Shown here in pieces: positions 1 through 64,000 of a DNA stretch of 64,000 nucleotides. This DNA comes from Gammaproteobacteria bacterium (GTDB lineage Bacteria > Pseudomonadota > Gammaproteobacteria > HK1). Within the stretch, counting starts at the first letter, position 1; each line of letters opens with the position of its first letter. Under the pieces are notes generated by a model. The model was not told the origin of the DNA. It did no database searches and worked only from the letters and a program-made list of their open reading frames with translations. The translations under genes and the position numbers were made by a program. The stretch covers positions 1 through 64,000 of the forward strand of contig JAJDUQ010000189.1 of NCBI GenBank assembly GCA_022826505.1, read 5' to 3'.

Positions 1-57
1 GTTGGAGTACGGTCACTGGCTTGCTCCTGTGGATGCCCGAGTCTTGAGCAACTCGAA

Positions 58-335
58 TCATCCCACAGACCCCGACCGGCGCCTTCCCAGTTCTCCCGCT
101 CCAGCACCCCTCAATTTGTAAAGCTGGATGACCAGTCCCGGAGCTTGGACAACTTCTCGTGCGGAAACGAAGGCGACATCAGTGTGATGAGCCCGCGCGC
201 CGGATCGAGGCAGACTTGGCGGAAGTGCCGATTCCAGTCGATGGCGGCGAGCGCGGTGACGGTCTCGGGATCGGCGTGCAGGATGTGGACGGTGGAGCCG
301 AGGGACCCGGTGTGCATGGTGGCAGGCTGCTTCAT
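58..335 (-). pseudogene. Possible frameshifted Uma2/DUF820-family endonuclease remnant
   Basis: Minus frame reads ...IDWNRHFRQVCLDPARGLITLMSPSFPHEKLSKL, resembling Uma2 N-terminal pattern (LDG.LEIMSPS..HE.L...L); similarity continues in another frame (LVIQLYKLRGAGAGEL), suggesting frameshifts. Confidence 0.35.
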
Positions 336-535
336 GACGGATGCTCGTCTCGCTACGTGCGTGATCTCCAGTATACTTCGCGCCACCTCCAGCTTCCTCA
401 CTCCGACCGAACCGGCGCTCGATTCGCTGCCCTCTCGCATACGATCCGGTCTGCCGAACGATTGTCGTTCCCCGCCGACCGAACGGTATGCCTGCCGGCT
501 CGCAGCGCAGAGGATTTGCCGGTCGACAGACAGCC

Positions 536-2911
536 ATGCCCGACGACACCCTCAGCATCGAGATCGACGGCCGCGCCTGCGAAGCGCGCAAGGGCCAGAT
601 GCTCATCGAGGTGGCGGATGCGAACGCCATCCCCATCCCCCGTTTCTGCTACCACGAGAAGCTCTCGGTGGCGGCCAACTGCCGCATGTGCCTAGTCGAG
701 GTCGAGCGGGCGCCGAAGCCGCTGCCCGCCTGCGCCACCCCGGTGATGGACGGGATGAAGGTGTTCACGCGGTCTAAGACGGCGCGCAACGCCCAGAAGT
801 CGGTGATGGAGTTCCTGCTCATCAACCATCCCCTCGACTGCCCCATCTGCGACCAGGGCGGCGAGTGCGAGCTGCAGGACGTCGCGATGGGCTACGGCCG
901 CGACGTCTCGCGGTTCAACGAACGCAAGCGCGCCGTGGAGGACAAGGACCTTGGCCCGCTGATCGCCACCGACATGACCCGCTGCATCCACTGCACCCGG
1001 TGCGTGCGGTTCGGGGAGGAGATCGGCGGGATGCCGGAGCTCGGCGCCACGGGCCGCGGCGAGGACATGGAGATCGGCACCTTCATCACCCGCAGCGTCG
1101 ACTCCGAGCTCTCCGGCAACGTGATCGACCTCTGCCCCGTGGGCGCGCTCACCTCCAAGCCCTTCCGCTTCCGGGCCCGCGCCTGGGAGATGGCACAGCG
1201 CGACGGCATCGCCCCGCACGATCCGGTCGGCTCCAACATCCACCTGCACGTGCGCCGCGGCCGGGTCCTGCGCGTGGTGCCGCGCGCGAACGAGTCCATC
1301 AACGAGGTCTGGATCTCCGACCGTGACCGGTTCGGGTACGAGGGGTTGTACAGCGACGACCGGGCGCTGTCGCCGATGGTCAAGCGCGACGGGGTGTGGA
1401 GCGAGGTGTCCTGGGAGGAAGCGCTCAAGGCGACGGTGAAGGGGTTGCGCGAGGTCGTGGCGGAGAAGGGCGGGGAAGCGGTCGGCGCGCTCGCCTCGGC
1501 CTCCTGCACGCTCGAGGAGCTCCTCCTCTTTCAGAAGCTCGCGCGAGGCATCGGCTGCGCCAACGTCGATCATCGTGTCCGCCAGCGTGACTTCTCGGAC
1601 CAGTACGCGGCGCCGGACTATCCGTCCATGGGAATGGGCGTGGACGCGCTTGAGCGGCTCGACGCGGCATTGCTGATCGGCTCCTGGACCCGCAAGGAGC
1701 ATCCCATCGTCAACCATCGGCTGCGCAAGGCGAGCCTCGCCGGCGCCTCGGTCATGCATCTGGACGTGATGGCCCACGACCTGAACCTCGCGTCCGCGGT
1801 CCGAGTCGTGGTGGCGCCGTCGAAACTCGCGGACAGGCTTGCGGCTGTCACTGCGGCCGCGGCCCGCCTGGCGAATCGGCAGCCGGAGGGTCTCGAAGAC
1901 TTGACCGAAGGCGTTGATATCGATTCCGATGCCGAGCGCATCGCACGCAATCTGATCGATGCAGGCCGGGCCGCGATTCTGTTGGGGCCGCAGGCGATCA
2001 ACCATGGAGATGCGGCGGTGCTGCGCGGCCTCGCTGCGTGTCTTGCCGACCTGACCGGCGCTACCCTGGGGACGCTGGACGAAGGCGCCAATCCCGCCGG
2101 GGCGTGGATTGCCGGAGTGGTGCCGCATCGCGAGGCGAACAGCGCGCCGGCGCAGCGACCGGGACTTGATGCGCGTGCGATGTTCGAGGCCGGGCTCGAT
2201 GCGTACGTGCTCATGGGCCTGGAACCCGAGTTCGACTGCGCCGACGGCGCATGCGCGCACGCGGCGCTGAACGCGGCGCGGTTTGTGATCAGCCTGAGCA
2301 CCTTTCGTACCGAGGCGATGGCGGAGTACGCGGAGGTCATCCTCCCCATCGCCGCTTTCGCCGAGACCGAGGGGACGTTCGTCAACCTCTCCGGAAACCG
2401 TCAGGGCTTCGAGGCCGCAGCGCCTCCCCTCGCGGATTCGCGCCCCGCGTGGCGGGTGCTCCGGGTGCTCGGCAATCTCTTCGAGCTGACCGGCTTCGAG
2501 CAGGAGACGATCGACGATGTACGGGCCGGGCTCGGCGAGCCGAGCCCGGCCGGTGCGCCCGGGTGGCCACTACCCCAGCGCCTTCCCGAGCCCGACGATC
2601 TTGGTGGGGGTCTGGAGCGTATCGCTCCGGTGCCGATCTACGCGGCTGACGCTCTCGTGCGCCGTTCGCGACCTCTCCAGGCTACCCGAGACGCGCAGCT
2701 TGCGGGGGTGTCCTTGAGCCCGGCAACGCTGGAACATCTCGGTGTGGAGAACGGCGAGCCGGTCGAAGTGCGGCAGGGCGGCGGCGGGGTCGTCCTCGAT
2801 GTCGTCGCGGACGGGCGGACACCTGACGGCTGCGCGTTTCTGCCGGCCGGAATTCCGGCGGTCGCGGCGCTTGGGCCGGGGGATCGCCCGGTCGCGATAC
2901 ACAAGGCCTGA
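536..2911 (+). CDS. nuoG: NADH-quinone oxidoreductase subunit G
   Basis: 2Fe-2S/4Fe-4S Cys motifs (CRMCLVEVE, CPICDQGGECELQD, CIHCTRCVRFGEE) and molybdopterin-type domain; first gene of nuoG-N run. ORF also allows start at 488. Confidence 0.96.
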   Translation: MPDDTLSIEIDGRACEARKGQMLIEVADANAIPIPRFCYHEKLSVAANCRMCLVEVERAPKPLPACATPVMDGMKVFTRSKTARNAQKSVMEFLLINHPLDCPICDQGGECELQDVAMGYGRDVSRFNERKRAVEDKDLGPLIATDMTRCIHCTRCVRFGEEIGGMPELGATGRGEDMEIGTFITRSVDSELSGNVIDLCPVGALTSKPFRFRARAWEMAQRDGIAPHDPVGSNIHLHVRRGRVLRVVPRANESINEVWISDRDRFGYEGLYSDDRALSPMVKRDGVWSEVSWEEALKATVKGLREVVAEKGGEAVGALASASCTLEELLLFQKLARGIGCANVDHRVRQRDFSDQYAAPDYPSMGMGVDALERLDAALLIGSWTRKEHPIVNHRLRKASLAGASVMHLDVMAHDLNLASAVRVVVAPSKLADRLAAVTAAAARLANRQPEGLEDLTEGVDIDSDAERIARNLIDAGRAAILLGPQAINHGDAAVLRGLAACLADLTGATLGTLDEGANPAGAWIAGVVPHREANSAPAQRPGLDARAMFEAGLDAYVLMGLEPEFDCADGACAHAALNAARFVISLSTFRTEAMAEYAEVILPIAAFAETEGTFVNLSGNRQGFEAAAPPLADSRPAWRVLRVLGNLFELTGFEQETIDDVRAGLGEPSPAGAPGWPLPQRLPEPDDLGGGLERIAPVPIYAADALVRRSRPLQATRDAQLAGVSLSPATLEHLGVENGEPVEVRQGGGGVVLDVVADGRTPDGCAFLPAGIPAVAALGPGDRPVAIHKA

Positions 2912-2986
2912 TTGCTCCATGGCGCAGGTTGCTGGAAAGGCATACTTGTGGGGAACAACTGGCATGGACACCACGGAGCGCATGTC

Positions 2987-3238
2987 ATGACCGGTACCAC
3001 CTTTGATTCACTCACCGCCGCCCGCGACCTCGAAGCCGCGGGCTTCGAGAGGCGTCAAGCCGAAGCACTCGCGAAGGCGATGCGCGACGTAGCTGGCGCA
3101 GACCGTGAGGAGTTCGCCACGAAAGCCGACCTCACCACCGCGGTCGCCGTCCTTCGCGCCGACCTCTACCGCGCCCTGTGGATTCAAGGCGGGGCCATCG
3201 TCGCGATCCTCACCGCCCTTCGGTTCCTGCCGATCTGA
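2987..3238 (+). CDS. Small coiled-coil/TM protein, DUF1640 (CCDC90)-like
   Basis: MTGTTFDSLTAARDLEAAGFERRQAEALAKAMRD...ATKADLTTAVAVLRADLYRALWIQGGAIVAILTALRFLPI; helical N-term plus C-terminal TM, typical of DUF1640. Confidence 0.6.
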   Translation: MTGTTFDSLTAARDLEAAGFERRQAEALAKAMRDVAGADREEFATKADLTTAVAVLRADLYRALWIQGGAIVAILTALRFLPI

Positions 3239-3316
3239 CCGTCGCCGCGGCCGGGATCTCCGTACCACGTATCGCTGGATTCATCATCTGAACTCACTCT
3301 GAAACAACCCCTTTCG

Positions 3317-4384
3317 ATGCCCGAACCCCTCGCAACCGCCCTCGGATGGCTCCCCCACGAGCTCGCGCTGCTCGTCGAGACGCTGCTCAAGATCGTGGCG
3401 CTTCTCGTTCCGCTGCTGGCAACCGTCGCCTGGTACACCTACGCGGAGCGCAAGGTCATCGGCTACATGCAGGTGCGGCTCGGACCCAACCGAGTGGGAC
3501 CGAAGGGATTGCTGCAGCCCATTGCGGACGCCGTGAAGCTGCTGTTCAAGGAGTTCATCATTCCCGCCGGCGCGAACCGGATCCTGTTCGTGGCCGCGCC
3601 CGTCATCTCGCTCGCCTCGGCGTTGGCGGCGTGGGCGGTGGTGCCCTTCTCCGACTTCCTGGTCATTGCCGACATCAACGCGGGACTGCTCTACATTCTC
3701 GCGATGACCTCGCTCGGCGTGTACGGGGTCATCATTGCGGGCTGGTCGTCGAACTCGAAGTACGCTCTGCTGGGCGCGATGCGTTCCGCCGCCCAGATCG
3801 TGGCCTACGAAATCGCGATGGGATTCGCGCTCGTCGTGGTGCTGATGGCGGCGGGCAGCCTCAATCTGCGCGAGATCGTGCTGGCCCAGGAAGGCGGTTG
3901 GGTCCACTGGTTCTGGCTGCCATTGCTGCCGATGTTCCTCGTCTACCTGATCTCCGGTGTCGCCGAGACCAACCGCGCTCCATTCGATGTCGCCGAAGGC
4001 GAGTCCGAAATCGTGGCCGGCTTCCACGTCGAGTACTCCGGGATGGCGTTCTCGGTGTTCTTCATGGCGGAGTACGCGAACATGGTCCTCATCGGCGCAC
4101 TGACCGTGATCATGTTCCTCGGCGGCTGGCTCTCGCCTTTTCCGGGCTTGCAGGACCTCGCATTCGTCGGATGGTTCTTCGCCCCCGGGGTCCACTGGTT
4201 CGTCGGCAAGCTCGTATTCTTCCTGTTCCTGTTCCTGTGGCTGCGCGCGACCTTTCCGCGCTATCGCTACGACCAGATCATGAGGCTCGGATGGAAGGTC
4301 TTCATCCCGCTCACGATTGTCTGGATCGTGGTGGTGGGGATCGCGATCCTGGCCGGTCTGCCTCCCTGGTTCGATACAGCGTGA
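3317..4384 (+). CDS. nuoH: NADH-quinone oxidoreductase subunit H
   Basis: [63 protein letters not shown]. Confidence 0.97.
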
Positions 4385-4391
4385 GATCGAC

Positions 4392-4880
4392 ATGAGCAAG
4401 CTCAGACACTATTTCCGGAGTTTCCTGCTGCTCGAGCTCCTCAAGGGCCTGCGCCTCACGCTGCGGTACTTCGTGAGCGAGAAGTTCACGGTGCAGTACC
4501 CGGAGCAGAAGACGCCGAAGTCCCCTCGGTTTCGCGGGCTGCACGCGCTGCGTCGCTACCCCAACGGTGAGGAACGCTGCATCGCCTGCAAGCTCTGCGA
4601 GGCGGTGTGTCCGGCGCTCGCCATCACCATCGACTCCGAGTCGCGCGCCGACGGCACCCGCCGCACCACGCGCTACGACATCGACCTCTTCAAGTGCATC
4701 TTCTGCGGCTTCTGCGAAGAGTCCTGCCCCGTCGACTCCATCGTGGAGACGCGCATTCACGAATACCACTTCGAGAAGCGCGGCGAGAGCATCATGACCA
4801 AGGACAAGCTGCTCGCCATCGGAGACGCCTACGAGAAGGAGATTGCGGCGGACCGGCTCGCCGATTCGCTCTACCGCTGA
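4392..4880 (+). CDS. nuoI: NADH-quinone oxidoreductase subunit I
   Basis: Two 4Fe-4S motifs [12 protein letters not shown] and [12 protein letters not shown]; operon position. Confidence 0.97.
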
Positions 4881-5497
4881 TGTTCGTGCAACTCGTCTTC
4901 TACGTCCTTTCCGCCATCCTCGTGGGTGCGGCGGTGATGGTGATCACCGCGCGCAATCCCGTCCACGCGGCTCTGTTCCTCGTCCTCGCGTTCTTCACGA
5001 GCGCTGGCATCTGGCTGCTGCTGGAGGCGGAATTCCTCGCCATCATCCTCGTGCTCGTCTACGTCGGCGCGGTGATGGTGCTGTTCCTGTTCGTGGTGAT
5101 GATGCTCGACATCAACCTCGCTCCGCTGCGCGAGGGATTCATCCGCTACCTCCCGATCGGCATCGCGGTGGCCCTGATCGTCGTGGTCGAGCTCGCCCTC
5201 GTCATCGGGGTGTCCGATTTCGGACTCGAAGTGATGCCCCATCCGCCTGCCCATCCGGCGGACTACAGCAACACCAAGGAACTGGGCGCCCTGCTCTACA
5301 CCGTCTACGTGTATCCGTTCGAACTCGCGGCCGCGATATTGCTCGTCGCCATCGTGGCTGCAATCGCACTGACCATGCGGCGTCGGGCTGGGGTCAAGAC
5401 CCAGGATCCGAGCCGTCAGGTCCAGGTGCGGCGCGAGGATCGCATCCGTATCGTGCAGATGCCCGCCGAGTCTCGAAATCGGCCTGACAACCCATGA
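4880..5497 (+). CDS. nuoJ: NADH-quinone oxidoreductase subunit J
   Basis: [39 protein letters not shown]...; ATG overlaps nuoI stop. Confidence 0.95.
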
Positions 5498-5799
5498 TTC
5501 CTCTCACGCACTTTATCGTGCTCGGGGCGATTCTCTTCTGCCTCAGCATGGCCGGGATCTTCCTCAACCGGAAGAACGTGATCATCCTGCTCATGTCCAT
5601 CGAGCTGATGCTGCTGTCGGTGAACCTGAACTTCGTCGCGTTCTCTCGGTTCCTCGGCGACGCCGCCGGTCAGGTGTTCGTCTTCTTCATTCTCACCGTG
5701 GCGGCGGCGGAGGCGGCCATCGGGCTCGCGATTCTCGTCGTCCTGTTCCGCAGCCGGCAGACCATCAACGTCGCGGATCTGGATACCACCAAGGGATAG
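5494..5799 (+). CDS. nuoK: NADH-quinone oxidoreductase subunit K
   Basis: [53 protein letters not shown]; overlaps nuoJ stop. Confidence 0.97.
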
Positions 5800-5827
5800 A
5801 GCCAAGGATCGGAGGACCCTCCCGACG

Positions 5828-7786
5828 ATGTTCCAAGTCTATCTGTGGATCGTGCTCGCTCCGCTTCTGGGGGCGCTGATCGCGGGACTGTCCGGCCGCG
5901 TGATCGGACGCTCGGGCGCGCACTGGGTGACGATACTTGCGGTGGCGATCTCCACCGTGCTTTCGGGCATTGCGTACTACGACATCATGGTGGCCGGCAG
6001 CCCCGCGTTCGATGGAACGGTGTACACCTGGGGCATCGTCGGTGACCTGAAGATCGCGGTCGGATTCCTCATCGACGAACTCAGCGTGACGATGATGGTG
6101 GTCGTCACGTTCGTCTCCCTGATGGTGCACATCTACACCATCGGCTACATGCACGACGACCCCGGTTACCAGCGATTCTTCAGCTACATCTCGCTGTTCA
6201 CCTTCGCGATGCTCATGCTCGTGATGTCGAACAACTTCATGCAGCTCTTTTTCGGGTGGGAGGCGGTCGGCGTCGTTTCCTACCTGCTGATCGGGTTCTG
6301 GTTCGACCGCGAGTCGGCAATCCGGGCCAACCTGAAGGCGTTTCTCGTCAACCGGGTGGGCGACCTGGGATTCCTGATCGGAATCGCGTGCCTGTTCATG
6401 TACACGGGGTCGCTTCACTACCGCGAGGTGTTCGACGCCGCTCCGGAACTGGGCGCGACCACCATGCCCGGCCCGTGGGGAGCCGAGTGGCAGGTGCTCG
6501 CGTTCGCATGCATCTGCCTGTTCATCGGCGCCATGGGCAAGTCCGCGCAGTTTCCGCTCCACGTGTGGCTGCCCGATTCCATGGAAGGCCCGACACCGAT
6601 TTCGGCCCTCATCCACGCCGCCACCATGGTCACGGCCGGGATCTTCATGGTTGCGCGGATGTCGCCGCTGTTCGAGCACTCCGTGACCGCGCTGAGCTTC
6701 GTGCTCGTGATCGGAGCGGTCACCGCCTTGTTCATGGGGTTGCTGGGGCTCGTCCAGCACGACATCAAGCGGGTGGTCGCGTACTCGACACTCTCGCAGC
6801 TCGGGTACATGACGGTGGGCCTCGGCGCGTCCGCGTACGCGGCCAGCATCTTCCATCTCGGCACCCACGCGTTCTTCAAGGCGTTGCTGTTCCTCGCCGC
6901 AGGCTCGGTGATCATCGCACTGCACCACGAGCAGGACATGCGCAAGATGGGCGGGTTGCGCAAGTACATGCCCATCACCTGGATCACCTCGCTCATCGGG
7001 ACGCTGGCCCTCATCGGCACTCCCGGGTTCGCCGGGTTCTTCTCCAAGGAGTCGATCATCGAGGCGGTCCATCACTCGCAGGTGCCGGGTGCCGGGTTCG
7101 CTTGGCTGTGCGTCCTGGCCGGTGTCTTCGTCACCGCGCTGTACAGCTTCCGCATGTACTTCCTGGTCTTCCACGGAAAGGAACGCATGGACGAGCACGC
7201 GCGCGAGCATCTGCACGAAACTCCGGCGGTGGTGACGGTGCCGCTGGTCCTGCTCGCCATCCCGTCGGTGGTGGTCGGCTGGATGTTCGTCGAACCAATG
7301 CTCTACGGGTCGCACTACGGCGCCAGCATCGAGGTCCACAAGGAGCGCGACGTCCTTGGAGTGATGGCGGCGAACTGGCACGGCGCCTGGGCGATGGTGA
7401 AGCACTCCGTGGTGACCGCGCCGTTCTGGCTCGCCGTCGGTGGATTCGTGGTCGCCTGGTTTCTGTGGTACCTGCGACCGGAGATTCCCGCCCGCATCGC
7501 GGAAATGTTCCGCACCCTGCACACGGTGCTCGCCCGCAAGTACTACTTCGACGAGCTGTACGAGTCGGTACTCGCTGGTCTCGGCCGCGCCGTCGGAGGA
7601 GGGCTCTGGCAGGTTGGAGACGTGCGGCTCATCGACGGGCTGATGGTCAACGGCAGTGCACGCGGCGTGGGGTGGCTCTCGAGCGTAGTGCGTCGAATTC
7701 AGACCGGTCTGCTCTACCACTACGCGTTCGCGATGATCGTCGGGCTTCTCCTGCTGGTATCGCTGTTTGTGGTTGTCAGGCTGTGA
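5828..7786 (+). CDS. nuoL: NADH-quinone oxidoreductase subunit L
   Basis: Multi-TM Mrp-type subunit; MGKSAQFPLHVWLPDSMEGPTPISALIHAATMVTAGIF. Confidence 0.97.
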   Translation: MFQVYLWIVLAPLLGALIAGLSGRVIGRSGAHWVTILAVAISTVLSGIAYYDIMVAGSPAFDGTVYTWGIVGDLKIAVGFLIDELSVTMMVVVTFVSLMVHIYTIGYMHDDPGYQRFFSYISLFTFAMLMLVMSNNFMQLFFGWEAVGVVSYLLIGFWFDRESAIRANLKAFLVNRVGDLGFLIGIACLFMYTGSLHYREVFDAAPELGATTMPGPWGAEWQVLAFACICLFIGAMGKSAQFPLHVWLPDSMEGPTPISALIHAATMVTAGIFMVARMSPLFEHSVTALSFVLVIGAVTALFMGLLGLVQHDIKRVVAYSTLSQLGYMTVGLGASAYAASIFHLGTHAFFKALLFLAAGSVIIALHHEQDMRKMGGLRKYMPITWITSLIGTLALIGTPGFAGFFSKESIIEAVHHSQVPGAGFAWLCVLAGVFVTALYSFRMYFLVFHGKERMDEHAREHLHETPAVVTVPLVLLAIPSVVVGWMFVEPMLYGSHYGASIEVHKERDVLGVMAANWHGAWAMVKHSVVTAPFWLAVGGFVVAWFLWYLRPEIPARIAEMFRTLHTVLARKYYFDELYESVLAGLGRAVGGGLWQVGDVRLIDGLMVNGSARGVGWLSSVVRRIQTGLLYHYAFAMIVGLLLLVSLFVVVRL

Positions 7787-7823
7787 CGGCGACGGTTGTG
7801 CATCGACGACGGCAGACGGCGCG

Positions 7824-9335
7824 ATGACCGGCCTGCCCTTGCTCAGTCTCGTCGTCTGGACACCGATCGTCGGTGGCCTGTGGGTGCTGCTCGCGAGCGC
7901 GGGCCGCGGGGCGTCGACGGTGCGCGCGGTGGCCCTCGCGGTCTCTGTCGCGACGTTCGTGCTGTCGGTGTTCCTGTGGACAGGGTTCGATGCGACCACG
8001 CACGAAATGCAGTTCGTCGAGCGGGTGGCATGGGTCTCCACGTTCGACATCCACTACCACCTCGGCCTGGACGGCATTTCGATGCCGCTCGTCCTCCTGA
8101 CCACTCTGATGACGGTACTGGTGGTGCTCGCGGGGTGGGAGGTCATCGAGTACCGGCCGGCGCAGTACCTGGCCGCGTTCCTCATCCAGGAAGGGTTGAT
8201 GGTCGGCGCGTTCTCGGCCCTCGATTCGATCCTGTTCTACGTGTTCTGGGAGGCGCTGCTCATTCCGATGTTCCTCATCATCGGCATCTGGGGCGGGCCG
8301 AGACGCATCTACGCCACCGTCAAGTTCTTTCTCTACACCTTCCTCGGCTCGGTTCTGATGCTGGTGGCGCTGCTCTACCTCTACGCCGAAGCCGGCTCGT
8401 TCGCGATCCTCGACCTGCACGACCTGCCGCTCGGCCTCACCGCGCAAGTTCTGGTCTTCATCGCATTCCTGGTGGCGTTTGCGGTGAAGGTACCCATGTG
8501 GCCGGTGCACACGTGGCTGCCGGACGCGCACGTGGAGGCGCCGACCGGAGGCTCGGTCATCCTCGCCGCGATTATGCTGAAGCTCGGTGGCTACGGTCTG
8601 GTGCGGCTGAGCATGCCGATTGCGCCCGATGCGAGCGCGGAGCTTGCGATGTTCATGATCGCGTTGTCGCTCGTAGCCATCGTCTACGTCGGATTCGTCG
8701 CCCTCGTTCAGCCGGACATGAAGAAGCTCATCGCGTACTCGTCGGTGTCGCACATGGGGTTCGTCACTCTCGGATTCTTCATTGTCTTCTCCATGTTCGA
8801 CTCGGGCGACACCACCAGCGCGGCGCTGGGTGTCGAAGGGGCCCTGATACAGATGATTTCCCACGGGTTCATCTCCGGCGCGCTCTTTCTCTGCGTGGGC
8901 GTGATGTACGACCGTGTGCACAGCCGCATGATCGGAGACTATGGCGGCGTCGCGCACCCGATGCCCGCCTTCGGTGCGTTCATGATGCTGTTCGCGCTCG
9001 CCAATTCCGGTCTGCCGGGCACCTCCGGATTCGTCGGAGAATTCATGGTTATCCTGGCGAGCTTCAAGGCCGGCGCATGGATTGCCGTTCTCGCCGCGAC
9101 GACCCTGGTCCTGGGAGCTGCATATACGCTGTGGATGTACAAGCGCGTGGTATACGGGCCCGTCGCCAACGACGCAGTCGCTGCGCTTTCCGACATTGGC
9201 CGGCGTGAGTTCGCCATCCTGGCGGTACTTGCCGTGGTGGTGCTCCTGTTCGGAATCTGGCCGGCGCCTCTGCTGGAAGTCATGGGGCCGAGTGTGGAGC
9301 ATCTCCTCGAACATCTTGCGAAGTCGAAACTGTGA
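7824..9335 (+). CDS. nuoM: NADH-quinone oxidoreductase subunit M
   Basis: Mrp-type subunit; AFAVKVPMWPVHTWLPDAHVEAPTGGSVILAAIMLKLGGYG. Confidence 0.97.
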   Translation: MTGLPLLSLVVWTPIVGGLWVLLASAGRGASTVRAVALAVSVATFVLSVFLWTGFDATTHEMQFVERVAWVSTFDIHYHLGLDGISMPLVLLTTLMTVLVVLAGWEVIEYRPAQYLAAFLIQEGLMVGAFSALDSILFYVFWEALLIPMFLIIGIWGGPRRIYATVKFFLYTFLGSVLMLVALLYLYAEAGSFAILDLHDLPLGLTAQVLVFIAFLVAFAVKVPMWPVHTWLPDAHVEAPTGGSVILAAIMLKLGGYGLVRLSMPIAPDASAELAMFMIALSLVAIVYVGFVALVQPDMKKLIAYSSVSHMGFVTLGFFIVFSMFDSGDTTSAALGVEGALIQMISHGFISGALFLCVGVMYDRVHSRMIGDYGGVAHPMPAFGAFMMLFALANSGLPGTSGFVGEFMVILASFKAGAWIAVLAATTLVLGAAYTLWMYKRVVYGPVANDAVAALSDIGRREFAILAVLAVVVLLFGIWPAPLLEVMGPSVEHLLEHLAKSKL

Positions 9336-9566
9336 GCACTTCGGTATCGAGCACCCGACGATGACATCTCTTGCAAGGCGAGACCGAGACATCCACGCGT
9401 TTCGCAACGACGCTTCCGTGGCAATGACCGAGGAAGGCCGAATCGCCGGTTCGATCGTCCCTCGGGAGCACCGTTCCCCGAGACTTCCGTCTCGCGCCCC
9501 CGCGTGCTCGCGGACGCGCAATCCGCGCCGATCGCTTCCGGTGCCGCCCGATTGGGACAAATCCCG

Positions 9567-11015
9567 ATGACGCCAGTCGGATTCGCCGTTCCGGACATGC
9601 TCCCCGCTTCCGCGGAGATATTTCTTCTGTGCATGGCTTGCGTCGTGTTGCTGGTGGACGTCTGGCTGCCGGATCGATACCGGAGGCTGACCTACCAGCT
9701 ATCGCAGGCGTCGCTCGCGGGTGCAGTGCTGCTCGTGCTCGTGACGTTTCCCGAAGCGCGCATCACCACGTTCGACGGCACCTTCGTTGCCGACCAGTTG
9801 GCCTCGGTGCTCAAGACCTTCCTTCTCGTCGTGAGCGGCTTCGGCTTTTTCTATTCCAGGGTGCACCTGGAGCCGCGTGGCCAGATGCGGGGCGAGTACT
9901 TCGTCCTGGGGCTGTTCGCGGTGCTCGGGATGATGGTGCTGGTGTCGGCCGGCAACTTCCTGACCCTGTACCTGGGACTGGAACTGCTGTCGCTGTCGCT
10001 GTACGCGATGGTCGCGCTCGATCGCGATTCGAGGCTGGGGTGCGAGGCGGCGATGAAGTACTTCGTGCTCGGAGCACTCGCTTCGGGAATGCTGCTGTAC
10101 GGAATCTCGATGATCTACGGCAGCACCGGCAGCCTCGATCTCGCAACGATTTCCGCGTCGATCGCCACCGCTGGACCCATGCGGCTCACCATGGTGCTCG
10201 GTCTCGTTTTCGTCGTGGTCGGAGTCGCATTCAAGCTCGGAGCGGTGCCGTTTCACATGTGGGTGCCGGACGTGTACGAGGGGGCTCCGACACCGGTCAC
10301 CCTGTTCATCGCCACCGCTCCCAAGATCGCCGCATTCGGAATGCTCATGCGCGCCCTGGTCGACGGGCTTGGCGGGCTGGTCGCCGACTGGTCCCAGATG
10401 CTCGTGGTGCTTGCGGTGTTGTCGATGGCGGCCGGCAACGTCATCGCCATCGCGCAGACCAACATCAAGCGAATGCTCGCCTACTCGACGATCGCCCATA
10501 TGGGGTTCGTCTTCGTCGGGATGGCATCCGGCACTTCAGCCGGTTACGCGGCATCCATGTTCTACGTCCTCACCTATGCATTGATGGCGCTCGGAGGATT
10601 CGCGATGGTGATCTGGCTTGGGCGAGCCGGCATGGAGGCGGATCGACTGGAAGACTTCAAGGGGGTGAACGAACGCAATCCATGGTTCGCATTCATGATG
10701 CTGATCCTGATGCTGTCCATGGCCGGAGTTCCTCCCTTCGTGGGCTTCTGGGCCAAGTGGTCCGTATTGCGCGAAGCGGTCGCCGCGGACATGACGTGGC
10801 TGGCTGTGGCGGCGGTGCTGTTCTCCGTCGTCGGTCTGTTTTACTACCTTCGGATCGTCCGCCTGATGTATTTCGAGGCTCCGACCGATGCCACGCCCGT
10901 AGCCTCGCTGGTCGCAATGAGGGTCGTCGTGAGTACGAACGCGCTCGCCATACTTGCGCTCGGAATCTATCCCGGTGCGTTGCTGAGACTCTGCGAGGCG
11001 GTCACCCGATACTGA
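9567..11015 (+). CDS. nuoN: NADH-quinone oxidoreductase subunit N
   Basis: Mrp-type subunit; GVAFKLGAVPFHMWVPDVYEGAPTPVTLFIATAPKIAAF. Confidence 0.96.
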   Translation: MTPVGFAVPDMLPASAEIFLLCMACVVLLVDVWLPDRYRRLTYQLSQASLAGAVLLVLVTFPEARITTFDGTFVADQLASVLKTFLLVVSGFGFFYSRVHLEPRGQMRGEYFVLGLFAVLGMMVLVSAGNFLTLYLGLELLSLSLYAMVALDRDSRLGCEAAMKYFVLGALASGMLLYGISMIYGSTGSLDLATISASIATAGPMRLTMVLGLVFVVVGVAFKLGAVPFHMWVPDVYEGAPTPVTLFIATAPKIAAFGMLMRALVDGLGGLVADWSQMLVVLAVLSMAAGNVIAIAQTNIKRMLAYSTIAHMGFVFVGMASGTSAGYAASMFYVLTYALMALGGFAMVIWLGRAGMEADRLEDFKGVNERNPWFAFMMLILMLSMAGVPPFVGFWAKWSVLREAVAADMTWLAVAAVLFSVVGLFYYLRIVRLMYFEAPTDATPVASLVAMRVVVSTNALAILALGIYPGALLRLCEAVTRY

Positions 11016-11141
11016 CTCACCGGGAGCTGCCCACCCTTGCGATGAGGTGGGTCCGTACGTGCCGACTCGGCGAAGCCCTTCCCGGCCGGCGCTTGAGGGC
11101 GTGCGGGACGGCAGTCGAATTTCCGGCATCCCGTCGTCCTT

Positions 11142-11168
11142 GCCGGGGGCGGAGGGCCGGCCCCCGGC
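11142..11168. terminator. Strong GC hairpin between convergent nuoN and psd
   Basis: Perfect 9-bp inverted repeat GCCGGGGGC(11142-11150)/GCCCCCGGC(11160-11168), 9-nt loop; no U-tract. Confidence 0.35.
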
Positions 11169-11192
11169 TCACCCCCCCACGCTCCGCGGCGT

Positions 11193-12110
11193 TCACTCGC
11201 GGACGCCGGATTCCACCTCACCGATGCGCCGTCCCAGTTGTATCGGCGAGCCCGGCACCATCCATGATTCCCACTCGACCGTGGTGTTCGCGAGCATCAT
11301 GATCACTGTCGAGCCCATGTTGAATCGGCCCATCTCCCACCCCTGCTCGAGCACGATCTCGGCGTCTTCGTAGCGTTCGACGCGCACCTCGCGCCGCCGG
11401 GGTGGCACAACCACGCCGCACCACACCTGTTCGATGCATCCCACGAAGACCGCACCGACCAGGGTGATCGCCATGGGCCCAAGTTCGGTATCGAAGAATG
11501 AGACGACCCGCTCGTTGCGCGCAAACAATCCGTCGACGGCGTGGACGGTGGACGGATTCACGCTGAACAACTCTCCGGGGACGTACACCATGCGACGCAG
11601 CCGGCCCGTCACCGGCATGTGCACGCGGTGATAGTCGCGTGGAGCCAGGTAAATCGTTGCAAATCTCCCGCCGTCGAATGTGGCGGCAGCGCGTTCATCG
11701 CCCCCGAAGAGCGCTTCCAGCGTGTAGGCGTGGCCCTTGGCCTGCACGACGCTGCGGCCTTGCATCGAGCCTGCCGCTGCCATGGTCCCGTCCGCCGGAG
11801 CCACGACGGTTCGGGGTCCGCCCTCCAGCGGCCGCGCATCGGAGACGAGCGCGCGGGTGAAGAAAGCATTGAAGTGGGGATACGATGCGGGGAAGGGATC
11901 GGGGACGACGCTCATGTCGACACCGTACCTGCGAATGAACCACCGAATCTGCCAGTTCTTCCATGGGCCGAACCGAATTCGGGTCGCGTGCAGCATCATC
12001 CATGACAGCAGGTGCTTCGGATAGAGCCGCTGGCGTACACCTGCGAGGTTGACCACCCTCCGGGAAGACGCCGAGTGCTCGGATGTTGGCGTAACTGCGC
12101 GACGATTCAT
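11193..12110 (-). CDS. psd: Phosphatidylserine decarboxylase
   Basis: FFTRALVSDARPLEGGPRTVVAPADGTM, YLAPRDYHRVHMPVTG, FVGCIEQVW, NMGSTVI (GST processing motif). Confidence 0.93.
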   Translation of the reverse strand: MNRRAVTPTSEHSASSRRVVNLAGVRQRLYPKHLLSWMMLHATRIRFGPWKNWQIRWFIRRYGVDMSVVPDPFPASYPHFNAFFTRALVSDARPLEGGPRTVVAPADGTMAAAGSMQGRSVVQAKGHAYTLEALFGGDERAAATFDGGRFATIYLAPRDYHRVHMPVTGRLRRMVYVPGELFSVNPSTVHAVDGLFARNERVVSFFDTELGPMAITLVGAVFVGCIEQVWCGVVVPPRRREVRVERYEDAEIVLEQGWEMGRFNMGSTVIMMLANTTVEWESWMVPGSPIQLGRRIGEVESGVRE

Positions 12111-12129
12111 GCACTTCACGAGCGACGTG

Positions 12130-13680
12130 TCAGTACCGCGTAGACCTTCGGGGTCCGGAGCTGATGGCTCCCATAATCGCGTCGACATGGCGGCTCATGA
12201 CGGCCAGTTTCAGGTCGCGACCGGCGGGATCGTCCCAAAGGTCTTCGAATTCGTCAGGATCGCTTTCCAGATCGTACAGCTCTCCGAGATCGTGGCCTCG
12301 ATACGTCACCATCTTGTAGCGCCCATCGAAGCTCATGAACGCCTGCGTGGGATCGTTGCCCCCTTCGCTGAAGTTGCACGAATCGTGAAACTCCGAAACC
12401 ACCATGAACTTCCCTGTGGCCGTATCCTCGCCCAGCAGGGCCGGGATCAGGGATCGGCCCTGCATGACGTACGGCACGTCGACACCCGCGGCCTCGAGGA
12501 GCGTCGGTGCCACGTCGATCAGCTCGGTCAGCGACTCCGAAGTGCGGCCGCCGGCAACCCGGTTCGGCCACGAGACGATCAGGGGCACCCTCACGGATCC
12601 CTCGAAGAACCGAGCGCCCTTGTAGACCAGGCCATGGTCGCCCAGAAGCTCGCCGTGGTCGCTCTGAAAGACCACCAACGTGTTGTCCAGCTCCCCGGCG
12701 GTGTCGAGCGCGTCCAGCAGCTCGCCAAGGTGCAGGTCGATCATCTCGATCATGGCGTAGTAGCCGCACTTGATCAGGCGGGCGTTGAAACTGTCGCCGG
12801 CGCCCGAGCCGGGAGCACGCTCCCCGGGTCGCCCGAGATCGAGAGGATCGCGGGCGAAGACGTTCTGCGCCCGAATGCCGTGGAAGCGAGGCTGGCGCTG
12901 GAGGTCCTCGGAGCGGAACACCGGCGCCGGAACGTCCTTAGGATCGTACCGATCGAGGAATTCGCGCGGCGGGAGATAGGGTGAATGCGGGTCGTATGGG
13001 TTGATGCTGAGAAGCCACGGCCCGTCGCGTTCTTCCGCGACGAAGCGGAGCGCCATCTCGTTGGCCCACTTGGTCTGCCGCAGAGCCTCGTGGGCGCCCG
13101 GTCGAACGATATCTCCCTGTCCGGCATGGGAGCGACCGCGATCCCGGAGGTCGTAATGCGGCAGGATTGTGTTCGGGTCGACGCCCTTTTCGTTGCGCAG
13201 CCAGGCGAGGTATTCGTTGAGGTCGTCGGCGGCTTCGCCGGGATAGGGCAGGTTCGACCAGTGCACGACGCGGTACCCGTCGTCGTTGCGCGCTTCTCCA
13301 CGCTCGGAACTGGAAAGATGGAGCTTGCCGATGAGGGCACAATCGTAGCCCGCATCGGCCAGCAGGCGGGTGACCAGAATTTCGTCACGGGGAAAACGCT
13401 CGGCGCCATTGCGGTACACGTGGTGCGACGCGCAGTACCGGCCGGTCATGAAGCTCGCGCGGCTCGGCGTGCAGAGCGTGCTCTGGGCGTAGGTCCGGGT
13501 GAACGCGACCCCGGTTGCGCACAGCCTGTCGATGGCGGGAGTACGGATGTAGTGGTTGCCGAGCGCCGCCACGGTGTCGTAGCGCTGTGCATCGGTGCAG
13601 TACCACAGGATGTTCGGGCGCTCGGTCACCGATCCCTCCGAGCCGGCAGCGTCATGTTCGGATTCCAGCGGCGAATTCAA
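12130..13680 (-). CDS. Sulfatase (formylglycine-dependent)
   Basis: RPNILWYCTDAQRYDTVAALGN; sulfatase signature CTPSRASFMTGRY; FQSDHGELLGDHGLVYKG. Confidence 0.92.
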   Translation of the reverse strand: MNSPLESEHDAAGSEGSVTERPNILWYCTDAQRYDTVAALGNHYIRTPAIDRLCATGVAFTRTYAQSTLCTPSRASFMTGRYCASHHVYRNGAERFPRDEILVTRLLADAGYDCALIGKLHLSSSERGEARNDDGYRVVHWSNLPYPGEAADDLNEYLAWLRNEKGVDPNTILPHYDLRDRGRSHAGQGDIVRPGAHEALRQTKWANEMALRFVAEERDGPWLLSINPYDPHSPYLPPREFLDRYDPKDVPAPVFRSEDLQRQPRFHGIRAQNVFARDPLDLGRPGERAPGSGAGDSFNARLIKCGYYAMIEMIDLHLGELLDALDTAGELDNTLVVFQSDHGELLGDHGLVYKGARFFEGSVRVPLIVSWPNRVAGGRTSESLTELIDVAPTLLEAAGVDVPYVMQGRSLIPALLGEDTATGKFMVVSEFHDSCNFSEGGNDPTQAFMSFDGRYKMVTYRGHDLGELYDLESDPDEFEDLWDDPAGRDLKLAVMSRHVDAIMGAISSGPRRSTRY

Positions 13681-13703
13681 CCGAGTGGCTCGTCATGAGA
13701 GTT

Positions 13704-13780
13704 TGGCGCCCCGGACAGGAGTCGAACCTGTGACCTTCCGCTTAGGAGGCGGACGCTCTATCCGGCTGAGCTACCGGGGC
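13704..13780 (-). tRNA. tRNA-Arg (anticodon CCT), CCA encoded
   Basis: Reverse complement gccccggtagctcagccggatagagcgtccgcctcctaagcggaaggtcacaggttcgactcctgtccggggcgcca folds as cloverleaf; loop CTCCTAA. Confidence 0.95.
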
Positions 13781-13808
13781 TGACAGGAGATGCAGGATCG
13801 AGCCATGC

Positions 13809-13824
13809 TGGTGGAGCCGATGGG
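13809..13824. repeat. Distal att-like direct repeat of the tRNA-Ala 3' end
   Basis: TGGTGGAGCCGATGGG identical to 16429-16444 (3' end of tRNA-Ala). Confidence 0.75.
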
Positions 13825-14660
13825 CGTTGCTGGTGGAGATGGGGGGCACCCTATTTGAATGTCAAGTTATTGATTCCAAAGGATTCAATTTCCAACCTGC
13901 TCCATCACTCTCCCACAAAATCTACCACACTCCCTTTTCGGTGACACTCGCAGTTTCTCGACGTACGCATCGCGCCTCTGAACCGGGCCGAGAACGTCAG
14001 TCCGATGCGCTGCTCCGCCTCCTCTGCGTTCTCCTGGCGCACTCCTTCGAGGTGGACGTTCTCTCCGGGAGCGAGCGCTCAGCGCGCCCCCAGGCGAAGC
14101 GTGCGCGCGTCCTCTGCCAGTCCCAGCCCTGTCGCATTGCTCCGACCAGTGAGCGGATCGACCGGATTCGGTGATCGGATTCACGCCGAATCGGCGATCA
14201 GGTTCACCGGAATGCGGTAGAGGCCGTCCTCGTCGAGGATCAGCGTCTCGCTGAAGGCGGCGATCTGGAGCAGCCTGGGCCGGTCCGCTGCATTGCGGCA
14301 CAAGCGTGTCCGTGTCGTCCGGCACGCCATCGGTGTCGTCGACAGTGCCCCTCTCGGCAGTCAGCGTCGTGCACACGCGGGCGGATCCGAGATGGTGGGC
14401 TCGCGCCCGTAGCGGCGACGTTGACGCGTGCTTCCGTGGTCCCGCTCGCCGGACAGGCGTCGCTCTTTCGCGACTTCGCGTCTCCGGTGTTGTCGGTGAA
14501 CGACAATCGAACCGCCACTCAACGCTCATGCTCAAGCTCGGCGCGGCGAACAACGACGCCAGCCGGGCTTGGTTCCTCGTCGAGGTCCACGTCCCGCTCA
14601 CCGACGAAGAGCGGCACCGCCCACGGGCTCAACTTGCCGATACGGTACGAAGCGCCGGAG

Positions 14661-15476
14661 ATGTCCGTGCACCCGGACGGCACGATCAACGTGCGCCCCG
14701 AGAGCACGATCGGCGAGGGCGGACACCGGGTGCGCCTGCATATCGTGATCAAGAAGCCGCCGGGCGACGGACCGTTTCCGGTGGTGGTGTTCAACCACGG
14801 GTCGGTGGCGGGTGAGCCCAGAAACGAAGGCGACCGCAGGCGCGTCCACACGCCAGGGGCGCTCGTGCAATTCTTCATCACGCGCGGCTGGATGGTGGCA
14901 ATGCCGCAGCGACGCGGCCGCGGCTGGTCCGACGGACGGTACGGCGAAGGCGTCAACGCGAGAGGAACGAACTACACCTGCGACGCAGCGCCGACGCTCG
15001 CCGGGGCGCGTCGGGGGCTCGAGGACATCGAAGAGGCGATGCAGCTACTCGAGGCCCGCACCGACGTCGACGGATCGCGAATCGTGATGGCCGGACAATC
15101 GAGAGGCGGCATGCTGGCGGTCGCGTACGCGGGACGCCAACCCGGCGAAGTGCGCGGCGCGGTCAACTTCGCGGGGAACTGGCTCGACGACGAGTGCGAT
15201 ACGTCCAACGCGGTCAACAAGCAGATCCTGCGCATGGGAAGCACGTTCCCCGAACCCACACTATGGCTCTACGGAGGCCGCGACGCAGGCCAGTCCACGA
15301 GACAGACCCGGGGCATTTTCCGCAACTTCAAGCACCACGGGGGCAAGGGCCGACTCGCGATCTACCCCGATGGCGACCACTACATCATCGGATACCCGTG
15401 GGTGTGGAAGGAGGACTTGGCCGAGTACATGACATCGCTGGGGTTTCGGGAGTTCGAAACGGCACGGCAGCGATGA
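14661..15476 (+). CDS. Alpha/beta hydrolase (dienelactone hydrolase / prolyl-oligopeptidase-like); N-terminus uncertain
   Basis: FPVVVFNHGS...GRGWSDGRYGEG...DGSRIVMAGQSRGGMLAVAYAGR (GQSRGG nucleophile elbow), DGDHYI; ORF open from 14421 but upstream residues look non-coding. Confidence 0.65.
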   Translation: MSVHPDGTINVRPESTIGEGGHRVRLHIVIKKPPGDGPFPVVVFNHGSVAGEPRNEGDRRRVHTPGALVQFFITRGWMVAMPQRRGRGWSDGRYGEGVNARGTNYTCDAAPTLAGARRGLEDIEEAMQLLEARTDVDGSRIVMAGQSRGGMLAVAYAGRQPGEVRGAVNFAGNWLDDECDTSNAVNKQILRMGSTFPEPTLWLYGGRDAGQSTRQTRGIFRNFKHHGGKGRLAIYPDGDHYIIGYPWVWKEDLAEYMTSLGFREFETARQR

Positions 15477-15559
15477 ATGTGGTGTCCTTTGCATGGACGT
15501 CGGGCCCTCGTGAGGAATCACTCTTGGCCCGTGGCGCCGCCGGTTTTCTCCCTTCTGCT

Positions 15560-16055
15560 CCTAACACCGTGTCGTCGCCCGACTCGGTCGTCGGGTCAAA
15601 TCCGGCAATGGTGAAGGTGGTGCGCGTTTCGTGACGAGCGATTCCTGCGCCCGCGCCGACGTAAGGGCGCGTTGGCCCCCGGGTTGGAAAGTCGTAGGAC
15701 GCGGCCAACGTCACCGTCCACACGTCGGAGTCTCCGGTGAGACCGTAGGGGATGCTGACGGGGTGACCCTCGACCCGGAGATTGGTGATCGCTTCAATGT
15801 CGACCGGGGCGTAGCCCACCTCAAGCGCAAGGCGGACATTCTCCGTCACCCGGGCGCCCACGGCTGCGGAGAACGCCGCTGCGCTGGCGTACTGCGTCTC
15901 GGCGCTCACACGGCCGAAATCCGTGAGGCGGCTCGTGTGCGAATCGCGGGGCATCGCGTGGAAGCCCGACAAGGTCACGAACCAATCGGACCGCTCGTCG
16001 TCGACCCCCGGCGTCTCGGCATGTGCACTCGCTGCGCAGAGGATGATCAGGGCGG
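15560..16055 (-). pseudogene. Truncated outer-membrane beta-barrel protein (OmpW/opacity-like)
   Basis: Signal-like ALIILCAASAHAETPG then WFVTLSGFHAMPRDSHTSRLTDFGRVSAETQYASAAAFSAAVGARVTENVRLALEVGYAPVD...VTLAASYDFPTRGPTRPYVGAGAGIARHE; no in-frame ATG/GTG upstream and barrel pattern lost at the 3' end. Confidence 0.5.
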
Positions 16056-16076
16056 GCGTCGTTCCGCACCTGGGCG

Positions 16077-16247
16077 ATGGAGTGCACCAACGCCGATCTT
16101 GCGGTGATGGAGATGAGCTTGGGCCACGTCGTGGCCTCGGCGGTCGTGGAGGTCTATGCCCGAGGAGAGCTCATCAAGAAACGTCGCGCGTTGATGGACG
16201 CGTGGGGCCTGTTTGTGACCGGGCAGGGCGGTGCCGATTCCGCCTGA
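16077..16247 (+). pseudogene. C-terminal remnant of P4-type tyrosine integrase
   Basis: Reads (FRTWA)MECTNADLAVMEMSLGHVVASAVVEVYARGELIKKRRALMDAWGLFVTGQGGADSA*, matching the FRdWA.e.tn...e.aLaH.vg..ve.aYrRgdl.eKRR.LM.aWa pattern. Confidence 0.75.
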
Positions 16248-16428
16248 AGGCCCCTTGGATGCAAGCGCCGGGCGGTGCATTCGCCCGTGCGCTTGTCCCA
16301 CATTTTCTACCACCGTCTTCGCTGTGTGGCAGGGATCGTCCCGGGTTTGCCTGGGTCGTCCCTTCGTTCGAATATCCCTTCCAAATCCGGGAGATACGAC
16401 CGATTTGGGGCCTCATGACCGATTTTGT

Positions 16429-16504
16429 TGGTGGAGCCGATGGGGGTCGAACCCACGACCTCAGCATTGCGAACGCTGCGCTCTCCCAACTGAGCTACGG
16501 CCCC
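16429..16504 (-). tRNA. tRNA-Ala (anticodon CGC), CCA encoded
   Basis: Reverse complement ggggccgtagctcagttgggagagcgcagcgttcgcaatgctgaggtcgtgggttcgacccccatcggctccacca; loop TTCGCAA. Confidence 0.94.
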
Positions 16505-16616
16505 TGCGAGGATGTCGAAGTGTACTCGCGTCGATTTCAACGCGCCAGCATCCCTCGGTTGCCGTCAATCATGCCCGCCAAGTACGATGCCGGGGTCCTC
16601 CCTCGGGTACCCGCAC

Positions 16617-17579
16617 ATGCACGATCCTCTCCCGCTGCTGGTCCATACGTCCTTTCCCCCGGTGCGCCGCAGTCGGCTCACTACACTGCAGGTCAACCTC
16701 GGCTATCGCTGCAACCAGTCGTGCCTGCATTGTCACGTGAACGCGGGTCCGAAGCGCACCGAGCAGATGAGTGCCAGAACGGTGGGTCAACTCATCCGGT
16801 ACATGCGAGCGTCCAGTGTGGCGGTGCTCGATCTCACCGGGGGTGCGCCGGAATTGAACCCCAACTTCCGGCATCTCGTCGATGCGGCGGTGCAGCACGG
16901 GGTTCGGGTCATCGATCGATGCAACCTGACGATCCTGTTCGAACCCGGTCAGGAGGATCTGGCGGAGTTTCTGGCGGACCGACGGGTCGGCGTCGTCGCT
17001 TCATTGCCCTGCTATCTTGGCGAAAACGTGGACCGACAGCGCGGCAAGGGAGTCTTCGAAGCGAGTATTGCCGGACTGCGACGTCTCAACGCTCTGGGCT
17101 ACGGTCGCGAAGACACCGATCTCTCCCTCGACCTCGTCTTCAATCCACAAGGGCCGGTGCTTCCCCCGGCGCAAGTCGAGCTTGAACGCGCCTACAAGAG
17201 CGAGCTCGGTCAGCGATTCGGAGTCCAGTTCGACCGGCTGCTGACGCTTGCGAACATGCCGATCGGCCGTTTCGGGAGCACCCTCATTTCCAAGGGCCAG
17301 TTCAAGGACTATCTTGAATTGTTGCGCGCAGCGCACGTCGAAACGAACGTCGAGCACGTGATGTGCCGGAATACCGTAAGCATAGACTGGCAGGGATATG
17401 CCTACGACTGCGACTTCAACCAGATGCTTGGACTCCCGATGCGCCTCAACGGCTCACCGCGGACACATGTCACGGACCTCGTCTCGACCGATATCGAGGG
17501 AAGACCGATCGCAATTCGTGATCACTGCTTCGGCTGCACGGCGGGGCAGGGGAGCAGTTGCGGCGGTGCCCTGGCCTGA
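16617..17579 (+). CDS. Radical SAM/Cys-rich protein (rSAM_SeCys / ArsS-like, DUF3641 C-terminus)
   Basis: CNQSCLHCHVNAGP (CxxxCxxC), LTGGAPELNPNFRHLVDA, CNLTILFEPGQEDLAEFLAD, C-terminal CFGCTAGQGSSCGGALA. Confidence 0.88.
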   Translation: MHDPLPLLVHTSFPPVRRSRLTTLQVNLGYRCNQSCLHCHVNAGPKRTEQMSARTVGQLIRYMRASSVAVLDLTGGAPELNPNFRHLVDAAVQHGVRVIDRCNLTILFEPGQEDLAEFLADRRVGVVASLPCYLGENVDRQRGKGVFEASIAGLRRLNALGYGREDTDLSLDLVFNPQGPVLPPAQVELERAYKSELGQRFGVQFDRLLTLANMPIGRFGSTLISKGQFKDYLELLRAAHVETNVEHVMCRNTVSIDWQGYAYDCDFNQMLGLPMRLNGSPRTHVTDLVSTDIEGRPIAIRDHCFGCTAGQGSSCGGALA

Positions 17580-17616
17580 ACCCGCATGACGGCGGATTCC
17601 GTTCCGCCTTGACTCG

Positions 17617-18306
17617 GTGAACTCTCCGACGATCTCGGTCGTCGTTCCAGTGCTGGACGAGGCCGACACACTCGCGCATTCGTTGCGACCGCTTCAATCC
17701 GAACGCGGGCATGGTGTCGAGGTGATCGTGGTCGACGGTGGCAGCCGGGATCGGAGCCGATGTGTCGCTGCGCCGCTTTGCGACCGCTTGCTCTGCGCGC
17801 CACGAGGCCGTTCACGACAGATGAACGCGGGGGCTGCGGCTGCCTGCGGATGGGCGCTGGTGTTTCTTCACGCGGATACGCGGCTTCCATCCGGGTGGTG
17901 CGAGCTGGTTCTCCGAGCCCTTGAAACCCGGGACCGCAAATGGGGCCGATTCGACGTGCGGCTCGACGGCGCTCACCCGATGTTGCGCGTGATCGAGCGC
18001 GCGATGAACCTGCGGTCTCGTCTGAGCGGAATCGCCACGGGCGATCAGGCGATCTTCACCACACGCGACGCATTCCGGGAAGCCGGCGGATTTCCCGACA
18101 TCGCCCTCATGGAAGACGTGGCGCTCAGTCGTGCGCTGCTGACTCGATCACGTCCGGTCTGTCTGCGCAATGCAGTGACGACGTCGAGTCGGCGGTGGGA
18201 GCGCAATGGAATCGCCCGTACCATCGTCCTGATGTGGCGCCTGCGACTCGAATACGCGCTCGGCGTCGATCCCGAGAAGCTCGCGCGTCTCTATCGCGGC
18301 GGCTGA
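17617..18306 (+). CDS. Glycosyltransferase family 2 (rSAM/selenodomain-associated transferase 2 type)
   Basis: SVVVPVLDEADTLAHSLRPL...EVIVVDGGSRDRS...GRSRQMNAGAAAACGWALVFLHADTRLP; neighbour of rSAM gene; GTG start. Confidence 0.85.
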   Translation: MNSPTISVVVPVLDEADTLAHSLRPLQSERGHGVEVIVVDGGSRDRSRCVAAPLCDRLLCAPRGRSRQMNAGAAAACGWALVFLHADTRLPSGWCELVLRALETRDRKWGRFDVRLDGAHPMLRVIERAMNLRSRLSGIATGDQAIFTTRDAFREAGGFPDIALMEDVALSRALLTRSRPVCLRNAVTTSSRRWERNGIARTIVLMWRLRLEYALGVDPEKLARLYRGG

Positions 18307-18309
18307 GCG

Positions 18310-18924
18310 GTGGCATTCGACTGCCGAATCGTGGTCATGGCTCGTGCGCCGGTCGCCGGGAAGACCAAGCGCCGGCTGATCCCGGCCATCGGGGCAGAGC
18401 GCGCTGCCGCCCTGCATCGGGCCATGATTCACCGCGCAGTCACGGCGGCGCTGGCCAGCGACGTGGGGCCGGTGGAACTGTGGTGTACCCCGAATGCCGA
18501 TCACGAGGTGTTCCAGACGCTGCGGCGCCGGGTGAAGGTCACGCTGCACTCGCAGGTCGGAGCGGATCTCGGGGCGAGGATGCTTGGAGCAATCGAGAAG
18601 CGATCCGGCGCGACTGCGGTTATCGGAACCGACTGCCCGTTTCTGGAGCCCGGCGATTTCGTTCGTACTGCCGGTGTCCTGCGCTGTTCGGATGCGGACG
18701 TGGTCATTGTTCCCGCCATGGACGGTGGCTACGTGCTGATAGCGGTCGATAAACCCCGACCCGAGTTGTTTGCGAAGGTCGACTGGGGTACCGGGCACGT
18801 ACTCGCACAGACTCGAGACCGGGCTCATGCGGCGCGACTGAGGCTGCTGGAGCTCGAACCCCGGCCAGACATCGATCGTCCCGAGGATCTCGAGGCGCTC
18901 GATGGTCTGCTGAGCTGGAGATGA
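18310..18924 (+). CDS. DUF2064 / rSAM/selenodomain-associated transferase 1
   Basis: VVMARAPVAGKTKRRLIPAIGAERAAALHRAMI...VIGTDCPFLEPGDF...VVIVPAMDGGYVLIAVDKP. Confidence 0.87.
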   Translation: MAFDCRIVVMARAPVAGKTKRRLIPAIGAERAAALHRAMIHRAVTAALASDVGPVELWCTPNADHEVFQTLRRRVKVTLHSQVGADLGARMLGAIEKRSGATAVIGTDCPFLEPGDFVRTAGVLRCSDADVVIVPAMDGGYVLIAVDKPRPELFAKVDWGTGHVLAQTRDRAHAARLRLLELEPRPDIDRPEDLEALDGLLSWR

Positions 18925-19056
18925 CTCGGAATTCGGCCGTGTCGTAGCGCAGAGAGGTCGGTGATGGTGACGAGTCATGGCTGGTGTCGGCGTGTCCGGG
19001 CTATCTGAATCGTAGATCCTCCGTCGAGATGAATAGTACTTAATAACAATGGAATA

Positions 19057-19093
19057 CATGAAAAATATAACTTTTATCTTGAACTTTTTCATG
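19057..19093. promoter_or_regulatory. AT-rich patch with perfect 9-bp inverted repeat upstream of PBP1b
   Basis: CATGAAAAA (19057-19065) / TTTTTCATG (19085-19093), 19-nt spacer. Confidence 0.35.
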
Positions 19094-19137
19094 CAGTTTC
19101 GTAGTCTCTGGCGGAGTTGCCACCTGGTCCCAGCGTC

Positions 19138-21462
19138 ATGGCGCGACGCCGCTCCGAGTCGAGCCCCGCCAAACGCCGACGAACGAGATCCGGATCGTCG
19201 CGCGGGTCGAGCCGCCGGCGCGGCTTTCGGCGGTTTCTAGTCAAGGCCTGTGCCATCGGCGCGGTGGTGCTGGCCGGGTACATCGTCTGGCTGGACTACC
19301 GGGTTCGCGACGAGTTCGAAGGCAAACGATGGGCAGTGCCTGCCCGCGTGTTCGCTCGGCCCCTCGAACTCGCTCCCGGAATGCTGCTGAAGGCCGACTC
19401 GCTCGAGAGGGAGCTGAAGCTCGCCGGCTACCGACGGGTACGTTCCGCGTTTCGGCCAGCGAGCTTCGAGCGCAACGGAGAGCGGATTCGGCTCGTGACC
19501 CGTGATTTCACCTACGCTGACGGTCCCGCGCCGTCTCGCCGGGTGACGGTGTCCGTGTCCGGGGGGCGTATTGGTGACGTGGAGGTCGATGGCGTGTCCG
19601 GCTCCCGGATACGAGTCGATCCGGCAGAAATCGCCCGGGTCTATCCCGCGCACCGCGAAGACCGCGTGTTGTTGCGACTCGATGATGTTCCGCCCGCGTT
19701 CCTGGCTGTCTTGCTGGAAGTCGAGGACCGCCGGTTCTACCACCACTTCGGGGTCGATCCACTGGCAATTGCGCGTGCGGCGTGGACGAACCTGCGCGCA
19801 GGAAGAACCGTACAGGGCGGAAGCACGCTGACCCAGCAGCTCGCCAAGAATTTCTTCCTTTCAGCCGAACGGACGTTCAGCCGCAAGCTGAACGAGGCGC
19901 TCATCGCATTGCTGCTGGAGTGGCGGTACTCCAAGCCCGTGCTGCTGGAGGGATACCTGAACGAGGTGTACCTCGGTCAGCACGGCGCGCACGCGATCCA
20001 CGGTTTCGGCCGTGCCGCTCGCTACTATTTCGGGCGCGGGCTCGCCGATCTCGACCTCGACGAAATGGCATTGCTTGCCGGAATGGCGCGCGGACCTTCG
20101 TACTACGATCCGCGCCGGCATCCGGAGCGGGCGAAGAGGAGAAGGAATCGGGTGATCGATCGACTCGAAGCGCGGGGGATCGCCGACTCGGCGGCGGCGG
20201 ATCGCGCGAGGAGCGAGCCACTGGGCGTATCTCGCCGCCCGCCTCCCGGATCGGCACGTTTCCCGGCGTTCGTCGACCTGGTGCACCGGCAACTTCGGCG
20301 GGACTACCCGGGCAGCGTGCTGCGCAGCGAGGGATTGCGCATCTTCACGACCCTCGACCCCACGATTCAGCTCGCGTCCGAATCGGCGCTCGAGCGGTCG
20401 ATGCCGCTCCTCACGCGACGAAGTGGCGGTGCCCGCGGCGAACTCCAGGCCGCAATTGCAGTGACGGATGCCCGGTCCGGCGAAGTGCTGTCCATTGTGG
20501 GAGACAATGATCCACGCCGCGTCGGGTTCAACCGCGCGCTTGATGCCGTCCGTCCGGTCGGCTCTGTCGTCAAGCCCGCGATCTACCTCGCCGCGTTGAC
20601 GGAGCCCCAGTTCCACCTCGCCTCCTTCGTTCGCGACGATCCGGTGCAGGTGGACGGCCCCGACGGACCGTGGAGGCCCAGAAACCACGACGGCCGCACG
20701 CATGGGGCGGTGATGCTGCGGGACGCGCTGGTGCATTCATACAATCTTGCGACGGTCCGGCTCGGGCTCGACGTCGGACTGGAACGAGTGACCGATACGA
20801 TCCGGGCACTTGGAGTGTCACGACCGTTCGCCACCTACCCGGCGCTGTTGCTCGGCACCCTGGAGCTCGCACCGATCGAGGTGAACGCCATGTATCAATC
20901 GCTCGCGACGGGCGGGCTGCGACAACCGTTGCGGGCCATACGAAGCGTCACGGATCGGCACGGGCGTTCGCTCGCCCGTTACCCCGAGCGCTCGACCCGT
21001 GTCGCCGATGGTGACGCGGTGTTCCTCGTCACCCACGCGTTGCGCGGAGTGCTGAGCGAAGGTACCGGACGCAGAGCACGGGAACTTCTGGCTCGCGGTC
21101 AGATTCTGGCGGGAAAGACCGGGACGACCAATGGCCTGCGCGACAGTTGGTTTGCAGGCTACGGTGCGGAACGGGTCGCGGTGGTATGGGTCGGGCGCGA
21201 CGACAACCGACCCGCGAACCTGAGCGGTTCAAGCGGAGCATTGGAAGTCTGGGCCCGTCTCATGCGCGAAATCGGTGAGCATTCGGTGTCCGATGTCGCT
21301 CCTCGAGGCGTGGAATGGCACTGGGTGAGCCGGGACGCAGGAAGGCGCATCGAGCGCGAATGCTCCGATGCGGTTCGGCTTCCGTTCGTCCATGGACGAC
21401 TCCCGCCCGAGGGTCGGTGCGGGACGCGAACCGCCGGGCGCGGCGGTGCCGAAGCCTCCTGA
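19138..21462 (+). CDS. mrcB: Penicillin-binding protein 1B (bifunctional glycosyltransferase/transpeptidase)
   Basis: Short basic cytoplasmic N-term + TM; GT51 EDRRFYHHFGVDPLAIARA, GGSTLTQQLAKNFFLSAERTFSRKLNEA; transpeptidase GSVVKP, KTGTTN. Confidence 0.92.
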   Translation: MARRRSESSPAKRRRTRSGSSRGSSRRRGFRRFLVKACAIGAVVLAGYIVWLDYRVRDEFEGKRWAVPARVFARPLELAPGMLLKADSLERELKLAGYRRVRSAFRPASFERNGERIRLVTRDFTYADGPAPSRRVTVSVSGGRIGDVEVDGVSGSRIRVDPAEIARVYPAHREDRVLLRLDDVPPAFLAVLLEVEDRRFYHHFGVDPLAIARAAWTNLRAGRTVQGGSTLTQQLAKNFFLSAERTFSRKLNEALIALLLEWRYSKPVLLEGYLNEVYLGQHGAHAIHGFGRAARYYFGRGLADLDLDEMALLAGMARGPSYYDPRRHPERAKRRRNRVIDRLEARGIADSAAADRARSEPLGVSRRPPPGSARFPAFVDLVHRQLRRDYPGSVLRSEGLRIFTTLDPTIQLASESALERSMPLLTRRSGGARGELQAAIAVTDARSGEVLSIVGDNDPRRVGFNRALDAVRPVGSVVKPAIYLAALTEPQFHLASFVRDDPVQVDGPDGPWRPRNHDGRTHGAVMLRDALVHSYNLATVRLGLDVGLERVTDTIRALGVSRPFATYPALLLGTLELAPIEVNAMYQSLATGGLRQPLRAIRSVTDRHGRSLARYPERSTRVADGDAVFLVTHALRGVLSEGTGRRARELLARGQILAGKTGTTNGLRDSWFAGYGAERVAVVWVGRDDNRPANLSGSSGALEVWARLMREIGEHSVSDVAPRGVEWHWVSRDAGRRIERECSDAVRLPFVHGRLPPEGRCGTRTAGRGGAEAS

Positions 21463-21781
21463 CGGATCTCCGGATCCGCACCGCGCAGGCATGTAGCATA
21501 CTGCCGGCGACCATCGCCACCGCGCACGAGGGGGGCAGGGCGTCCCTCGCACAACGTCGGTGCCCGGCTGCGAGCGCGAGTCCGGCGGTATCCGCAGCGT
21601 GGAGAATCGACACCGGGCGTACCGCGTGCGATCGCATCTGCGAATCGGGCCCGGGTGATCGCCATGCGATCGGGTGCGGCGTCGTGTTCGGACACGCTTT
21701 CGTGCGACCCTGGCCGCTACGCCCGAGCACTTCGGTACGCCGCCTGCCACGGGGCGTGATGAGCACCGGTCGGGGGTGACC

Positions 21782-22882
21782 ATGCGCAAGCCGACGCAGT
21801 CCGTATCGGGAACGCCGACCAAGTACTGGCACGTCATCGACGACGGACGGGTGCAGTGCGACGTCTGTCCCCGGGCCTGCAAGTTGCGGGAAGGCCAGCG
21901 AGGTCTGTGCTTCGTGCGAGCTCGCGAGGGCGACGAAATCGTGTCGACGACCTATGGGCGGTCGAGCGGTTTCTGCGTCGATCCGATCGAGAAGAAGCCA
22001 CTCAATCATTTTCTCCCGGGGACGCCGGTCCTCTCGTTCGGCACCGCGGGATGCAATCTTGCATGCAAGTTCTGCCAGAACTGGGATATGAGCAAGTCCC
22101 GGCAGATGGACACGCTCGCCGATGTCGCCAGTCCGGACGCTCTCGCCCGCGCATCGGTGCGGCTCGGGTGCCGCAGCATTGCCTTCACGTACAACGACCC
22201 GATCGTCTTCCTCGAGTACGCCATCGATGTTGCGAGCGCGTGTCGCGCGCGCGGCGTTCGTTCGGTTGCGGTGACCGCCGGATACGTCAGCGACAGACCA
22301 CGCCGCGAGTTCTTCTCGTGGATGGATGCTGCGAACGTCGACCTCAAGGCATTCGACGAGCGGTTCTACTGGAAGGTGACGGGCGGTCATCTCGGACCGG
22401 TCCTGGAGACGCTCGAGTACATCCACCACGAAACCGACGTCTGGCTCGAAATCACGACACTCCTGATTCCGGGCGAGAACGATGGCAATGCGGAGATCGA
22501 CGCGATGACCGCGTGGATCGCGGATCGACTCGGGCCCGGGGTGCCATTGCATTTCACGGCGTTTCATCCGGATTGGAAAATGCTGGATCGGCCCTGCACA
22601 CCGGCCGCGACCCTCAACCGCGCCCGCGCTCGCGCCATGGCCAACGGACTGCGCTACGTCTACACCGGCAACGTGCACGACGCTCGTGGCGGTACCACGT
22701 TCTGTCACGGCTGTGGACGGGTGCTGATCGTTCGCGACTGGTACGTCCTCGAGCACTACTCTGTCGGAGACGACGGACGGTGCCCGGACTGCGGAACCGT
22801 GTGCGCGGGGGTGTTCGACGGTCCCGCGGGCGATTGGGGTCCGAGGCGCCGGCCGGTGCGAATTTCAAGCCCCCCGGCTTGA
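21782..22882 (+). CDS. amrS: AmmeMemoRadiSam system radical SAM enzyme
   Basis: CDVCPRACKLREGQRGLCFVRA, PLNHFLPGTPVLSFGTAGCNLACKFCQNWDMSK, C-terminal CxxC pairs. Confidence 0.9.
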   Translation: MRKPTQSVSGTPTKYWHVIDDGRVQCDVCPRACKLREGQRGLCFVRAREGDEIVSTTYGRSSGFCVDPIEKKPLNHFLPGTPVLSFGTAGCNLACKFCQNWDMSKSRQMDTLADVASPDALARASVRLGCRSIAFTYNDPIVFLEYAIDVASACRARGVRSVAVTAGYVSDRPRREFFSWMDAANVDLKAFDERFYWKVTGGHLGPVLETLEYIHHETDVWLEITTLLIPGENDGNAEIDAMTAWIADRLGPGVPLHFTAFHPDWKMLDRPCTPAATLNRARARAMANGLRYVYTGNVHDARGGTTFCHGCGRVLIVRDWYVLEHYSVGDDGRCPDCGTVCAGVFDGPAGDWGPRRRPVRISSPPA

Positions 22883-22908
22883 AAGTGCGACGCCAGTCTA
22901 CGTATCAT
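22879..22908 (+). promoter_or_regulatory. Predicted sigma70 promoter for metY
   Basis: TTGAAA (22879-22884), 18-bp spacer, TATCAT (22903-22908), 12 bp before the tRNA. Confidence 0.55.
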
Positions 22909-22920
22909 TCGCGGTCCTGG

Positions 22921-22997
22921 TGCGGGGTGGAGCAGTCTGGCAGCTCGTCGGGCTCATAACCCGAAGGTCGCAGGTTCGAATCCTGCCCCCGCTACCA
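22921..22997 (+). tRNA. metY: Initiator tRNA-fMet (CAT)
   Basis: tgcggggtggagcag...tcgggctcataacccga...cccccgctacca; GGG/CCC anticodon stem, unpaired 1-72, CCA encoded; precedes rimP-nusA-infB. Confidence 0.96.
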
Positions 22998-23029
22998 ACA
23001 GTCTAGGGCCCGTTCGGGGCCGAACCGGG

Positions 23030-23053
23030 AAACCCCTTTCGAGGGGTTTTTTT
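23030..23053 (+). terminator. Rho-independent terminator between metY and rimP
   Basis: aaacccctttcgaggggttttttt: AACCCC/GGGGTT stem followed by T-run. Confidence 0.8.
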
Positions 23054-23271
23054 GTGGAGGTTCGGTGCGGATTTCGAACGGAGCGGATCGGGGAAGTGGG
23101 CCGTGCGCCCACTTTTTCGTTTTTGCGGCGCACGGGCGAGCCGGGCGCAGGCGGTCGTCAGGCACATTTCCGGGAATACGAACGGGATGTAGCGAGTGAG
23201 GATGGGGAGGGCGCAGGTGGGGCTTCAGTGCGAAGAGTACCGACCGGTCCGACTTGCGGTGGACGGACACC

Positions 23272-23733
23272 ATGCGCGAACGAGAGACGCGGTTGTACGA
23301 GTTGCTCGAACCCACAGTGAATTCACTCGGGTTCGAACTGGTGGGTGTCCTGTGGCGCGACGGGCGTTCCCGTGGCCTGATCCGGATCTACATCGACCGC
23401 GACGAAGGAGTGACGGTGGACGACTGCGCACGGGTGAGCCATCGCGTCAACGGACTGCTCGATGTGGAGGATCCGGTGGCGGGCAAGTACGACCTCGAGG
23501 TGTCGTCGCCCGGCGTGGACCGACCATTGTTCGTCCCGCGCGACTTCGCGCGATTTGCGGGCGCCGACGTCGAAGTGACGTTGCGCAACCCGTTCGCGGG
23601 GCGTCGTCGCCTCAAGGGCACCCTCGGCGGATACCGGGACGGGCTCGTCTTGGTCGACGAGCACGGTACGGAGCACGGCTTCGCGATCTCGGAAATCGAG
23701 AGCGCGAACCTGGTGCCGCATTGGGAAAACTGA
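23272..23733 (+). CDS. rimP: Ribosome maturation factor RimP
   Basis: LEPTVNSLGFELVGVLWRDGRSRGLIRIYIDRDEGVTVDDCARVSH...YDLEVSSPGVDRPLF. Confidence 0.95.
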   Translation: MRERETRLYELLEPTVNSLGFELVGVLWRDGRSRGLIRIYIDRDEGVTVDDCARVSHRVNGLLDVEDPVAGKYDLEVSSPGVDRPLFVPRDFARFAGADVEVTLRNPFAGRRRLKGTLGGYRDGLVLVDEHGTEHGFAISEIESANLVPHWEN

Positions 23734-23775
23734 TTCAGAATCGTCGACCGGCGATTCACGGCACGAGCGCGTGAC

Positions 23776-25401
23776 ATGAGCAAAGAGATTCTGAGCGTCG
23801 TCGAGGTGGTTTCGGCCGAAAAGGGCGTTGCAGAGGAAATTATCTTCGAGGCGATTGAAGCCGCCCTGGCGAGCGCGACCCGCAAGCGACATCCCGAGGA
23901 TCTCGATGTGCGGGTCAGCATCGATCGCGAGACCGGCGACTACGAGACATTTCGGCGCTGGGAAATCGTCGACGACGCGTCCGTGGTCTTCACCCAGGAA
24001 GAGGCCGACGCAGCCCTGGAGAAGCTGCTCGCGGAGGTAGCGCCGCCCGAGGACGACGGCACCGCCGAGGAGGATGCCGAGGCGGTGGCCGGGCCCAGTG
24101 TCTTCGACCCGAACCGCCAGATTCTGTACAGCGACGCCTGCGAACGCCTTCCCGGACTGGACGTTGGAGACTTCGCCGAAGAGCCGATCGAGTCCGTGGC
24201 GTTCGGCCGCATTGCCGCACAGACCGCCAAGCAGGTCATCGTGCAGAAGGTTCGCGAGGCCGAGCGCGCTCAGGTCATCGAGGCCTACGAGAATCGAGTC
24301 GGCGAGATGGTCACCGGAGTCGTCAAGCGCCTGGAACGAGGCAGCATCATCCTCGACCTCGGCGGAAACGCGGAGGCGGTCGTCAACCGGGAGGAGGTCA
24401 TTCCCCGCGAAATCGTGCGCCCGGGCGACCGGCTTCGCGGGTATCTGCGCGAGGTGCGGCCGGAGGCTCGTGGTCCTCAATTGTTCGTCAGCCGCACGGC
24501 GCCCGAGCTCATGGTGAGCCTGTTCACCCTCGAAGTACCCGAAATCGCCGAGCGCTTGATTGAGATCATGGGATGCGCACGCGACCCCGGGTCGCGCGCG
24601 AAAATCGGGGTTCGCAGCAACGTGGCGCGAATCGATCCGGTGGGAGCGTGCGTGGGCATGCGGGGTTCCCGCGTACAGGCGGTGTCGAACGAGTTGGCGG
24701 GAGAAAGAGTCGACATCATCCTGTGGGACGAGAATCCGGCCCAGTACGTCATCAACGCGATGTCACCGGCTGAAGTGGTCTCGATCGTGGTCGACGAGGA
24801 ATCGCGGGCGATGGATGTCGCGGTGCACGAGGAGCAGCTTTCGCAGGCGATTGGCCGAGGTGGGCAGAACGTGCGTCTCGCCAGTCAGCTCACGCAGTGG
24901 CAGATCAACGTCATGACCGAACAGCAGGCTGACGAAAAGAACGAGATGGAGGCTGGCAAGTTCCTCAGTCTCTTCAGGGATCAGCTCGACGTCGACGAGG
25001 AGGTCGCACTGATTCTGCTCCAGGAAGGGTTCACCAGCATCGAGGAAGTGGCCTACGTGTCCGAGGCCGAGATGCTCGCAATCGACGAATTCGACGAGGA
25101 GATTTGTCGAGAGTTGCAGTCCCGGGCTCGCGACGTGCTGCTCATCCGCGAGATCGCGAGCGAAGAGGGTGTCTCGAGTGGGGCCCCCGCCGAGGATCTT
25201 CTCCTCCTCGATGGGATGGACACGGAGCTCGCCTATGGTCTGGCGTCCAAGGGCGTCACGACCAGAGAGGAGCTTGCGGAGCTGTCGGTGGACGATTTCA
25301 CCGAAATCATGGACATCGATCCGGAACGTGCCGGGAAGCTGATCATGACCGCCCGAGCCATCTGGTTCGAGCAGGAAGAGGCCGAGAGCCAGTCGCGGTA
25401 G
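23776..25401 (+). CDS. nusA: Transcription termination/antitermination factor NusA
   Basis: MSKEILSVVEVVSAEKGV...; S1/KH domains, IGRGGQNVRLASQLTQWQINVM. Confidence 0.97.
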   Translation: MSKEILSVVEVVSAEKGVAEEIIFEAIEAALASATRKRHPEDLDVRVSIDRETGDYETFRRWEIVDDASVVFTQEEADAALEKLLAEVAPPEDDGTAEEDAEAVAGPSVFDPNRQILYSDACERLPGLDVGDFAEEPIESVAFGRIAAQTAKQVIVQKVREAERAQVIEAYENRVGEMVTGVVKRLERGSIILDLGGNAEAVVNREEVIPREIVRPGDRLRGYLREVRPEARGPQLFVSRTAPELMVSLFTLEVPEIAERLIEIMGCARDPGSRAKIGVRSNVARIDPVGACVGMRGSRVQAVSNELAGERVDIILWDENPAQYVINAMSPAEVVSIVVDEESRAMDVAVHEEQLSQAIGRGGQNVRLASQLTQWQINVMTEQQADEKNEMEAGKFLSLFRDQLDVDEEVALILLQEGFTSIEEVAYVSEAEMLAIDEFDEEICRELQSRARDVLLIREIASEEGVSSGAPAEDLLLLDGMDTELAYGLASKGVTTREELAELSVDDFTEIMDIDPERAGKLIMTARAIWFEQEEAESQSR

Positions 25402-25422
25402 AGAGTTCCAGGAGTCACTGAG

Positions 25423-28020
25423 ATGGCCGAAACAACAGTGCGAGAGCTGGCCGACGTCGTCGGAATCCCCATCAACCGGTTGCTGGCGCATCTTGGCGAG
25501 TCGGGGCTTCCTCACACTGAAGCCGACGAGCGAATCAACGATCAGGAGAAGGCGCAGTTGTTCACGCACCTCAAGCGCCTGCACAACAAGAGCGGGGCCG
25601 AGCCGGCCGCGCCGCGCAAGATCACGCTGCGGCGCAAGTCGGTGAGCGAGCTGAGGATCGCGTCCCCGCAGGGCCGCAGAAAGACAGTGACGGTGGAAAC
25701 CCGTGGTCGCCGGGTGTACACGCCCGGCGCGGGGTCTCGGGTCGACACGGGAGTTGCCGCCCTGTCCGGAGAGGGCGACGCCAAGGCGCGCATGGACGCT
25801 GCGAAGCGGGCTTTGCAGGAAGAGGCGAAACGACGCCAGCAGGAACTCGACGAGACCCTGAGGGCGGAAGCGGAGGCGCGCGAGAAGGAAGAGGCGCTGC
25901 GCAAGCTGCGCGAACCCGAGAAGAAGAAGAAGCGGCCCCCGGTCGAGAAACCCGCGTCCGAACCCGTACCCGAACCAGCCGCCACGACCGAGACCGCCGA
26001 CCCGGCTCCTGCGGTCACACCTCCCGCTCCGACCACGCCGCCGTCGCCTCCGGCACCGGCACCGGCCCCCGCCACGCGCCGTCCCGACGCGAAGCGCGGA
26101 GACGGTCGTGACCGCGGCGGGCGACGCGAACGCGGCCGGCGAAGCCGGGAAGAGCTGCACGTCGCCAGCGACAAGGCGGGACGCAGGCGCAAGAAGCAGA
26201 AATCGAGATCCGTTGTCCGGACGCAGCCCGCACGCCACGCGTTCGAGATGCCAACCGCGCCCGTGGTGCGCGAGGTCGCCATCCCGGAGACGATTACGGT
26301 TGGGGAACTCGCGCAGAAGATGTCCATCAAGGCCACCGAACTGATCAAGGCGCTGATGGGGCTCGGCATGATGGTGACCATCAACCAGATTATCGATCAG
26401 GATGCCGCGGTGATTGTCGTCGAGGAACTCGGTCACGTCGCGAAGCCGGTGAAGGAGAGTTCGATCGAGGAAGAAGTCCTTCAGGCGAGCGACGAGGACG
26501 AATTCCCGTCGCTGCCCCGTTCGCCGGTGGTGACCGTGATGGGCCACGTCGACCATGGCAAGACCTCCCTGCTCGACTACATTCGAACCGCCAAGGTTGC
26601 GGCCGGAGAAGCGGGAGGCATCACCCAGCATATCGGTGCGTATCACGTGGACACCCCTCGGGGGAATGTCACGTTTCTCGATACGCCGGGCCACGCCGCG
26701 TTCACCGCAATGCGGGCTCGCGGCGCGCGGGCGACGGATATCGTGGTGCTGGTAGTGGCTGCGGACGACGGGGTCATGCCCCAGACGGTCGAGGCAATCA
26801 CGCACGCGAAGGCCGCGAACGTGCCCATCGTCGTCGCCGTCAACAAGATCGACAGGGAAGATGCGGACCCCGAGCGAATTCGCCAGTCTCTGGCCAACCA
26901 CGAAGTCATTCCTGAAGCCTGGGGCGGAGAGAACATGTTCGTGGATGTCTCGGCAGTGACCGGCCAGGGCATCGACGACCTGCTCGAAGCCATCAGCCTG
27001 CAGGCGGAACTGCTGGAGCTGTCGGCGCCCGAGCAGGGCTTCGCGCGTGGTGTGGTCGTCGAGTCGCGGCTTGAACGCGGGAGAGGTCCGGTGGCCACGG
27101 TGCTCGTGCAGTCGGGTCGTATCGCAAAGGGAGACATTCTCCTTGCCGGTCAGGAATTCGGCCGCGTGCGCGGACTGTTCGACGAGACCGGTGCGGAGAC
27201 TTCCTCGGCCGGTCCGTCGATTCCGGTCGAGGTCCTGGGACTGTCCGGGCCGCCCGATGCCGGTGACGAGGCGGTGGTCGTAGCCAACGAGCGCAAGGCG
27301 CGGGAGATTGCGACCTTCAGACACGGCAAGTACCGAGAGGTCAGGCTCGCCCGGCAGCAGGCGGCAAAGCTCGAGAACGTCTTCGAGCAGATGAAGGAAG
27401 GCGCAGCCCATTCTCTCAACATCATTGTCAAGGCCGACGTTCAGGGCTCGGTGGAGGCGTTGCGTGATTCGTTGTCGCAACTCTCGACCGACGAGGTGAA
27501 GGTCAACGTCATCGCCGCGGCGGCCGGAGGCATCAGCGAGACCGATGCGAATCTTGCAGTCGCTTCGAACGCGATCGTCGTCGGCTTCAACGTGCGGGCG
27601 GATGCCGCGGCCCGTCGGGTCATCGAGGCGGAGATGGTGGATTTGCGCTACTTCAGCGTGATCTACGAAGTTATCGATACCGTGAAGCAGGCGATGAGCG
27701 GAATGCTTGCGCCGGAGTTCAAGGAAGAAATTGTCGGAATCGCCGAAGTACGGGATGTCTTCCGCTCGAAGCGGTTCGGGAATATCGCCGGTTGTCGTGT
27801 TTCCGAGGGCACGGTGCGCAGGAGCAATCCCATCCGCGTGCTGCGCGACAGCGTCGTCATCTACGAAGGTGAGCTGGAATCGCTGCGCCGGTTCCAGGAC
27901 GACGTCAACGAGGTCCGCGCGGGAACCGAGTGCGGAATCGGGGTCCGCAATTACAACGACGTCAAGGTCGGAGATCAGATCGAAGTCTACGAGCGCATCG
28001 AGCTTCAGCGCACGGTGTGA
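25423..28020 (+). CDS. infB: Translation initiation factor IF-2
   Basis: IF2_N domains, [40 protein letters not shown]. Confidence 0.98.
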
Positions 28021-28047
28021 GTCGCCGAGCGGCGAGATGCGATTCGA

Positions 28048-28422
28048 ATGGGAAACACCGTATACAGTCGATCGACGCGAGTGGCGGACCAGATTCAGCG
28101 CGAAATCGCGCTGCTCGTCGTCCTGGAGGTGGCCGACCCCAGAGTGGGTGACGTCACGGTGTCGGGGGTCGATCTTTCCCCCGACTTGAGACACGCGAAG
28201 GTTCTGGTGACCCCGGCCCGCGGGACTGACGGTGACGCGACGGTGACCGCCCTCAATCGTGCTGCCGGCTTCCTGCGCTCACGCCTCGGCCGCCGGGTTC
28301 GCATGCGCCGAGTGCCGCGTCTGGTGTTCGAGCACGATCGGACCCTGGAGCATGCGCTGCACATCGATGCGTTGATCGACGCAGCGCTCGAGGCTTCGCC
28401 CGCCGCCGGCGAGCCTTGCTGA
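28048..28422 (+). CDS. rbfA: Ribosome-binding factor A
   Basis: STRVADQIQREIALLVVLEVADPRVGDVTVSGVDLSPDLRHAKVLVT...RRVPRLVFEHDRTLEHALHIDALI. Confidence 0.95.
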   Translation: MGNTVYSRSTRVADQIQREIALLVVLEVADPRVGDVTVSGVDLSPDLRHAKVLVTPARGTDGDATVTALNRAAGFLRSRLGRRVRMRRVPRLVFEHDRTLEHALHIDALIDAALEASPAAGEPC

Positions 28423-28434
28423 AGGGGCGGGGCG

Positions 28435-29358
28435 ATGGCACGGGCTTCGGGGCGATCCAGGGGGCGTGCGGTCAATGGCATTCTCGTACTGGACAAGCCC
28501 GTCGGTATGGGCTCGAACGAGGTCCTCCAGCGAATCAAGCGCCTCTACCGCGCGCGCAAGGCAGGGCATACCGGCAGCCTCGATCGACTCGCGAGCGGAC
28601 TGCTGCCAATCTGCTTCGGTGAAGCGACCAAACTTTCCGGCTACCTGCTCAACGCGGACAAGCACTACGTAGCAACATTTCTCCTCGGAGTGACGACCTC
28701 CACGGGCGATGCGGAGGGAGAGGTGGTGTCACGTCGCCCGGTGCCGGACTTGACCGAGTCCGCGATCGAGCGTGCCGTGAAACGATTTCGCGGTGAGATC
28801 GAGCAAATTCCTCCCATGCACTCGGCCCTGAAACACAAGGGCAGGCGCCTCTACCAGCTCGCGCACGAAGGCATCGTGGTGGAACGGCAGCCGCGTCGGG
28901 TCACGATTCATCGTTTCGACGTGCGACGTGCGGAAGGCGAGCGCATCGAAGTCGAGGTTCTCTGCTCGAAGGGAACGTACATTCGCACCCTGGCGGAGGA
29001 TCTCGGGACGGAACTCGGCTGCGGCGCGAGTGTCGTGGCGCTGCGCCGGATTGGCGCAGGCCCCTTCGTGGCCGGTGACATGATCGAGCTGCCGACCATC
29101 GAGTCGATGGCCTCGAAGGGTCCCGGCTCTCTCGATGCGCTCCTTCAGTCGATGGAAGCGGCGGTTTCGCAGTGGCCGAGCGTGCGGCTTCCCGAAGGCG
29201 TGGCGTTCTATCTTCGAAAGGGGCAGCCGGTTCTGGTGCCGCATTCGCCCACTGAAGGCTGGGTTCGAATTCACTCCGAACGCGCCGGATTCATCGGAGT
29301 GGGCGAGGTCTTGGACGATGGCAGGATCGCACCGCGTCGGCTGTTCGTTTCAGGGTGA
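28435..29358 (+). CDS. truB: tRNA pseudouridine(55) synthase
   Basis: NGILVLDKPVGMGSNEVLQRIKRLYRARKAGHTGSLDRLASGLLPICFGEATK. Confidence 0.96.
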   Translation: MARASGRSRGRAVNGILVLDKPVGMGSNEVLQRIKRLYRARKAGHTGSLDRLASGLLPICFGEATKLSGYLLNADKHYVATFLLGVTTSTGDAEGEVVSRRPVPDLTESAIERAVKRFRGEIEQIPPMHSALKHKGRRLYQLAHEGIVVERQPRRVTIHRFDVRRAEGERIEVEVLCSKGTYIRTLAEDLGTELGCGASVVALRRIGAGPFVAGDMIELPTIESMASKGPGSLDALLQSMEAAVSQWPSVRLPEGVAFYLRKGQPVLVPHSPTEGWVRIHSERAGFIGVGEVLDDGRIAPRRLFVSG

Positions 29359-29412
29359 CGAATTTTACGTTGTTTCAATGAGTTGTCTCCAATCACACCG
29401 TTACCTCGAACC

Positions 29413-29441
29413 TTGTGGGGTGGGCAGGTCGCGGTTAGAAT
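29413..29441 (+). promoter_or_regulatory. Predicted sigma70 promoter upstream of rpsO
   Basis: TTGTGG, 17-bp spacer, TAGAAT. Confidence 0.4.
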
Positions 29442-29471
29442 GCGCGACTTTGGCGAGAGAGGACGAAATCG

Positions 29472-29741
29472 ATGTCGTTGTCCGCGGTCCAGAAGGCGGA
29501 AGTTGTCGAAGAGCACAAGCGCGGTGAGCGCGATACGGGGTCGCCCGAGGTACAGGTGGGGTTGCTCTCGCGTCGCATTGCGCACCTGACGGAGCATTTC
29601 CGCGAGCACTCGCACGACTTCCACTCTCGTCAAGGTCTGCTGAAGCTCGTCAGTCAGCGACGCAAGCTGCTCGACTATCTCCGGCGCAAGGACGTCGATC
29701 GGTACCGGGCACTCATCGCGAAGCTCGGCTTGCGCCGCTGA
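29472..29741 (+). CDS. rpsO: 30S ribosomal protein S15
   Basis: [52 protein letters not shown]. Confidence 0.98.
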
Positions 29742-29870
29742 TTGAACTCGCGATGTCACCATCGGCCGATGATGACATCGCCCACGTTGCCGTTCCTGCC
29801 CACATCACTCCCCTGACGTACCGTTTGCGCCCCACTCGGGCGCTGCGCCGCGTCCTCCAAGGTTGAGCCA

Positions 29871-31970
29871 ATGACATCCATCAAGAAGACGATTCCGTTC
29901 GGTCCTCGCGACCTCGTGCTGGAAACGGGCGAGATTGCTCGCCAGGCATCCGGCGCGGTACTTGCGAGCCTGGGGGATACCATGGTGCTGGCGACCGTCG
30001 TCGGAGCGCGACCGGCGCAGACGGGCCGTGACTTCTTTCCGCTGACCGTGGACTACGTCGAGAAGACGTACGCCGCGGGGAAGATTCCCGGAGGTTTCTT
30101 CAAGCGTGAAGGACGACCGACCGAGAAGGAGACGTTGACGTCGCGTCTCATCGATCGCCCTCTGCGTCCGTTGTTCCCCGACGGTTTCCGAAACGAAGTG
30201 CAGGTGATTGCCACCGTCCTTTCTCTCGATCCCGAGATTGATCCGGATATCCCGGCCCTGGTCGGTGCGTCCGCCGCACTCGCGGTGTCGGGGCTGCCGT
30301 TCGCCGGCCCGGTGGGCGCGGCGCGTGTCGGCTACCTCGGGGGCGAGTTCGTTCTCAATCCGACCTTCGAGCAGACTGCGGCGTCGGACCTCGACCTCGT
30401 CGTGGCCGGAACCAGGAACGCGGTGCTGATGGTCGAGTCGGAGGCGAAGATGCTTCCCGAGTCGGTGATGCTCGACGCGGTGATGTTCGGTCACGCGCGG
30501 ATGCAGGCGGTGATCGACGCAATCGATGCGCTCGCGGCCGAGGCCGGAAAGCCGAGGTGGGAGTGGGCGGCCTCCACCGCGGACGAGGTGCTCTCCCAGG
30601 CGGTCGGCATGAGTGCGCAGTCGGGTATCGGAGAGGCGTACGGCGTGGTGGACAAGATCGAGCGCCGCGCCCGCGTGAACGAGGTGCGTCACGCTGCAAT
30701 CGAGGCGCTTGCGGGAGAGGAGGACGGCCGTTGGCCCGAGGCCGCGGTCCGCGAGGCGTTCGACAAGCTCGAGAAGTCGGTCGTGCGCGGGTCCGTGCTT
30801 TCCGGGCGCAACCGCATCGACGGTCGCGGTCCGGCCGAGGTGCGGGACATCGCGAGCAGAGTGAAGCTGCTGCCCCGCACCCACGGCTCCGCGCTTTTCA
30901 CGCGCGGCGAGACCCAGGCCCTCGTGACCACCACGCTGGGCACCACGCGCGACGCCCAGATCATCGACGCCATCGAGGGCGAGCGGCGCGAGCCCTTCAT
31001 GCTCCATTACAACTTCCCGCCCTACTGTGTCGGCGAGACCGGACGAATGCTCGGGCCACGGCGCCGCGAAATCGGCCATGGGCGGCTGGCCAAGAGAGCG
31101 ATTCAGGCCGTCATGCCGAACATGGACGACTTCCCCTACGTGATTCGAGTGGTCTCGGAGGTCACGGAATCGAACGGATCGAGCTCCATGGCGACGGTGT
31201 GCGGCACCAGCCTCGCGTTGATGGATGCCGGCGTGCCGGTCTCGGCGCCGGTGGCCGGAATCGCGATGGGACTCATCAAGGAGGGCGATGCGTTCGTCGT
31301 GCTCTCCGACATCATGGGCGACGAGGACCATCTGGGCGACATGGACTTCAAGGTGGCGGGAACCAGCGAGGGCGTGACCGCGCTGCAGATGGACATCAAG
31401 ATCGACGGAATCACTCGCGAAATCATGGAAACCGCTCTCGTTCAGGCACGGGAGGGGAGGATGCACATCCTGGAACGGATGAATGCGACACTTTCCGGTC
31501 CGCGTGCGGACATGTCGGTGTTCGCGCCGCGCATCATCTCGTTCAAGATCCATCCGGAGAAGATCCGCGACGTCATCGGCAAGGGTGGCAGCGTCATTCG
31601 ATCTCTGACGGAGGAAACGGGTGCCACCATCGACGTGAGCGATGACGGTACCGTGAAGATTGCGTCGGTCGACGCTGCGGCAGGCCTCGAAGCGCGGCGG
31701 CGCATCGAGCAGATCACCGCCGACGTCGAGGTCGGCACCATCTACGATGGCCGGGTCGCGAAGCTCATGGACTTTGGTGCCTTCGTCAATATTCTCCCCG
31801 GACGCGACGGGCTCGTGCATATCTCGCAGATCTCGGAGGAACGCGTCGAGCGCGTCAGCGACAAGCTCCGCGAAGGCGACCGCGTGAAGGTCAAGGTGCT
31901 CGAAGTCGACAAGCAGGGTCGCATTCGACTGAGCATGAAAGCGGTGCCGCGGGAGCTGCGCACGGCCTGA
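29871..31970 (+). CDS. pnp: Polyribonucleotide nucleotidyltransferase
   Basis: Two RNase PH domains, KH ([20 protein letters not shown]) and S1 domains. Confidence 0.98.
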
Positions 31971-32006
31971 ATGCGTGGGGTCCCTCCCCGCGGCGCTTCG
32001 CTCCCG

Positions 32007-33005
32007 TCAGTTCGGGCACTCCGGGATGGCACGGTCGAGCTGTCCCGCGAGGAAACGGGGAATCCGGTCCTCCAGCCAGAAGCGTGCCGACCACGGTGCG
32101 CTGCCCTCGATGAACCCCACGTGCCCGCCCGCCGCGCTCAGCTCCATGCGGATGGCCGGTGCGAGTTCCTCGCGTCGCGGTATCACGCCTGGGGTCATGA
32201 ACGGATCGTCGAGCGCATGGATGATCAGCGTCGGACGTGCCACACCTCTCAGGTACTGCCGGCAACTCGCCGTGTCGTAGTAGTGTTCGGCGTCGCGGAA
32301 GCCGTGCAGGGGCGCCGTGACTCGATTGTCGAATCCGCGAAAGGTCCACTCCCGGCGCACCGCGTCGATGTCGAGTGGTCCCGGTCGATGCCGGAACTTC
32401 TTGAGAACGGCACGCTGGAGATCGACGATGAAGTGGCGCTTGTAGACCCGTGAGAAGCCGAGCTCGAGCCGGTCCGCCGCCCCGGAAAGAAGGAACGGGA
32501 CGGACACCGCGACCCCCGCGGTCAGCTCGGCGGCGAGGCCGCGCTCGGCCAGCCATTTGAGCAGGACGTTGCCGCCAAGCGAGTAGCCCACCGCGGCAAT
32601 CGGAGTCGATGGATGCCGTTCGCGCAGTCGGTGGAGGACGTGTCCCATGTCGCTGGTCTCGCCGGAGTGATAGGTGCGGGGCAGGCGATTCGGCTCGCCG
32701 CTGCATCCCCGGAAATGCATGACGGCGCCCCGCCAGCCACGCTGCCCGAACGCTCCGAGCAAACCCTGCACGTGCGGTGATCGGCTCGAACCCTGGAGTC
32801 CGTGCAGGATGACCACGATCGGGCCGGAGTCGCCGGTCCAGTCGATGTCGACAAAGTCTCCATCCGGAAGCTCCAGGCGTTCCCGCGTCAGTGGAACGGG
32901 TCGGGTGCGGCGAATCATCGCCGGCCAGACCGTCTGCGCGTGCGGTCCGGGCAGCCACCATGCCGGCGTGAAGTCGGCGGGGACGATGCTGCCGAACCTG
33001 TTCAT
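32007..33005 (-). CDS. YheT-family alpha/beta hydrolase
   Basis: WWLPGPHAQTVWP, VILHGLQGSSRSPHVQGLL, HFRGCSGEPNRLPRTYHSGET, GYSLGGNVLLKWL. Confidence 0.9.
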   Translation of the reverse strand: MNRFGSIVPADFTPAWWLPGPHAQTVWPAMIRRTRPVPLTRERLELPDGDFVDIDWTGDSGPIVVILHGLQGSSRSPHVQGLLGAFGQRGWRGAVMHFRGCSGEPNRLPRTYHSGETSDMGHVLHRLRERHPSTPIAAVGYSLGGNVLLKWLAERGLAAELTAGVAVSVPFLLSGAADRLELGFSRVYKRHFIVDLQRAVLKKFRHRPGPLDIDAVRREWTFRGFDNRVTAPLHGFRDAEHYYDTASCRQYLRGVARPTLIIHALDDPFMTPGVIPRREELAPAIRMELSAAGGHVGFIEGSAPWSARFWLEDRIPRFLAGQLDRAIPECPN

Positions 33006-33184
33006 GGCCCCAGTTCGAGCCTCGTGCGACGAGCGCGGTGCTCGAGGCCTCTGTCGTCGATCGTCACGAGCTGAGGGTCGAACCATTGGCGCCGCGTCGC
33101 GATGCCGGGCATTGCCTCCCCGACTCGTCACACGGACAAGGGGCGCTCATTCGACGAGCCGGTGCCCACGAACCGCCGCCAGGA

Positions 33185-34195
33185 TCAGCGTCCCGGGGAG
33201 TCGACGGGTGCAATCCGAATTGAAGGACCGTCGGGTCGACCCACTCGGAGCGTCTCCGAGCCGGCGGATGCGACGTCGAGGACCACCAGAGCGGCACTGC
33301 CGCCATGGGGATGGGGTTCCGCGGTGACGACGTCTCCGACCTTGCGCACCTCGTCCTTCGCCGTGTCCAGGATTGTGTCGCCTTCGGCGGCCGCAGTTGC
33401 CCGTGCGACGTACGAACGTCGCTTGATCCGCCCCAGGTGCTGGGCGCGGGCGACGATCTCCTGGCCCACGTAGCATCCCTTCTCGAAGCTCACCGCGTCG
33501 AATCGATCGAGGTTCAACATCTGCGGAAGGAATGCATCCGAGTATCTCGAGGTGATGCGCGGGACACCGGCGCAAATCTCCGCCAGTCGCCACGTACCCG
33601 CGTTTGCACCGAATGCCCCGTCGGTCTGTCGCGTCGACGCGATCGCCTCGATTCGTGCGGGAGGACCGGCCAGGAGGAATCTGGGGCGGCGGCCGGGCAC
33701 GCGGGCAATCGTCACGTCCTCGAATACGGTGGCGTCATCGACCTCGGCGGTACCGGCCCAGGATGCGAGGTGATTGGAAAACGCACGCGCGCCCGAGACA
33801 CCGACCACATCGAGCCGGTCCGGACCATCGTCGATTCGGACGTCTGCGCGCAGGATGAACATGCGCAGTCGCGTGAGCAGTGACGTCGCAAACCACCGCT
33901 CGCAGACGACCCGGAACTCACCGGCCGGATCGGCGAACAGTCTGAACAACGCGAGCACACGTCCCTTGGGCGAGCACCATGCGGCAAGACGAGACGCCGA
34001 CGCACTGACTTCGCTGACGTCGGCCGTGAGCTGGCCCTGAAGGTATGCCTGAGCGTCGGCACCGGAGACTCGCAGTACGGCAAGGAAATCGAGCCGTGAA
34101 ATCGAATCCCCGGCCAGCATTGCGTCTGCCTCTTCGCCGCAGGACTCCATTGTCGAAGCACGAACAGTGACGGACTGTCGGGAGGGTTTCATCAT
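33185..34195 (-). CDS. ygfZ: YgfZ/GcvT-like folate-binding protein
   Basis: LRVSGADAQAYLQGQLTADVSEV; KGCYVGQEIVAR signature. Confidence 0.88.
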   Translation of the reverse strand: MMKPSRQSVTVRASTMESCGEEADAMLAGDSISRLDFLAVLRVSGADAQAYLQGQLTADVSEVSASASRLAAWCSPKGRVLALFRLFADPAGEFRVVCERWFATSLLTRLRMFILRADVRIDDGPDRLDVVGVSGARAFSNHLASWAGTAEVDDATVFEDVTIARVPGRRPRFLLAGPPARIEAIASTRQTDGAFGANAGTWRLAEICAGVPRITSRYSDAFLPQMLNLDRFDAVSFEKGCYVGQEIVARAQHLGRIKRRSYVARATAAAEGDTILDTAKDEVRKVGDVVTAEPHPHGGSAALVVLDVASAGSETLRVGRPDGPSIRIAPVDSPGR

Positions 34196-34244
34196 TCGAT
34201 TCGCGGAGCCGATTCTGCGCAGGAGTGTAACGTCCAGCGCCCGT

Positions 34245-34502
34245 TCATGGCTGCCCCAGAGCGTTGGAGCGAATGAGGACGACGATTTGCCGCATCGAAG
34301 GGGGTACGGTAGTGGTCGTGGAAGCGATCCACTCCAGGATGTCCTGATCGGGCTGTACGAGCAGGTGTTCCAGTGCTTCGAGCTCGTCGTCGTCGAGACG
34401 GGTGAAGGCCCGGCCGACGAAGCGTTCGAGCAGCACGTCGAGCTCCTTCATCCCGCGCCGGCAGCGCCACCGCGCCCTGTCGAGTCTTTCGCGTCGGTTC
34501 AC
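34245..34502 (-). CDS. sdhE: FAD assembly factor SdhE (GTG start)
   Basis: NRRERLDRARWRCRRGMKELDVLLERFVGRAFTRLDDDELEALEHLLVQPDQDILEWI; downstream of sdhB. Confidence 0.9.
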   Translation of the reverse strand: MNRRERLDRARWRCRRGMKELDVLLERFVGRAFTRLDDDELEALEHLLVQPDQDILEWIASTTTTVPPSMRQIVVLIRSNALGQP

Positions 34503-34645
34503 GCAGCGATCCGGAATCGATGTTGGGGAAGACGGGGTTCGGACATTCCGATGCTGCTGTTCCGCCTCCGCCTCCGCCGCACGACGTCGTTCGGCCATGA
34601 AGGAAGAGAAGACCGGCCGGTCATGGTCCGGAGGCGCCGATCCGA

Positions 34646-35428
34646 TCAGAAGCTTCTCGCCACCATCATCTTCTTGATTCCGGCAATCGCCTTCGCCGGG
34701 TTCAACCCCTTCGGACAGGCTGTCGTGCAGTTCATGATGGTGTGACAGCGATACAGGCGGAACGGGTCCTCCAGGTCGTCGAGCCGTTCCCCCGCAGCCT
34801 CGTCGCGGCTGTCGGCGAGCCACCGGTAGGCCTGGAGGAGGACGGCCGGTCCGAGGTACCGGTCGCCGTTCCACCAGTAGCTCGGGCAGCTCGTGGAGCA
34901 GCACGCGCACAGGATGCACTCGTAGAGCCCGTCGAGCTTCTCGCGCTCCTCCTTCGACTGAAGCCGCTCCCGGTCCCGCGCCGGAGACGACTGCGCACGC
35001 ATCCACGGCTTGACGGATGCGAGCTGGGCGTAGAAGTGCTTCATGTCCGCCACGAGGTCCTTCACAACCGGCAGGTGCGGCAGGGGATGGATACCGACCT
35101 CGCCGGAGTAGTCCTCGATGGCGCTGATGCAGGCGAGGCCGTTGCGTCCTGCGATGTTCATCGCGCAGGAGCCGCAGATCCCTTCCCGGCAGGAGCGCCG
35201 GAACGTCAGGGTGGCGTCGACCTCGCTCTTGATCTTGATGAGGGCGTCGAGAACCATCGGTCCGCACGCCGCAAGATCGATGGTGTAGCGGTCGCGTCGC
35301 GGGTTTTCGTCCGAGTCCGGGTCGTAGCGGTAGACGACGAACGTCCTGGGTCGCCTTGCGTCGCCCGGTGCGGGCCAGGTTCTCCCTTCACGGACCACCG
35401 AGTCTGCAGGGAGTGTGAACTGAACCAT
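34646..35428 (-). CDS. sdhB: Succinate dehydrogenase iron-sulfur subunit
   Basis: [54 protein letters not shown]. Confidence 0.97.
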
Positions 35429-35442
35429 GTGCAGTGCTCCCT

Positions 35443-37233
35443 TCAGTACACGCGTGCCCTGGGCGGAATGACACTGGTGTCGTTCGTCAGGGTGTACATG
35501 TGGACGGGGCGATAGTCGATGCGCGGTACGGCGTGTCCGTCGAGCCACGCAAGGGTGTGCTTCAGCCATCGCTCGTCGTCGCGGTCCGGACAGTCCTCGC
35601 GCGCATGGGCGCCTCGACTCTCGGTGCGGTTCTCGGCCGAGCACATCGTCACCACCGCCTGTCCGAGCAGATTGTCCAGCTCCAGCGTCTCGACCAGATC
35701 CGAGTTCCACACGAGACCACGGTCTTCGACGCGAACGTCGGAGAACGCCGCGTGAACGTCGCAGATGAGGCGGCGACCTTCCTCGAGGGTCTCGCCGGTG
35801 CGAAACACCGCGGCGTTGTTCTGCATCACGCGCTGCATCCTGAGACGCAACGCTGCCGTCGGCTCGCTTCCCCGTGCATGGCGCACTCGATCGAATCGAT
35901 CGAGAATGGACGCCTCGGCGTCGGCCGGCAGTGGGGCGTGGGTGCTGCCCGCTTCGACGATTTCCGCGCATCGTTTCGCGGCCGCGCGACCGAATACCAC
36001 CAGATCCAGCAGCGAATTCGAGCCGAGCCGGTTTGCGCCATGCACCGAGACGCATGCGCATTCGCCAATCGCCATCAGACCGGGCACCACCGAATCCGGA
36101 TCGTCGCCGCGAAGCGTCACGACTTCGCCATGGAAGTTGGTCGGTACCCCGCCCATGTTGTAGTGCACGGTGGGAAGGACCGGAATCGGCTCGCGAGAGG
36201 TGTCGACGCCCGCGAATATCCTCGCGGTTTCCGAAATTCCCGGCAGCCGCTCCCGCAGCACCTCGGGTCCGAGATGTTCGAGGTGCAGGAAGATGTGATC
36301 CTTGTGTTCGCCTACCCCGCGGCCCTCTCGAATCTCGAGCGTCATGGCGCGGCTGACGACATCGCGCGAGGCGAGATCCTTGGCGTTGGGCGCGTAGCGC
36401 TCCATGAACCGCTCGCCCTCGGAATTCGTCAGATAGCCGCCTTCGCCTCGCGAGCCTTCGGTGATCAGGCAGCCGGAACCGTAGATTCCGGTGGGATGGA
36501 ACTGGACGAATTCCATGTCCTGCAGCGCCAAGCCCGCCCTGAGCGCCATCGCGTTGCCGTCGCCGGTACAGGTGTGGGCGGAGGTGCAGGAGAAGTACGT
36601 CCGTCCGTAGCCTCCGGTGGCGAGGACCGTCATGTGGGCGCGCAGACGGTGCAGGGTGCCGTCGTCGAGGTTCCAGGCCAGGACACCTCGGCAGGCGCCG
36701 TCGTCGTCCATGAGCAGGTCGATTGCGAAGTACTCGATGAAGAACTCCGCGTCGTGGCGAAGACTCTGCTGGTAGAGCGTGTGCAGAATCGCGTGACCGG
36801 TGCGATCCGCCGCCGCGCACGTTCTCTGGGCGGTCCCCTCGCCGAAGTGCGTGGTCATTCCGCCGAACGGTCGCTGGTAGATCCGTCCGTCTTCGGTACG
36901 CGAGAACGGAACGCCGAAGTGTTCGAGTTCGATCACGGCGGGAATCGCTTCGCGGCACATGTACTCGATTGCGTCCTGGTCTCCGAGCCAGTCCGAGCCC
37001 TTCACCGTGTCGTACATGTGCCAGCGCCAGTCGTCCTCGCCCATGTTGCCCAGCGCGGCGCTGATCCCGCCCTGGGCCGCGACGGTATGGCTGCGGGTGG
37101 GAAAGAGCTTCGTCACGCAGGCGGTGGCCAATCCCTGAGCGGCGAGTCCCAGAGTCGCGCGCAGCCCCGCCCCCCCGGCACCGACCACGATGACGTCGTA
37201 CTGGTGCTCGACAATGGGATAGGTCGACGCCAT
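35443..37233 (-). CDS. sdhA: Succinate dehydrogenase flavoprotein subunit
   Basis: [60 protein letters not shown]. Confidence 0.98.
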
Positions 37234-37237
37234 CGAT

Positions 37238-37618
37238 TCAGCTCCGGAGAGCGATCCTGAGAACGCTGAACGCGGCAGTCGCCGCAACCGCGATTGCCAG
37301 CAGCTTGACCGCGATCAGGGTGGCGGTCTTCTTCCACTCGACCTGAACATAGTCCTCGACGACGACCTGGAGTCCAAGCTGAGCATGGTGGAAGAGGGCG
37401 GCGATGGTCAGAAGCAGTGCAATGCTGACCGCCGGGGTCCGGATCCAGTGCACCGTCTGCGCGTAATCCACGGTACCGATCGCGACCAGCGACCCCACGA
37501 GCCATACGGTGAGCGGCACCAGCGCGATGGCGGTCACCCGCTGCATCCACCAGTGATGCGTCCCGTCCTTCGCGGAGCCGAGACCACGAGCGCGGGCGAT
37601 TGGGGTTCGGTAGTCCAA
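37238..37618 (-). CDS. sdhD: Succinate dehydrogenase membrane anchor subunit (probable TTG start)
   Basis: [40 protein letters not shown]...[15 protein letters not shown]. Confidence 0.88.
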
Positions 37619-37637
37619 GGGAAGGTCTGCCGGAGGA

Positions 37638-38021
37638 TCAGCGCATCGCGTAGCCGAGCGTCCAGGCGACCAGGGTGAGGACGGCTGCGGCAACGATGAC
37701 CAGTATTCCGCTCGCGCGCGCGGCGCGCAGTTCGAATCCGAGTCCGATGTCCCAGAAGAGATGCCGGATCCCATTCCCGAGATGGTAGAACAGCGAGAAT
37801 GTGACGAGCAGCAGGAAGGCTCGGCCCGGCAGAGAGCCGAGCAGCGTCTGTGCGTCCGAGAAGGCGTCCGGTCCGCTCGCCACCGCCGCGAGCCAGTACA
37901 CGAGCACGAGGCTCCCCGCCGCGAGCAACACCCCGGTCGCTCGATGGGAGATGGACAACACCGCCAGGAGCGGCAGACGATAGACCTGGAGATGCGGGGA
38001 AAGCGGTCGGGCTCGGGCCAT
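37638..38021 (-). CDS. sdhC: Succinate dehydrogenase cytochrome b556 subunit
   Basis: RPLSPHLQVYRLPLLAVLSISHRATGV...FHYLGNGIRHLFWD-type motif (LFYHLGNGIRHLFWDIG). Confidence 0.94.
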   Translation of the reverse strand: MARARPLSPHLQVYRLPLLAVLSISHRATGVLLAAGSLVLVYWLAAVASGPDAFSDAQTLLGSLPGRAFLLLVTFSLFYHLGNGIRHLFWDIGLGFELRAARASGILVIVAAAVLTLVAWTLGYAMR

Positions 38022-38137
38022 GTTCGGCTTGCGAATCCCTGTGTTGTGCAACGCAAAAATTATGACGCTCGGCGCCTACACAAGCAACGTCCTGGAGTCC
38101 GCCCTTGCCCGCCGCAGGCCGTGATAGCGTCTTGCGG

Positions 38138-38566
38138 ATGAGTGGAAATGCGACAGGCGTGACGGTTCTCCGTCGAGCCCTCGGTGTTGGTATTGTCCGG
38201 GACCGTGCCATGGAGGCGCTGTCGCTCGCAGTGCTTTGCGGTGCCGTGGTCTGTGCCGGCGTAGCGGTCGGTGTCGAGATCGCGGGTGGCGTTGCGGTGT
38301 TCGCAACGCGGATGCGCCTGGCGGGGACAGACGGTCGCTATCACGAGCTCCGGCACGATGGCGACAGGTGGACGCTGGTGTGCGTCGACGGCGGTGTCGT
38401 CGCCATCGAGCCTCCGGTCGTGCACTTCGCCCACCGAATGGTCGTCGTACTGGAGGTCGCTGTCGGGAACCGGACGGATTTCCTGGTATTTTCCCCATTC
38501 GCGACCCCGCCCGACGATCTGCGGCGCCTTCGGGTCCGTCTCAGGGCCGGCGGGCTGTCGTGGTGA
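38138..38566 (+). CDS. YgfX/CptA-like membrane protein (remote)
   Basis: N-terminal hydrophobic segment then WTLVCVDGG...LEVAVGNRTDFLVFSPFATPPDDLRRLRVRLRAGG, similar in layout to YgfX C-terminus (DDfRRLRvrLR). Confidence 0.5.
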   Translation: MSGNATGVTVLRRALGVGIVRDRAMEALSLAVLCGAVVCAGVAVGVEIAGGVAVFATRMRLAGTDGRYHELRHDGDRWTLVCVDGGVVAIEPPVVHFAHRMVVVLEVAVGNRTDFLVFSPFATPPDDLRRLRVRLRAGGLSW

Positions 38567-38780
38567 GTCAGTGTGTCAGGGCCGAATCGCGTATCGGCAG
38601 GAGAACCGACATCGAGGAATTCGCAGTCCGTTTTGGTGCGACATCCGCTTTGGCGGTGGCCGGCCGGCGCTGGATGACCTCGTGCCGCGCGATGACGGAC
38701 AATTCCTCCCGCGAGGCGGGGGTGATTCGTCAGCCGCGGATTCGTCGAACTGACGGTTCGGTGCGGGAACCGGTGCGCCG

Positions 38781-39326
38781 GTGAGTCCCATCGAGACCCG
38801 CCCGGACATCACCTTCGTGCTCGGCGGCGCACGGTCGGGCAAGAGCCTGTACGCCGAGTCGCTGGTTCGCGAGCGTGGCGAGCAGCCGGTCTACGTCGCC
38901 ACCGCCGAATTCGTGGACGACGAGACGCGACGCAGGATCGAAGTTCACCGCGCCCGGCGCGGACAGGCCTGGCACACGGTGGAGGCACCAATCGCGCTGG
39001 CGCAGGCGATCGCCGGGCACAGTACGCCACGGACGTGTTTGCTGGTCGAATGTCTGACCGTCTGGCTCGGCAATCTCATGCACCACGAACAAGATGTCGA
39101 CGCCGCCACGCAAGGCCTGCTCGAGTCCCTCGTCGAGGCGCCCGGGCCAGTGGTGCTGGTCGCGAACGAGGTGGGTCTAGGTATCGTGCCGGACAATGCA
39201 CTGGCGCGCGCATTTCGCGATCGAGCCGGACGGCTCAACCAGGCCGTAGCCCGGACGGCCGGTCACGTCTACTTCGTCACGGCCGGCATTCCCATGGTCG
39301 TCAAGGAATCGCGACCTTCCTGTTGA
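38781..39326 (+). CDS. cobU: Adenosylcobinamide kinase/guanylyltransferase
   Basis: TFVLGGARSGKSLYAESLV (P-loop), YVATAEFVDDE, LVECLTVWLGNLM, LVANEVGLGIVPDNALARAFRD. Confidence 0.95.
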   Translation: MSPIETRPDITFVLGGARSGKSLYAESLVRERGEQPVYVATAEFVDDETRRRIEVHRARRGQAWHTVEAPIALAQAIAGHSTPRTCLLVECLTVWLGNLMHHEQDVDAATQGLLESLVEAPGPVVLVANEVGLGIVPDNALARAFRDRAGRLNQAVARTAGHVYFVTAGIPMVVKESRPSC

Positions 39327-39486
39327 CGCCCTCGGCCTCCGCCGCTTCCCCGGATGGCGCAGGCTCACCGGCGATCTCACACCTGTGCGTGACGACTCCG
39401 TGCACGGCGTTTCGAGTGCCGCTGGCCATCCCGAAATTGCCCCGCGGTGCGCTGAATGGTCGCGCGCACGGTCCTCCTTGTGTCGA

Positions 39487-40008
39487 TCAGTCCAGCGGAA
39501 TGCGCACTGCAGCGCCGAACTCGACATCGGCCTTCCATCCGTCAGGGTGTCCGCTCTGGGCAAGTGCGGCCTTGATGACCCCGGCGTGGGTGATCGCCAC
39601 GTGCGGTTCGCCGCTTCGCCGGTAGTCGGATATTGCGGACTTCACCCGCTCGCTCAGCATGTGCACGCTTTCTCCTCCGTGGGGGCGCGCGTGGAAGAAG
39701 TCCGCTGCCCATGCATCCAGCTCCGCTCGGGGTATCGCATCCCATGGCACGCCTTCCCACGTGCCGAAGTCGAATTCCCGCAGCCTTTCGTCCACGACGG
39801 GCGCGGTGCCTCGCGCGGCGCCGATCCGTTCCGCGAGGCGCCGGCAGCGTCGCAGCGGGCTGCTCACCAGCCGGCCCGACGTGGGCAGTGTGGCCAGGAC
39901 GGCCGTCGCTTCGTCGTCGAAGGACGCCGCGACATCCAGATCCGTGACCCCGTAGCAGACGCCTGCGGCGACGCACGGGCGAGTGTGGCGGAGCAGAATC
40001 ACATACAT
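39487..40008 (-). CDS. cobC: Histidine phosphatase, alpha-ribazole phosphatase-like
   Basis: MYVILLRHTRPCVAAGVCYGVTDLDVA (RHT motif), SSPLRRCRRLAERIG, LREFDFGTWEG. Confidence 0.85.
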   Translation of the reverse strand: MYVILLRHTRPCVAAGVCYGVTDLDVAASFDDEATAVLATLPTSGRLVSSPLRRCRRLAERIGAARGTAPVVDERLREFDFGTWEGVPWDAIPRAELDAWAADFFHARPHGGESVHMLSERVKSAISDYRRSGEPHVAITHAGVIKAALAQSGHPDGWKADVEFGAAVRIPLD

Positions 40009-40119
40009 GGCGTCAGGTCGAATTTTCCGGATTGGAGACGGATCTCGGCGTGGTCGGACTCGGCCGCGGATCACGGCTCGAGCGCGATTGCGCTTCACCG
40101 GCCCGCAAGCGACGGCAAA

Positions 40120-40890
40120 CTACAGCGCCGCCGCGACGCCCAGATACAAGCCGAGTTCGCTTGTCTGCTGCACCGCGCCGAGGCAGTCGCCGGTGTAACC
40201 ACCGAGCTTGCGTTCGCAGATCCCGCGCATTGCGAGGTGTCCGATGGCGAGCCCCCCGACTCCGGCCACGATCACCGACGGAGCGACGACGGCGAGCAGC
40301 GCAAGGACGGCTGCCGTTGCGGTCACGAGCACGAGTGCAAGGCTCTCCGGTGCCACCGAACCGGCAACCGGTTTGGCGATGCCGGCGTCCCGCACGTAGG
40401 TGCTCGTCGAGATGACGATGACCGCAGAGGTGCGACTCGCGGCATGAGCCGCGATCAGCAGCCATGGGACGACTGCGGGCGGCGTCGCAGCGAGCGCGAG
40501 AACCTTCGCCGCAAGCATCAGTCCGAGCCCTGCCGCGCCGTAGGTGCCGAGCCGGCTGTCCCGCATGATTTCCAGCGTGCGCTTGCGGTTGCTTCCGCCC
40601 CCGAGTCCGTCACAGGCGTCCGCGAACCCGTCCTCGTGAAAGGCGCCGGTGGCGAGAAGCGATGCGGCGGTGGCCAGCACGATGGCCAGGGTGGCGGGAA
40701 ATACCAGGTGTGCGAGCCAGAACACTGCGCCCGAGAATGCGCCGATCATCGCGCCGACGAGCGAATAGTAGCGAGTCGCGGCAGCGAGCCGTACTTCGGT
40801 GAACAGGTCTTGCGAGCAGACCGGCCATCGCGTGAGGAGCTGCACCGCGAGCAGGAACGTCGCGACTTCCTCGCGCACCCGCACCGTCAT
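40120..40890 (-). CDS. cobS: Adenosylcobinamide-GDP ribazoletransferase
   Basis: FLLAVQLLTRWPV, GAFHEDGFADACDGLGGG, RDSRLGTYGAAGLGL. Confidence 0.94.
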   Translation of the reverse strand: MTVRVREEVATFLLAVQLLTRWPVCSQDLFTEVRLAAATRYYSLVGAMIGAFSGAVFWLAHLVFPATLAIVLATAASLLATGAFHEDGFADACDGLGGGSNRKRTLEIMRDSRLGTYGAAGLGLMLAAKVLALAATPPAVVPWLLIAAHAASRTSAVIVISTSTYVRDAGIAKPVAGSVAPESLALVLVTATAAVLALLAVVAPSVIVAGVGGLAIGHLAMRGICERKLGGYTGDCLGAVQQTSELGLYLGVAAAL

Positions 40891-41100
40891 TCGGGGACGG
40901 TTCCGGCTCGCCTGCAGAACCCCGACGCCCGGACCCCCCGCGGCGCTCCGGCGCCATCCGGTGTGTCGAACGCCGTGCCGGTCGGGCACGTGGCCGGACG
41001 GTCGTCTGCCGTCGTCGTCGAGGTCGTGAAGCAGACTCGGAGAGCGCGCGACTCGCGGGTCGTCGACTCACGGTGGTGGGCGCCGACCCCGGTGGGCCGG

Positions 41101-42138
41101 TCAGGCGGTCCGATCATCGGTCGGTCCGCTCACTCCCGCGCTCTCGAAGCTCGCCATTTGCGACATCATCGCCGCCGCGCACTTGAGAACCGGCCATGCG
41201 ATCAGTGCGCCGGTGCCCTCGCCGAGGCGCATGTCGAAATCGAGCAGTGGACGGGCGTCGAGCGCCGCCAGAACGGTGTGGTGGCCTTGCTCGGCGGAGC
41301 GATGCGCGAAGACGAGGTAGTCTCGAAGCGTCGGCGCAAGGTCGACCGCCACGAGCGCAGCGGTGCTCGCGATGAATCCGTCCACGAGCACGATCGATCC
41401 GGAGCGCGCCGCACCAATCATGGCGCCCGCCATCATCGCGATCTCGAAGCCGCCGTACTCGCGCAATGCGTCGTGGGCGTCGAGCCGTTCGGCGGTTCGC
41501 TTCGCGGCGCGTGCGAGGACAGAGCGCTTGTGCACGAGCCCCTCGTCATCGAGACCGGTCCCGCGGCCGATCAGTGAATCCAGCCCGGCGCCGGTGATCT
41601 TGTGGGCGATCAGGGACGCCGACGACGTGTTCGCGATTCCCATCTCGCCGAAGGCGACAGCGTCTGCCGTGACGCCTGCGCCCAGATCGTGACCGGCACG
41701 CAACGCCTTGTCGCGCTGCTCACCCGACATCGCGGCTTCCTTCGCGAGGTTTCTCGTACCGGCGGCGATTCGCAGCGACACGAGTTCCGGTGAATCGAAG
41801 GGGTCTCCCGCGACCCCTGCGTCGACGACCTGGAGATCCACGCCGTTGGCGCGTGCGAACACGTTTGCGGCGGCGCCGCCGGCGAGGAAGTTCGCGACCA
41901 TCTGCCGGGTCACTGCCTGTGGGTAGGCGGAGACGCCCTCGTGCGCGATGCCGTGGTCGGCGGCGAAGAGGATGACGTGGCAGCGTTCCAGACTCGGCGT
42001 GAGCGTCCCCTGGACACGTGCGATCTGCGCGGCGAGCGTCTCCAGGATTCCGAGGGCGCCGAGCGGCTTGGTCTTCGAATCGATCGCGTGCCGGATGGCA
42101 TCGTCGAGCGCACCGGAGATCCGTGGAAGATTGAACAC
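41101..42138 (-). CDS. cobT: Nicotinate-nucleotide--DMB phosphoribosyltransferase (GTG start)
   Basis: KTKPLGALGILETLAAQIARVQGT, FAADHGIAHEGVSAYPQAVTRQMVANFLAGGAAANVFAR, GEMGIANTSSAS. Confidence 0.95.
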   Translation of the reverse strand: MFNLPRISGALDDAIRHAIDSKTKPLGALGILETLAAQIARVQGTLTPSLERCHVILFAADHGIAHEGVSAYPQAVTRQMVANFLAGGAAANVFARANGVDLQVVDAGVAGDPFDSPELVSLRIAAGTRNLAKEAAMSGEQRDKALRAGHDLGAGVTADAVAFGEMGIANTSSASLIAHKITGAGLDSLIGRGTGLDDEGLVHKRSVLARAAKRTAERLDAHDALREYGGFEIAMMAGAMIGAARSGSIVLVDGFIASTAALVAVDLAPTLRDYLVFAHRSAEQGHHTVLAALDARPLLDFDMRLGEGTGALIAWPVLKCAAAMMSQMASFESAGVSGPTDDRTA

Positions 42139-42457
42139 TCGTGATCTCCTGACACGATGCGAATCCGCACGGGTCATTCTGCCCGATTCGTCGCGGGGAC
42201 GGGCGCCGACCGATCGGGCGGTGTCCCAAGGTGCCGAGTACCTGCCCGATTCGGGTACGGACGCGGTGGTCATTCCAGTCGGTCGTCGACATTGGACGGG
42301 AGTGGCGCCACGGCAAACGGCACGGGGATCGATGACGTTGCCGATGATCGCACCCCGGTTCGGCGAGTGCAGCCGCGAACTGTCCGGAAAACGCGGCCAG
42401 CCGTTCCGGAGCAGAAGAGTGGCCTGCCGTCGCCTCGTGTCCACGACGCGAAGAGTG

Positions 42458-42787
42458 CTACCCGATCGGGCAGAAGTCGTAGGTGCCGACGCCCTGCACG
42501 ATCAGAAATCGGACCCGTTCGCCTCGGTGACCGGTGACCCGGTGCGCCGTGTTCGGCGGCACCGCACAGCTCTCGCCGACGCTCAGCACTCGGTGATCGG
42601 CAGGGGTTCGAGTTTCGATCGACAATGTTCCCTCGAGGCAGAAGAACGTGTCCGTGATGTGGCTGTGGTAGTGCCAGGGCACCTCCTGTCCCGCCGCCAG
42701 GGTGTAGAGGCGTACGCGCAGATCGCCGGTTCCAGCCACTGTCTCGCGGTGTTCGACTTCGTAGCTTTCAGTCTCTGGAGCGGTCAT
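42458..42787 (-). CDS. Cupin-domain protein
   Basis: LAAGQEVPWHYHSHITDTFFCLEGTLSIETR...PPNTAHRVTGHRGE. Confidence 0.85.
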   Translation of the reverse strand: MTAPETESYEVEHRETVAGTGDLRVRLYTLAAGQEVPWHYHSHITDTFFCLEGTLSIETRTPADHRVLSVGESCAVPPNTAHRVTGHRGERVRFLIVQGVGTYDFCPIG

Positions 42788-42960
42788 CGCCGGTCTCCTT
42801 TCCGTCGTGAACTGCCGTGCGTGTACCGAGGCGCTCGACGAACGTGCGCAACCGTGCACGTCGGACAACAGTATAAGATGGACTCCGTGGTGACGTTCGG
42901 CGCCCTCCGGCAGACGGGGTCTCGTGCGAGACACCGTCGAATTCTGGTTCCGGCGGCGAA

Positions 42961-44913
42961 TTGGATCGCGGTGGCAGGGAGACTCGAACGCTGAACGCCG
43001 AGGCCGCATGCGAGCACGTGTTTGCCGCGGATGGACCCCTGTCGGAACTGACGCCCGGCTACGCTCCTCGCGCCGACCAGCAAGCCATGGCCGAGGCGGT
43101 CGAACGCACCATCTCGTGCCGGGGCACTCTCGTTTGTGAAGCCGGGACGGGCACGGGCAAGACGCTCGCATACCTCGTACCGGCGATTGCCTGTGGAGGT
43201 CGAGTCGCGGTTTCGACCGGGACCCGCCATCTGCAGGACCGGCTGCTCGAACGCGATCTGCCGATTGCCTGCCGGGCGGTCGGACGCAACCCGCGGATTG
43301 CCCTGCTCAAGGGTCGATCGAATTACCTCTGCCGCTGGCGTTACGAACAGGTGCTGGCCGCCGGCCGCCTCGTCTCGCGACAGTTGGCGGCACGGGTGAC
43401 GCGCTTGTCGGGGTGGGCGGACCGGACCGAGAGTGGCGATCTCGCCGAAGTGACCGACCTCGCCGAGCATGATCCGGTGCGGCGCGCCATTACTTCCACG
43501 GCGGACAACTGTCTGGGTTCGAAGTGCCCGATGTACGACGGGTGCCATGTCGTCGAGGCGCGCCGCCGGGCGACCGAGGCGGATGTGGTGGTGGTCAACC
43601 ACCATCTCCTTTTCGCCGACATGGCGCTCAAGGAGCGTGGATTCGGAGATCTCCTGCCGCTCGTCGATGCGCTGATCATCGACGAAGCGCACCAGATTCC
43701 CGACGTCGCGACCCGCTTCTTCGGAGTGGAGGTCACGAGTGGACAGCTCACCGGGCTCGCGCGCGACACCAGTGCGGCGATGAGAACGGATGCGCCGGAT
43801 ACACCGGATCTGGATGCGCTGGCCACGGAACTCGACGTCGCGGTTCGCGAGGCGACCGACGCCTTCCCCGGCGCGGTGGGACGGTTCGAGTGGAGCGCCA
43901 TGCCGGGTGACGCACGCGATCGAATCGCCTCGGTGGAATCCCGCCTTGACGATCTGTCGCAGGCGCTCGCGAAGGTGTCGGTTCGAGGGGTGTCGATTGC
44001 GGCGGTTTCGCAGAGATCCCGTGAGCTCATGTCCCGCCTGGTCCGAATCGGCGGCGAACCACCGGAACCGGGCCATGCGCGCTGGGCGGAAGGGCGCACG
44101 CGCGGATTCGCGCTGCATCTCGCTCCCCTCGACACCGGCCCGATTCTGGCCGAGCGTGTCGTCGAGGTCGACCGGGCCTGGATCCTCACCTCCGCAACCC
44201 TTTCCGTTTCGGGCAGTCTCGAGCACTTCGCGAGCCGAGTGGGCATGACCGGCGCCTCGCTGCACGTCTTCGACGGGTCGTTCGACTATCGGGAGCAGAC
44301 ACTGTGCTATCTGCCGTCCGGCATGCCGGAGCCGTTTCGTCCCGGCTATCACGAAGCGGTCGCAGACGTGGCGGTGTCCGTGCTCGCCGCGAGCCGCGGG
44401 CGCGCGTTCCTGCTGTTCACCAGCCACCGGGCTCTGCGCGCAGTGAGGGACGCGCTCGACGGTCGGGTCCCCTGGCCGCTGTTCACGCAGGGAGAGCGTC
44501 CTCGGAGCGAGCTGCTGGCCCGATTCGTCGACACCCCGAGTTCGGTTCTGCTCGGAACCCAGAGCTTCTGGGAGGGAGTGGACATTCGGGGAGACGCTCT
44601 CTCGCTGGTCCTCGTCGACAAGCTGCCCTTCGCCCCGCCCGACGATCCTCTGCTCGTGGCTCGGGCGGGCGCCGTGCGGCGCGAAGGAGGCGATCCGTTC
44701 ACGAGCATCCAGGTGCCTGCCGCCGTGATTGCCCTCAAGCAGGGCGTCGGACGGCTCATCCGCGATCCGAGCGACCGCGGTGTGGTGGTCGTCTGCGATC
44801 CGAGGCTTTCGAAACGGGGATACGGGCGCATATTTCTCGACAGCCTGCCCCCGATGCCGATCACCACGGACGTCGGGGACGTGCGGGCATTCTTCGCGTG
44901 TCGCGACCGGTGA
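42961..44913 (+). CDS. ATP-dependent DNA helicase, DinG/YoaA (XPD-like) family
   Basis: RADQQAMAEAVERT...CEAGTGTGKTLAYLVPAI, NYLCRWRYEQ/CLGSKCPMYDGC Fe-S cysteines, VVVNHHLLFADMAL, DEAH box IIDEAHQIPD; probable TTG or internal start. Confidence 0.92.
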   Translation: MDRGGRETRTLNAEAACEHVFAADGPLSELTPGYAPRADQQAMAEAVERTISCRGTLVCEAGTGTGKTLAYLVPAIACGGRVAVSTGTRHLQDRLLERDLPIACRAVGRNPRIALLKGRSNYLCRWRYEQVLAAGRLVSRQLAARVTRLSGWADRTESGDLAEVTDLAEHDPVRRAITSTADNCLGSKCPMYDGCHVVEARRRATEADVVVVNHHLLFADMALKERGFGDLLPLVDALIIDEAHQIPDVATRFFGVEVTSGQLTGLARDTSAAMRTDAPDTPDLDALATELDVAVREATDAFPGAVGRFEWSAMPGDARDRIASVESRLDDLSQALAKVSVRGVSIAAVSQRSRELMSRLVRIGGEPPEPGHARWAEGRTRGFALHLAPLDTGPILAERVVEVDRAWILTSATLSVSGSLEHFASRVGMTGASLHVFDGSFDYREQTLCYLPSGMPEPFRPGYHEAVADVAVSVLAASRGRAFLLFTSHRALRAVRDALDGRVPWPLFTQGERPRSELLARFVDTPSSVLLGTQSFWEGVDIRGDALSLVLVDKLPFAPPDDPLLVARAGAVRREGGDPFTSIQVPAAVIALKQGVGRLIRDPSDRGVVVVCDPRLSKRGYGRIFLDSLPPMPITTDVGDVRAFFACRDR

Positions 44914-44962
44914 CGATCGATGAACCCTGTCGGCCGGTGAGCGGGGCGAAGGCCCGGGCTTC

Positions 44963-45667
44963 ATGAACATCCTCGCAATCGAGACCGCGACCGATGCATG
45001 CTCCTGTGCGCTGGAGCATTCGGGGACGATTGCCACCCGCCATGCGGTCGAACCGCGGCGCCATACCGATCTGCTGCTTCCGATGGTCGATTCCTTGCTC
45101 GCGCAAGCGGGGATCGGGCTCGACGCGCTCGATGCCATCGCGTTCGGCCGCGGCCCCGGTTCGTTCACCGGGCTCAGGATCGCGTGCTCGGTCGCACAGG
45201 GACTGGGGTTCGGAGCGAACTGCCCGCTGATCGCGGTCTCGACGCTTCAAGTCATCGCGACCGGCATGCATCGCACGCGCGGCGACCTCCGAGTGCTGGT
45301 GGCGCTCGATGCGCGAATGGGCGAGGTGTACTGGGGCGGCTACGAATGGAACGGGGTCGCCATGGCCCCCGCGTTCGACGAATCCGTGGCTTCTCCCGGC
45401 GCGGTTCGTGTTCCGATCACCGGTACCGCATGGTCGGGAGCGGGTCCCGGCTGGTCCGCGCATGGTGCGGCACTCGATGACCTGGTTGCGGAGAAACTCG
45501 GTCATCGTCTGGAATCGGTGGACGCGGCACGGCTTCCCGAGGCTGTCGACATGCTCGGCCCCGCCAAGTCTGCATTCGACGCCGGTCGTGCGGTTGCGCC
45601 GGAGGACGCGGCGCCCGTGTACCTGCGCGCCAACGTCGCGCGGGCAGCGCCGAGACGGCTCGTCTGA
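44963..45667 (+). CDS. tsaB: tRNA threonylcarbamoyladenosine biosynthesis protein TsaB
   Basis: MNILAIETATDACSCAL, IAFGRGPGSFTGLRIACSVAQGLGF. Confidence 0.95.
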   Translation: MNILAIETATDACSCALEHSGTIATRHAVEPRRHTDLLLPMVDSLLAQAGIGLDALDAIAFGRGPGSFTGLRIACSVAQGLGFGANCPLIAVSTLQVIATGMHRTRGDLRVLVALDARMGEVYWGGYEWNGVAMAPAFDESVASPGAVRVPITGTAWSGAGPGWSAHGAALDDLVAEKLGHRLESVDAARLPEAVDMLGPAKSAFDAGRAVAPEDAAPVYLRANVARAAPRRLV

Positions 45668-45948
45668 TCGCGGCGTCGGGCGCCGGCGGAACATTCGACC
45701 CGGGCGGCAACGTTCGCGACGCGTCATTCGGCACGTGCGCCAAGGTATGATCCCGCCGCCCGTCCGGCGCCGGTTCGCCCGTCAAGGCTGATGGCGAGCG
45801 GAGTCGCCGGCCCGTGTTGTCACGAGGACTGTCTCGCAGTGGAATCGCGTACCCTCTCGGAGGACTTCCCCGTCATCGAATCGCAGCGGCGTGCGGCCCC
45901 ATTGCGGCGTCCATGAGCGATATTCGGCCCGCGCCCTGATCGCCACCC

Positions 45949-47196
45949 ATGTTCACGCCCTACGAACTCTGTGTCGGGTTGCGCTACACGCGCGCCAAAC
46001 GGCGCAATCACTTCATCTCCTTCATCAGTCTCACGTCGATGATCGGGATCGCTCTCGGGGCGACGGCCCTGATCACCGTCATCTCGGTCATGAACGGATT
46101 CGAGCGCGAGTTGCGCGAGCGGATTCTCGGTGTTGCCTCGCATGCGACCATCTCGGGATTCGGCCGCGCACTGGAGGACTGGGAGTCGCTGGCCGCCGAA
46201 GCCGAGGGTCACTCCGAGGTGGTGGGGGTCGCTCCGTTCGTGGAGTCGCAGGGAATGCTGACCCACGCCGGGCAGGTCCGGGGCGTGCTGATTCGCGGTG
46301 TTTCCCCTTTGCGCGAGCCGCGGGTGTCGGAGGTCGGGCAGTTCCTGATCGAGGGCACACTGGAGAGTCTCGTTCCGGGGGAGTTCAACGTGCTGATCGG
46401 GCGCGATCTCGCGCTCCGGCTCGGTGCCACGGTCGGCACTCGGGTGATGCTCGTCGCTCCCCAGATGCGGATTACCCCGGCCGGGGTGTTGCCGCGCATG
46501 CGGCGATTCGTCGTTTCCGGAATCTTCGAAGCCGGTCACGCGCAGTACGATTCATCGCTGGCGGTCATTCACATCGAGGACGCGCAGCGCGTGTTCCGCC
46601 TCGGTGAGGGGATCAGCGGACTGCGCGTGAAGCTCACCGACATGTTTGATGCCCCCCGCGTGAGCCGTGAACTCGCACGCGAGTTTGGAGGACGGTACTG
46701 GCTGCGGGACTGGACACAACATCACGCGAACTTCTTCCGGGCCCTGAAAATCGAAAAGACGGTGATGTTCGTGATTCTGACCCTCATCGTCGCAGTCGCC
46801 GCGTTCAACCTGGTGTCGACCCTGGTCATGGTGGTGACCGACAAGGAGTCCGATATTGCAATCCTGCGCACCCTCGGGGCCAGTCAGTCGAGCATCCTGT
46901 CGATCTTCGTGGTGCAGGGAACCGCGATCGGTATCGCCGGTACCATCGCGGGGGTGGCCGGCGGCGTCGCTCTCGCCACCCATGTCGAGACGCTCGTTCC
47001 CGCCATCGAGAGCCTCTTCGACACCAAGTTCCTCTCCCCCGACATCTACTACATCAGTGCGGTCCCGTCCGACATGCGCTGGCGCGACGTGGCGGCGGTG
47101 GGCAGCGTCGCGTTCGTGATGTCGGTGCTCGCGACGCTCTATCCCGCGTGGCGAGCGTCGCGAATCCAGCCGGTGGAGGCGCTCCGACATGAGTGA
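45949..47196 (+). CDS. lolC: Lipoprotein-releasing ABC transporter permease LolC/E
   Basis: [53 protein letters not shown]-terminal FtsX domain; followed by lolD. Confidence 0.93.
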
Positions 47197-47872
47197 GCCG
47201 GTGCTCGTCGCCCGAGGTATCGATCGCACCTTCCGGCAGGGACGGCTCGAAATCGAGGTGCTCAAGGGTGCGGAACTCGTGGTGGACGCAGGGGAGGGGG
47301 TCGCGCTCACCGGTGCGTCCGGATCCGGCAAGAGCACTCTGCTTCACTGCCTGGGCGGGCTCGACGCTCCCGATCGCGGCGAAGTGGTGATCGCGGGGCA
47401 GTCGATGGCGACGGTCGGAGAACGCGAACGCGGGCGCATCCGAAACGAAGTCCTCGGCTTTGTATACCAGTTCCATCATCTCCTCGCCGAGTTCACCGCG
47501 CTCGAGAACGTGGCGATGCCGCTGCTGATTCGAGGCCAGGGAGTACGCCGGGCGGAGGAGCGGGCGCACGCCATGCTCCAGAGGGTTGGACTCGGGCCAC
47601 GTGCGTCGCACAAGCCTGCCGAGCTCTCGGGCGGCGAGCGCCAGCGCACCGCCATCGCGCGGGCGCTCGTGACCCGGCCGAAGTGCGTGCTCGCCGACGA
47701 ACCTACCGGCAATCTCGACCGGCACACGGCGGACGCGGTCTTCGACCTCATGCGCGCCCTCAACCGGGAGCTCGGCACCAGCATCGTGGTGGCGACTCAT
47801 GACCCGTCGCTCAGCGAACGAATGGACAGGTGCCTGCGCATCGTGGACGGGCGGTTGGTTCCGCGAACCTGA
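47189..47872 (+). CDS. lolD: Lipoprotein-releasing ABC transporter ATP-binding protein
   Basis: [46 protein letters not shown]. Confidence 0.95.
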
Positions 47873-47966
47873 CCCGGTCCGAGGCGCCCCCGGGAGTCCT
47901 GATACACCCGCGATTCGACCGGCGAAACGGTGCCCGGCGATCGTCGGCGCAGGTTGATGCGAGCGG

Positions 47967-48560
47967 TCAGAGCTTCGCGTTACGTTCCCGGGAAACGTTG
48001 AGAGCTGCGGGCGGAGCGACACCGGGAGCGGAACGGCAGCCGCGGCGCTGTCGCCGGAGTCTGCGGTCGCGCCACGACACCATGATGTGGGCGCGCCAGA
48101 CGAGCCGGATTGCGATCTGCCCGAGCACGGCCGAGGCCAGACCCAGCACGAAGCACCCGAGCAGCAGCGGCTCCCACACCTTGCCGAGCTCCTCGAACAG
48201 CCAGCGCAGCGACAGTTCGATCCGAAAGTCACCGGGTGGCCGGTCGAGCAACCAGGCCCCGAGCTGGTGGGCCGAAATGTACAAGGGTGCCATCGTCACC
48301 GGGTTGCTGACCCACACCATCGCCACCGCCACCGGAAGGTTGCACCGCATGAGAATCGCGCCACCGGCGGCAAGGACCATCTGGAAGGGCACCGGCACCC
48401 AGGCCATGAACAGGCCGATCGACATCGCCCATGCAACGGAATTGCGGCTGAGGTGCCAGAGATCGGGGTTGAAAAGCGGCCGGCCGAAGACGCGCCGCAG
48501 AAACGAGTGCCCGCGAATGTCGCGCCTGCCGGGAATCACTTTTCGCAGCAGTCGTCTCAT
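47967..48560 (-). CDS. DUF2062 membrane protein
   Basis: SVAWAMSIGLFMAWVPVPFQMVLAAGGAILMRCNLPVAVAMVWVSNPVTMAPLY. Confidence 0.87.
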   Translation of the reverse strand: MRRLLRKVIPGRRDIRGHSFLRRVFGRPLFNPDLWHLSRNSVAWAMSIGLFMAWVPVPFQMVLAAGGAILMRCNLPVAVAMVWVSNPVTMAPLYISAHQLGAWLLDRPPGDFRIELSLRWLFEELGKVWEPLLLGCFVLGLASAVLGQIAIRLVWRAHIMVSWRDRRLRRQRRGCRSAPGVAPPAALNVSRERNAKL

Positions 48561-48746
48561 CGTCGTTGTGTCGTACACCAAGTGAGCGGGAATCCCACAT
48601 TCGACGGGCTCGCCGCCTCTACGTACGCGTTCCCTTCGCTGACAGGACGTGGCTGCGCGACAGGCATTATCCACGTCTCGTCCACCGCGTCCATGTCCGC
48701 GCTCGGACTCGGGTCGGATGTCGATGCATCAGCCTCCTCGAGGATG

Positions 48747-51106
48747 TCGTGCTGGTATTCGCCTGCCTCTTCGTGGCCGGAGTGGCCATTCTGGAGAACG
48801 AACCGGTACTGCCCGACGCCATGTGGTGCGCGTCGCTCCCCGTCTGCGTGCTGCTGGTCATGGCAAGGGTCCGGACGAGCCCAGCGTTCGCCCTGGCCAC
48901 GGGATATTTCTGGGCGGCGTTTGTCGCCCACGTGCAGATGGCTGACTGGGATTCGACGGCGGTCGAGGGCAGGGACGTCGAGATCGCCGGCACCGTGCGA
49001 GGACTTCCGATTGCGGACGCACGCAGGACGAGGTTCGATGTTCACATTTCCGACAGCTCCCATGCCCCTCTCGTGGGGAAGCGGGTGAGACTCTCGTGGT
49101 ACGGCGCGCGCGCGGTGCCGATGCCGGCGTCGGTGTGGCACTTGACGGTGCGGCTGCGCCGGCCCCGCGGATGGCACAACCCGGGCGGTTCGGACTACGA
49201 AGGCCGGCTGTTCGCGAATCGAATCGCCGCGACCGGCTACGTCAAGGCCGGTGAGGTCGACGGCTCCGCGCCGGCGGTCTCGTTGGCCCGAATGGATGCG
49301 GTTCGGGCCAGTCTCGCGCGGTCGATCGGTTCCGCACTCGACGGCTACGGCAGCGAAGGCCTCGTCCGTGCCCTGGCCATCGGCGATCGCAGCGGCGTCT
49401 CGGAGCACCAGTGGCGGGCTTTGCGAGTGACCGGACTCGCCCACCTCATGGCAATCTCCGGCCTGCACGTCGGGATGGCTGCGGGTGCCGCGTACTGGGT
49501 TGCCCTGCGCGCCTGGACGTTCGTGCCGCGCGCCGCGCTGCTGATTGCCGCCCCGCAGGTAGCGGGTATCGCGGCGATGCTCGCCGCCACCGCCTACGCG
49601 ATGCTCGCCGGCCTGGCCCTGCCGACGCAACGGGCGTTGCTGATGCTCGCAGTGGTGTTCGCGGCGCGGTTGACGAGGCGCTACATCCCACCCTCGCACG
49701 GGCTTGCGTTCGCCCTGGTGGCGGTGCTGGTCGTCGATCCGCACAGCGTCCGTGCTCCGGGGTTCTGGCTGTCCTTCGTCGCCGTCGCGGCAATCGTGGC
49801 GGCACTCGCTACACGTCCGGTGGCGAGGCCGCACACGTTCGCCACCCGACTGCATACCATTGCGACGGCGCAGATGGCGGTCACGGTGGGACTCGCGCCG
49901 GTGACGCTCAGCGTCTTCGCCGAGCAGTCGCTCGTGTCCCCGTTCGTCAATGCATTGGTCATTCCCCTCGTTGGAGTGGTGGTCGTGCCCGTGGTTCTCC
50001 TCGGACTGCTGGCCGGCGTCGTACATGCGGGAGCGGGCGCTGCGATGCTCGAGGTCGCCGCGCTGGTGCTCGATACGCTGTGGCCGGCCATCGAGTGGAT
50101 CGCGGCGCGCGCGGCGATGCTGCGGGTCCCGGGCGAAATCGGACCCTGGCAGCTCGCGGCCGCCGCGGCAGGGATACTGATCCTGCTCGCACCGCGGGGT
50201 CTGACCGTCCGCTGGCTGGGTTTCGTCTGGATGTTGCCGATGGTCGCGATGCGCCCGGACCCGGTCGAACCGGGTGCCTGGCGGATGACGGTGCTCGACG
50301 TGGGACACGGACTGTCGGTGGTGGTGGAGACCGAGAATCACGTGCTCGTCTACGACGCGGGGCCGCGCGTGGGGACGCGTCTCGATGCCGCCGCCCTCGC
50401 AGTGTTGCCCTTTCTCGCCGGACATGGCCATGACACGGTCGATCGCGTGGTGCTGAGCCATGGCGATGCGGACCACATCGGAGGATACGCGCGTCTGGCC
50501 GACTCGGTCGCAATTGGTGCGATGGTTGCGAACGGCCCCGTGGATTCCCACCGTCCCGATCTCGAATGCACCGCGGGCCGCCGATGGCTCTGGGATGGAG
50601 TTTCGTTCGAAGTTCTGTATCCGTACGCCGGTCGGCCGCGGTTCGACAATGCCCACTCGTGCGTGGTCCGAATCGAAGGTTCCGGAGGAATCGCTCTGCT
50701 GACCGGTGATGTCGAGCGAGACGGCGAGCGGGCGCTGGTGGCGCGTTCGGGGCATCGGCTGGCCGCTGACGTTCTCCTGGTGCCGCATCATGGAAGCACC
50801 ACCTCTTCGACCCGGGCATTCGTCGATTCGGTATCGCCGTCGATCGCGCTCTTCAGCGCCTCGGAGCACGGCCGTTTTCGCCTTCCGCATCCCGACGTGG
50901 TGTCGCGCTACGTGGAGGCCGGGGTTGCGACGTACTCCACCTCGCGTTGTGGCGCCGTCACCATCGAATTTCCGCCGGCCGCCGAGCCGCGGGTCACACG
51001 GCTCGAGCGCGAGCATGGTCGCCGGTACTGGCACGCACGTGGACTGCCGTGCCGCGCCGAACTGCCGCCGACTCCGGCCGAGGAATCGAGCGCCGGGTTC
51101 GAGTGA
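48747..51106 (+). CDS. comEC: DNA internalization-related competence protein ComEC/Rec2 (start approximate)
   Basis: LMAISGLHVGM, competence TM domain, metallo-beta-lactamase domain VLSHGDADHIGG, LLVPHHGSTTSS. Confidence 0.93.
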
Positions 51107-51306
51107 TTCGCAGGTGAGCCGACCGACCGGGGACGCGGCACACGACGGGGTGGAAGTTCCATCGCAGGGCAACTCCCTCGTCGCGGCGTCCGATCCGCAT
51201 CGGGGCGCGAGTCGGTGCGACATGGGGTCTGTTGCAGCGTATGTTGTGGTCGAGCCGACCCGGTTATCATTCGCCCCCCCCCTCGCGCCCTGCACACGGA
51301 GAAGCC

Positions 51307-51951
51307 GTGCTCGAGCTCGTGAAATCGGGCGGATGGCTGATGGCGCCGATCATCCTCTGCTCGATCGCCGCCACGGCGATCGTTGTCGAGCGGCTTTGGT
51401 CGCTGCAGTCCGAACGAGTCGTGCCGAAGGACCTGGTGGCTCACGTCTGGGACTGGGTCCTGGCGGAAGAGCTGACCGACGAGCGGGTCCGGGCGTTGCG
51501 CGAGGGGTCACCGCTCGGGCGCATTCTCGCCGCCGGCCTCGCCAGCCGCGATCTCGACCGCGAGCTCATGAAGGAGCGCATCGAAGAGGTCGGCCGCCAC
51601 GTCGTGCACGAACTCGAGCGGTACCTCAACGCGCTCGGCACCATAGCGGCGGTTGCTCCGCTGCTCGGACTGCTGGGCACGGTCATCGGAATGATCAAGG
51701 TATTTGCGGTAGTGACGGCGCACGGCATCGGTGAACCCAGAGTGCTTGCCGGCGGAATCTCCGAGGCGCTGGTAACGACCGCCGCGGGCCTGACCGTCGC
51801 GATTCCGAGTCTTTTGTTTCATCGCGTCCTTCGCGGGCGCGTGGACGCGCTCGCGGTGGCGATGGAACAGGAGACGCTCAGGTTGGTCGGAGCGCTCCAG
51901 CAACTGCGTGCGGAGCGCCACGGCGGAGGGGGATGGGGGGAGCGCCGATGA
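51307..51951 (+). CDS. exbB: MotA/TolQ/ExbB proton channel protein (GTG start)
   Basis: GGWLMAPIILCSIAATAIVVERLWSL...IAAVAPLLGLLGTVIGMIKVF...GISEALVTTAAGL. Confidence 0.92.
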   Translation: MLELVKSGGWLMAPIILCSIAATAIVVERLWSLQSERVVPKDLVAHVWDWVLAEELTDERVRALREGSPLGRILAAGLASRDLDRELMKERIEEVGRHVVHELERYLNALGTIAAVAPLLGLLGTVIGMIKVFAVVTAHGIGEPRVLAGGISEALVTTAAGLTVAIPSLLFHRVLRGRVDALAVAMEQETLRLVGALQQLRAERHGGGGWGERR

Positions 51952-52373
51952 AATTTCGGGCCACGCAACCCGATTCGCCCGAGATCAACCTCACGGCGCT
52001 GATCGACGTCGTCTTTCTGCTGCTCATCTTCTTCATGGTGACGACGACATTCGAATGGCGTTCCGAGTTGAGCATCGAGCTCCCGACGGCGAGTGTGCGG
52101 GAGGACATGCGAAACGACGAGGTCGTCGCCGTGGTGATCGATGCCGCCGGGCACGTGCACGTCGAGGGCCACCGAGTGGACGACGCCGAAGCGCCCGCTC
52201 TGCGGAGCGTTCTCGCGAACGCGGCTCGGAGATTCGACTCCCCGCGAGTGATCGTCAGTGCAGATGCGCATACTCCGCATCAGTCGGTCGTCACGGTCAT
52301 GGACGCCGCCCGTCAGGCCGGTCTGTACAGGCTGACCATTGCAGCGCGTCGCCCCCGGGAGCCTGCTCGGTGA
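51948..52373 (+). CDS. exbD: Biopolymer transporter ExbD/TolR
   Basis: PEINLTALIDVVFLLLIFFMVTTTF. Confidence 0.93.
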   Translation: MKFRATQPDSPEINLTALIDVVFLLLIFFMVTTTFEWRSELSIELPTASVREDMRNDEVVAVVIDAAGHVHVEGHRVDDAEAPALRSVLANAARRFDSPRVIVSADAHTPHQSVVTVMDAARQAGLYRLTIAARRPREPAR

Positions 52374-52400
52374 CCGGCCGCGCTCCGACTGTCGATTTTC

Positions 52401-53462
52401 GTGTCCGGCCGCTACATTTGGCCGGCATCCGGAGACTTCGCACATCCCGTGCGTGACCCACCGAAATTCTGGTATGCGCCAGGTCCACTCGGCGCCTTGC
52501 TGGCTCCGCTCGGCTGGCTGTTTGCGCTGGGAACGGCGCTGCGTCGCGGCGCCTATCGGGCCGGGATGCGTCGCTCCTGGAAGGTCGGCTGTCCGGTCGT
52601 CGTCGTCGGCAATCTCAGCGTCGGTGGTACCGGGAAGACCCCGCTGGTCATTGCCGTTGCCAGGCTGCTCGCGCGGCACGGACTGCGTGTCGGGGTCGTG
52701 TGCCGCGGGTACCGAGGCACCGCCAGTCGATGGCCGCGGAAAGTGCGACCGGACAGCGACCCGGGGCGGGTGGGAGACGAAGCGGTGCTGCTGGCCCGCC
52801 GTACCGGCGGTCCGGTAGCGGCCGGCCCGAATCGAATCGCCGCCGCGCGAATTCTGGTCCGTCGCGCAAAGTGCGAAGTGATACTGAGCGACGACGGACT
52901 CCAGCACCTGCGACTCGCTCGCGACGTGGAGATCGTCGTGGTCGATGGCGAACGCCGTCACGGGAACGGACTCTGCATGCCGGCGGGACCGTTGCGCGAG
53001 CCGCCGAGCCGACTCCAATCGGTCGACCTCGTGGTCGTGAACGGTGCCGGGAGGCCGGGTGAACTCGAGATGCGGCTCGAGTCGGATCATGCGGTGAGCC
53101 TCGTCGACCCGAATCGGACCCGTCCGCTCGACGCCTTTCGCGGTTCGCCGGTGCATGCCGTGTGTGCAATCGGTCACCAGGAGCGGTTCTTTCGTTCCCT
53201 CGAGGCACACGGACTGACAGTGATCCGTCACCCGTTTCCCGATCACCACCCGCTCGCGGCGGGCGAGATCGACTTCGCCGATGGCGCACCGGTTCTCATG
53301 ACCGAGAAGGATGCGGTGAAGTGCGAACGCTTCGCCGGCGAGCGGCACTGGTGCGTGCCGGTCGAGGCGGTTCTTTCGAGCGAGCTGGAAACGAAGCTGC
53401 TGACGGTGCTTCGCGAGCGTGGCGTTCTTCTCCCCTCCGGTGCGCGTCCATCGACGAAATGA
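52401..53462 (+). CDS. lpxK: Tetraacyldisaccharide 4'-kinase
   Basis: CPVVVVGNLSVGGTGKTPLVIAVARLLARHGLRVGVVCRGYRG, ILSDDGLQHLRLARDVEIVVVDG. Confidence 0.95.
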   Translation: MSGRYIWPASGDFAHPVRDPPKFWYAPGPLGALLAPLGWLFALGTALRRGAYRAGMRRSWKVGCPVVVVGNLSVGGTGKTPLVIAVARLLARHGLRVGVVCRGYRGTASRWPRKVRPDSDPGRVGDEAVLLARRTGGPVAAGPNRIAAARILVRRAKCEVILSDDGLQHLRLARDVEIVVVDGERRHGNGLCMPAGPLREPPSRLQSVDLVVVNGAGRPGELEMRLESDHAVSLVDPNRTRPLDAFRGSPVHAVCAIGHQERFFRSLEAHGLTVIRHPFPDHHPLAAGEIDFADGAPVLMTEKDAVKCERFAGERHWCVPVEAVLSSELETKLLTVLRERGVLLPSGARPSTK

Positions 53463-54241
53463 CCTGCCTCGTCGTCATCCCGGCACGCTGGTCATCGGTA
53501 CGGCTGCCGGGCAAGCCGCTGGCCGACATCGCGGGCAAGCCGATGGTGGTCCGGGTCTACGAGCAGGCGGTGGCCAGCGGGGTCGGCCCCGTCGTCGTCG
53601 CGAGTGACGACGAACGCGTGGTCGGCGCCGCGCGGGTCTGTGGCGCCGATGCGGTTCTCACCTCGGCTTCACACGCCAGCGGAACGGACCGGATCGCGGA
53701 GGTGGTCGCGATGCGCGGGCTCGATCCGGCGACGGTGGTGGTCAACGTTCAGGGCGACGAGCCGTTGCTGCCGCCGCGTCTCATCGAGCAGGTCGCGGCC
53801 AACCTCTCCCATCGCGCGGAGTTCGCGATTGCCACGCTGTGCGAATCGATCGAGCGCGAGGACGAGATTTTCGAGCCCGACGTGGTCAAGGTGGTATTCG
53901 ACGCGCGCGGTCGTGCCGCCTATTTCTCGCGTGCTCCGATACCGTACTGCCGTGGACGGTTCGATGCGCGCGCCTCGCACTCCCCGGCCGCGGCTCGGTA
54001 CGGCCTGCACTACCGGCACATCGGTCTGTACGCCTATCGGGCGGATTTCCTGAGTCGTTTCCACGCGCTCGAGCCGGCGCCGAATGAACTTGCGGAGTCG
54101 CTCGAGCAGTTGCGCGCCATTCACCACGGCTACTCGATCCATGTCGAAGCGGCGCGGGAGCGGCCCGGCCCGGGAGTGGACACACCCGAAGATCTGGAAC
54201 GAGTGCGAGCGATATTCGCGCGGCGGTTGCGCCGCGATTGA
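53459..54241 (+). CDS. kdsB: 3-deoxy-manno-octulosonate cytidylyltransferase
   Basis: VVIPARWSSVRLPGKPLADIAGKPMVVRVYEQA, VNVQGDEPLLPP; ATGA overlap with lpxK. Confidence 0.96.
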   Translation: MTCLVVIPARWSSVRLPGKPLADIAGKPMVVRVYEQAVASGVGPVVVASDDERVVGAARVCGADAVLTSASHASGTDRIAEVVAMRGLDPATVVVNVQGDEPLLPPRLIEQVAANLSHRAEFAIATLCESIEREDEIFEPDVVKVVFDARGRAAYFSRAPIPYCRGRFDARASHSPAAARYGLHYRHIGLYAYRADFLSRFHALEPAPNELAESLEQLRAIHHGYSIHVEAARERPGPGVDTPEDLERVRAIFARRLRRD

Positions 54242-54328
54242 GCGCGCGAGCGTCATGCCGGTGTAAGATTCGCGGGTCGCGCAAGGACGCGACCCTGTCT
54301 CCCCCGCGCGAAGCCCGTGAGTCCCGCG

Positions 54329-55108
54329 ATGAACCTCAGCGAACTCCCTTCCCGCGCGCCGGCGCCCGAAATTCGCTCGGGTCGTGTCGTCGCGCGTTTC
54401 GCGCGCAACGACAACGGTCGCGACTTCGTGGTGGGGGACATTCACGGGATGTTCGCGCACCTGCGCTCACTGCTGAAGGACATCGAGTTCGACCCCGCGT
54501 CGGATCGGCTGTTCTCGGTCGGCGATCTCGTGGACCGCGGTCCCCAGTCCTCGGCCGCGCTCGAATGGCTCGATCACGCGTGGTTCCATGCCTGCCGCGG
54601 CAACCACGAGCAGTTCGCGATCGATTCCGACGACCCGGTCCAGTACGACCTCTGGATCAATCACAACGGGGGTCGATGGTGGCTCGAACTCGACGACGCG
54701 GCGCGCGCCCGGTTCCGCGAAGCATTCGCGAATCTGCCGCTCGCAATCGAGGTCGAGACGGCGTCGGGGGTCGTGGGGATCATCCACGCGGACGTGCCCC
54801 CGCTCCTCACCTGGGACCGATTCATGGAGCTGCTGCGGGCGCGAGATCGCGATGCGGCACTCTACGCGTTGTGGTCGCGAAACCGCGTGCAGGGTGCCGG
54901 GCCGCGGCTACCGGTGCGCGGTGGAGTGGAGCGGGTGTACTGCGGACACACGCCGACACGGAACACGATTCGCATCGAAAACGTGCACTACATCGACACC
55001 GGCGCGGTGTACATCCAGAATGGATACACGGGTGCGAGGCTGACCGCGGTTCAGATTCACCCCGAACGGGATCTGGAGTACGCGGTTCACACCGCAGATC
55101 CGACCTGA
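54329..55108 (+). CDS. Metallophosphoesterase (Ser/Thr protein phosphatase-like)
   Basis: DFVVGDIHGMFAHLRSLL, FSVGDLVDRGPQS, CRGNHEQF, YCGHTPT. Confidence 0.92.
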   Translation: MNLSELPSRAPAPEIRSGRVVARFARNDNGRDFVVGDIHGMFAHLRSLLKDIEFDPASDRLFSVGDLVDRGPQSSAALEWLDHAWFHACRGNHEQFAIDSDDPVQYDLWINHNGGRWWLELDDAARARFREAFANLPLAIEVETASGVVGIIHADVPPLLTWDRFMELLRARDRDAALYALWSRNRVQGAGPRLPVRGGVERVYCGHTPTRNTIRIENVHYIDTGAVYIQNGYTGARLTAVQIHPERDLEYAVHTADPT

Positions 55109-55132
55109 AGGCTCGGCGATGCCGCTTCGCGA

Positions 55133-55351
55133 TCAGCGTACCCGGTAGGTGATCCGGCCCTTGCTGAGGTCGTAAGGAGTGAGCTGGACGGTGACCCGAT
55201 CTCCGGTCAGGATGCGGATGTAGTGCTTGCGCATCTTGCCCGAGATATGTGCGGTGACCACGTGGCCGTTCTCGAGCTCCACCCTGAACATCGTGTTGGG
55301 CAGCGTGTCGATCACGGTGCCCTCCATCTCGATGTGGTCTTCCTTCGCCAA
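55133..55351 (-). CDS. infA: Translation initiation factor IF-1
   Basis: [70 protein letters not shown]. Confidence 0.98.
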
Positions 55352-55545
55352 GCGCGTCTCCGTTCCGGCCCCGAGCCGGCGCGCGTAGTGTGCCCGAAAT
55401 CACCGGGTGAGCAAAGCTGCCGGGCGAACCGGCGACATGATTTCAGGTGTCGGCAAGTCCGCCGTCCAGCGTTGCAGCGTCAGCCGGCGGCGGAGCGCAG
55501 CCGGTATGCGGCGCACTCATGCCCGCGTTCCCGGAACCGTCCGGC

Positions 55546-56253
55546 TCATTCGGTTGTCGTCCAGCGCCCGTCAATCAGGCGCTCCTGGGGACGATAGTCC
55601 GCCTTGTAGCGCATCTTGGGCGATTCATCGATGTAGTAGCCGAGATACAGCCACTGCAACGATCGCCTGCGTGCAACTTCGAGCGCATGCAGGATTGCGT
55701 ACGTTCCCAGACTGCGCCGGACGTGAGTCGGGTCGAAGAACGTGTACACGCAGGAGAAGCCGTCGGTGAGCCGATCGATGACCGACACGGCCACGACGGA
55801 GGTACCGAGCGAGTATTCGAAGAAGAGGGTGTCGCACCACGCGCTGGTGAGGAAGTCGCGGTACTGCCCGGGAGAGGGGTTGTCCATGCCGCCGCCTGCG
55901 TGGCGGGCCGAGATGTAGCGCCGATAGAGCGCGAAGTGCTGCGGCTCGAAGCGCGCAGGGCGCACCCGAAACGTGATGTCCCGATTCGCGGTACGGACCC
56001 GCCGATGAATCCGTCGGGGGCGGAATCGGGCCACCGCAATTCGAACCGGAATGCACGCATTGCAACGCGCGCATTGAGGTCGGTAGATGTGCGCCCCGCT
56101 TCGGCGAAATCCCAGTCGGCTCAGCGCCGTGTACAGCGCCGGCGTCTTGGGGTACCCGGGATCGAGGAACACCGTGGTTGCCTCCCTGTCGGCTAGATAG
56201 CTGCAGGGGTGGGAGGGGGTGGCGAAGAAACGCACTCGCGCCGGCACGGTCAC
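55546..56253 (-). CDS. bpt: Aspartate/glutamate leucyltransferase (GTG start)
   Basis: [73 protein letters not shown]. Confidence 0.94.
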
Positions 56254-56987
56254 GATTGCGCTCCGGTTGCATGGACGTGCAGCGGGCACGGGCCTGGGGC
56301 TTCGCACAATTCGTCGAGCAGCGCGAGAAAGCGCCGCCGGTTGATCTCGACCGCGCCGAGTCTGGCCAGGTGGGGGTTGGGGACTTGGCAGTCGATGAGT
56401 CCGAAGCCGAGCGTGCACAGGTGCGCGAGCGCCACCTTCGACGCATCGGTGACTCGGCTGAACATGGATTCGCCGAAGAACACCTGGCCGATGGCGATGC
56501 CGTAGAGGCCGCCGGCGAGCTCCGAATCTCGCCAGCATTCTATGGAGTGCGCGTACCCTTTGCGGTGCAGTCGCCCGTACGCGGCCGCCATTGCTCGCGT
56601 GATCCAGGTACCGTCCTGTCCGGGACGTGGTGCGGCGCATTCGCCGACGACGCGGTCGAAGGCGGCATTCTCGGTGATTGCGAACGTTGCGCGTCGCAGC
56701 GTACGGCGCAACGTCCGGGTCGTCCGAAGGGCATCGGGCCACAGCACCGCCCGAGGGTCCGGAGACCACCACAGGATTGGTTGTCCCTCACTGAACCAGG
56801 GGAAGATGCCGCGGCGGTATGCGCACAGCAGGCGCCGAGGGGCGAGGTCGCCACCGGCCACGAGCAGTCCGTTGGGCTCCTCCAGAGCGAGTTCCGGATC
56901 GGGAAATGCATCTGGCGGGGAGTTCGGCGCGAGATTGAAGAGTTGCAGGGCAGCGTCCTCACCGGTGCCGCGAAAAGGGAGAGTGAC
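56250..56987 (-). CDS. aat: Leucyl/phenylalanyl-tRNA--protein transferase (5' end approximate)
   Basis: [71 protein letters not shown]. Confidence 0.95.
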
Positions 56988-58158
56988 CCTCCATGGCGCT
57001 CCGGTAGCGCCGGAGTGCCGTACGCTCGTCGTCGAGGAACCGGCCGATGGCTTCGCGGAAGCGAGGATCATGGATCCAGTGCGCGGAGCGTGTCTCGACC
57101 GGCAGAAATCCGCGCATGAGCTTGTGCTCGCCCTGGGCTCCGGCATCGAACACCCGCAGCCCGTGTCGGATGCAGTACTCGATGAGACGGTAGTAGCACA
57201 TTTCGAAGTGCAGTCCGCGATGGTGCTCGACGCAGCCCCAGTTGCGTCCGAAGAGGGTGTCTCGCCCCACGAAGCAGTGGGCACCGGCGACATAGCGTCC
57301 GTTACGCTTCGCGAGCACCACGAGCGTCTGTTCGGGGAGCGCCTTCGCCACACTCGTGAAGAACGAGTGAGTCAGTGCGGGATAGCCCCACTTGCGATCG
57401 TAGGTGGAGCTGTACAGGAGGTGGTATTCGCGCCAGTGCTCCTCGGTGGCGGTGCGCCCGTCGTGGATTTCGATCTCGACCGGAGCCGACGCCGCGTCGC
57501 GGCGTTCGCGGCGGATTTCCTTTCGCCGTTTCGAGGTCAGCGCATCGAGGTAGTCCCGAAAGTCGCGATAGCCGCGATTCGTCCAGTGGAACTGGCAGCC
57601 GGATCGGGTGAGAAGACCGCTGTCCTCGAGCGAGTCCGCGTCCGCTTCGTGCGGGAACAGCCAGTGAAACGAGGACGCCTGCATCGTCTTGGAAATCTCC
57701 ACCGCGCCCGCCGCCAGCGCGCGCCGCACCGTACGCTCCGGTGCTGTGGGGTGGACGAGAAGCCTGGGTCCGGTCGAAGGGGTGAACGGTATGGCGGAGA
57801 TCAGCTTGGGGTAGTAGTCCAGACCGTGACGCGAATACGCCTCGGCCCACGACCAGTCGAATACGAATTCACCCTGGGAGTGGAGCTTGACGTAGGCCGG
57901 AGTGGCGCCGACCAGCCTTCCATCCGCGTGCACCAGAATGTGCGACGGAATCCATCCCACTTCTTCTCCGACGCAATCGTGGCGCTCCAGAGCATCGAGA
58001 AACGCATGCCGCACGAAGGGATGTCCGTCGCCCGCGACCGCATCCCATTGCCTTGCCGGCACGTCGGCCATTCGATTGATGGTGGTGACGGTGTATCGGG
58101 GCGCGGCGCCTGCGTCGGGCGGCTTCCCGCGATTCGGTTCACTCGCGCTCACCGGCAT
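56959..58158 (-). CDS. GNAT/FemAB-like protein (DUF482, peptidoglycan/peptidogalycan biosynthesis-like)
   Basis: [21 protein letters not shown]...[15 protein letters not shown]...[49 protein letters not shown]. Confidence 0.88.
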
Positions 58159-58189
58159 CGAATTTCGGCCGCACGTCGGCCCGCGTCGG

Positions 58190-59299
<1,110 letters not shown>

Positions 59300-59463
59300 T
59301 CAACCGGTGGTTCGCGCTTTGCGCGCGCGAGGCATACGGAATTCGCAGGATGCCCGCCTGCGGGCGTCCGCGCTTGCGAGGCAGGAGAGCGATCTTCTCC
59401 GAGCGATCGTTTCATCTGACGTTGGTGCTTTGGACTTGCTCTCATTTTTCCAGAACAATTACT

Positions 59464-61821
59464 ATGTTAGACTCGATATCTCGAAACGGGATTGAAACCG
59501 TGGCCCAAGCGATACACGAGAAGGCGGGGTTCATCGGCTTGCTGCGAGGACCTCTGGCACGAGGTTCCCGCGAAGGCGCGCTGTTCGTCATCTCGGCGGT
59601 GGCCATTTATCTGCTCGTTTCGATCGCGAGCTATCACCCGGGAGATCCCGGATGGTCGAACGCGGGTCATGTCGAGAGGATTGCGAACCTGGGCGGCGTG
59701 GCGGGGGCGTGGATCGCCGACGTGCTGCTGTACCTGTTCGGGTTCATGGCGTACCTGTTTCCGGTGATGATCGGCTACGCGGGGTGGCTGGTCTATCGAG
59801 GCCTGAAGGCGGCGTCCGACGCGATCGACGTTCATCACGCGACGATCCGGGCCGCCGGATGCGTGGTCGCGGTGTGCACGGGTTGCGGTCTCGCGACCCT
59901 GCACTACCACGGCTCGGCAATGTTCCCGGTCGACGCGGGCGGAATCATCGGCACCATCGTCGGCAGCGGACTCGCGGGCGTGGTCAATCCAATCGGTGGC
60001 ACGCTGTTTCTCTTCGCCCTGTTCCTCACCGGAGTCACGCTGTTCACCGGATTGTCGTGGCTCGACGTCATGGACGTGACGGGGCGTTACACCATTGTGG
60101 CCGCGGAGCATGCGTACAGGCTTGGCCGGCAGGTGCGAAAACGCTGGCTCGCGGGCCGTCTCGAGCAGAAACGCGAGGTTCGCATCAAGGTCGGACGCAA
60201 ACGCGAGACCCGCCGCAAGCCTCCACGCATCGAGCCCGTGATTGCGAAGGTGGAGACGAGCGCACGCGTGGAAAAGGAGCGGCAGGTGCCTCTGTTCGAA
60301 CCGGCTCCCGGATCCGGAGCGTTGCCGCCTCTCGCGCTCCTCGACGAGCCGAAGCAGAAGCGCAAGATCGCTTCCGAGGATGCCCTCGAGGCAATTTCGC
60401 GCCAGGTCGAGCTCAAGCTCGCGGACTTCGGCATCGAGGCGGAGGTGGTGGCGGTGCACCCCGGCCCGGTCGTCACCCGATACGAGCTGCAGCTTGCCCC
60501 GGGACTCAAGGTGAGCCGCGTGACCAACCTGGCGAAGGACCTTGCCCGGTCCCTGTCGACCGTCAGTGTGCGCATCGTGGAGGTCATCCCCGGCAAGACC
60601 ACCATCGGTCTCGAGATTCCGAACGAGGAACGCGAGATCGTCGTGCTGAGCGACGTGCTCAAATCAAGCCAGTACGACACCGATGCGTCCCATCTCGCGC
60701 TCGGACTCGGCAAGGACATCTCGGGGCAGCCGGTGGTCGTGGATCTCGCGAGCATGCCCCATCTCCTGGTGGCGGGCACCACCGGTTCCGGCAAGTCCGT
60801 CGCCATCAACGCGATGATCCTGAGTCTGCTCTACAAGGCCTGCAGCTCCGACGTGCGGATGATCATGATCGATCCGAAGATGCTGGAGCTCTCGGTGTAC
60901 GAGGGCATCCCGCACCTCCTCGCGCCGGTGGTGACGGACATGAAGCACGCGTCGAATGCGCTTCGCTGGTGCGTCGTCGAGATGGACCGACGCTATCGGC
61001 TGATGTCGACGCTCGGCGTGCGCAACATCGGTGGCTACAACCGGAAGGTATGCGCTGCCGCCGACAGTGGCGAACCGATCAGGGATCCACTGTTTCAGCC
61101 GGATGGCGCGGACGGCGAGGCGCCGGTGCTCACGAAGCTCCCCTTCATCGTGGTCATCGTCGACGAACTGGCCGACATGATGATGCTGACCGGCAAGAAG
61201 GTCGAAGAGCTGATTGCGCGGTTGGCGCAGAAGGCACGAGCGGCGGGCATACACCTGATTCTTGCGACCCAGCGTCCGTCCGTGGACGTGATCACCGGAT
61301 TGATCAAGGCCAATATTCCCAGTCGGATCGCATTCCAGGTGTCGTCGAAAGTCGACTCCAGGACCATACTGGACCAGATGGGCGCGGAGCACCTGCTGGG
61401 CCACGGCGACATGCTGTACCTCGGCCCCGGGGTGGCGGCGCCGAGCCGGGTGCACGGAGCGTTCGTCGCCGACCACGAGGTCCACAAGGTGGTCAAGAGT
61501 CTCAAACGGGCGGGCAAGCCTGCATATCTGGAAGGGATTCTCGACGGCACCGCGATCGTCGATGCGGCGCCGGACGTCGGCTCCGCGGTTGAAGGGGGGA
61601 CGGACTCCGGTGCCGAGGCGGATCCGCTTTACGACCAGGCGGTCAGAATCGTGACCGAGACCCGCCGGGCGTCCATCTCGGGAGTTCAGCGTCGGCTCAA
61701 GATCGGGTACAACCGGGCGGCTCGCATGCTCGAGGAGATGGAGCACGCCGGTGTGGTTGGCCCGCTGCAGCCGAATGGAAGTCGCGAGGTCCTCGCACCG
61801 CCACCACCGCCCGCGGACTGA
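59464..61821 (+). CDS. ftsK: DNA translocase FtsK (start uncertain)
   Basis: 4-TM N-terminus; [21 protein letters not shown]-terminal gamma (winged-helix) domain. Confidence 0.96.
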
Positions 61822-61895
61822 CCGGCGCCCGCGACGCGGTGCGACGGCGCCCGCGAACGATTCGCGGCCAGGTTGGTCGCGCAAGGATTGCAATC

Positions 61896-62522
61896 ATGAT
61901 GTCGCGTCTTGGCGGATTCGTCGGAGTCTGGGTGCTCTCGCTGTCTTGCACTGCCGTGCTCGCGGATGCCGCCGGCCGGCTCGATGCCTACCTTTCCGGA
62001 CTCGACACCGTGTCGTCGCAATTCGAGCAACGGCTTTTCGACGAGCGTCGAAACCTCCTCGAGCAGGCTCGGGGCACGGTGCTGATCGATCGCCCGGGAC
62101 GCTTTCGGTTCGACTACACGGATCCGCCGCAGATCATCGTCGGGGACGGCGCGAGAGTCTGGATCTACGACCCGGATCTGGCCCAGGTCGTGGTCCGCGA
62201 TGTGGACGCCGCCCTCGGCTCGACGCCCGCGGTGCTGCTGTCCACCGATCGGCCGGTAGAGGAAGTCTTTCGGGTGGAGGCGCTCGAGATCGGGGGGAAT
62301 GTCGACGTATTCGCTCTTGAGCCGAAGGCCGAGGATGCGTCGTTCAGCCGCATCCGGCTGGCATTCGCCGACGGAGAGCTGCGGCGCATGGAACTCGTCG
62401 ATCAGTTCGGCCAGACGACGCTGATCTCGTTTCACGGTATCCGGCGGCAACCGGCGATTCCGCCCGATGCCTTCACGTTCACGCCCCCCGCCGGCGTCGA
62501 CGTCATCGATGACGATGGCTGA
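61896..62522 (+). CDS. lolA: Outer membrane lipoprotein carrier protein LolA
   Basis: Signal peptide; YLSGLDTVSSQFEQRLFDERRNLLEQARGTVLIDRPGRFRFDYTDPPQIIVGDGARVWIYDPDLAQVVVRDVD. Confidence 0.94.
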   Translation: MMSRLGGFVGVWVLSLSCTAVLADAAGRLDAYLSGLDTVSSQFEQRLFDERRNLLEQARGTVLIDRPGRFRFDYTDPPQIIVGDGARVWIYDPDLAQVVVRDVDAALGSTPAVLLSTDRPVEEVFRVEALEIGGNVDVFALEPKAEDASFSRIRLAFADGELRRMELVDQFGQTTLISFHGIRRQPAIPPDAFTFTPPAGVDVIDDDG

Positions 62523-62783
62523 ACCCGCTGGGCGGGTGGATAGACCCCGTTTCAGGGGACATTCCCGATGCAGAAGTATTGAGCCTCTTCGGTTCCAGGC
62601 TCCAAATTGCATTTCGAATTGAAACATGCTCCGCGCATCGGAATTCCGACTGAACCGAGTTGCAAAGAACGTACCCTTCCACCGAATATGTCGCATGACA
62701 CTTCGGGGCGCGGTGTCGATTCCAGTGTTGACGGCGGTCGATTGCGACCGGGTGCAACCAGAGCCGGCGGCGCACAGGACATC

Positions 62784-63944
62784 ATGAGAGCCGTCTATCT
62801 CGACTACAACGGATCGGCACCGCTCGATCCCCGCGTGGCCGAGATCATGGTTCCGATCCTGACGGATGGGATCGGGAACGCATCTTCGATACACCACTTC
62901 GGCCGCCAGCAGAGCGTTGCCGTCGATGAAGCCCGTGAGCTTGTTGCAGCCATGGTCGGCGGGCGCTCTTCGAACGTGGTGTTCACGGCCGGTGCGACCG
63001 AGGCCAACAATCTGGCTCTTCGAGGGGCAGTGGAAGGTGCTCTAGCCGACCGGCCCCGGATACTGATCTCCGCAGTCGAACACGCGTCGGTCCGACAGAC
63101 TGCGCGGTGGCTCGACGAGCACGGATTGACGAAGCTGGATGTCATCCCCGTGACCAACGCCGGCTTCGTCGATCTCGATGCATTGGAGTCGATGCTCGAC
63201 ACCGACGTGTTGCTGGTGTCGGTAATGGCGGCGAACAGCGAGACAGGGATACTGAACCCCGTGGAGGAGATCGCGAAGCGGACTCACGCTGTCGGTGCAC
63301 TGCTCCACTGTGATGCCACGCAGTCGGCGGGCCGATTGCCGTTCGATCTCGAACGGACCGGCGCCGACCTCGTATCCCTGAGCAGCCACAAGATTTGTGG
63401 CCCGACCGGTGTCGGTGCGCTTGTCGGGACACGACGCGGCTTGCGGCGGCTGCAGCCGATCATCCACGGTGGCGGGCATGAACATGGATTGCGGTCGGGT
63501 TCGCTGAATGTTGCCGGCATAGTGGGATTCGGGGCCGCCGCACGGATAGCCACCGATGAACGAACGTCGGAATCGGCGCGAGTCGCGAAGGCCCGTGACC
63601 GACTTACCGCTGCCCTGAAGTCGCGGCTCTCCCGCGTCCATGACATCGGAGACGTCACACGGCGTCTTCCGAACACGGCAAATGTCCGCTTCGAGGGTGC
63701 CGACGCGGAGGCGGTCGTGATTAACATGGGTCCCGTCGCGGTCTCGACGGGGAGTGCGTGCAGCTCCGGCTCGATCGAGCCGTCCGAGGTTCTCTTGGCC
63801 ATGGGAATCCCACGTGACGCGGCGTTCGAGTCAGTCAGATTCAGCCTGGGCCGCTTTACGACGAGGGAAGACGTCGAGCTAGCGGTGGAGAGCGCCGTCA
63901 CCGCCGTCGAGCATGTTCGGTACATGGCCCGGAGGAGTGCGTAA
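62784..63944 (+). CDS. Cysteine desulfurase, SspA/DndA-like (NifS family)
   Basis: VYLDYNGSAPLDPRVAEIMVP...GNASSIHHFGRQQ...FTAGATEANNLAL, SSHKICGPTGVG (PLP Lys), VSTGSACSSGSIEPSEVL (active-site Cys). Confidence 0.92.
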   Translation: MRAVYLDYNGSAPLDPRVAEIMVPILTDGIGNASSIHHFGRQQSVAVDEARELVAAMVGGRSSNVVFTAGATEANNLALRGAVEGALADRPRILISAVEHASVRQTARWLDEHGLTKLDVIPVTNAGFVDLDALESMLDTDVLLVSVMAANSETGILNPVEEIAKRTHAVGALLHCDATQSAGRLPFDLERTGADLVSLSSHKICGPTGVGALVGTRRGLRRLQPIIHGGGHEHGLRSGSLNVAGIVGFGAAARIATDERTSESARVAKARDRLTAALKSRLSRVHDIGDVTRRLPNTANVRFEGADAEAVVINMGPVAVSTGSACSSGSIEPSEVLLAMGIPRDAAFESVRFSLGRFTTREDVELAVESAVTAVEHVRYMARRSA

Positions 63945-64000
63945 TGCGGGTGGTCGATGCAGCCAAGCCAACGTTCGCCCGGCACGAGACGTTCCACCCG
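63944..64000 (+). CDS. N-terminal fragment of DUF4007/SspB-like protein, truncated by window end
   Basis: ATG overlaps upstream TAA by one base; reads MRVVDAAKPTFARHETFHP, similar to the DUF4007 N-terminal F.rHETFhpRygWL.K pattern; absent from the ORF track because of length. Confidence 0.55.
   Translation, partial: MRVVDAAKPTFARHETFHP

Follow-up and report, generated by a model that had tools for sequence, protein, structure and literature searches.

A 2.6-kb stretch beside a gammaproteobacterial tRNA-Ala(CGC) gene is very probably a decayed integrative element with its attachment sites kept

P4-type tyrosine integrases use the 3′ ends of tRNA genes as attachment sites, the gene being left whole while a displaced copy of its 3′ end marks the far border of the element. 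Direct repeats of 16–20 bp are common among genomic islands located in tRNA genes, and Islander-type islands have an intact tRNA gene at one end and a displaced 3′ fragment at the other, with Islander also applying an integrase criterion and a length filter (PMC6917214). A remnant which has lost its integration and transfer genes, or has these truncated, and which keeps both attachment sites and is left with cargo is defined as a cis-mobilizable element, or CIME (PMC5704250).

The locus described here lies in a 64,000-nt stretch of DNA (the window), and its best reading is that of a CIME-like remnant, a well-known kind of structure, in a gammaproteobacterium. As in the CIME concept of the ICESt1 type, the integration genes are lost, with 62 integrase codons remaining, and exact core repeats and cargo are kept; no transfer genes were recognised in the insert. 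It differs from that concept in its tRNA-Ala site, its P4-type integrase and its gammaproteobacterial host. With tRNA-integrated islands carrying P4-type (arm-type DNA-binding) integrases it shares the tRNA 3′-end target, the 16-bp direct repeat and an integrase remnant by the tRNA, whereas it is only 2.6 kb long, with so short an integrase and a host-like composition. The intact tRNA gene at one end and the displaced 3′ fragment at the other are shared with Islander-type islands.

An earlier note on this DNA had described the stretch as a decayed island bounded by a 16-bp duplication of the tRNA-Ala(CGC) 3′ end, and both copies of the 16-mer, TGGTGGAGCCGATGGG, were found to be exact (see Table 1). 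These are the only two exact copies within the 6.23-Mb genome to which the window belongs, one at each end of the island. Within the window, a search allowing up to two mismatches gave two matches against 0.04 expected from shuffles. As ARAGORN places the tRNA-Ala(CGC) gene on the reverse strand at 16429–16504, the right copy of the repeat corresponds to the terminal 16 nt of this gene, with the encoded CCA included. A second tRNA gene, tRNA-Arg(CCT), which is absent from the earlier note, is situated outside the left copy, with its 5′ end 28 bp away. With mismatches, the similarity of the left and right repeats extends over 22 nt (20/22). Directly inside the left repeat there is also a poorer third copy, reading TGGTGGAG-ATGGGGGG with 3 nt missing, which may be either a small tandem duplication or the scar left by a previous integration event here.

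Table 1. Features of the probable island remnant and its borders, with positions in the window.
Feature	Position	Strand	Basis and remarks
tRNA-Arg(CCT)	13704–13780	-	ARAGORN; adjoins tRNA-Ala in relatives; outer boundary, ancestral tRNA-Ala/tRNA-Arg pair
Distal attachment-site copy, duplicating the last 16 bp of tRNA-Ala	13809–13824	+	Exact match; empty sites have one copy
Third, less exact copy of the 3′ end of tRNA-Ala, with 3-nt gap	13828–13847	+	Repeat family D1, 80%
Putative integrase arm-type site TCCCACAaaaTCTACCAC	13911–13928	+	Core motif only at island ends; shuffles
Frame-broken remnant, autotransporter-like barrel C-terminus (provisional)	13980–14600	-	Weak similarity within own genome
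Apparently intact alpha/beta hydrolase of 271 aa (DLH / Hydrolase_4 type)	14661–15476	+	Pfam above cut-off
Outer-membrane beta-barrel protein, cut at both ends	15559–16059	-	Pfam and homologue alignment
P4-type tyrosine integrase, remnant of the last 62 codons with the stop	16059–16247	+	Alignment to congener integrase C-termini; annotated matches
Second putative integrase arm-type site TCCCACAtttTCTACCAC	16296–16313	+	Core motif only at island ends; shuffles
tRNA-proximal attachment-site copy (tRNA-Ala 3′ end)	16429–16444	+	ARAGORN and exact repeat match
tRNA-Ala(CGC), intact, integration target	16429–16504	-	ARAGORN

A distance of 2,648 bp separates the two tRNA genes in the window. The same pair was located in four congeners, with spacings of 21 bp in G002 and 20 bp in G003 (the two nearest, with one copy of the 16-mer each), 66 bp in G004 and 176 bp in G001. 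Removal of one repeat copy together with the enclosed DNA would leave a spacer of 28 bp, and an artificial query with the flanks fused at the repeat gave a 90% match, over all or almost all of its length, to G002 (query positions 3–201) and G003 (3–183). A strict pattern, consisting of a gap of 15–44 bp and a single 16-mer, was present in these same two genomes and absent from the window's own genome; the empty-site pattern had zero matches in IMG/VR. As the 28-bp spacer to the left of the repeat in the window is not clearly alignable to the 20–21-bp spacers of G002 and G003, we infer the exact empty site from the arrangement and not from identical sequence. The order of the flanking genes is kept in G002 and G004, with psd on one side and arsS and two glycosyltransferase genes on the other (71–84% protein identity), which shows the locus to be orthologous. 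Across the insert, nuoN-psd on the left and arsS and the two glycosyltransferase genes on the right are syntenic with the congeners. None of the four congeners carries the insert, with the hydrolase, the barrel gene and the left fragment all absent. With an empty tRNA-Ala site in G002 and G003, and with no congener holding the same content beside a left repeat conserved as an unrelated sequence, the island reading of the earlier note is upheld.

The integrase remnant claimed within the stretch proved to be a genuine P4-type integrase C-terminus. It translates as SFRTWAMECTNADLAVMEMSLGHVVASAVVEVYARGELIKKRRALMDAWGLFVTGQGGADSA followed by a stop and contains the motif series SFRTWAxE...LGH...VEVYARGELIKKRRALMDAW. 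Its best matches are the C-termini of integrase genes of G002 and G003 (46–50% identity, open frames of 414–433 aa), and the annotated matches from plasmids and phages are integrases, several of them named as "integrase arm-type DNA-binding domain-containing protein". No Pfam model reached the threshold with the remnant and a search of PHROGs gave weak matches only; its identity was settled by the alignment to the congener integrases and by the annotated plasmid and phage matches. The alignment of C-termini covered those that were alignable (G002, G005 and G012) and showed the C-terminal catalytic block to be present, namely FR-x-W-x-x-E, L-G/A-H, the Tyr in VExxYAR and the KRRxLMxxW tail. A complete P4-type integrase gene, with arm-binding domain and first catalytic Arg, was not found, with everything upstream of 16059 deleted, and the barrel gene is broken off at this same point. 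The integrase C-terminus ends 181 bp from the tRNA-side repeat.

A paired motif, TCCCACAnnnTCTACCAC, was detected with both copies in one orientation: at 13911, 86 bp inward from the left repeat, and at 16296, 115 bp inward from the right one. Its core, CCCACANNNTCTACCAC, has exactly two exact copies in the genome, one per island end. Among 1,000 shuffles, 4 gave a match of this quality between the two ends with the strand kept the same (P = 0.004), and 7 did so with either strand allowed. The pair, noticed after the fact, may represent arm-type binding sites of the lost integrase. It should also be noted that CCCACANNNTCTACCAC matches ten identical places in G003 which are not obviously integrase sites; these ten identical copies of CCCACAAGCTCTACCAC (contig C1, loci L085 and L089–L097) probably sit inside a multi-copy transposable element.

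Of the cargo, the alpha/beta hydrolase of the earlier note is a real gene, with a GQSRGG nucleophile motif and a DGDH motif. It is most likely intact cargo and not debris, its length being close to that of annotated homologues: those found on plasmids are approximately 251–255 aa and cover the same domain. Its third-position GC of 0.83 is like that of the host genes (0.74–0.81). The gene was not found in 54 relatives, nor was a close relative of it found in GTDB contigs or IMG/VR. The best match in the phylum has 42% identity, and as all homologues, from other Pseudomonadota and from rhizobial and other plasmids, are at 42% or less, no donor can be named. The barrel gene, with a Pfam OMP_b-brl match just below the curated cut-off (E 2e-5), is truncated as claimed; in comparison with a homologue in G006 (34%) it has lost the first codons with the start codon region as well as about 70 C-terminal residues. 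The region with broken frames was traced to 13.98–14.60 kb, where stops and frame changes occur and where the readable 98 aa hold two in-frame TGA codons. The 3′ part of this left fragment has weak similarity to the C-terminus of one of the genome's own barrel proteins (42% over 45 aa, E 0.07), and no match was found against Pfam, plasmids or relatives. We provisionally regard it as a probable C-terminal piece of an autotransporter-like barrel protein.

Composition gave no support to the island reading, as the stretch matches its host. Its GC content is 0.650 against 0.654 and its tetranucleotide distance is at approximately the 75th percentile of the window; the foreign base composition that is a common, but not obligatory, trait of islands was thus not observed. 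Composition methods on their own would therefore miss this remnant.

The 2.6-kb stretch is very probably a decayed integrative element which entered at the 3′ end of tRNA-Ala(CGC) and kept its attachment sites, and the attL/attR structure of a shrunken tRNA-integrated element, as earlier claimed, is borne out by the empty sites, the integrase C-terminus and the direct repeat. An element with a P4-type tyrosine integrase would have recombined at this 3′ end, within the narrow spacer that separated the two tRNA genes, rebuilding tRNA-Ala and moving its former 3′ end to 13809. Deletions that followed would have reduced the integrase to its last codons and removed most of the cargo. The same decay would have cut the barrel gene at both ends and broken the frame of another gene, leaving the hydrolase open and, at either end, a core site accompanied by a possible arm-type site. 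Such a remnant would be immobile alone, and it might in principle be excised in trans by an integrase sharing the specificity of the lost one. Neither a helper element of that specificity nor, in the collections searched, an intact copy of the parent element came to light. There is a small chance that the 2.6-kb unit is instead a minimal non-autonomous element, composed of core and putative arm sites and an intact hydrolase, which a P4-type integrase present elsewhere in the population would mobilise in trans.

The gap between the two tRNA genes is filled in other lineages of the class as well, with 0.8–5.8 kb between them in G005, G010, G012, G013, G015, G016, G027, G033, G035 and G042 (loci L042–L048, L050, L051 and L053). 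The ORFs read in seven of these spacers resemble ordinary genes, and the stretch in the window could likewise be the product of gene accretion without site specificity in a tolerant spot. However, none of these spacers repeats the tRNA 3′ end (the longest match is 10 nt) and visual inspection of the ORFs in the seven spacers read revealed no integrase, whereas the window has both the 16-nt repeat and an integrase end; accretion is accordingly thought to be very unlikely for this stretch. The repeat-free filled spacers do show that the conserved tRNA-Ala(CGC)/tRNA-Arg(CCT) gap is a tolerant and recurrent place for gene gain in this group. Of the genomes examined, that of the window is the only one in which the site-specific event is seen.

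Since the left copy is derived from a tRNA gene and adjoins another tRNA gene, it could also be taken as the leftover of a second tRNA-Ala gene, arisen by duplication, with the enclosed DNA being ordinary chromosome. Against this, only 16 to 19 nt resemble the tRNA and nothing of the remaining gene can be traced, the congeners have one tRNA-Ala at this place directly beside tRNA-Arg, and the insert contains an integrase end, so that this explanation is disfavoured and given even less weight than accretion. An assembly chimera would be conceivable in a metagenome-assembled genome of 346 contigs with 7.4% contamination, but it is the least probable of these explanations, as the genes on both sides are syntenic with the congeners and the composition is uniform. 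The decayed element favoured here is a real and well-explained finding, ordinary in kind, on which no long-standing question depends. It does provide a clean example, accompanied by an empty site in congeners, of a tRNA-integrated island that has shrunk far and is still recognisable by its two attachment sites.

Two further observations were made on the surroundings of the tRNA pair. In G003 the tRNA-Ala/tRNA-Arg pair (L036, G003:C1:2060200-2066500) is located away from psd, arsS and the glycosyltransferase genes, with arsS approximately 350 kb from the pair (L098), which points to a rearrangement with a breakpoint in or close to this pair. In the window, a sulfatase-like ORF of 516 aa (12130–13680, reverse strand), named from its sequence, lies between psd and tRNA-Arg. 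A second island at this position is not claimed; no repeat of the tRNA-Arg 3′ end longer than 10 nt was found. As psd is almost directly beside tRNA-Arg in G002 (L035) and G004 (L038), the sulfatase-like gene also looks like an insertion in the lineage of the window.

Follow-up and report, generated by a model that had tools for sequence, protein, structure and literature searches.

Genes at the locus

The window, that is the whole stretch of 64,000 bases analyzed here, covers bases 1 to 64000 of contig G000:C46 (67,082 bases), which extends approximately 3 kb beyond it. The source genome G000 comprises 6.2 Mb in 346 contigs with a bin contamination of 7.4%. Near the right end of the window the forward strand carries ftsK (59497-61821, the end of a reading frame spanning 59224-61821) as host context, followed by lolA (61896-62522), whose product is 82% identical to LolA of the same-genus genome G002. 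The host gene order trxB-ftsK-lolA-rarA matches that of E. coli. As the FtsK motor is 64% identical to its E. coli counterpart compared to 53-55% to the FtsK of the alphaproteobacterial carriers, we regard C46 as a gammaproteobacterial host contig. The final base of lolA, 62522, is also the point beyond which same-genus genomes are no longer similar, and the stretch 62523-62783 directly adjoining this left host flank forms the left end of the island described below. A pattern scan of these bases for a sigma-70-like promoter before sspA gave no match.

The gene sspA (62784-63944, forward strand) encodes a cysteine desulfurase of 386 residues, assigned by Pfam, PADLOC and motifs. It matches Aminotran_5 (3e-74) and the PADLOC SspA model (1.1e-127) over its full length, and contains both the PLP lysine (K203 in SSHK) and the catalytic cysteine (C326 in GSAC), the latter as described for SspA (PMC7188994). 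The protein scores under every NCBIfam cut-off for IscS, NifS and DndA. Since the SspA and DndA models give nearly equal scores (424 vs 412 bits), its naming rests on the neighbour genes. A sequence-only reading of the window had placed a NifS-family desulfurase after lolA, coupled by TAATG to a gene with 19 visible residues, and had guessed an Ssp phosphorothioation system. The next reading frame indeed begins with base 63944, which is also the final base of the sspA stop codon TAA, and its first 19 codons inside the window (63944-64000, forward strand) encode MRVVDAAKPTFARHETFHP.

Reading on along the contig confirmed the DUF4007 domain that had been anticipated for this gene. It continues to C46:64948 and encodes SspB with 334 residues (Pfam PF13182, DUF4007, 5.7e-84; PADLOC SspB, 1.7e-102), the nearest solved structure being SspB itself (6juf/6lb9, E 2.3e-66). 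The SspC-type ATPase expected next in line follows on the window's own contig: sspC (C46:64949-67082) is cut by the contig end, and the 711 residues preceding this end match the PADLOC model with 3.2e-199. On a small contig of the same bin, C301, which carries sspA-B-C-D, SspC is present at its full length of 1155 residues (PADLOC, 1015 bits) with an invariant Walker A core GPYGSGKS. Scores of such size for SspA, SspB and SspC are far beyond chance. The PAPS-reductase-like SspD, likewise expected, is complete on C301 (PADLOC SspD, 1e-107; motif SGGKDS), and its last codons open a further contig, C206. The desulfurase is followed by SspB and SspC and not by isc, suf or tRNA-thiolation genes, and no isc or suf partner was seen nearby, in agreement with the sequence-only reading. 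The Dnd-type alternative which this reading had left open was not borne out, as dndB, dndC, dndD and dndE were all missing from the locus and SspD matches the DndC model only weakly. The locus is supported by these gene assignments as an SspABCD DNA-phosphorothioation module of the ordinary kind.

An island between lolA and rarA

Contig C206 came to light when the DNA of G000 was searched with the locus of a close relative, L017. It opens in the tail of sspD, continues with genes for an SF2 helicase, a GHKL ATPase and a PLD-type protein, and then reaches rarA (with an MgsA_C domain) just 3' of the PLD gene. In the same-genus genomes G002 and G004 lolA directly adjoins rarA, as in E. coli. C46 on the lolA side and C206 on the rarA side thus flank one insertion, and the similarity to same-genus genomes, lost after lolA, restarts just before rarA on C206. 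Exact overlaps join the contigs: the tail of C46 shares approximately 100 bases with C301, and the tail of C301 shares 109 bases with the start of C206. These observations point to one island of approximately 11.8 kb inserted between lolA and rarA. An assembly gap of approximately 2.1 kb between C46 and C206, comprising the tail of sspC and most of sspD of the window copy and represented only by C301, is what weakens the local evidence most. The island ends share no att-like direct repeat, the longest common word being 10 bases. A transcription terminator considered after sspD on C301 was rejected, as the helicase gene already begins at this place.

The sspA-C DNA of C301 is 92.6% identical to that of the window, and C301 itself is 99% identical to L017, a contig of a MAG filed as Defluviicoccus. 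C301 may represent a second chromosomal copy, or it may come from another organism in the contaminated bin. The window's sspA-C is also 92.6% identical in DNA to L017. Compared to only 55% protein identity between the FtsK motors of the two hosts, and given the gammaproteobacterial gene order trxB-ftsK-lolA-rarA, this value indicates a recent horizontal transfer of the ssp genes from one class to another, provided that the L017 contig was binned correctly.

Identity to L017 is uneven along C46, C301 and C206, with 98-99% toward the end of sspC and in sspD, approximately 90% across sspA-B and 70-85% across the GHKL gene, which suggests recombination within the island. A stretch 5' of sspA in the relative (L017:3279-4199) is repeated on C209, C157, C27, C96, C173 and other contigs of G000 with up to 93% identity, which suggests a shared mobile element. 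Between the PLD gene and rarA, still within the right end of the island (approximately C206:29426-30004), lies a short reading frame beginning with MKRSVTIEYGDDVLLALGLTPEEFSEEARMFVAFKLHETGRLS, which by eye resembles a UPF0175-type antitoxin.

The helicase, the GHKL ATPase and the PLD-type protein

In place of the SspE-type effector that the sequence-only reading had expected, three genes (the triad) lie 3' of sspD. The first encodes the SF2 helicase of 541 residues and overlaps the sspD stop as GTGA, the second the GHKL ATPase of 646 residues, and the third the PLD-type protein of 301 residues. SspE was also rejected as a partner encoded elsewhere, since the DUF262 matches in the whole genome (C284, C28) reach at most 27 bits to SspE and are unlinked. 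Profiles built from related loci score the three C206 proteins at 731, 776 and 387 bits, respectively. Pfam assigns ResIII, DEAD and Helicase_C to close homologues of the helicase, HATPase_c_3 to those of the ATPase and a weak PLDc to those of the third protein. Among the PADLOC models the best matches of the triad proteins were only partial and low, and none of the three proteins reaches an NCBIfam cut-off. The motifs are intact in C206: I, II, III and VI of SF2 helicases; the N-box, G1, G2 and the S5 lysine (NNKQ) of GHKL ATPases; and HxK...GSxN of PLD proteins. The helicase is nearest to RadD/YejH and to type I restriction subunits.

A profile of the GHKL protein compared to solved structures gave MORC2, MORC4 and MORC3 as top matches (MORC2 with 1.2e-11). 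In the predicted structure (mean pLDDT 82) the ATPase part matches SMCHD1, MORC2, Hsp90 and MutL with TM-scores of 0.3-0.58, and the C-terminal remainder gave no clear fold match. For the S5 motif, 27 of 28 members show GhShhRxxRE[LIV]. The published MORC motif GhXhhpXXRhl is found in none of the 28 in its strict form, and in 27 if position 10 is relaxed to allow Glu. Because of this deviation by one position from the published motif (PMC2292703), we call the protein paraMORC-like and not MORC. Carriage of the GHKL gene by phages was rejected, as two phage records match it and both do so just in part.

The third protein has a single HxK...GSxN motif, of which H86, K88, S100 and N102 are invariant in 11 sequences, and the fold of its model (mean pLDDT 84) matches NucT, Zucchini and the PLD3/4 nucleases. 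By motif and model it is a predicted nuclease of the PLD superfamily.

Linkage of the triad to ssp genes

To relate the triad to the modification genes we used 399 genomes drawn evenly from the phylum. Outside the source genome the GHKL family has five strong matches (E 1e-123 or better), and all five lie in helicase-GHKL-PLD triads beside sspABCD; a sixth, weak match (1e-42) is without ssp. SspC occurs in 10 genomes of the draw besides the window's own, and half of these (5/10) have the triad (Fisher p = 3e-9). Among 72,556 plasmids, 12 records show a GHKL homologue covering 80% or more of the length, each time with ssp genes within approximately 12 kb (12/12, three of them by SspD match coordinates). 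SspD itself was met in only 93 of these plasmids. In a named genome collection 38 of the 80 closest SspD loci have the GHKL gene within the fetched stretch, where the 80 loci were picked by SspD similarity and do not constitute an unbiased sample. In 11 actinobacterial genomes the fetched stretch broke off at the GHKL gene, and in all 11 a PLD gene directly adjoins it. The triad ranges over proteobacteria, cyanobacteria, actinobacteria and Bacteroidota, and extends without the nuclease gene to thaumarchaea: two thaumarchaeal sspCD loci (L050 and L053, from Nitrosopumilus and Cenarchaeum MAGs) carry the helicase and GHKL genes with no PLD gene adjacent, which counts against the explanation given below. 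With three independent samples in agreement, co-localization in the sequences strongly supports a link of SspABCD with the triad.

In a phylogeny of 78 SspD proteins the GHKL partner label switches 17 times, at least 16 of them by well supported branches, and near-identical SspD proteins can have differing partners (L029 vs L036; L026 vs L030). The modification module is thus swapped among restriction modules, namely the triad, SspE and Pbe-like genes.

Comparison with named systems

The SspABCD-SspE systems of Vibrio cyclitrophicus, Streptomyces and E. coli 3234/A possess the same SspA-B-C-D module in the same order; they encode a DUF262/DUF1524 SspE, whereas the locus here has the three-gene triad between sspD and rarA. 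SspABCD-SspFGH from Vibrio anguillarum FF-93 (PMC8092258) likewise combines the modification module with a three-gene restriction module containing ATPases. The difference lies in the proteins: a Walker A motif is all that SspF shows, and the end of SspH resembles FtsK/SpoIIIE, compared to SF2 helicase, GHKL ATPase and PLD-type protein in the triad. No gene of the SspF or SspH type was found between sspD and rarA.

In the MORC/paraMORC operons reported by Iyer et al. in 2008 (PMC2292703), an ATPase with GHKL and S5 modules likewise accompanies an SF2 helicase and occasionally an HKD (PLD) phosphoesterase domain; looping or remodelling of DNA was proposed as their part in restriction. These published operons pair with DNA methylases, while the triad pairs with a module for backbone phosphorothioation. 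MZA resembles the locus in one protein: the MzaB model matches the ATPase domain in all 28 GHKL members scanned, although this match covers the N-terminal part only and scores 46-78 bits compared to an NCBIfam cut-off of 850, and the other two triad genes differ. DndCDEA-PbeABCD (PMC6459918) is a further restriction system linked to phosphorothioation (PT) that employs an SF2 helicase. It was described with Dnd modification genes, and Pbe-like genes also occur beside close sspABCD relatives of our locus; PbeA, however, scores just 65 bits to the triad helicase, and the SMC-like PbeC is absent here. In DISARM an SF2 helicase and a PLD-type protein (DrmC) are likewise part of a defence operon, but DrmA, DrmB and the methylase are absent here and the DrmC match amounts to 19 bits compared to a cut-off of 133.

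Proposed mechanism and alternative explanations

The gene composition, the intact motifs and the linkage of the island are established at the level of sequence. On this basis we consider it likely that the end of the window is the start of a horizontally acquired, phosphorothioation-based restriction-modification island, consisting of SspABCD and the triad and located between lolA and rarA. Sulfur supply by SspA, transfer by SspD, nicking by SspB, the ATPase of SspC and PT of one strand at CpsCA were described previously (PMC8092258, PMC7188994), and from family membership we infer the same roles for the proteins at this locus. SspA would draw sulfur from cysteine, and SspD, a PP-loop/PAPS-reductase-like ATP pyrophosphatase, would activate it and hand it on. 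SspB, the DUF4007 nickase, and the ATPase SspC could then open one DNA strand, at which the sulfur would be set into the backbone. The triad might restrict invading DNA with PT distinguishing self from non-self: the helicase and an ATP-gated GHKL clamp would inspect and remodel the DNA and, presumably in this order, permit the nuclease to act on DNA that lacks the sulfur mark, in an SspFGH-like manner.

We lean towards this mode, in which PT protects, on the indirect argument that no triad turned up apart from ssp genes, as would be expected if it was harmful to unmarked cells. By contrast, the PT-dependent PbeAC is solitary in 320 of 553 cases (PMC6459918). A triad activated by PT, as is SspE, is a somewhat less probable but still serious second mode.

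One could object that the locus is an ordinary SspABCD-SspE or SspABCD-SspFGH system and the triad an independent neighbour. Ssp loci are often part of defence islands, SspE occurs together with the triad in some relatives (e.g. L059, L079, L083 and L088), and an FtsK/SpoIIIE-domain (SspH-like) gene set is also found on one Agrobacterium plasmid. Here, neither SspE nor an FtsK-like gene lies between sspD and rarA, and the sole full-size DUF262 reading frame elsewhere in the genome scores 17 bits to SspE. An independent system should also be met on its own, yet among strong GHKL matches none of the five genomes and none of the 12 plasmids lacks ssp genes, and the overlap of sspD with the helicase gene argues against independence as well. 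We therefore regard this explanation as unlikely. An assembly chimera, in which lolA and the ssp genes of different organisms were joined in the bin, appears less probable again. The fragmentation and contamination of the bin, and the presence of C301 as a near-identical ssp contig of possibly other origin, speak for it; against it, lolA and rarA, neighbours in same-genus genomes, each join one end of the same island, and two independent chimeras with complementary ends on separately assembled contigs are unlikely. The FtsK comparison further marks C46 as gammaproteobacterial.

SspB-, SspC- and SspD-like proteins are also common to BREX type 4 (PMC12839542), where DUF4007 and PAPS-reductase proteins occur with BrxC, PglZ and BrxL, and SspC does match a BrxC model. 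The scores are in favor of Ssp, with 662-1015 bits for SspC models compared to 194-310 for BrxC, and 358 bits for SspD compared to 35 for BrxP. Moreover, PglZ and BrxL are absent from the sequenced island parts between lolA and rarA, and the gap, by comparison to C301, fits little beyond the sspC tail and sspD, which makes BREX a very improbable reading. Fainter still is the chance of a housekeeping NifS/IscS desulfurase serving Fe-S clusters or tRNA thiolation. SspA is homologous to IscS and NifS, but stays below the NCBIfam cut-offs mentioned above and is translationally coupled to DUF4007/SspB, with SspC following, and these downstream genes refute the housekeeping reading. The preferred reading remains the restriction-modification island of SspABCD and the triad.

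Novelty and potential significance

A survey from 2021 reported 2,211 of 2,678 sspBCD loci without sspE or sspFGH and suggested further restriction counterparts (PMC8092258). The triad, being neither SspE nor SspFGH, is by its genomic context a strong candidate for such an Ssp restriction partner. The open-access literature searched yielded neither a description of the triad as Ssp partner nor a published name for it. The idea of restriction in which GHKL ATPases cooperate with nucleases and SF2 helicases dates from 2008 (PMC2292703) and predates Ssp. On balance we are inclined to propose a widespread, unnamed third Ssp restriction module, whose helicase, MORC/MutL-like GHKL ATPase and PLD nuclease would sense whether the DNA backbone carries PT.

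If this is true, the triad would explain a large share of the sspBCD loci lacking SspE and SspFGH, and may thereby account for how many of the partnerless sulfur-marking systems fight viruses. Eukaryotic MORC-type GHKL ATPases act on chromatin. The proposed module would place a MORC-like ATPase in bacterial immunity, reading a DNA mark, and if confirmed would provide a bacterial setting in which MORC-type ATPases could be assayed directly on marked and unmarked DNA.

Other genes at related Ssp loci

Directly after sspD the triad is replaced by a Pbe-like module in L021, L025, L031, L034, L039-L042, L044, L048, L076 and others. This module contains a PbeA-like helicase, a PbeC/DndD-like SMC ATPase and a protein of 160 residues, and the loci often add a 755-residue protein in which a sigma-70 region 4 domain is present. 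Published reports mostly connect DndB to Dnd systems. We observed DndB/DGQHR-type genes (PF14072) in approximately 17 of the 80 sspABCD loci, sometimes together with an SNF2 helicase; carriers include L014, L019, L022, L029, L033, L039, L043, L045, L051, L060, L064 and L089. The Agrobacterium tumefaciens plasmid pAtCFBP7129b (L182/L134) combines sspABCD with both the SspH-like gene set and a helicase-GHKL pair, so that a single modification module may serve two restriction modules there.
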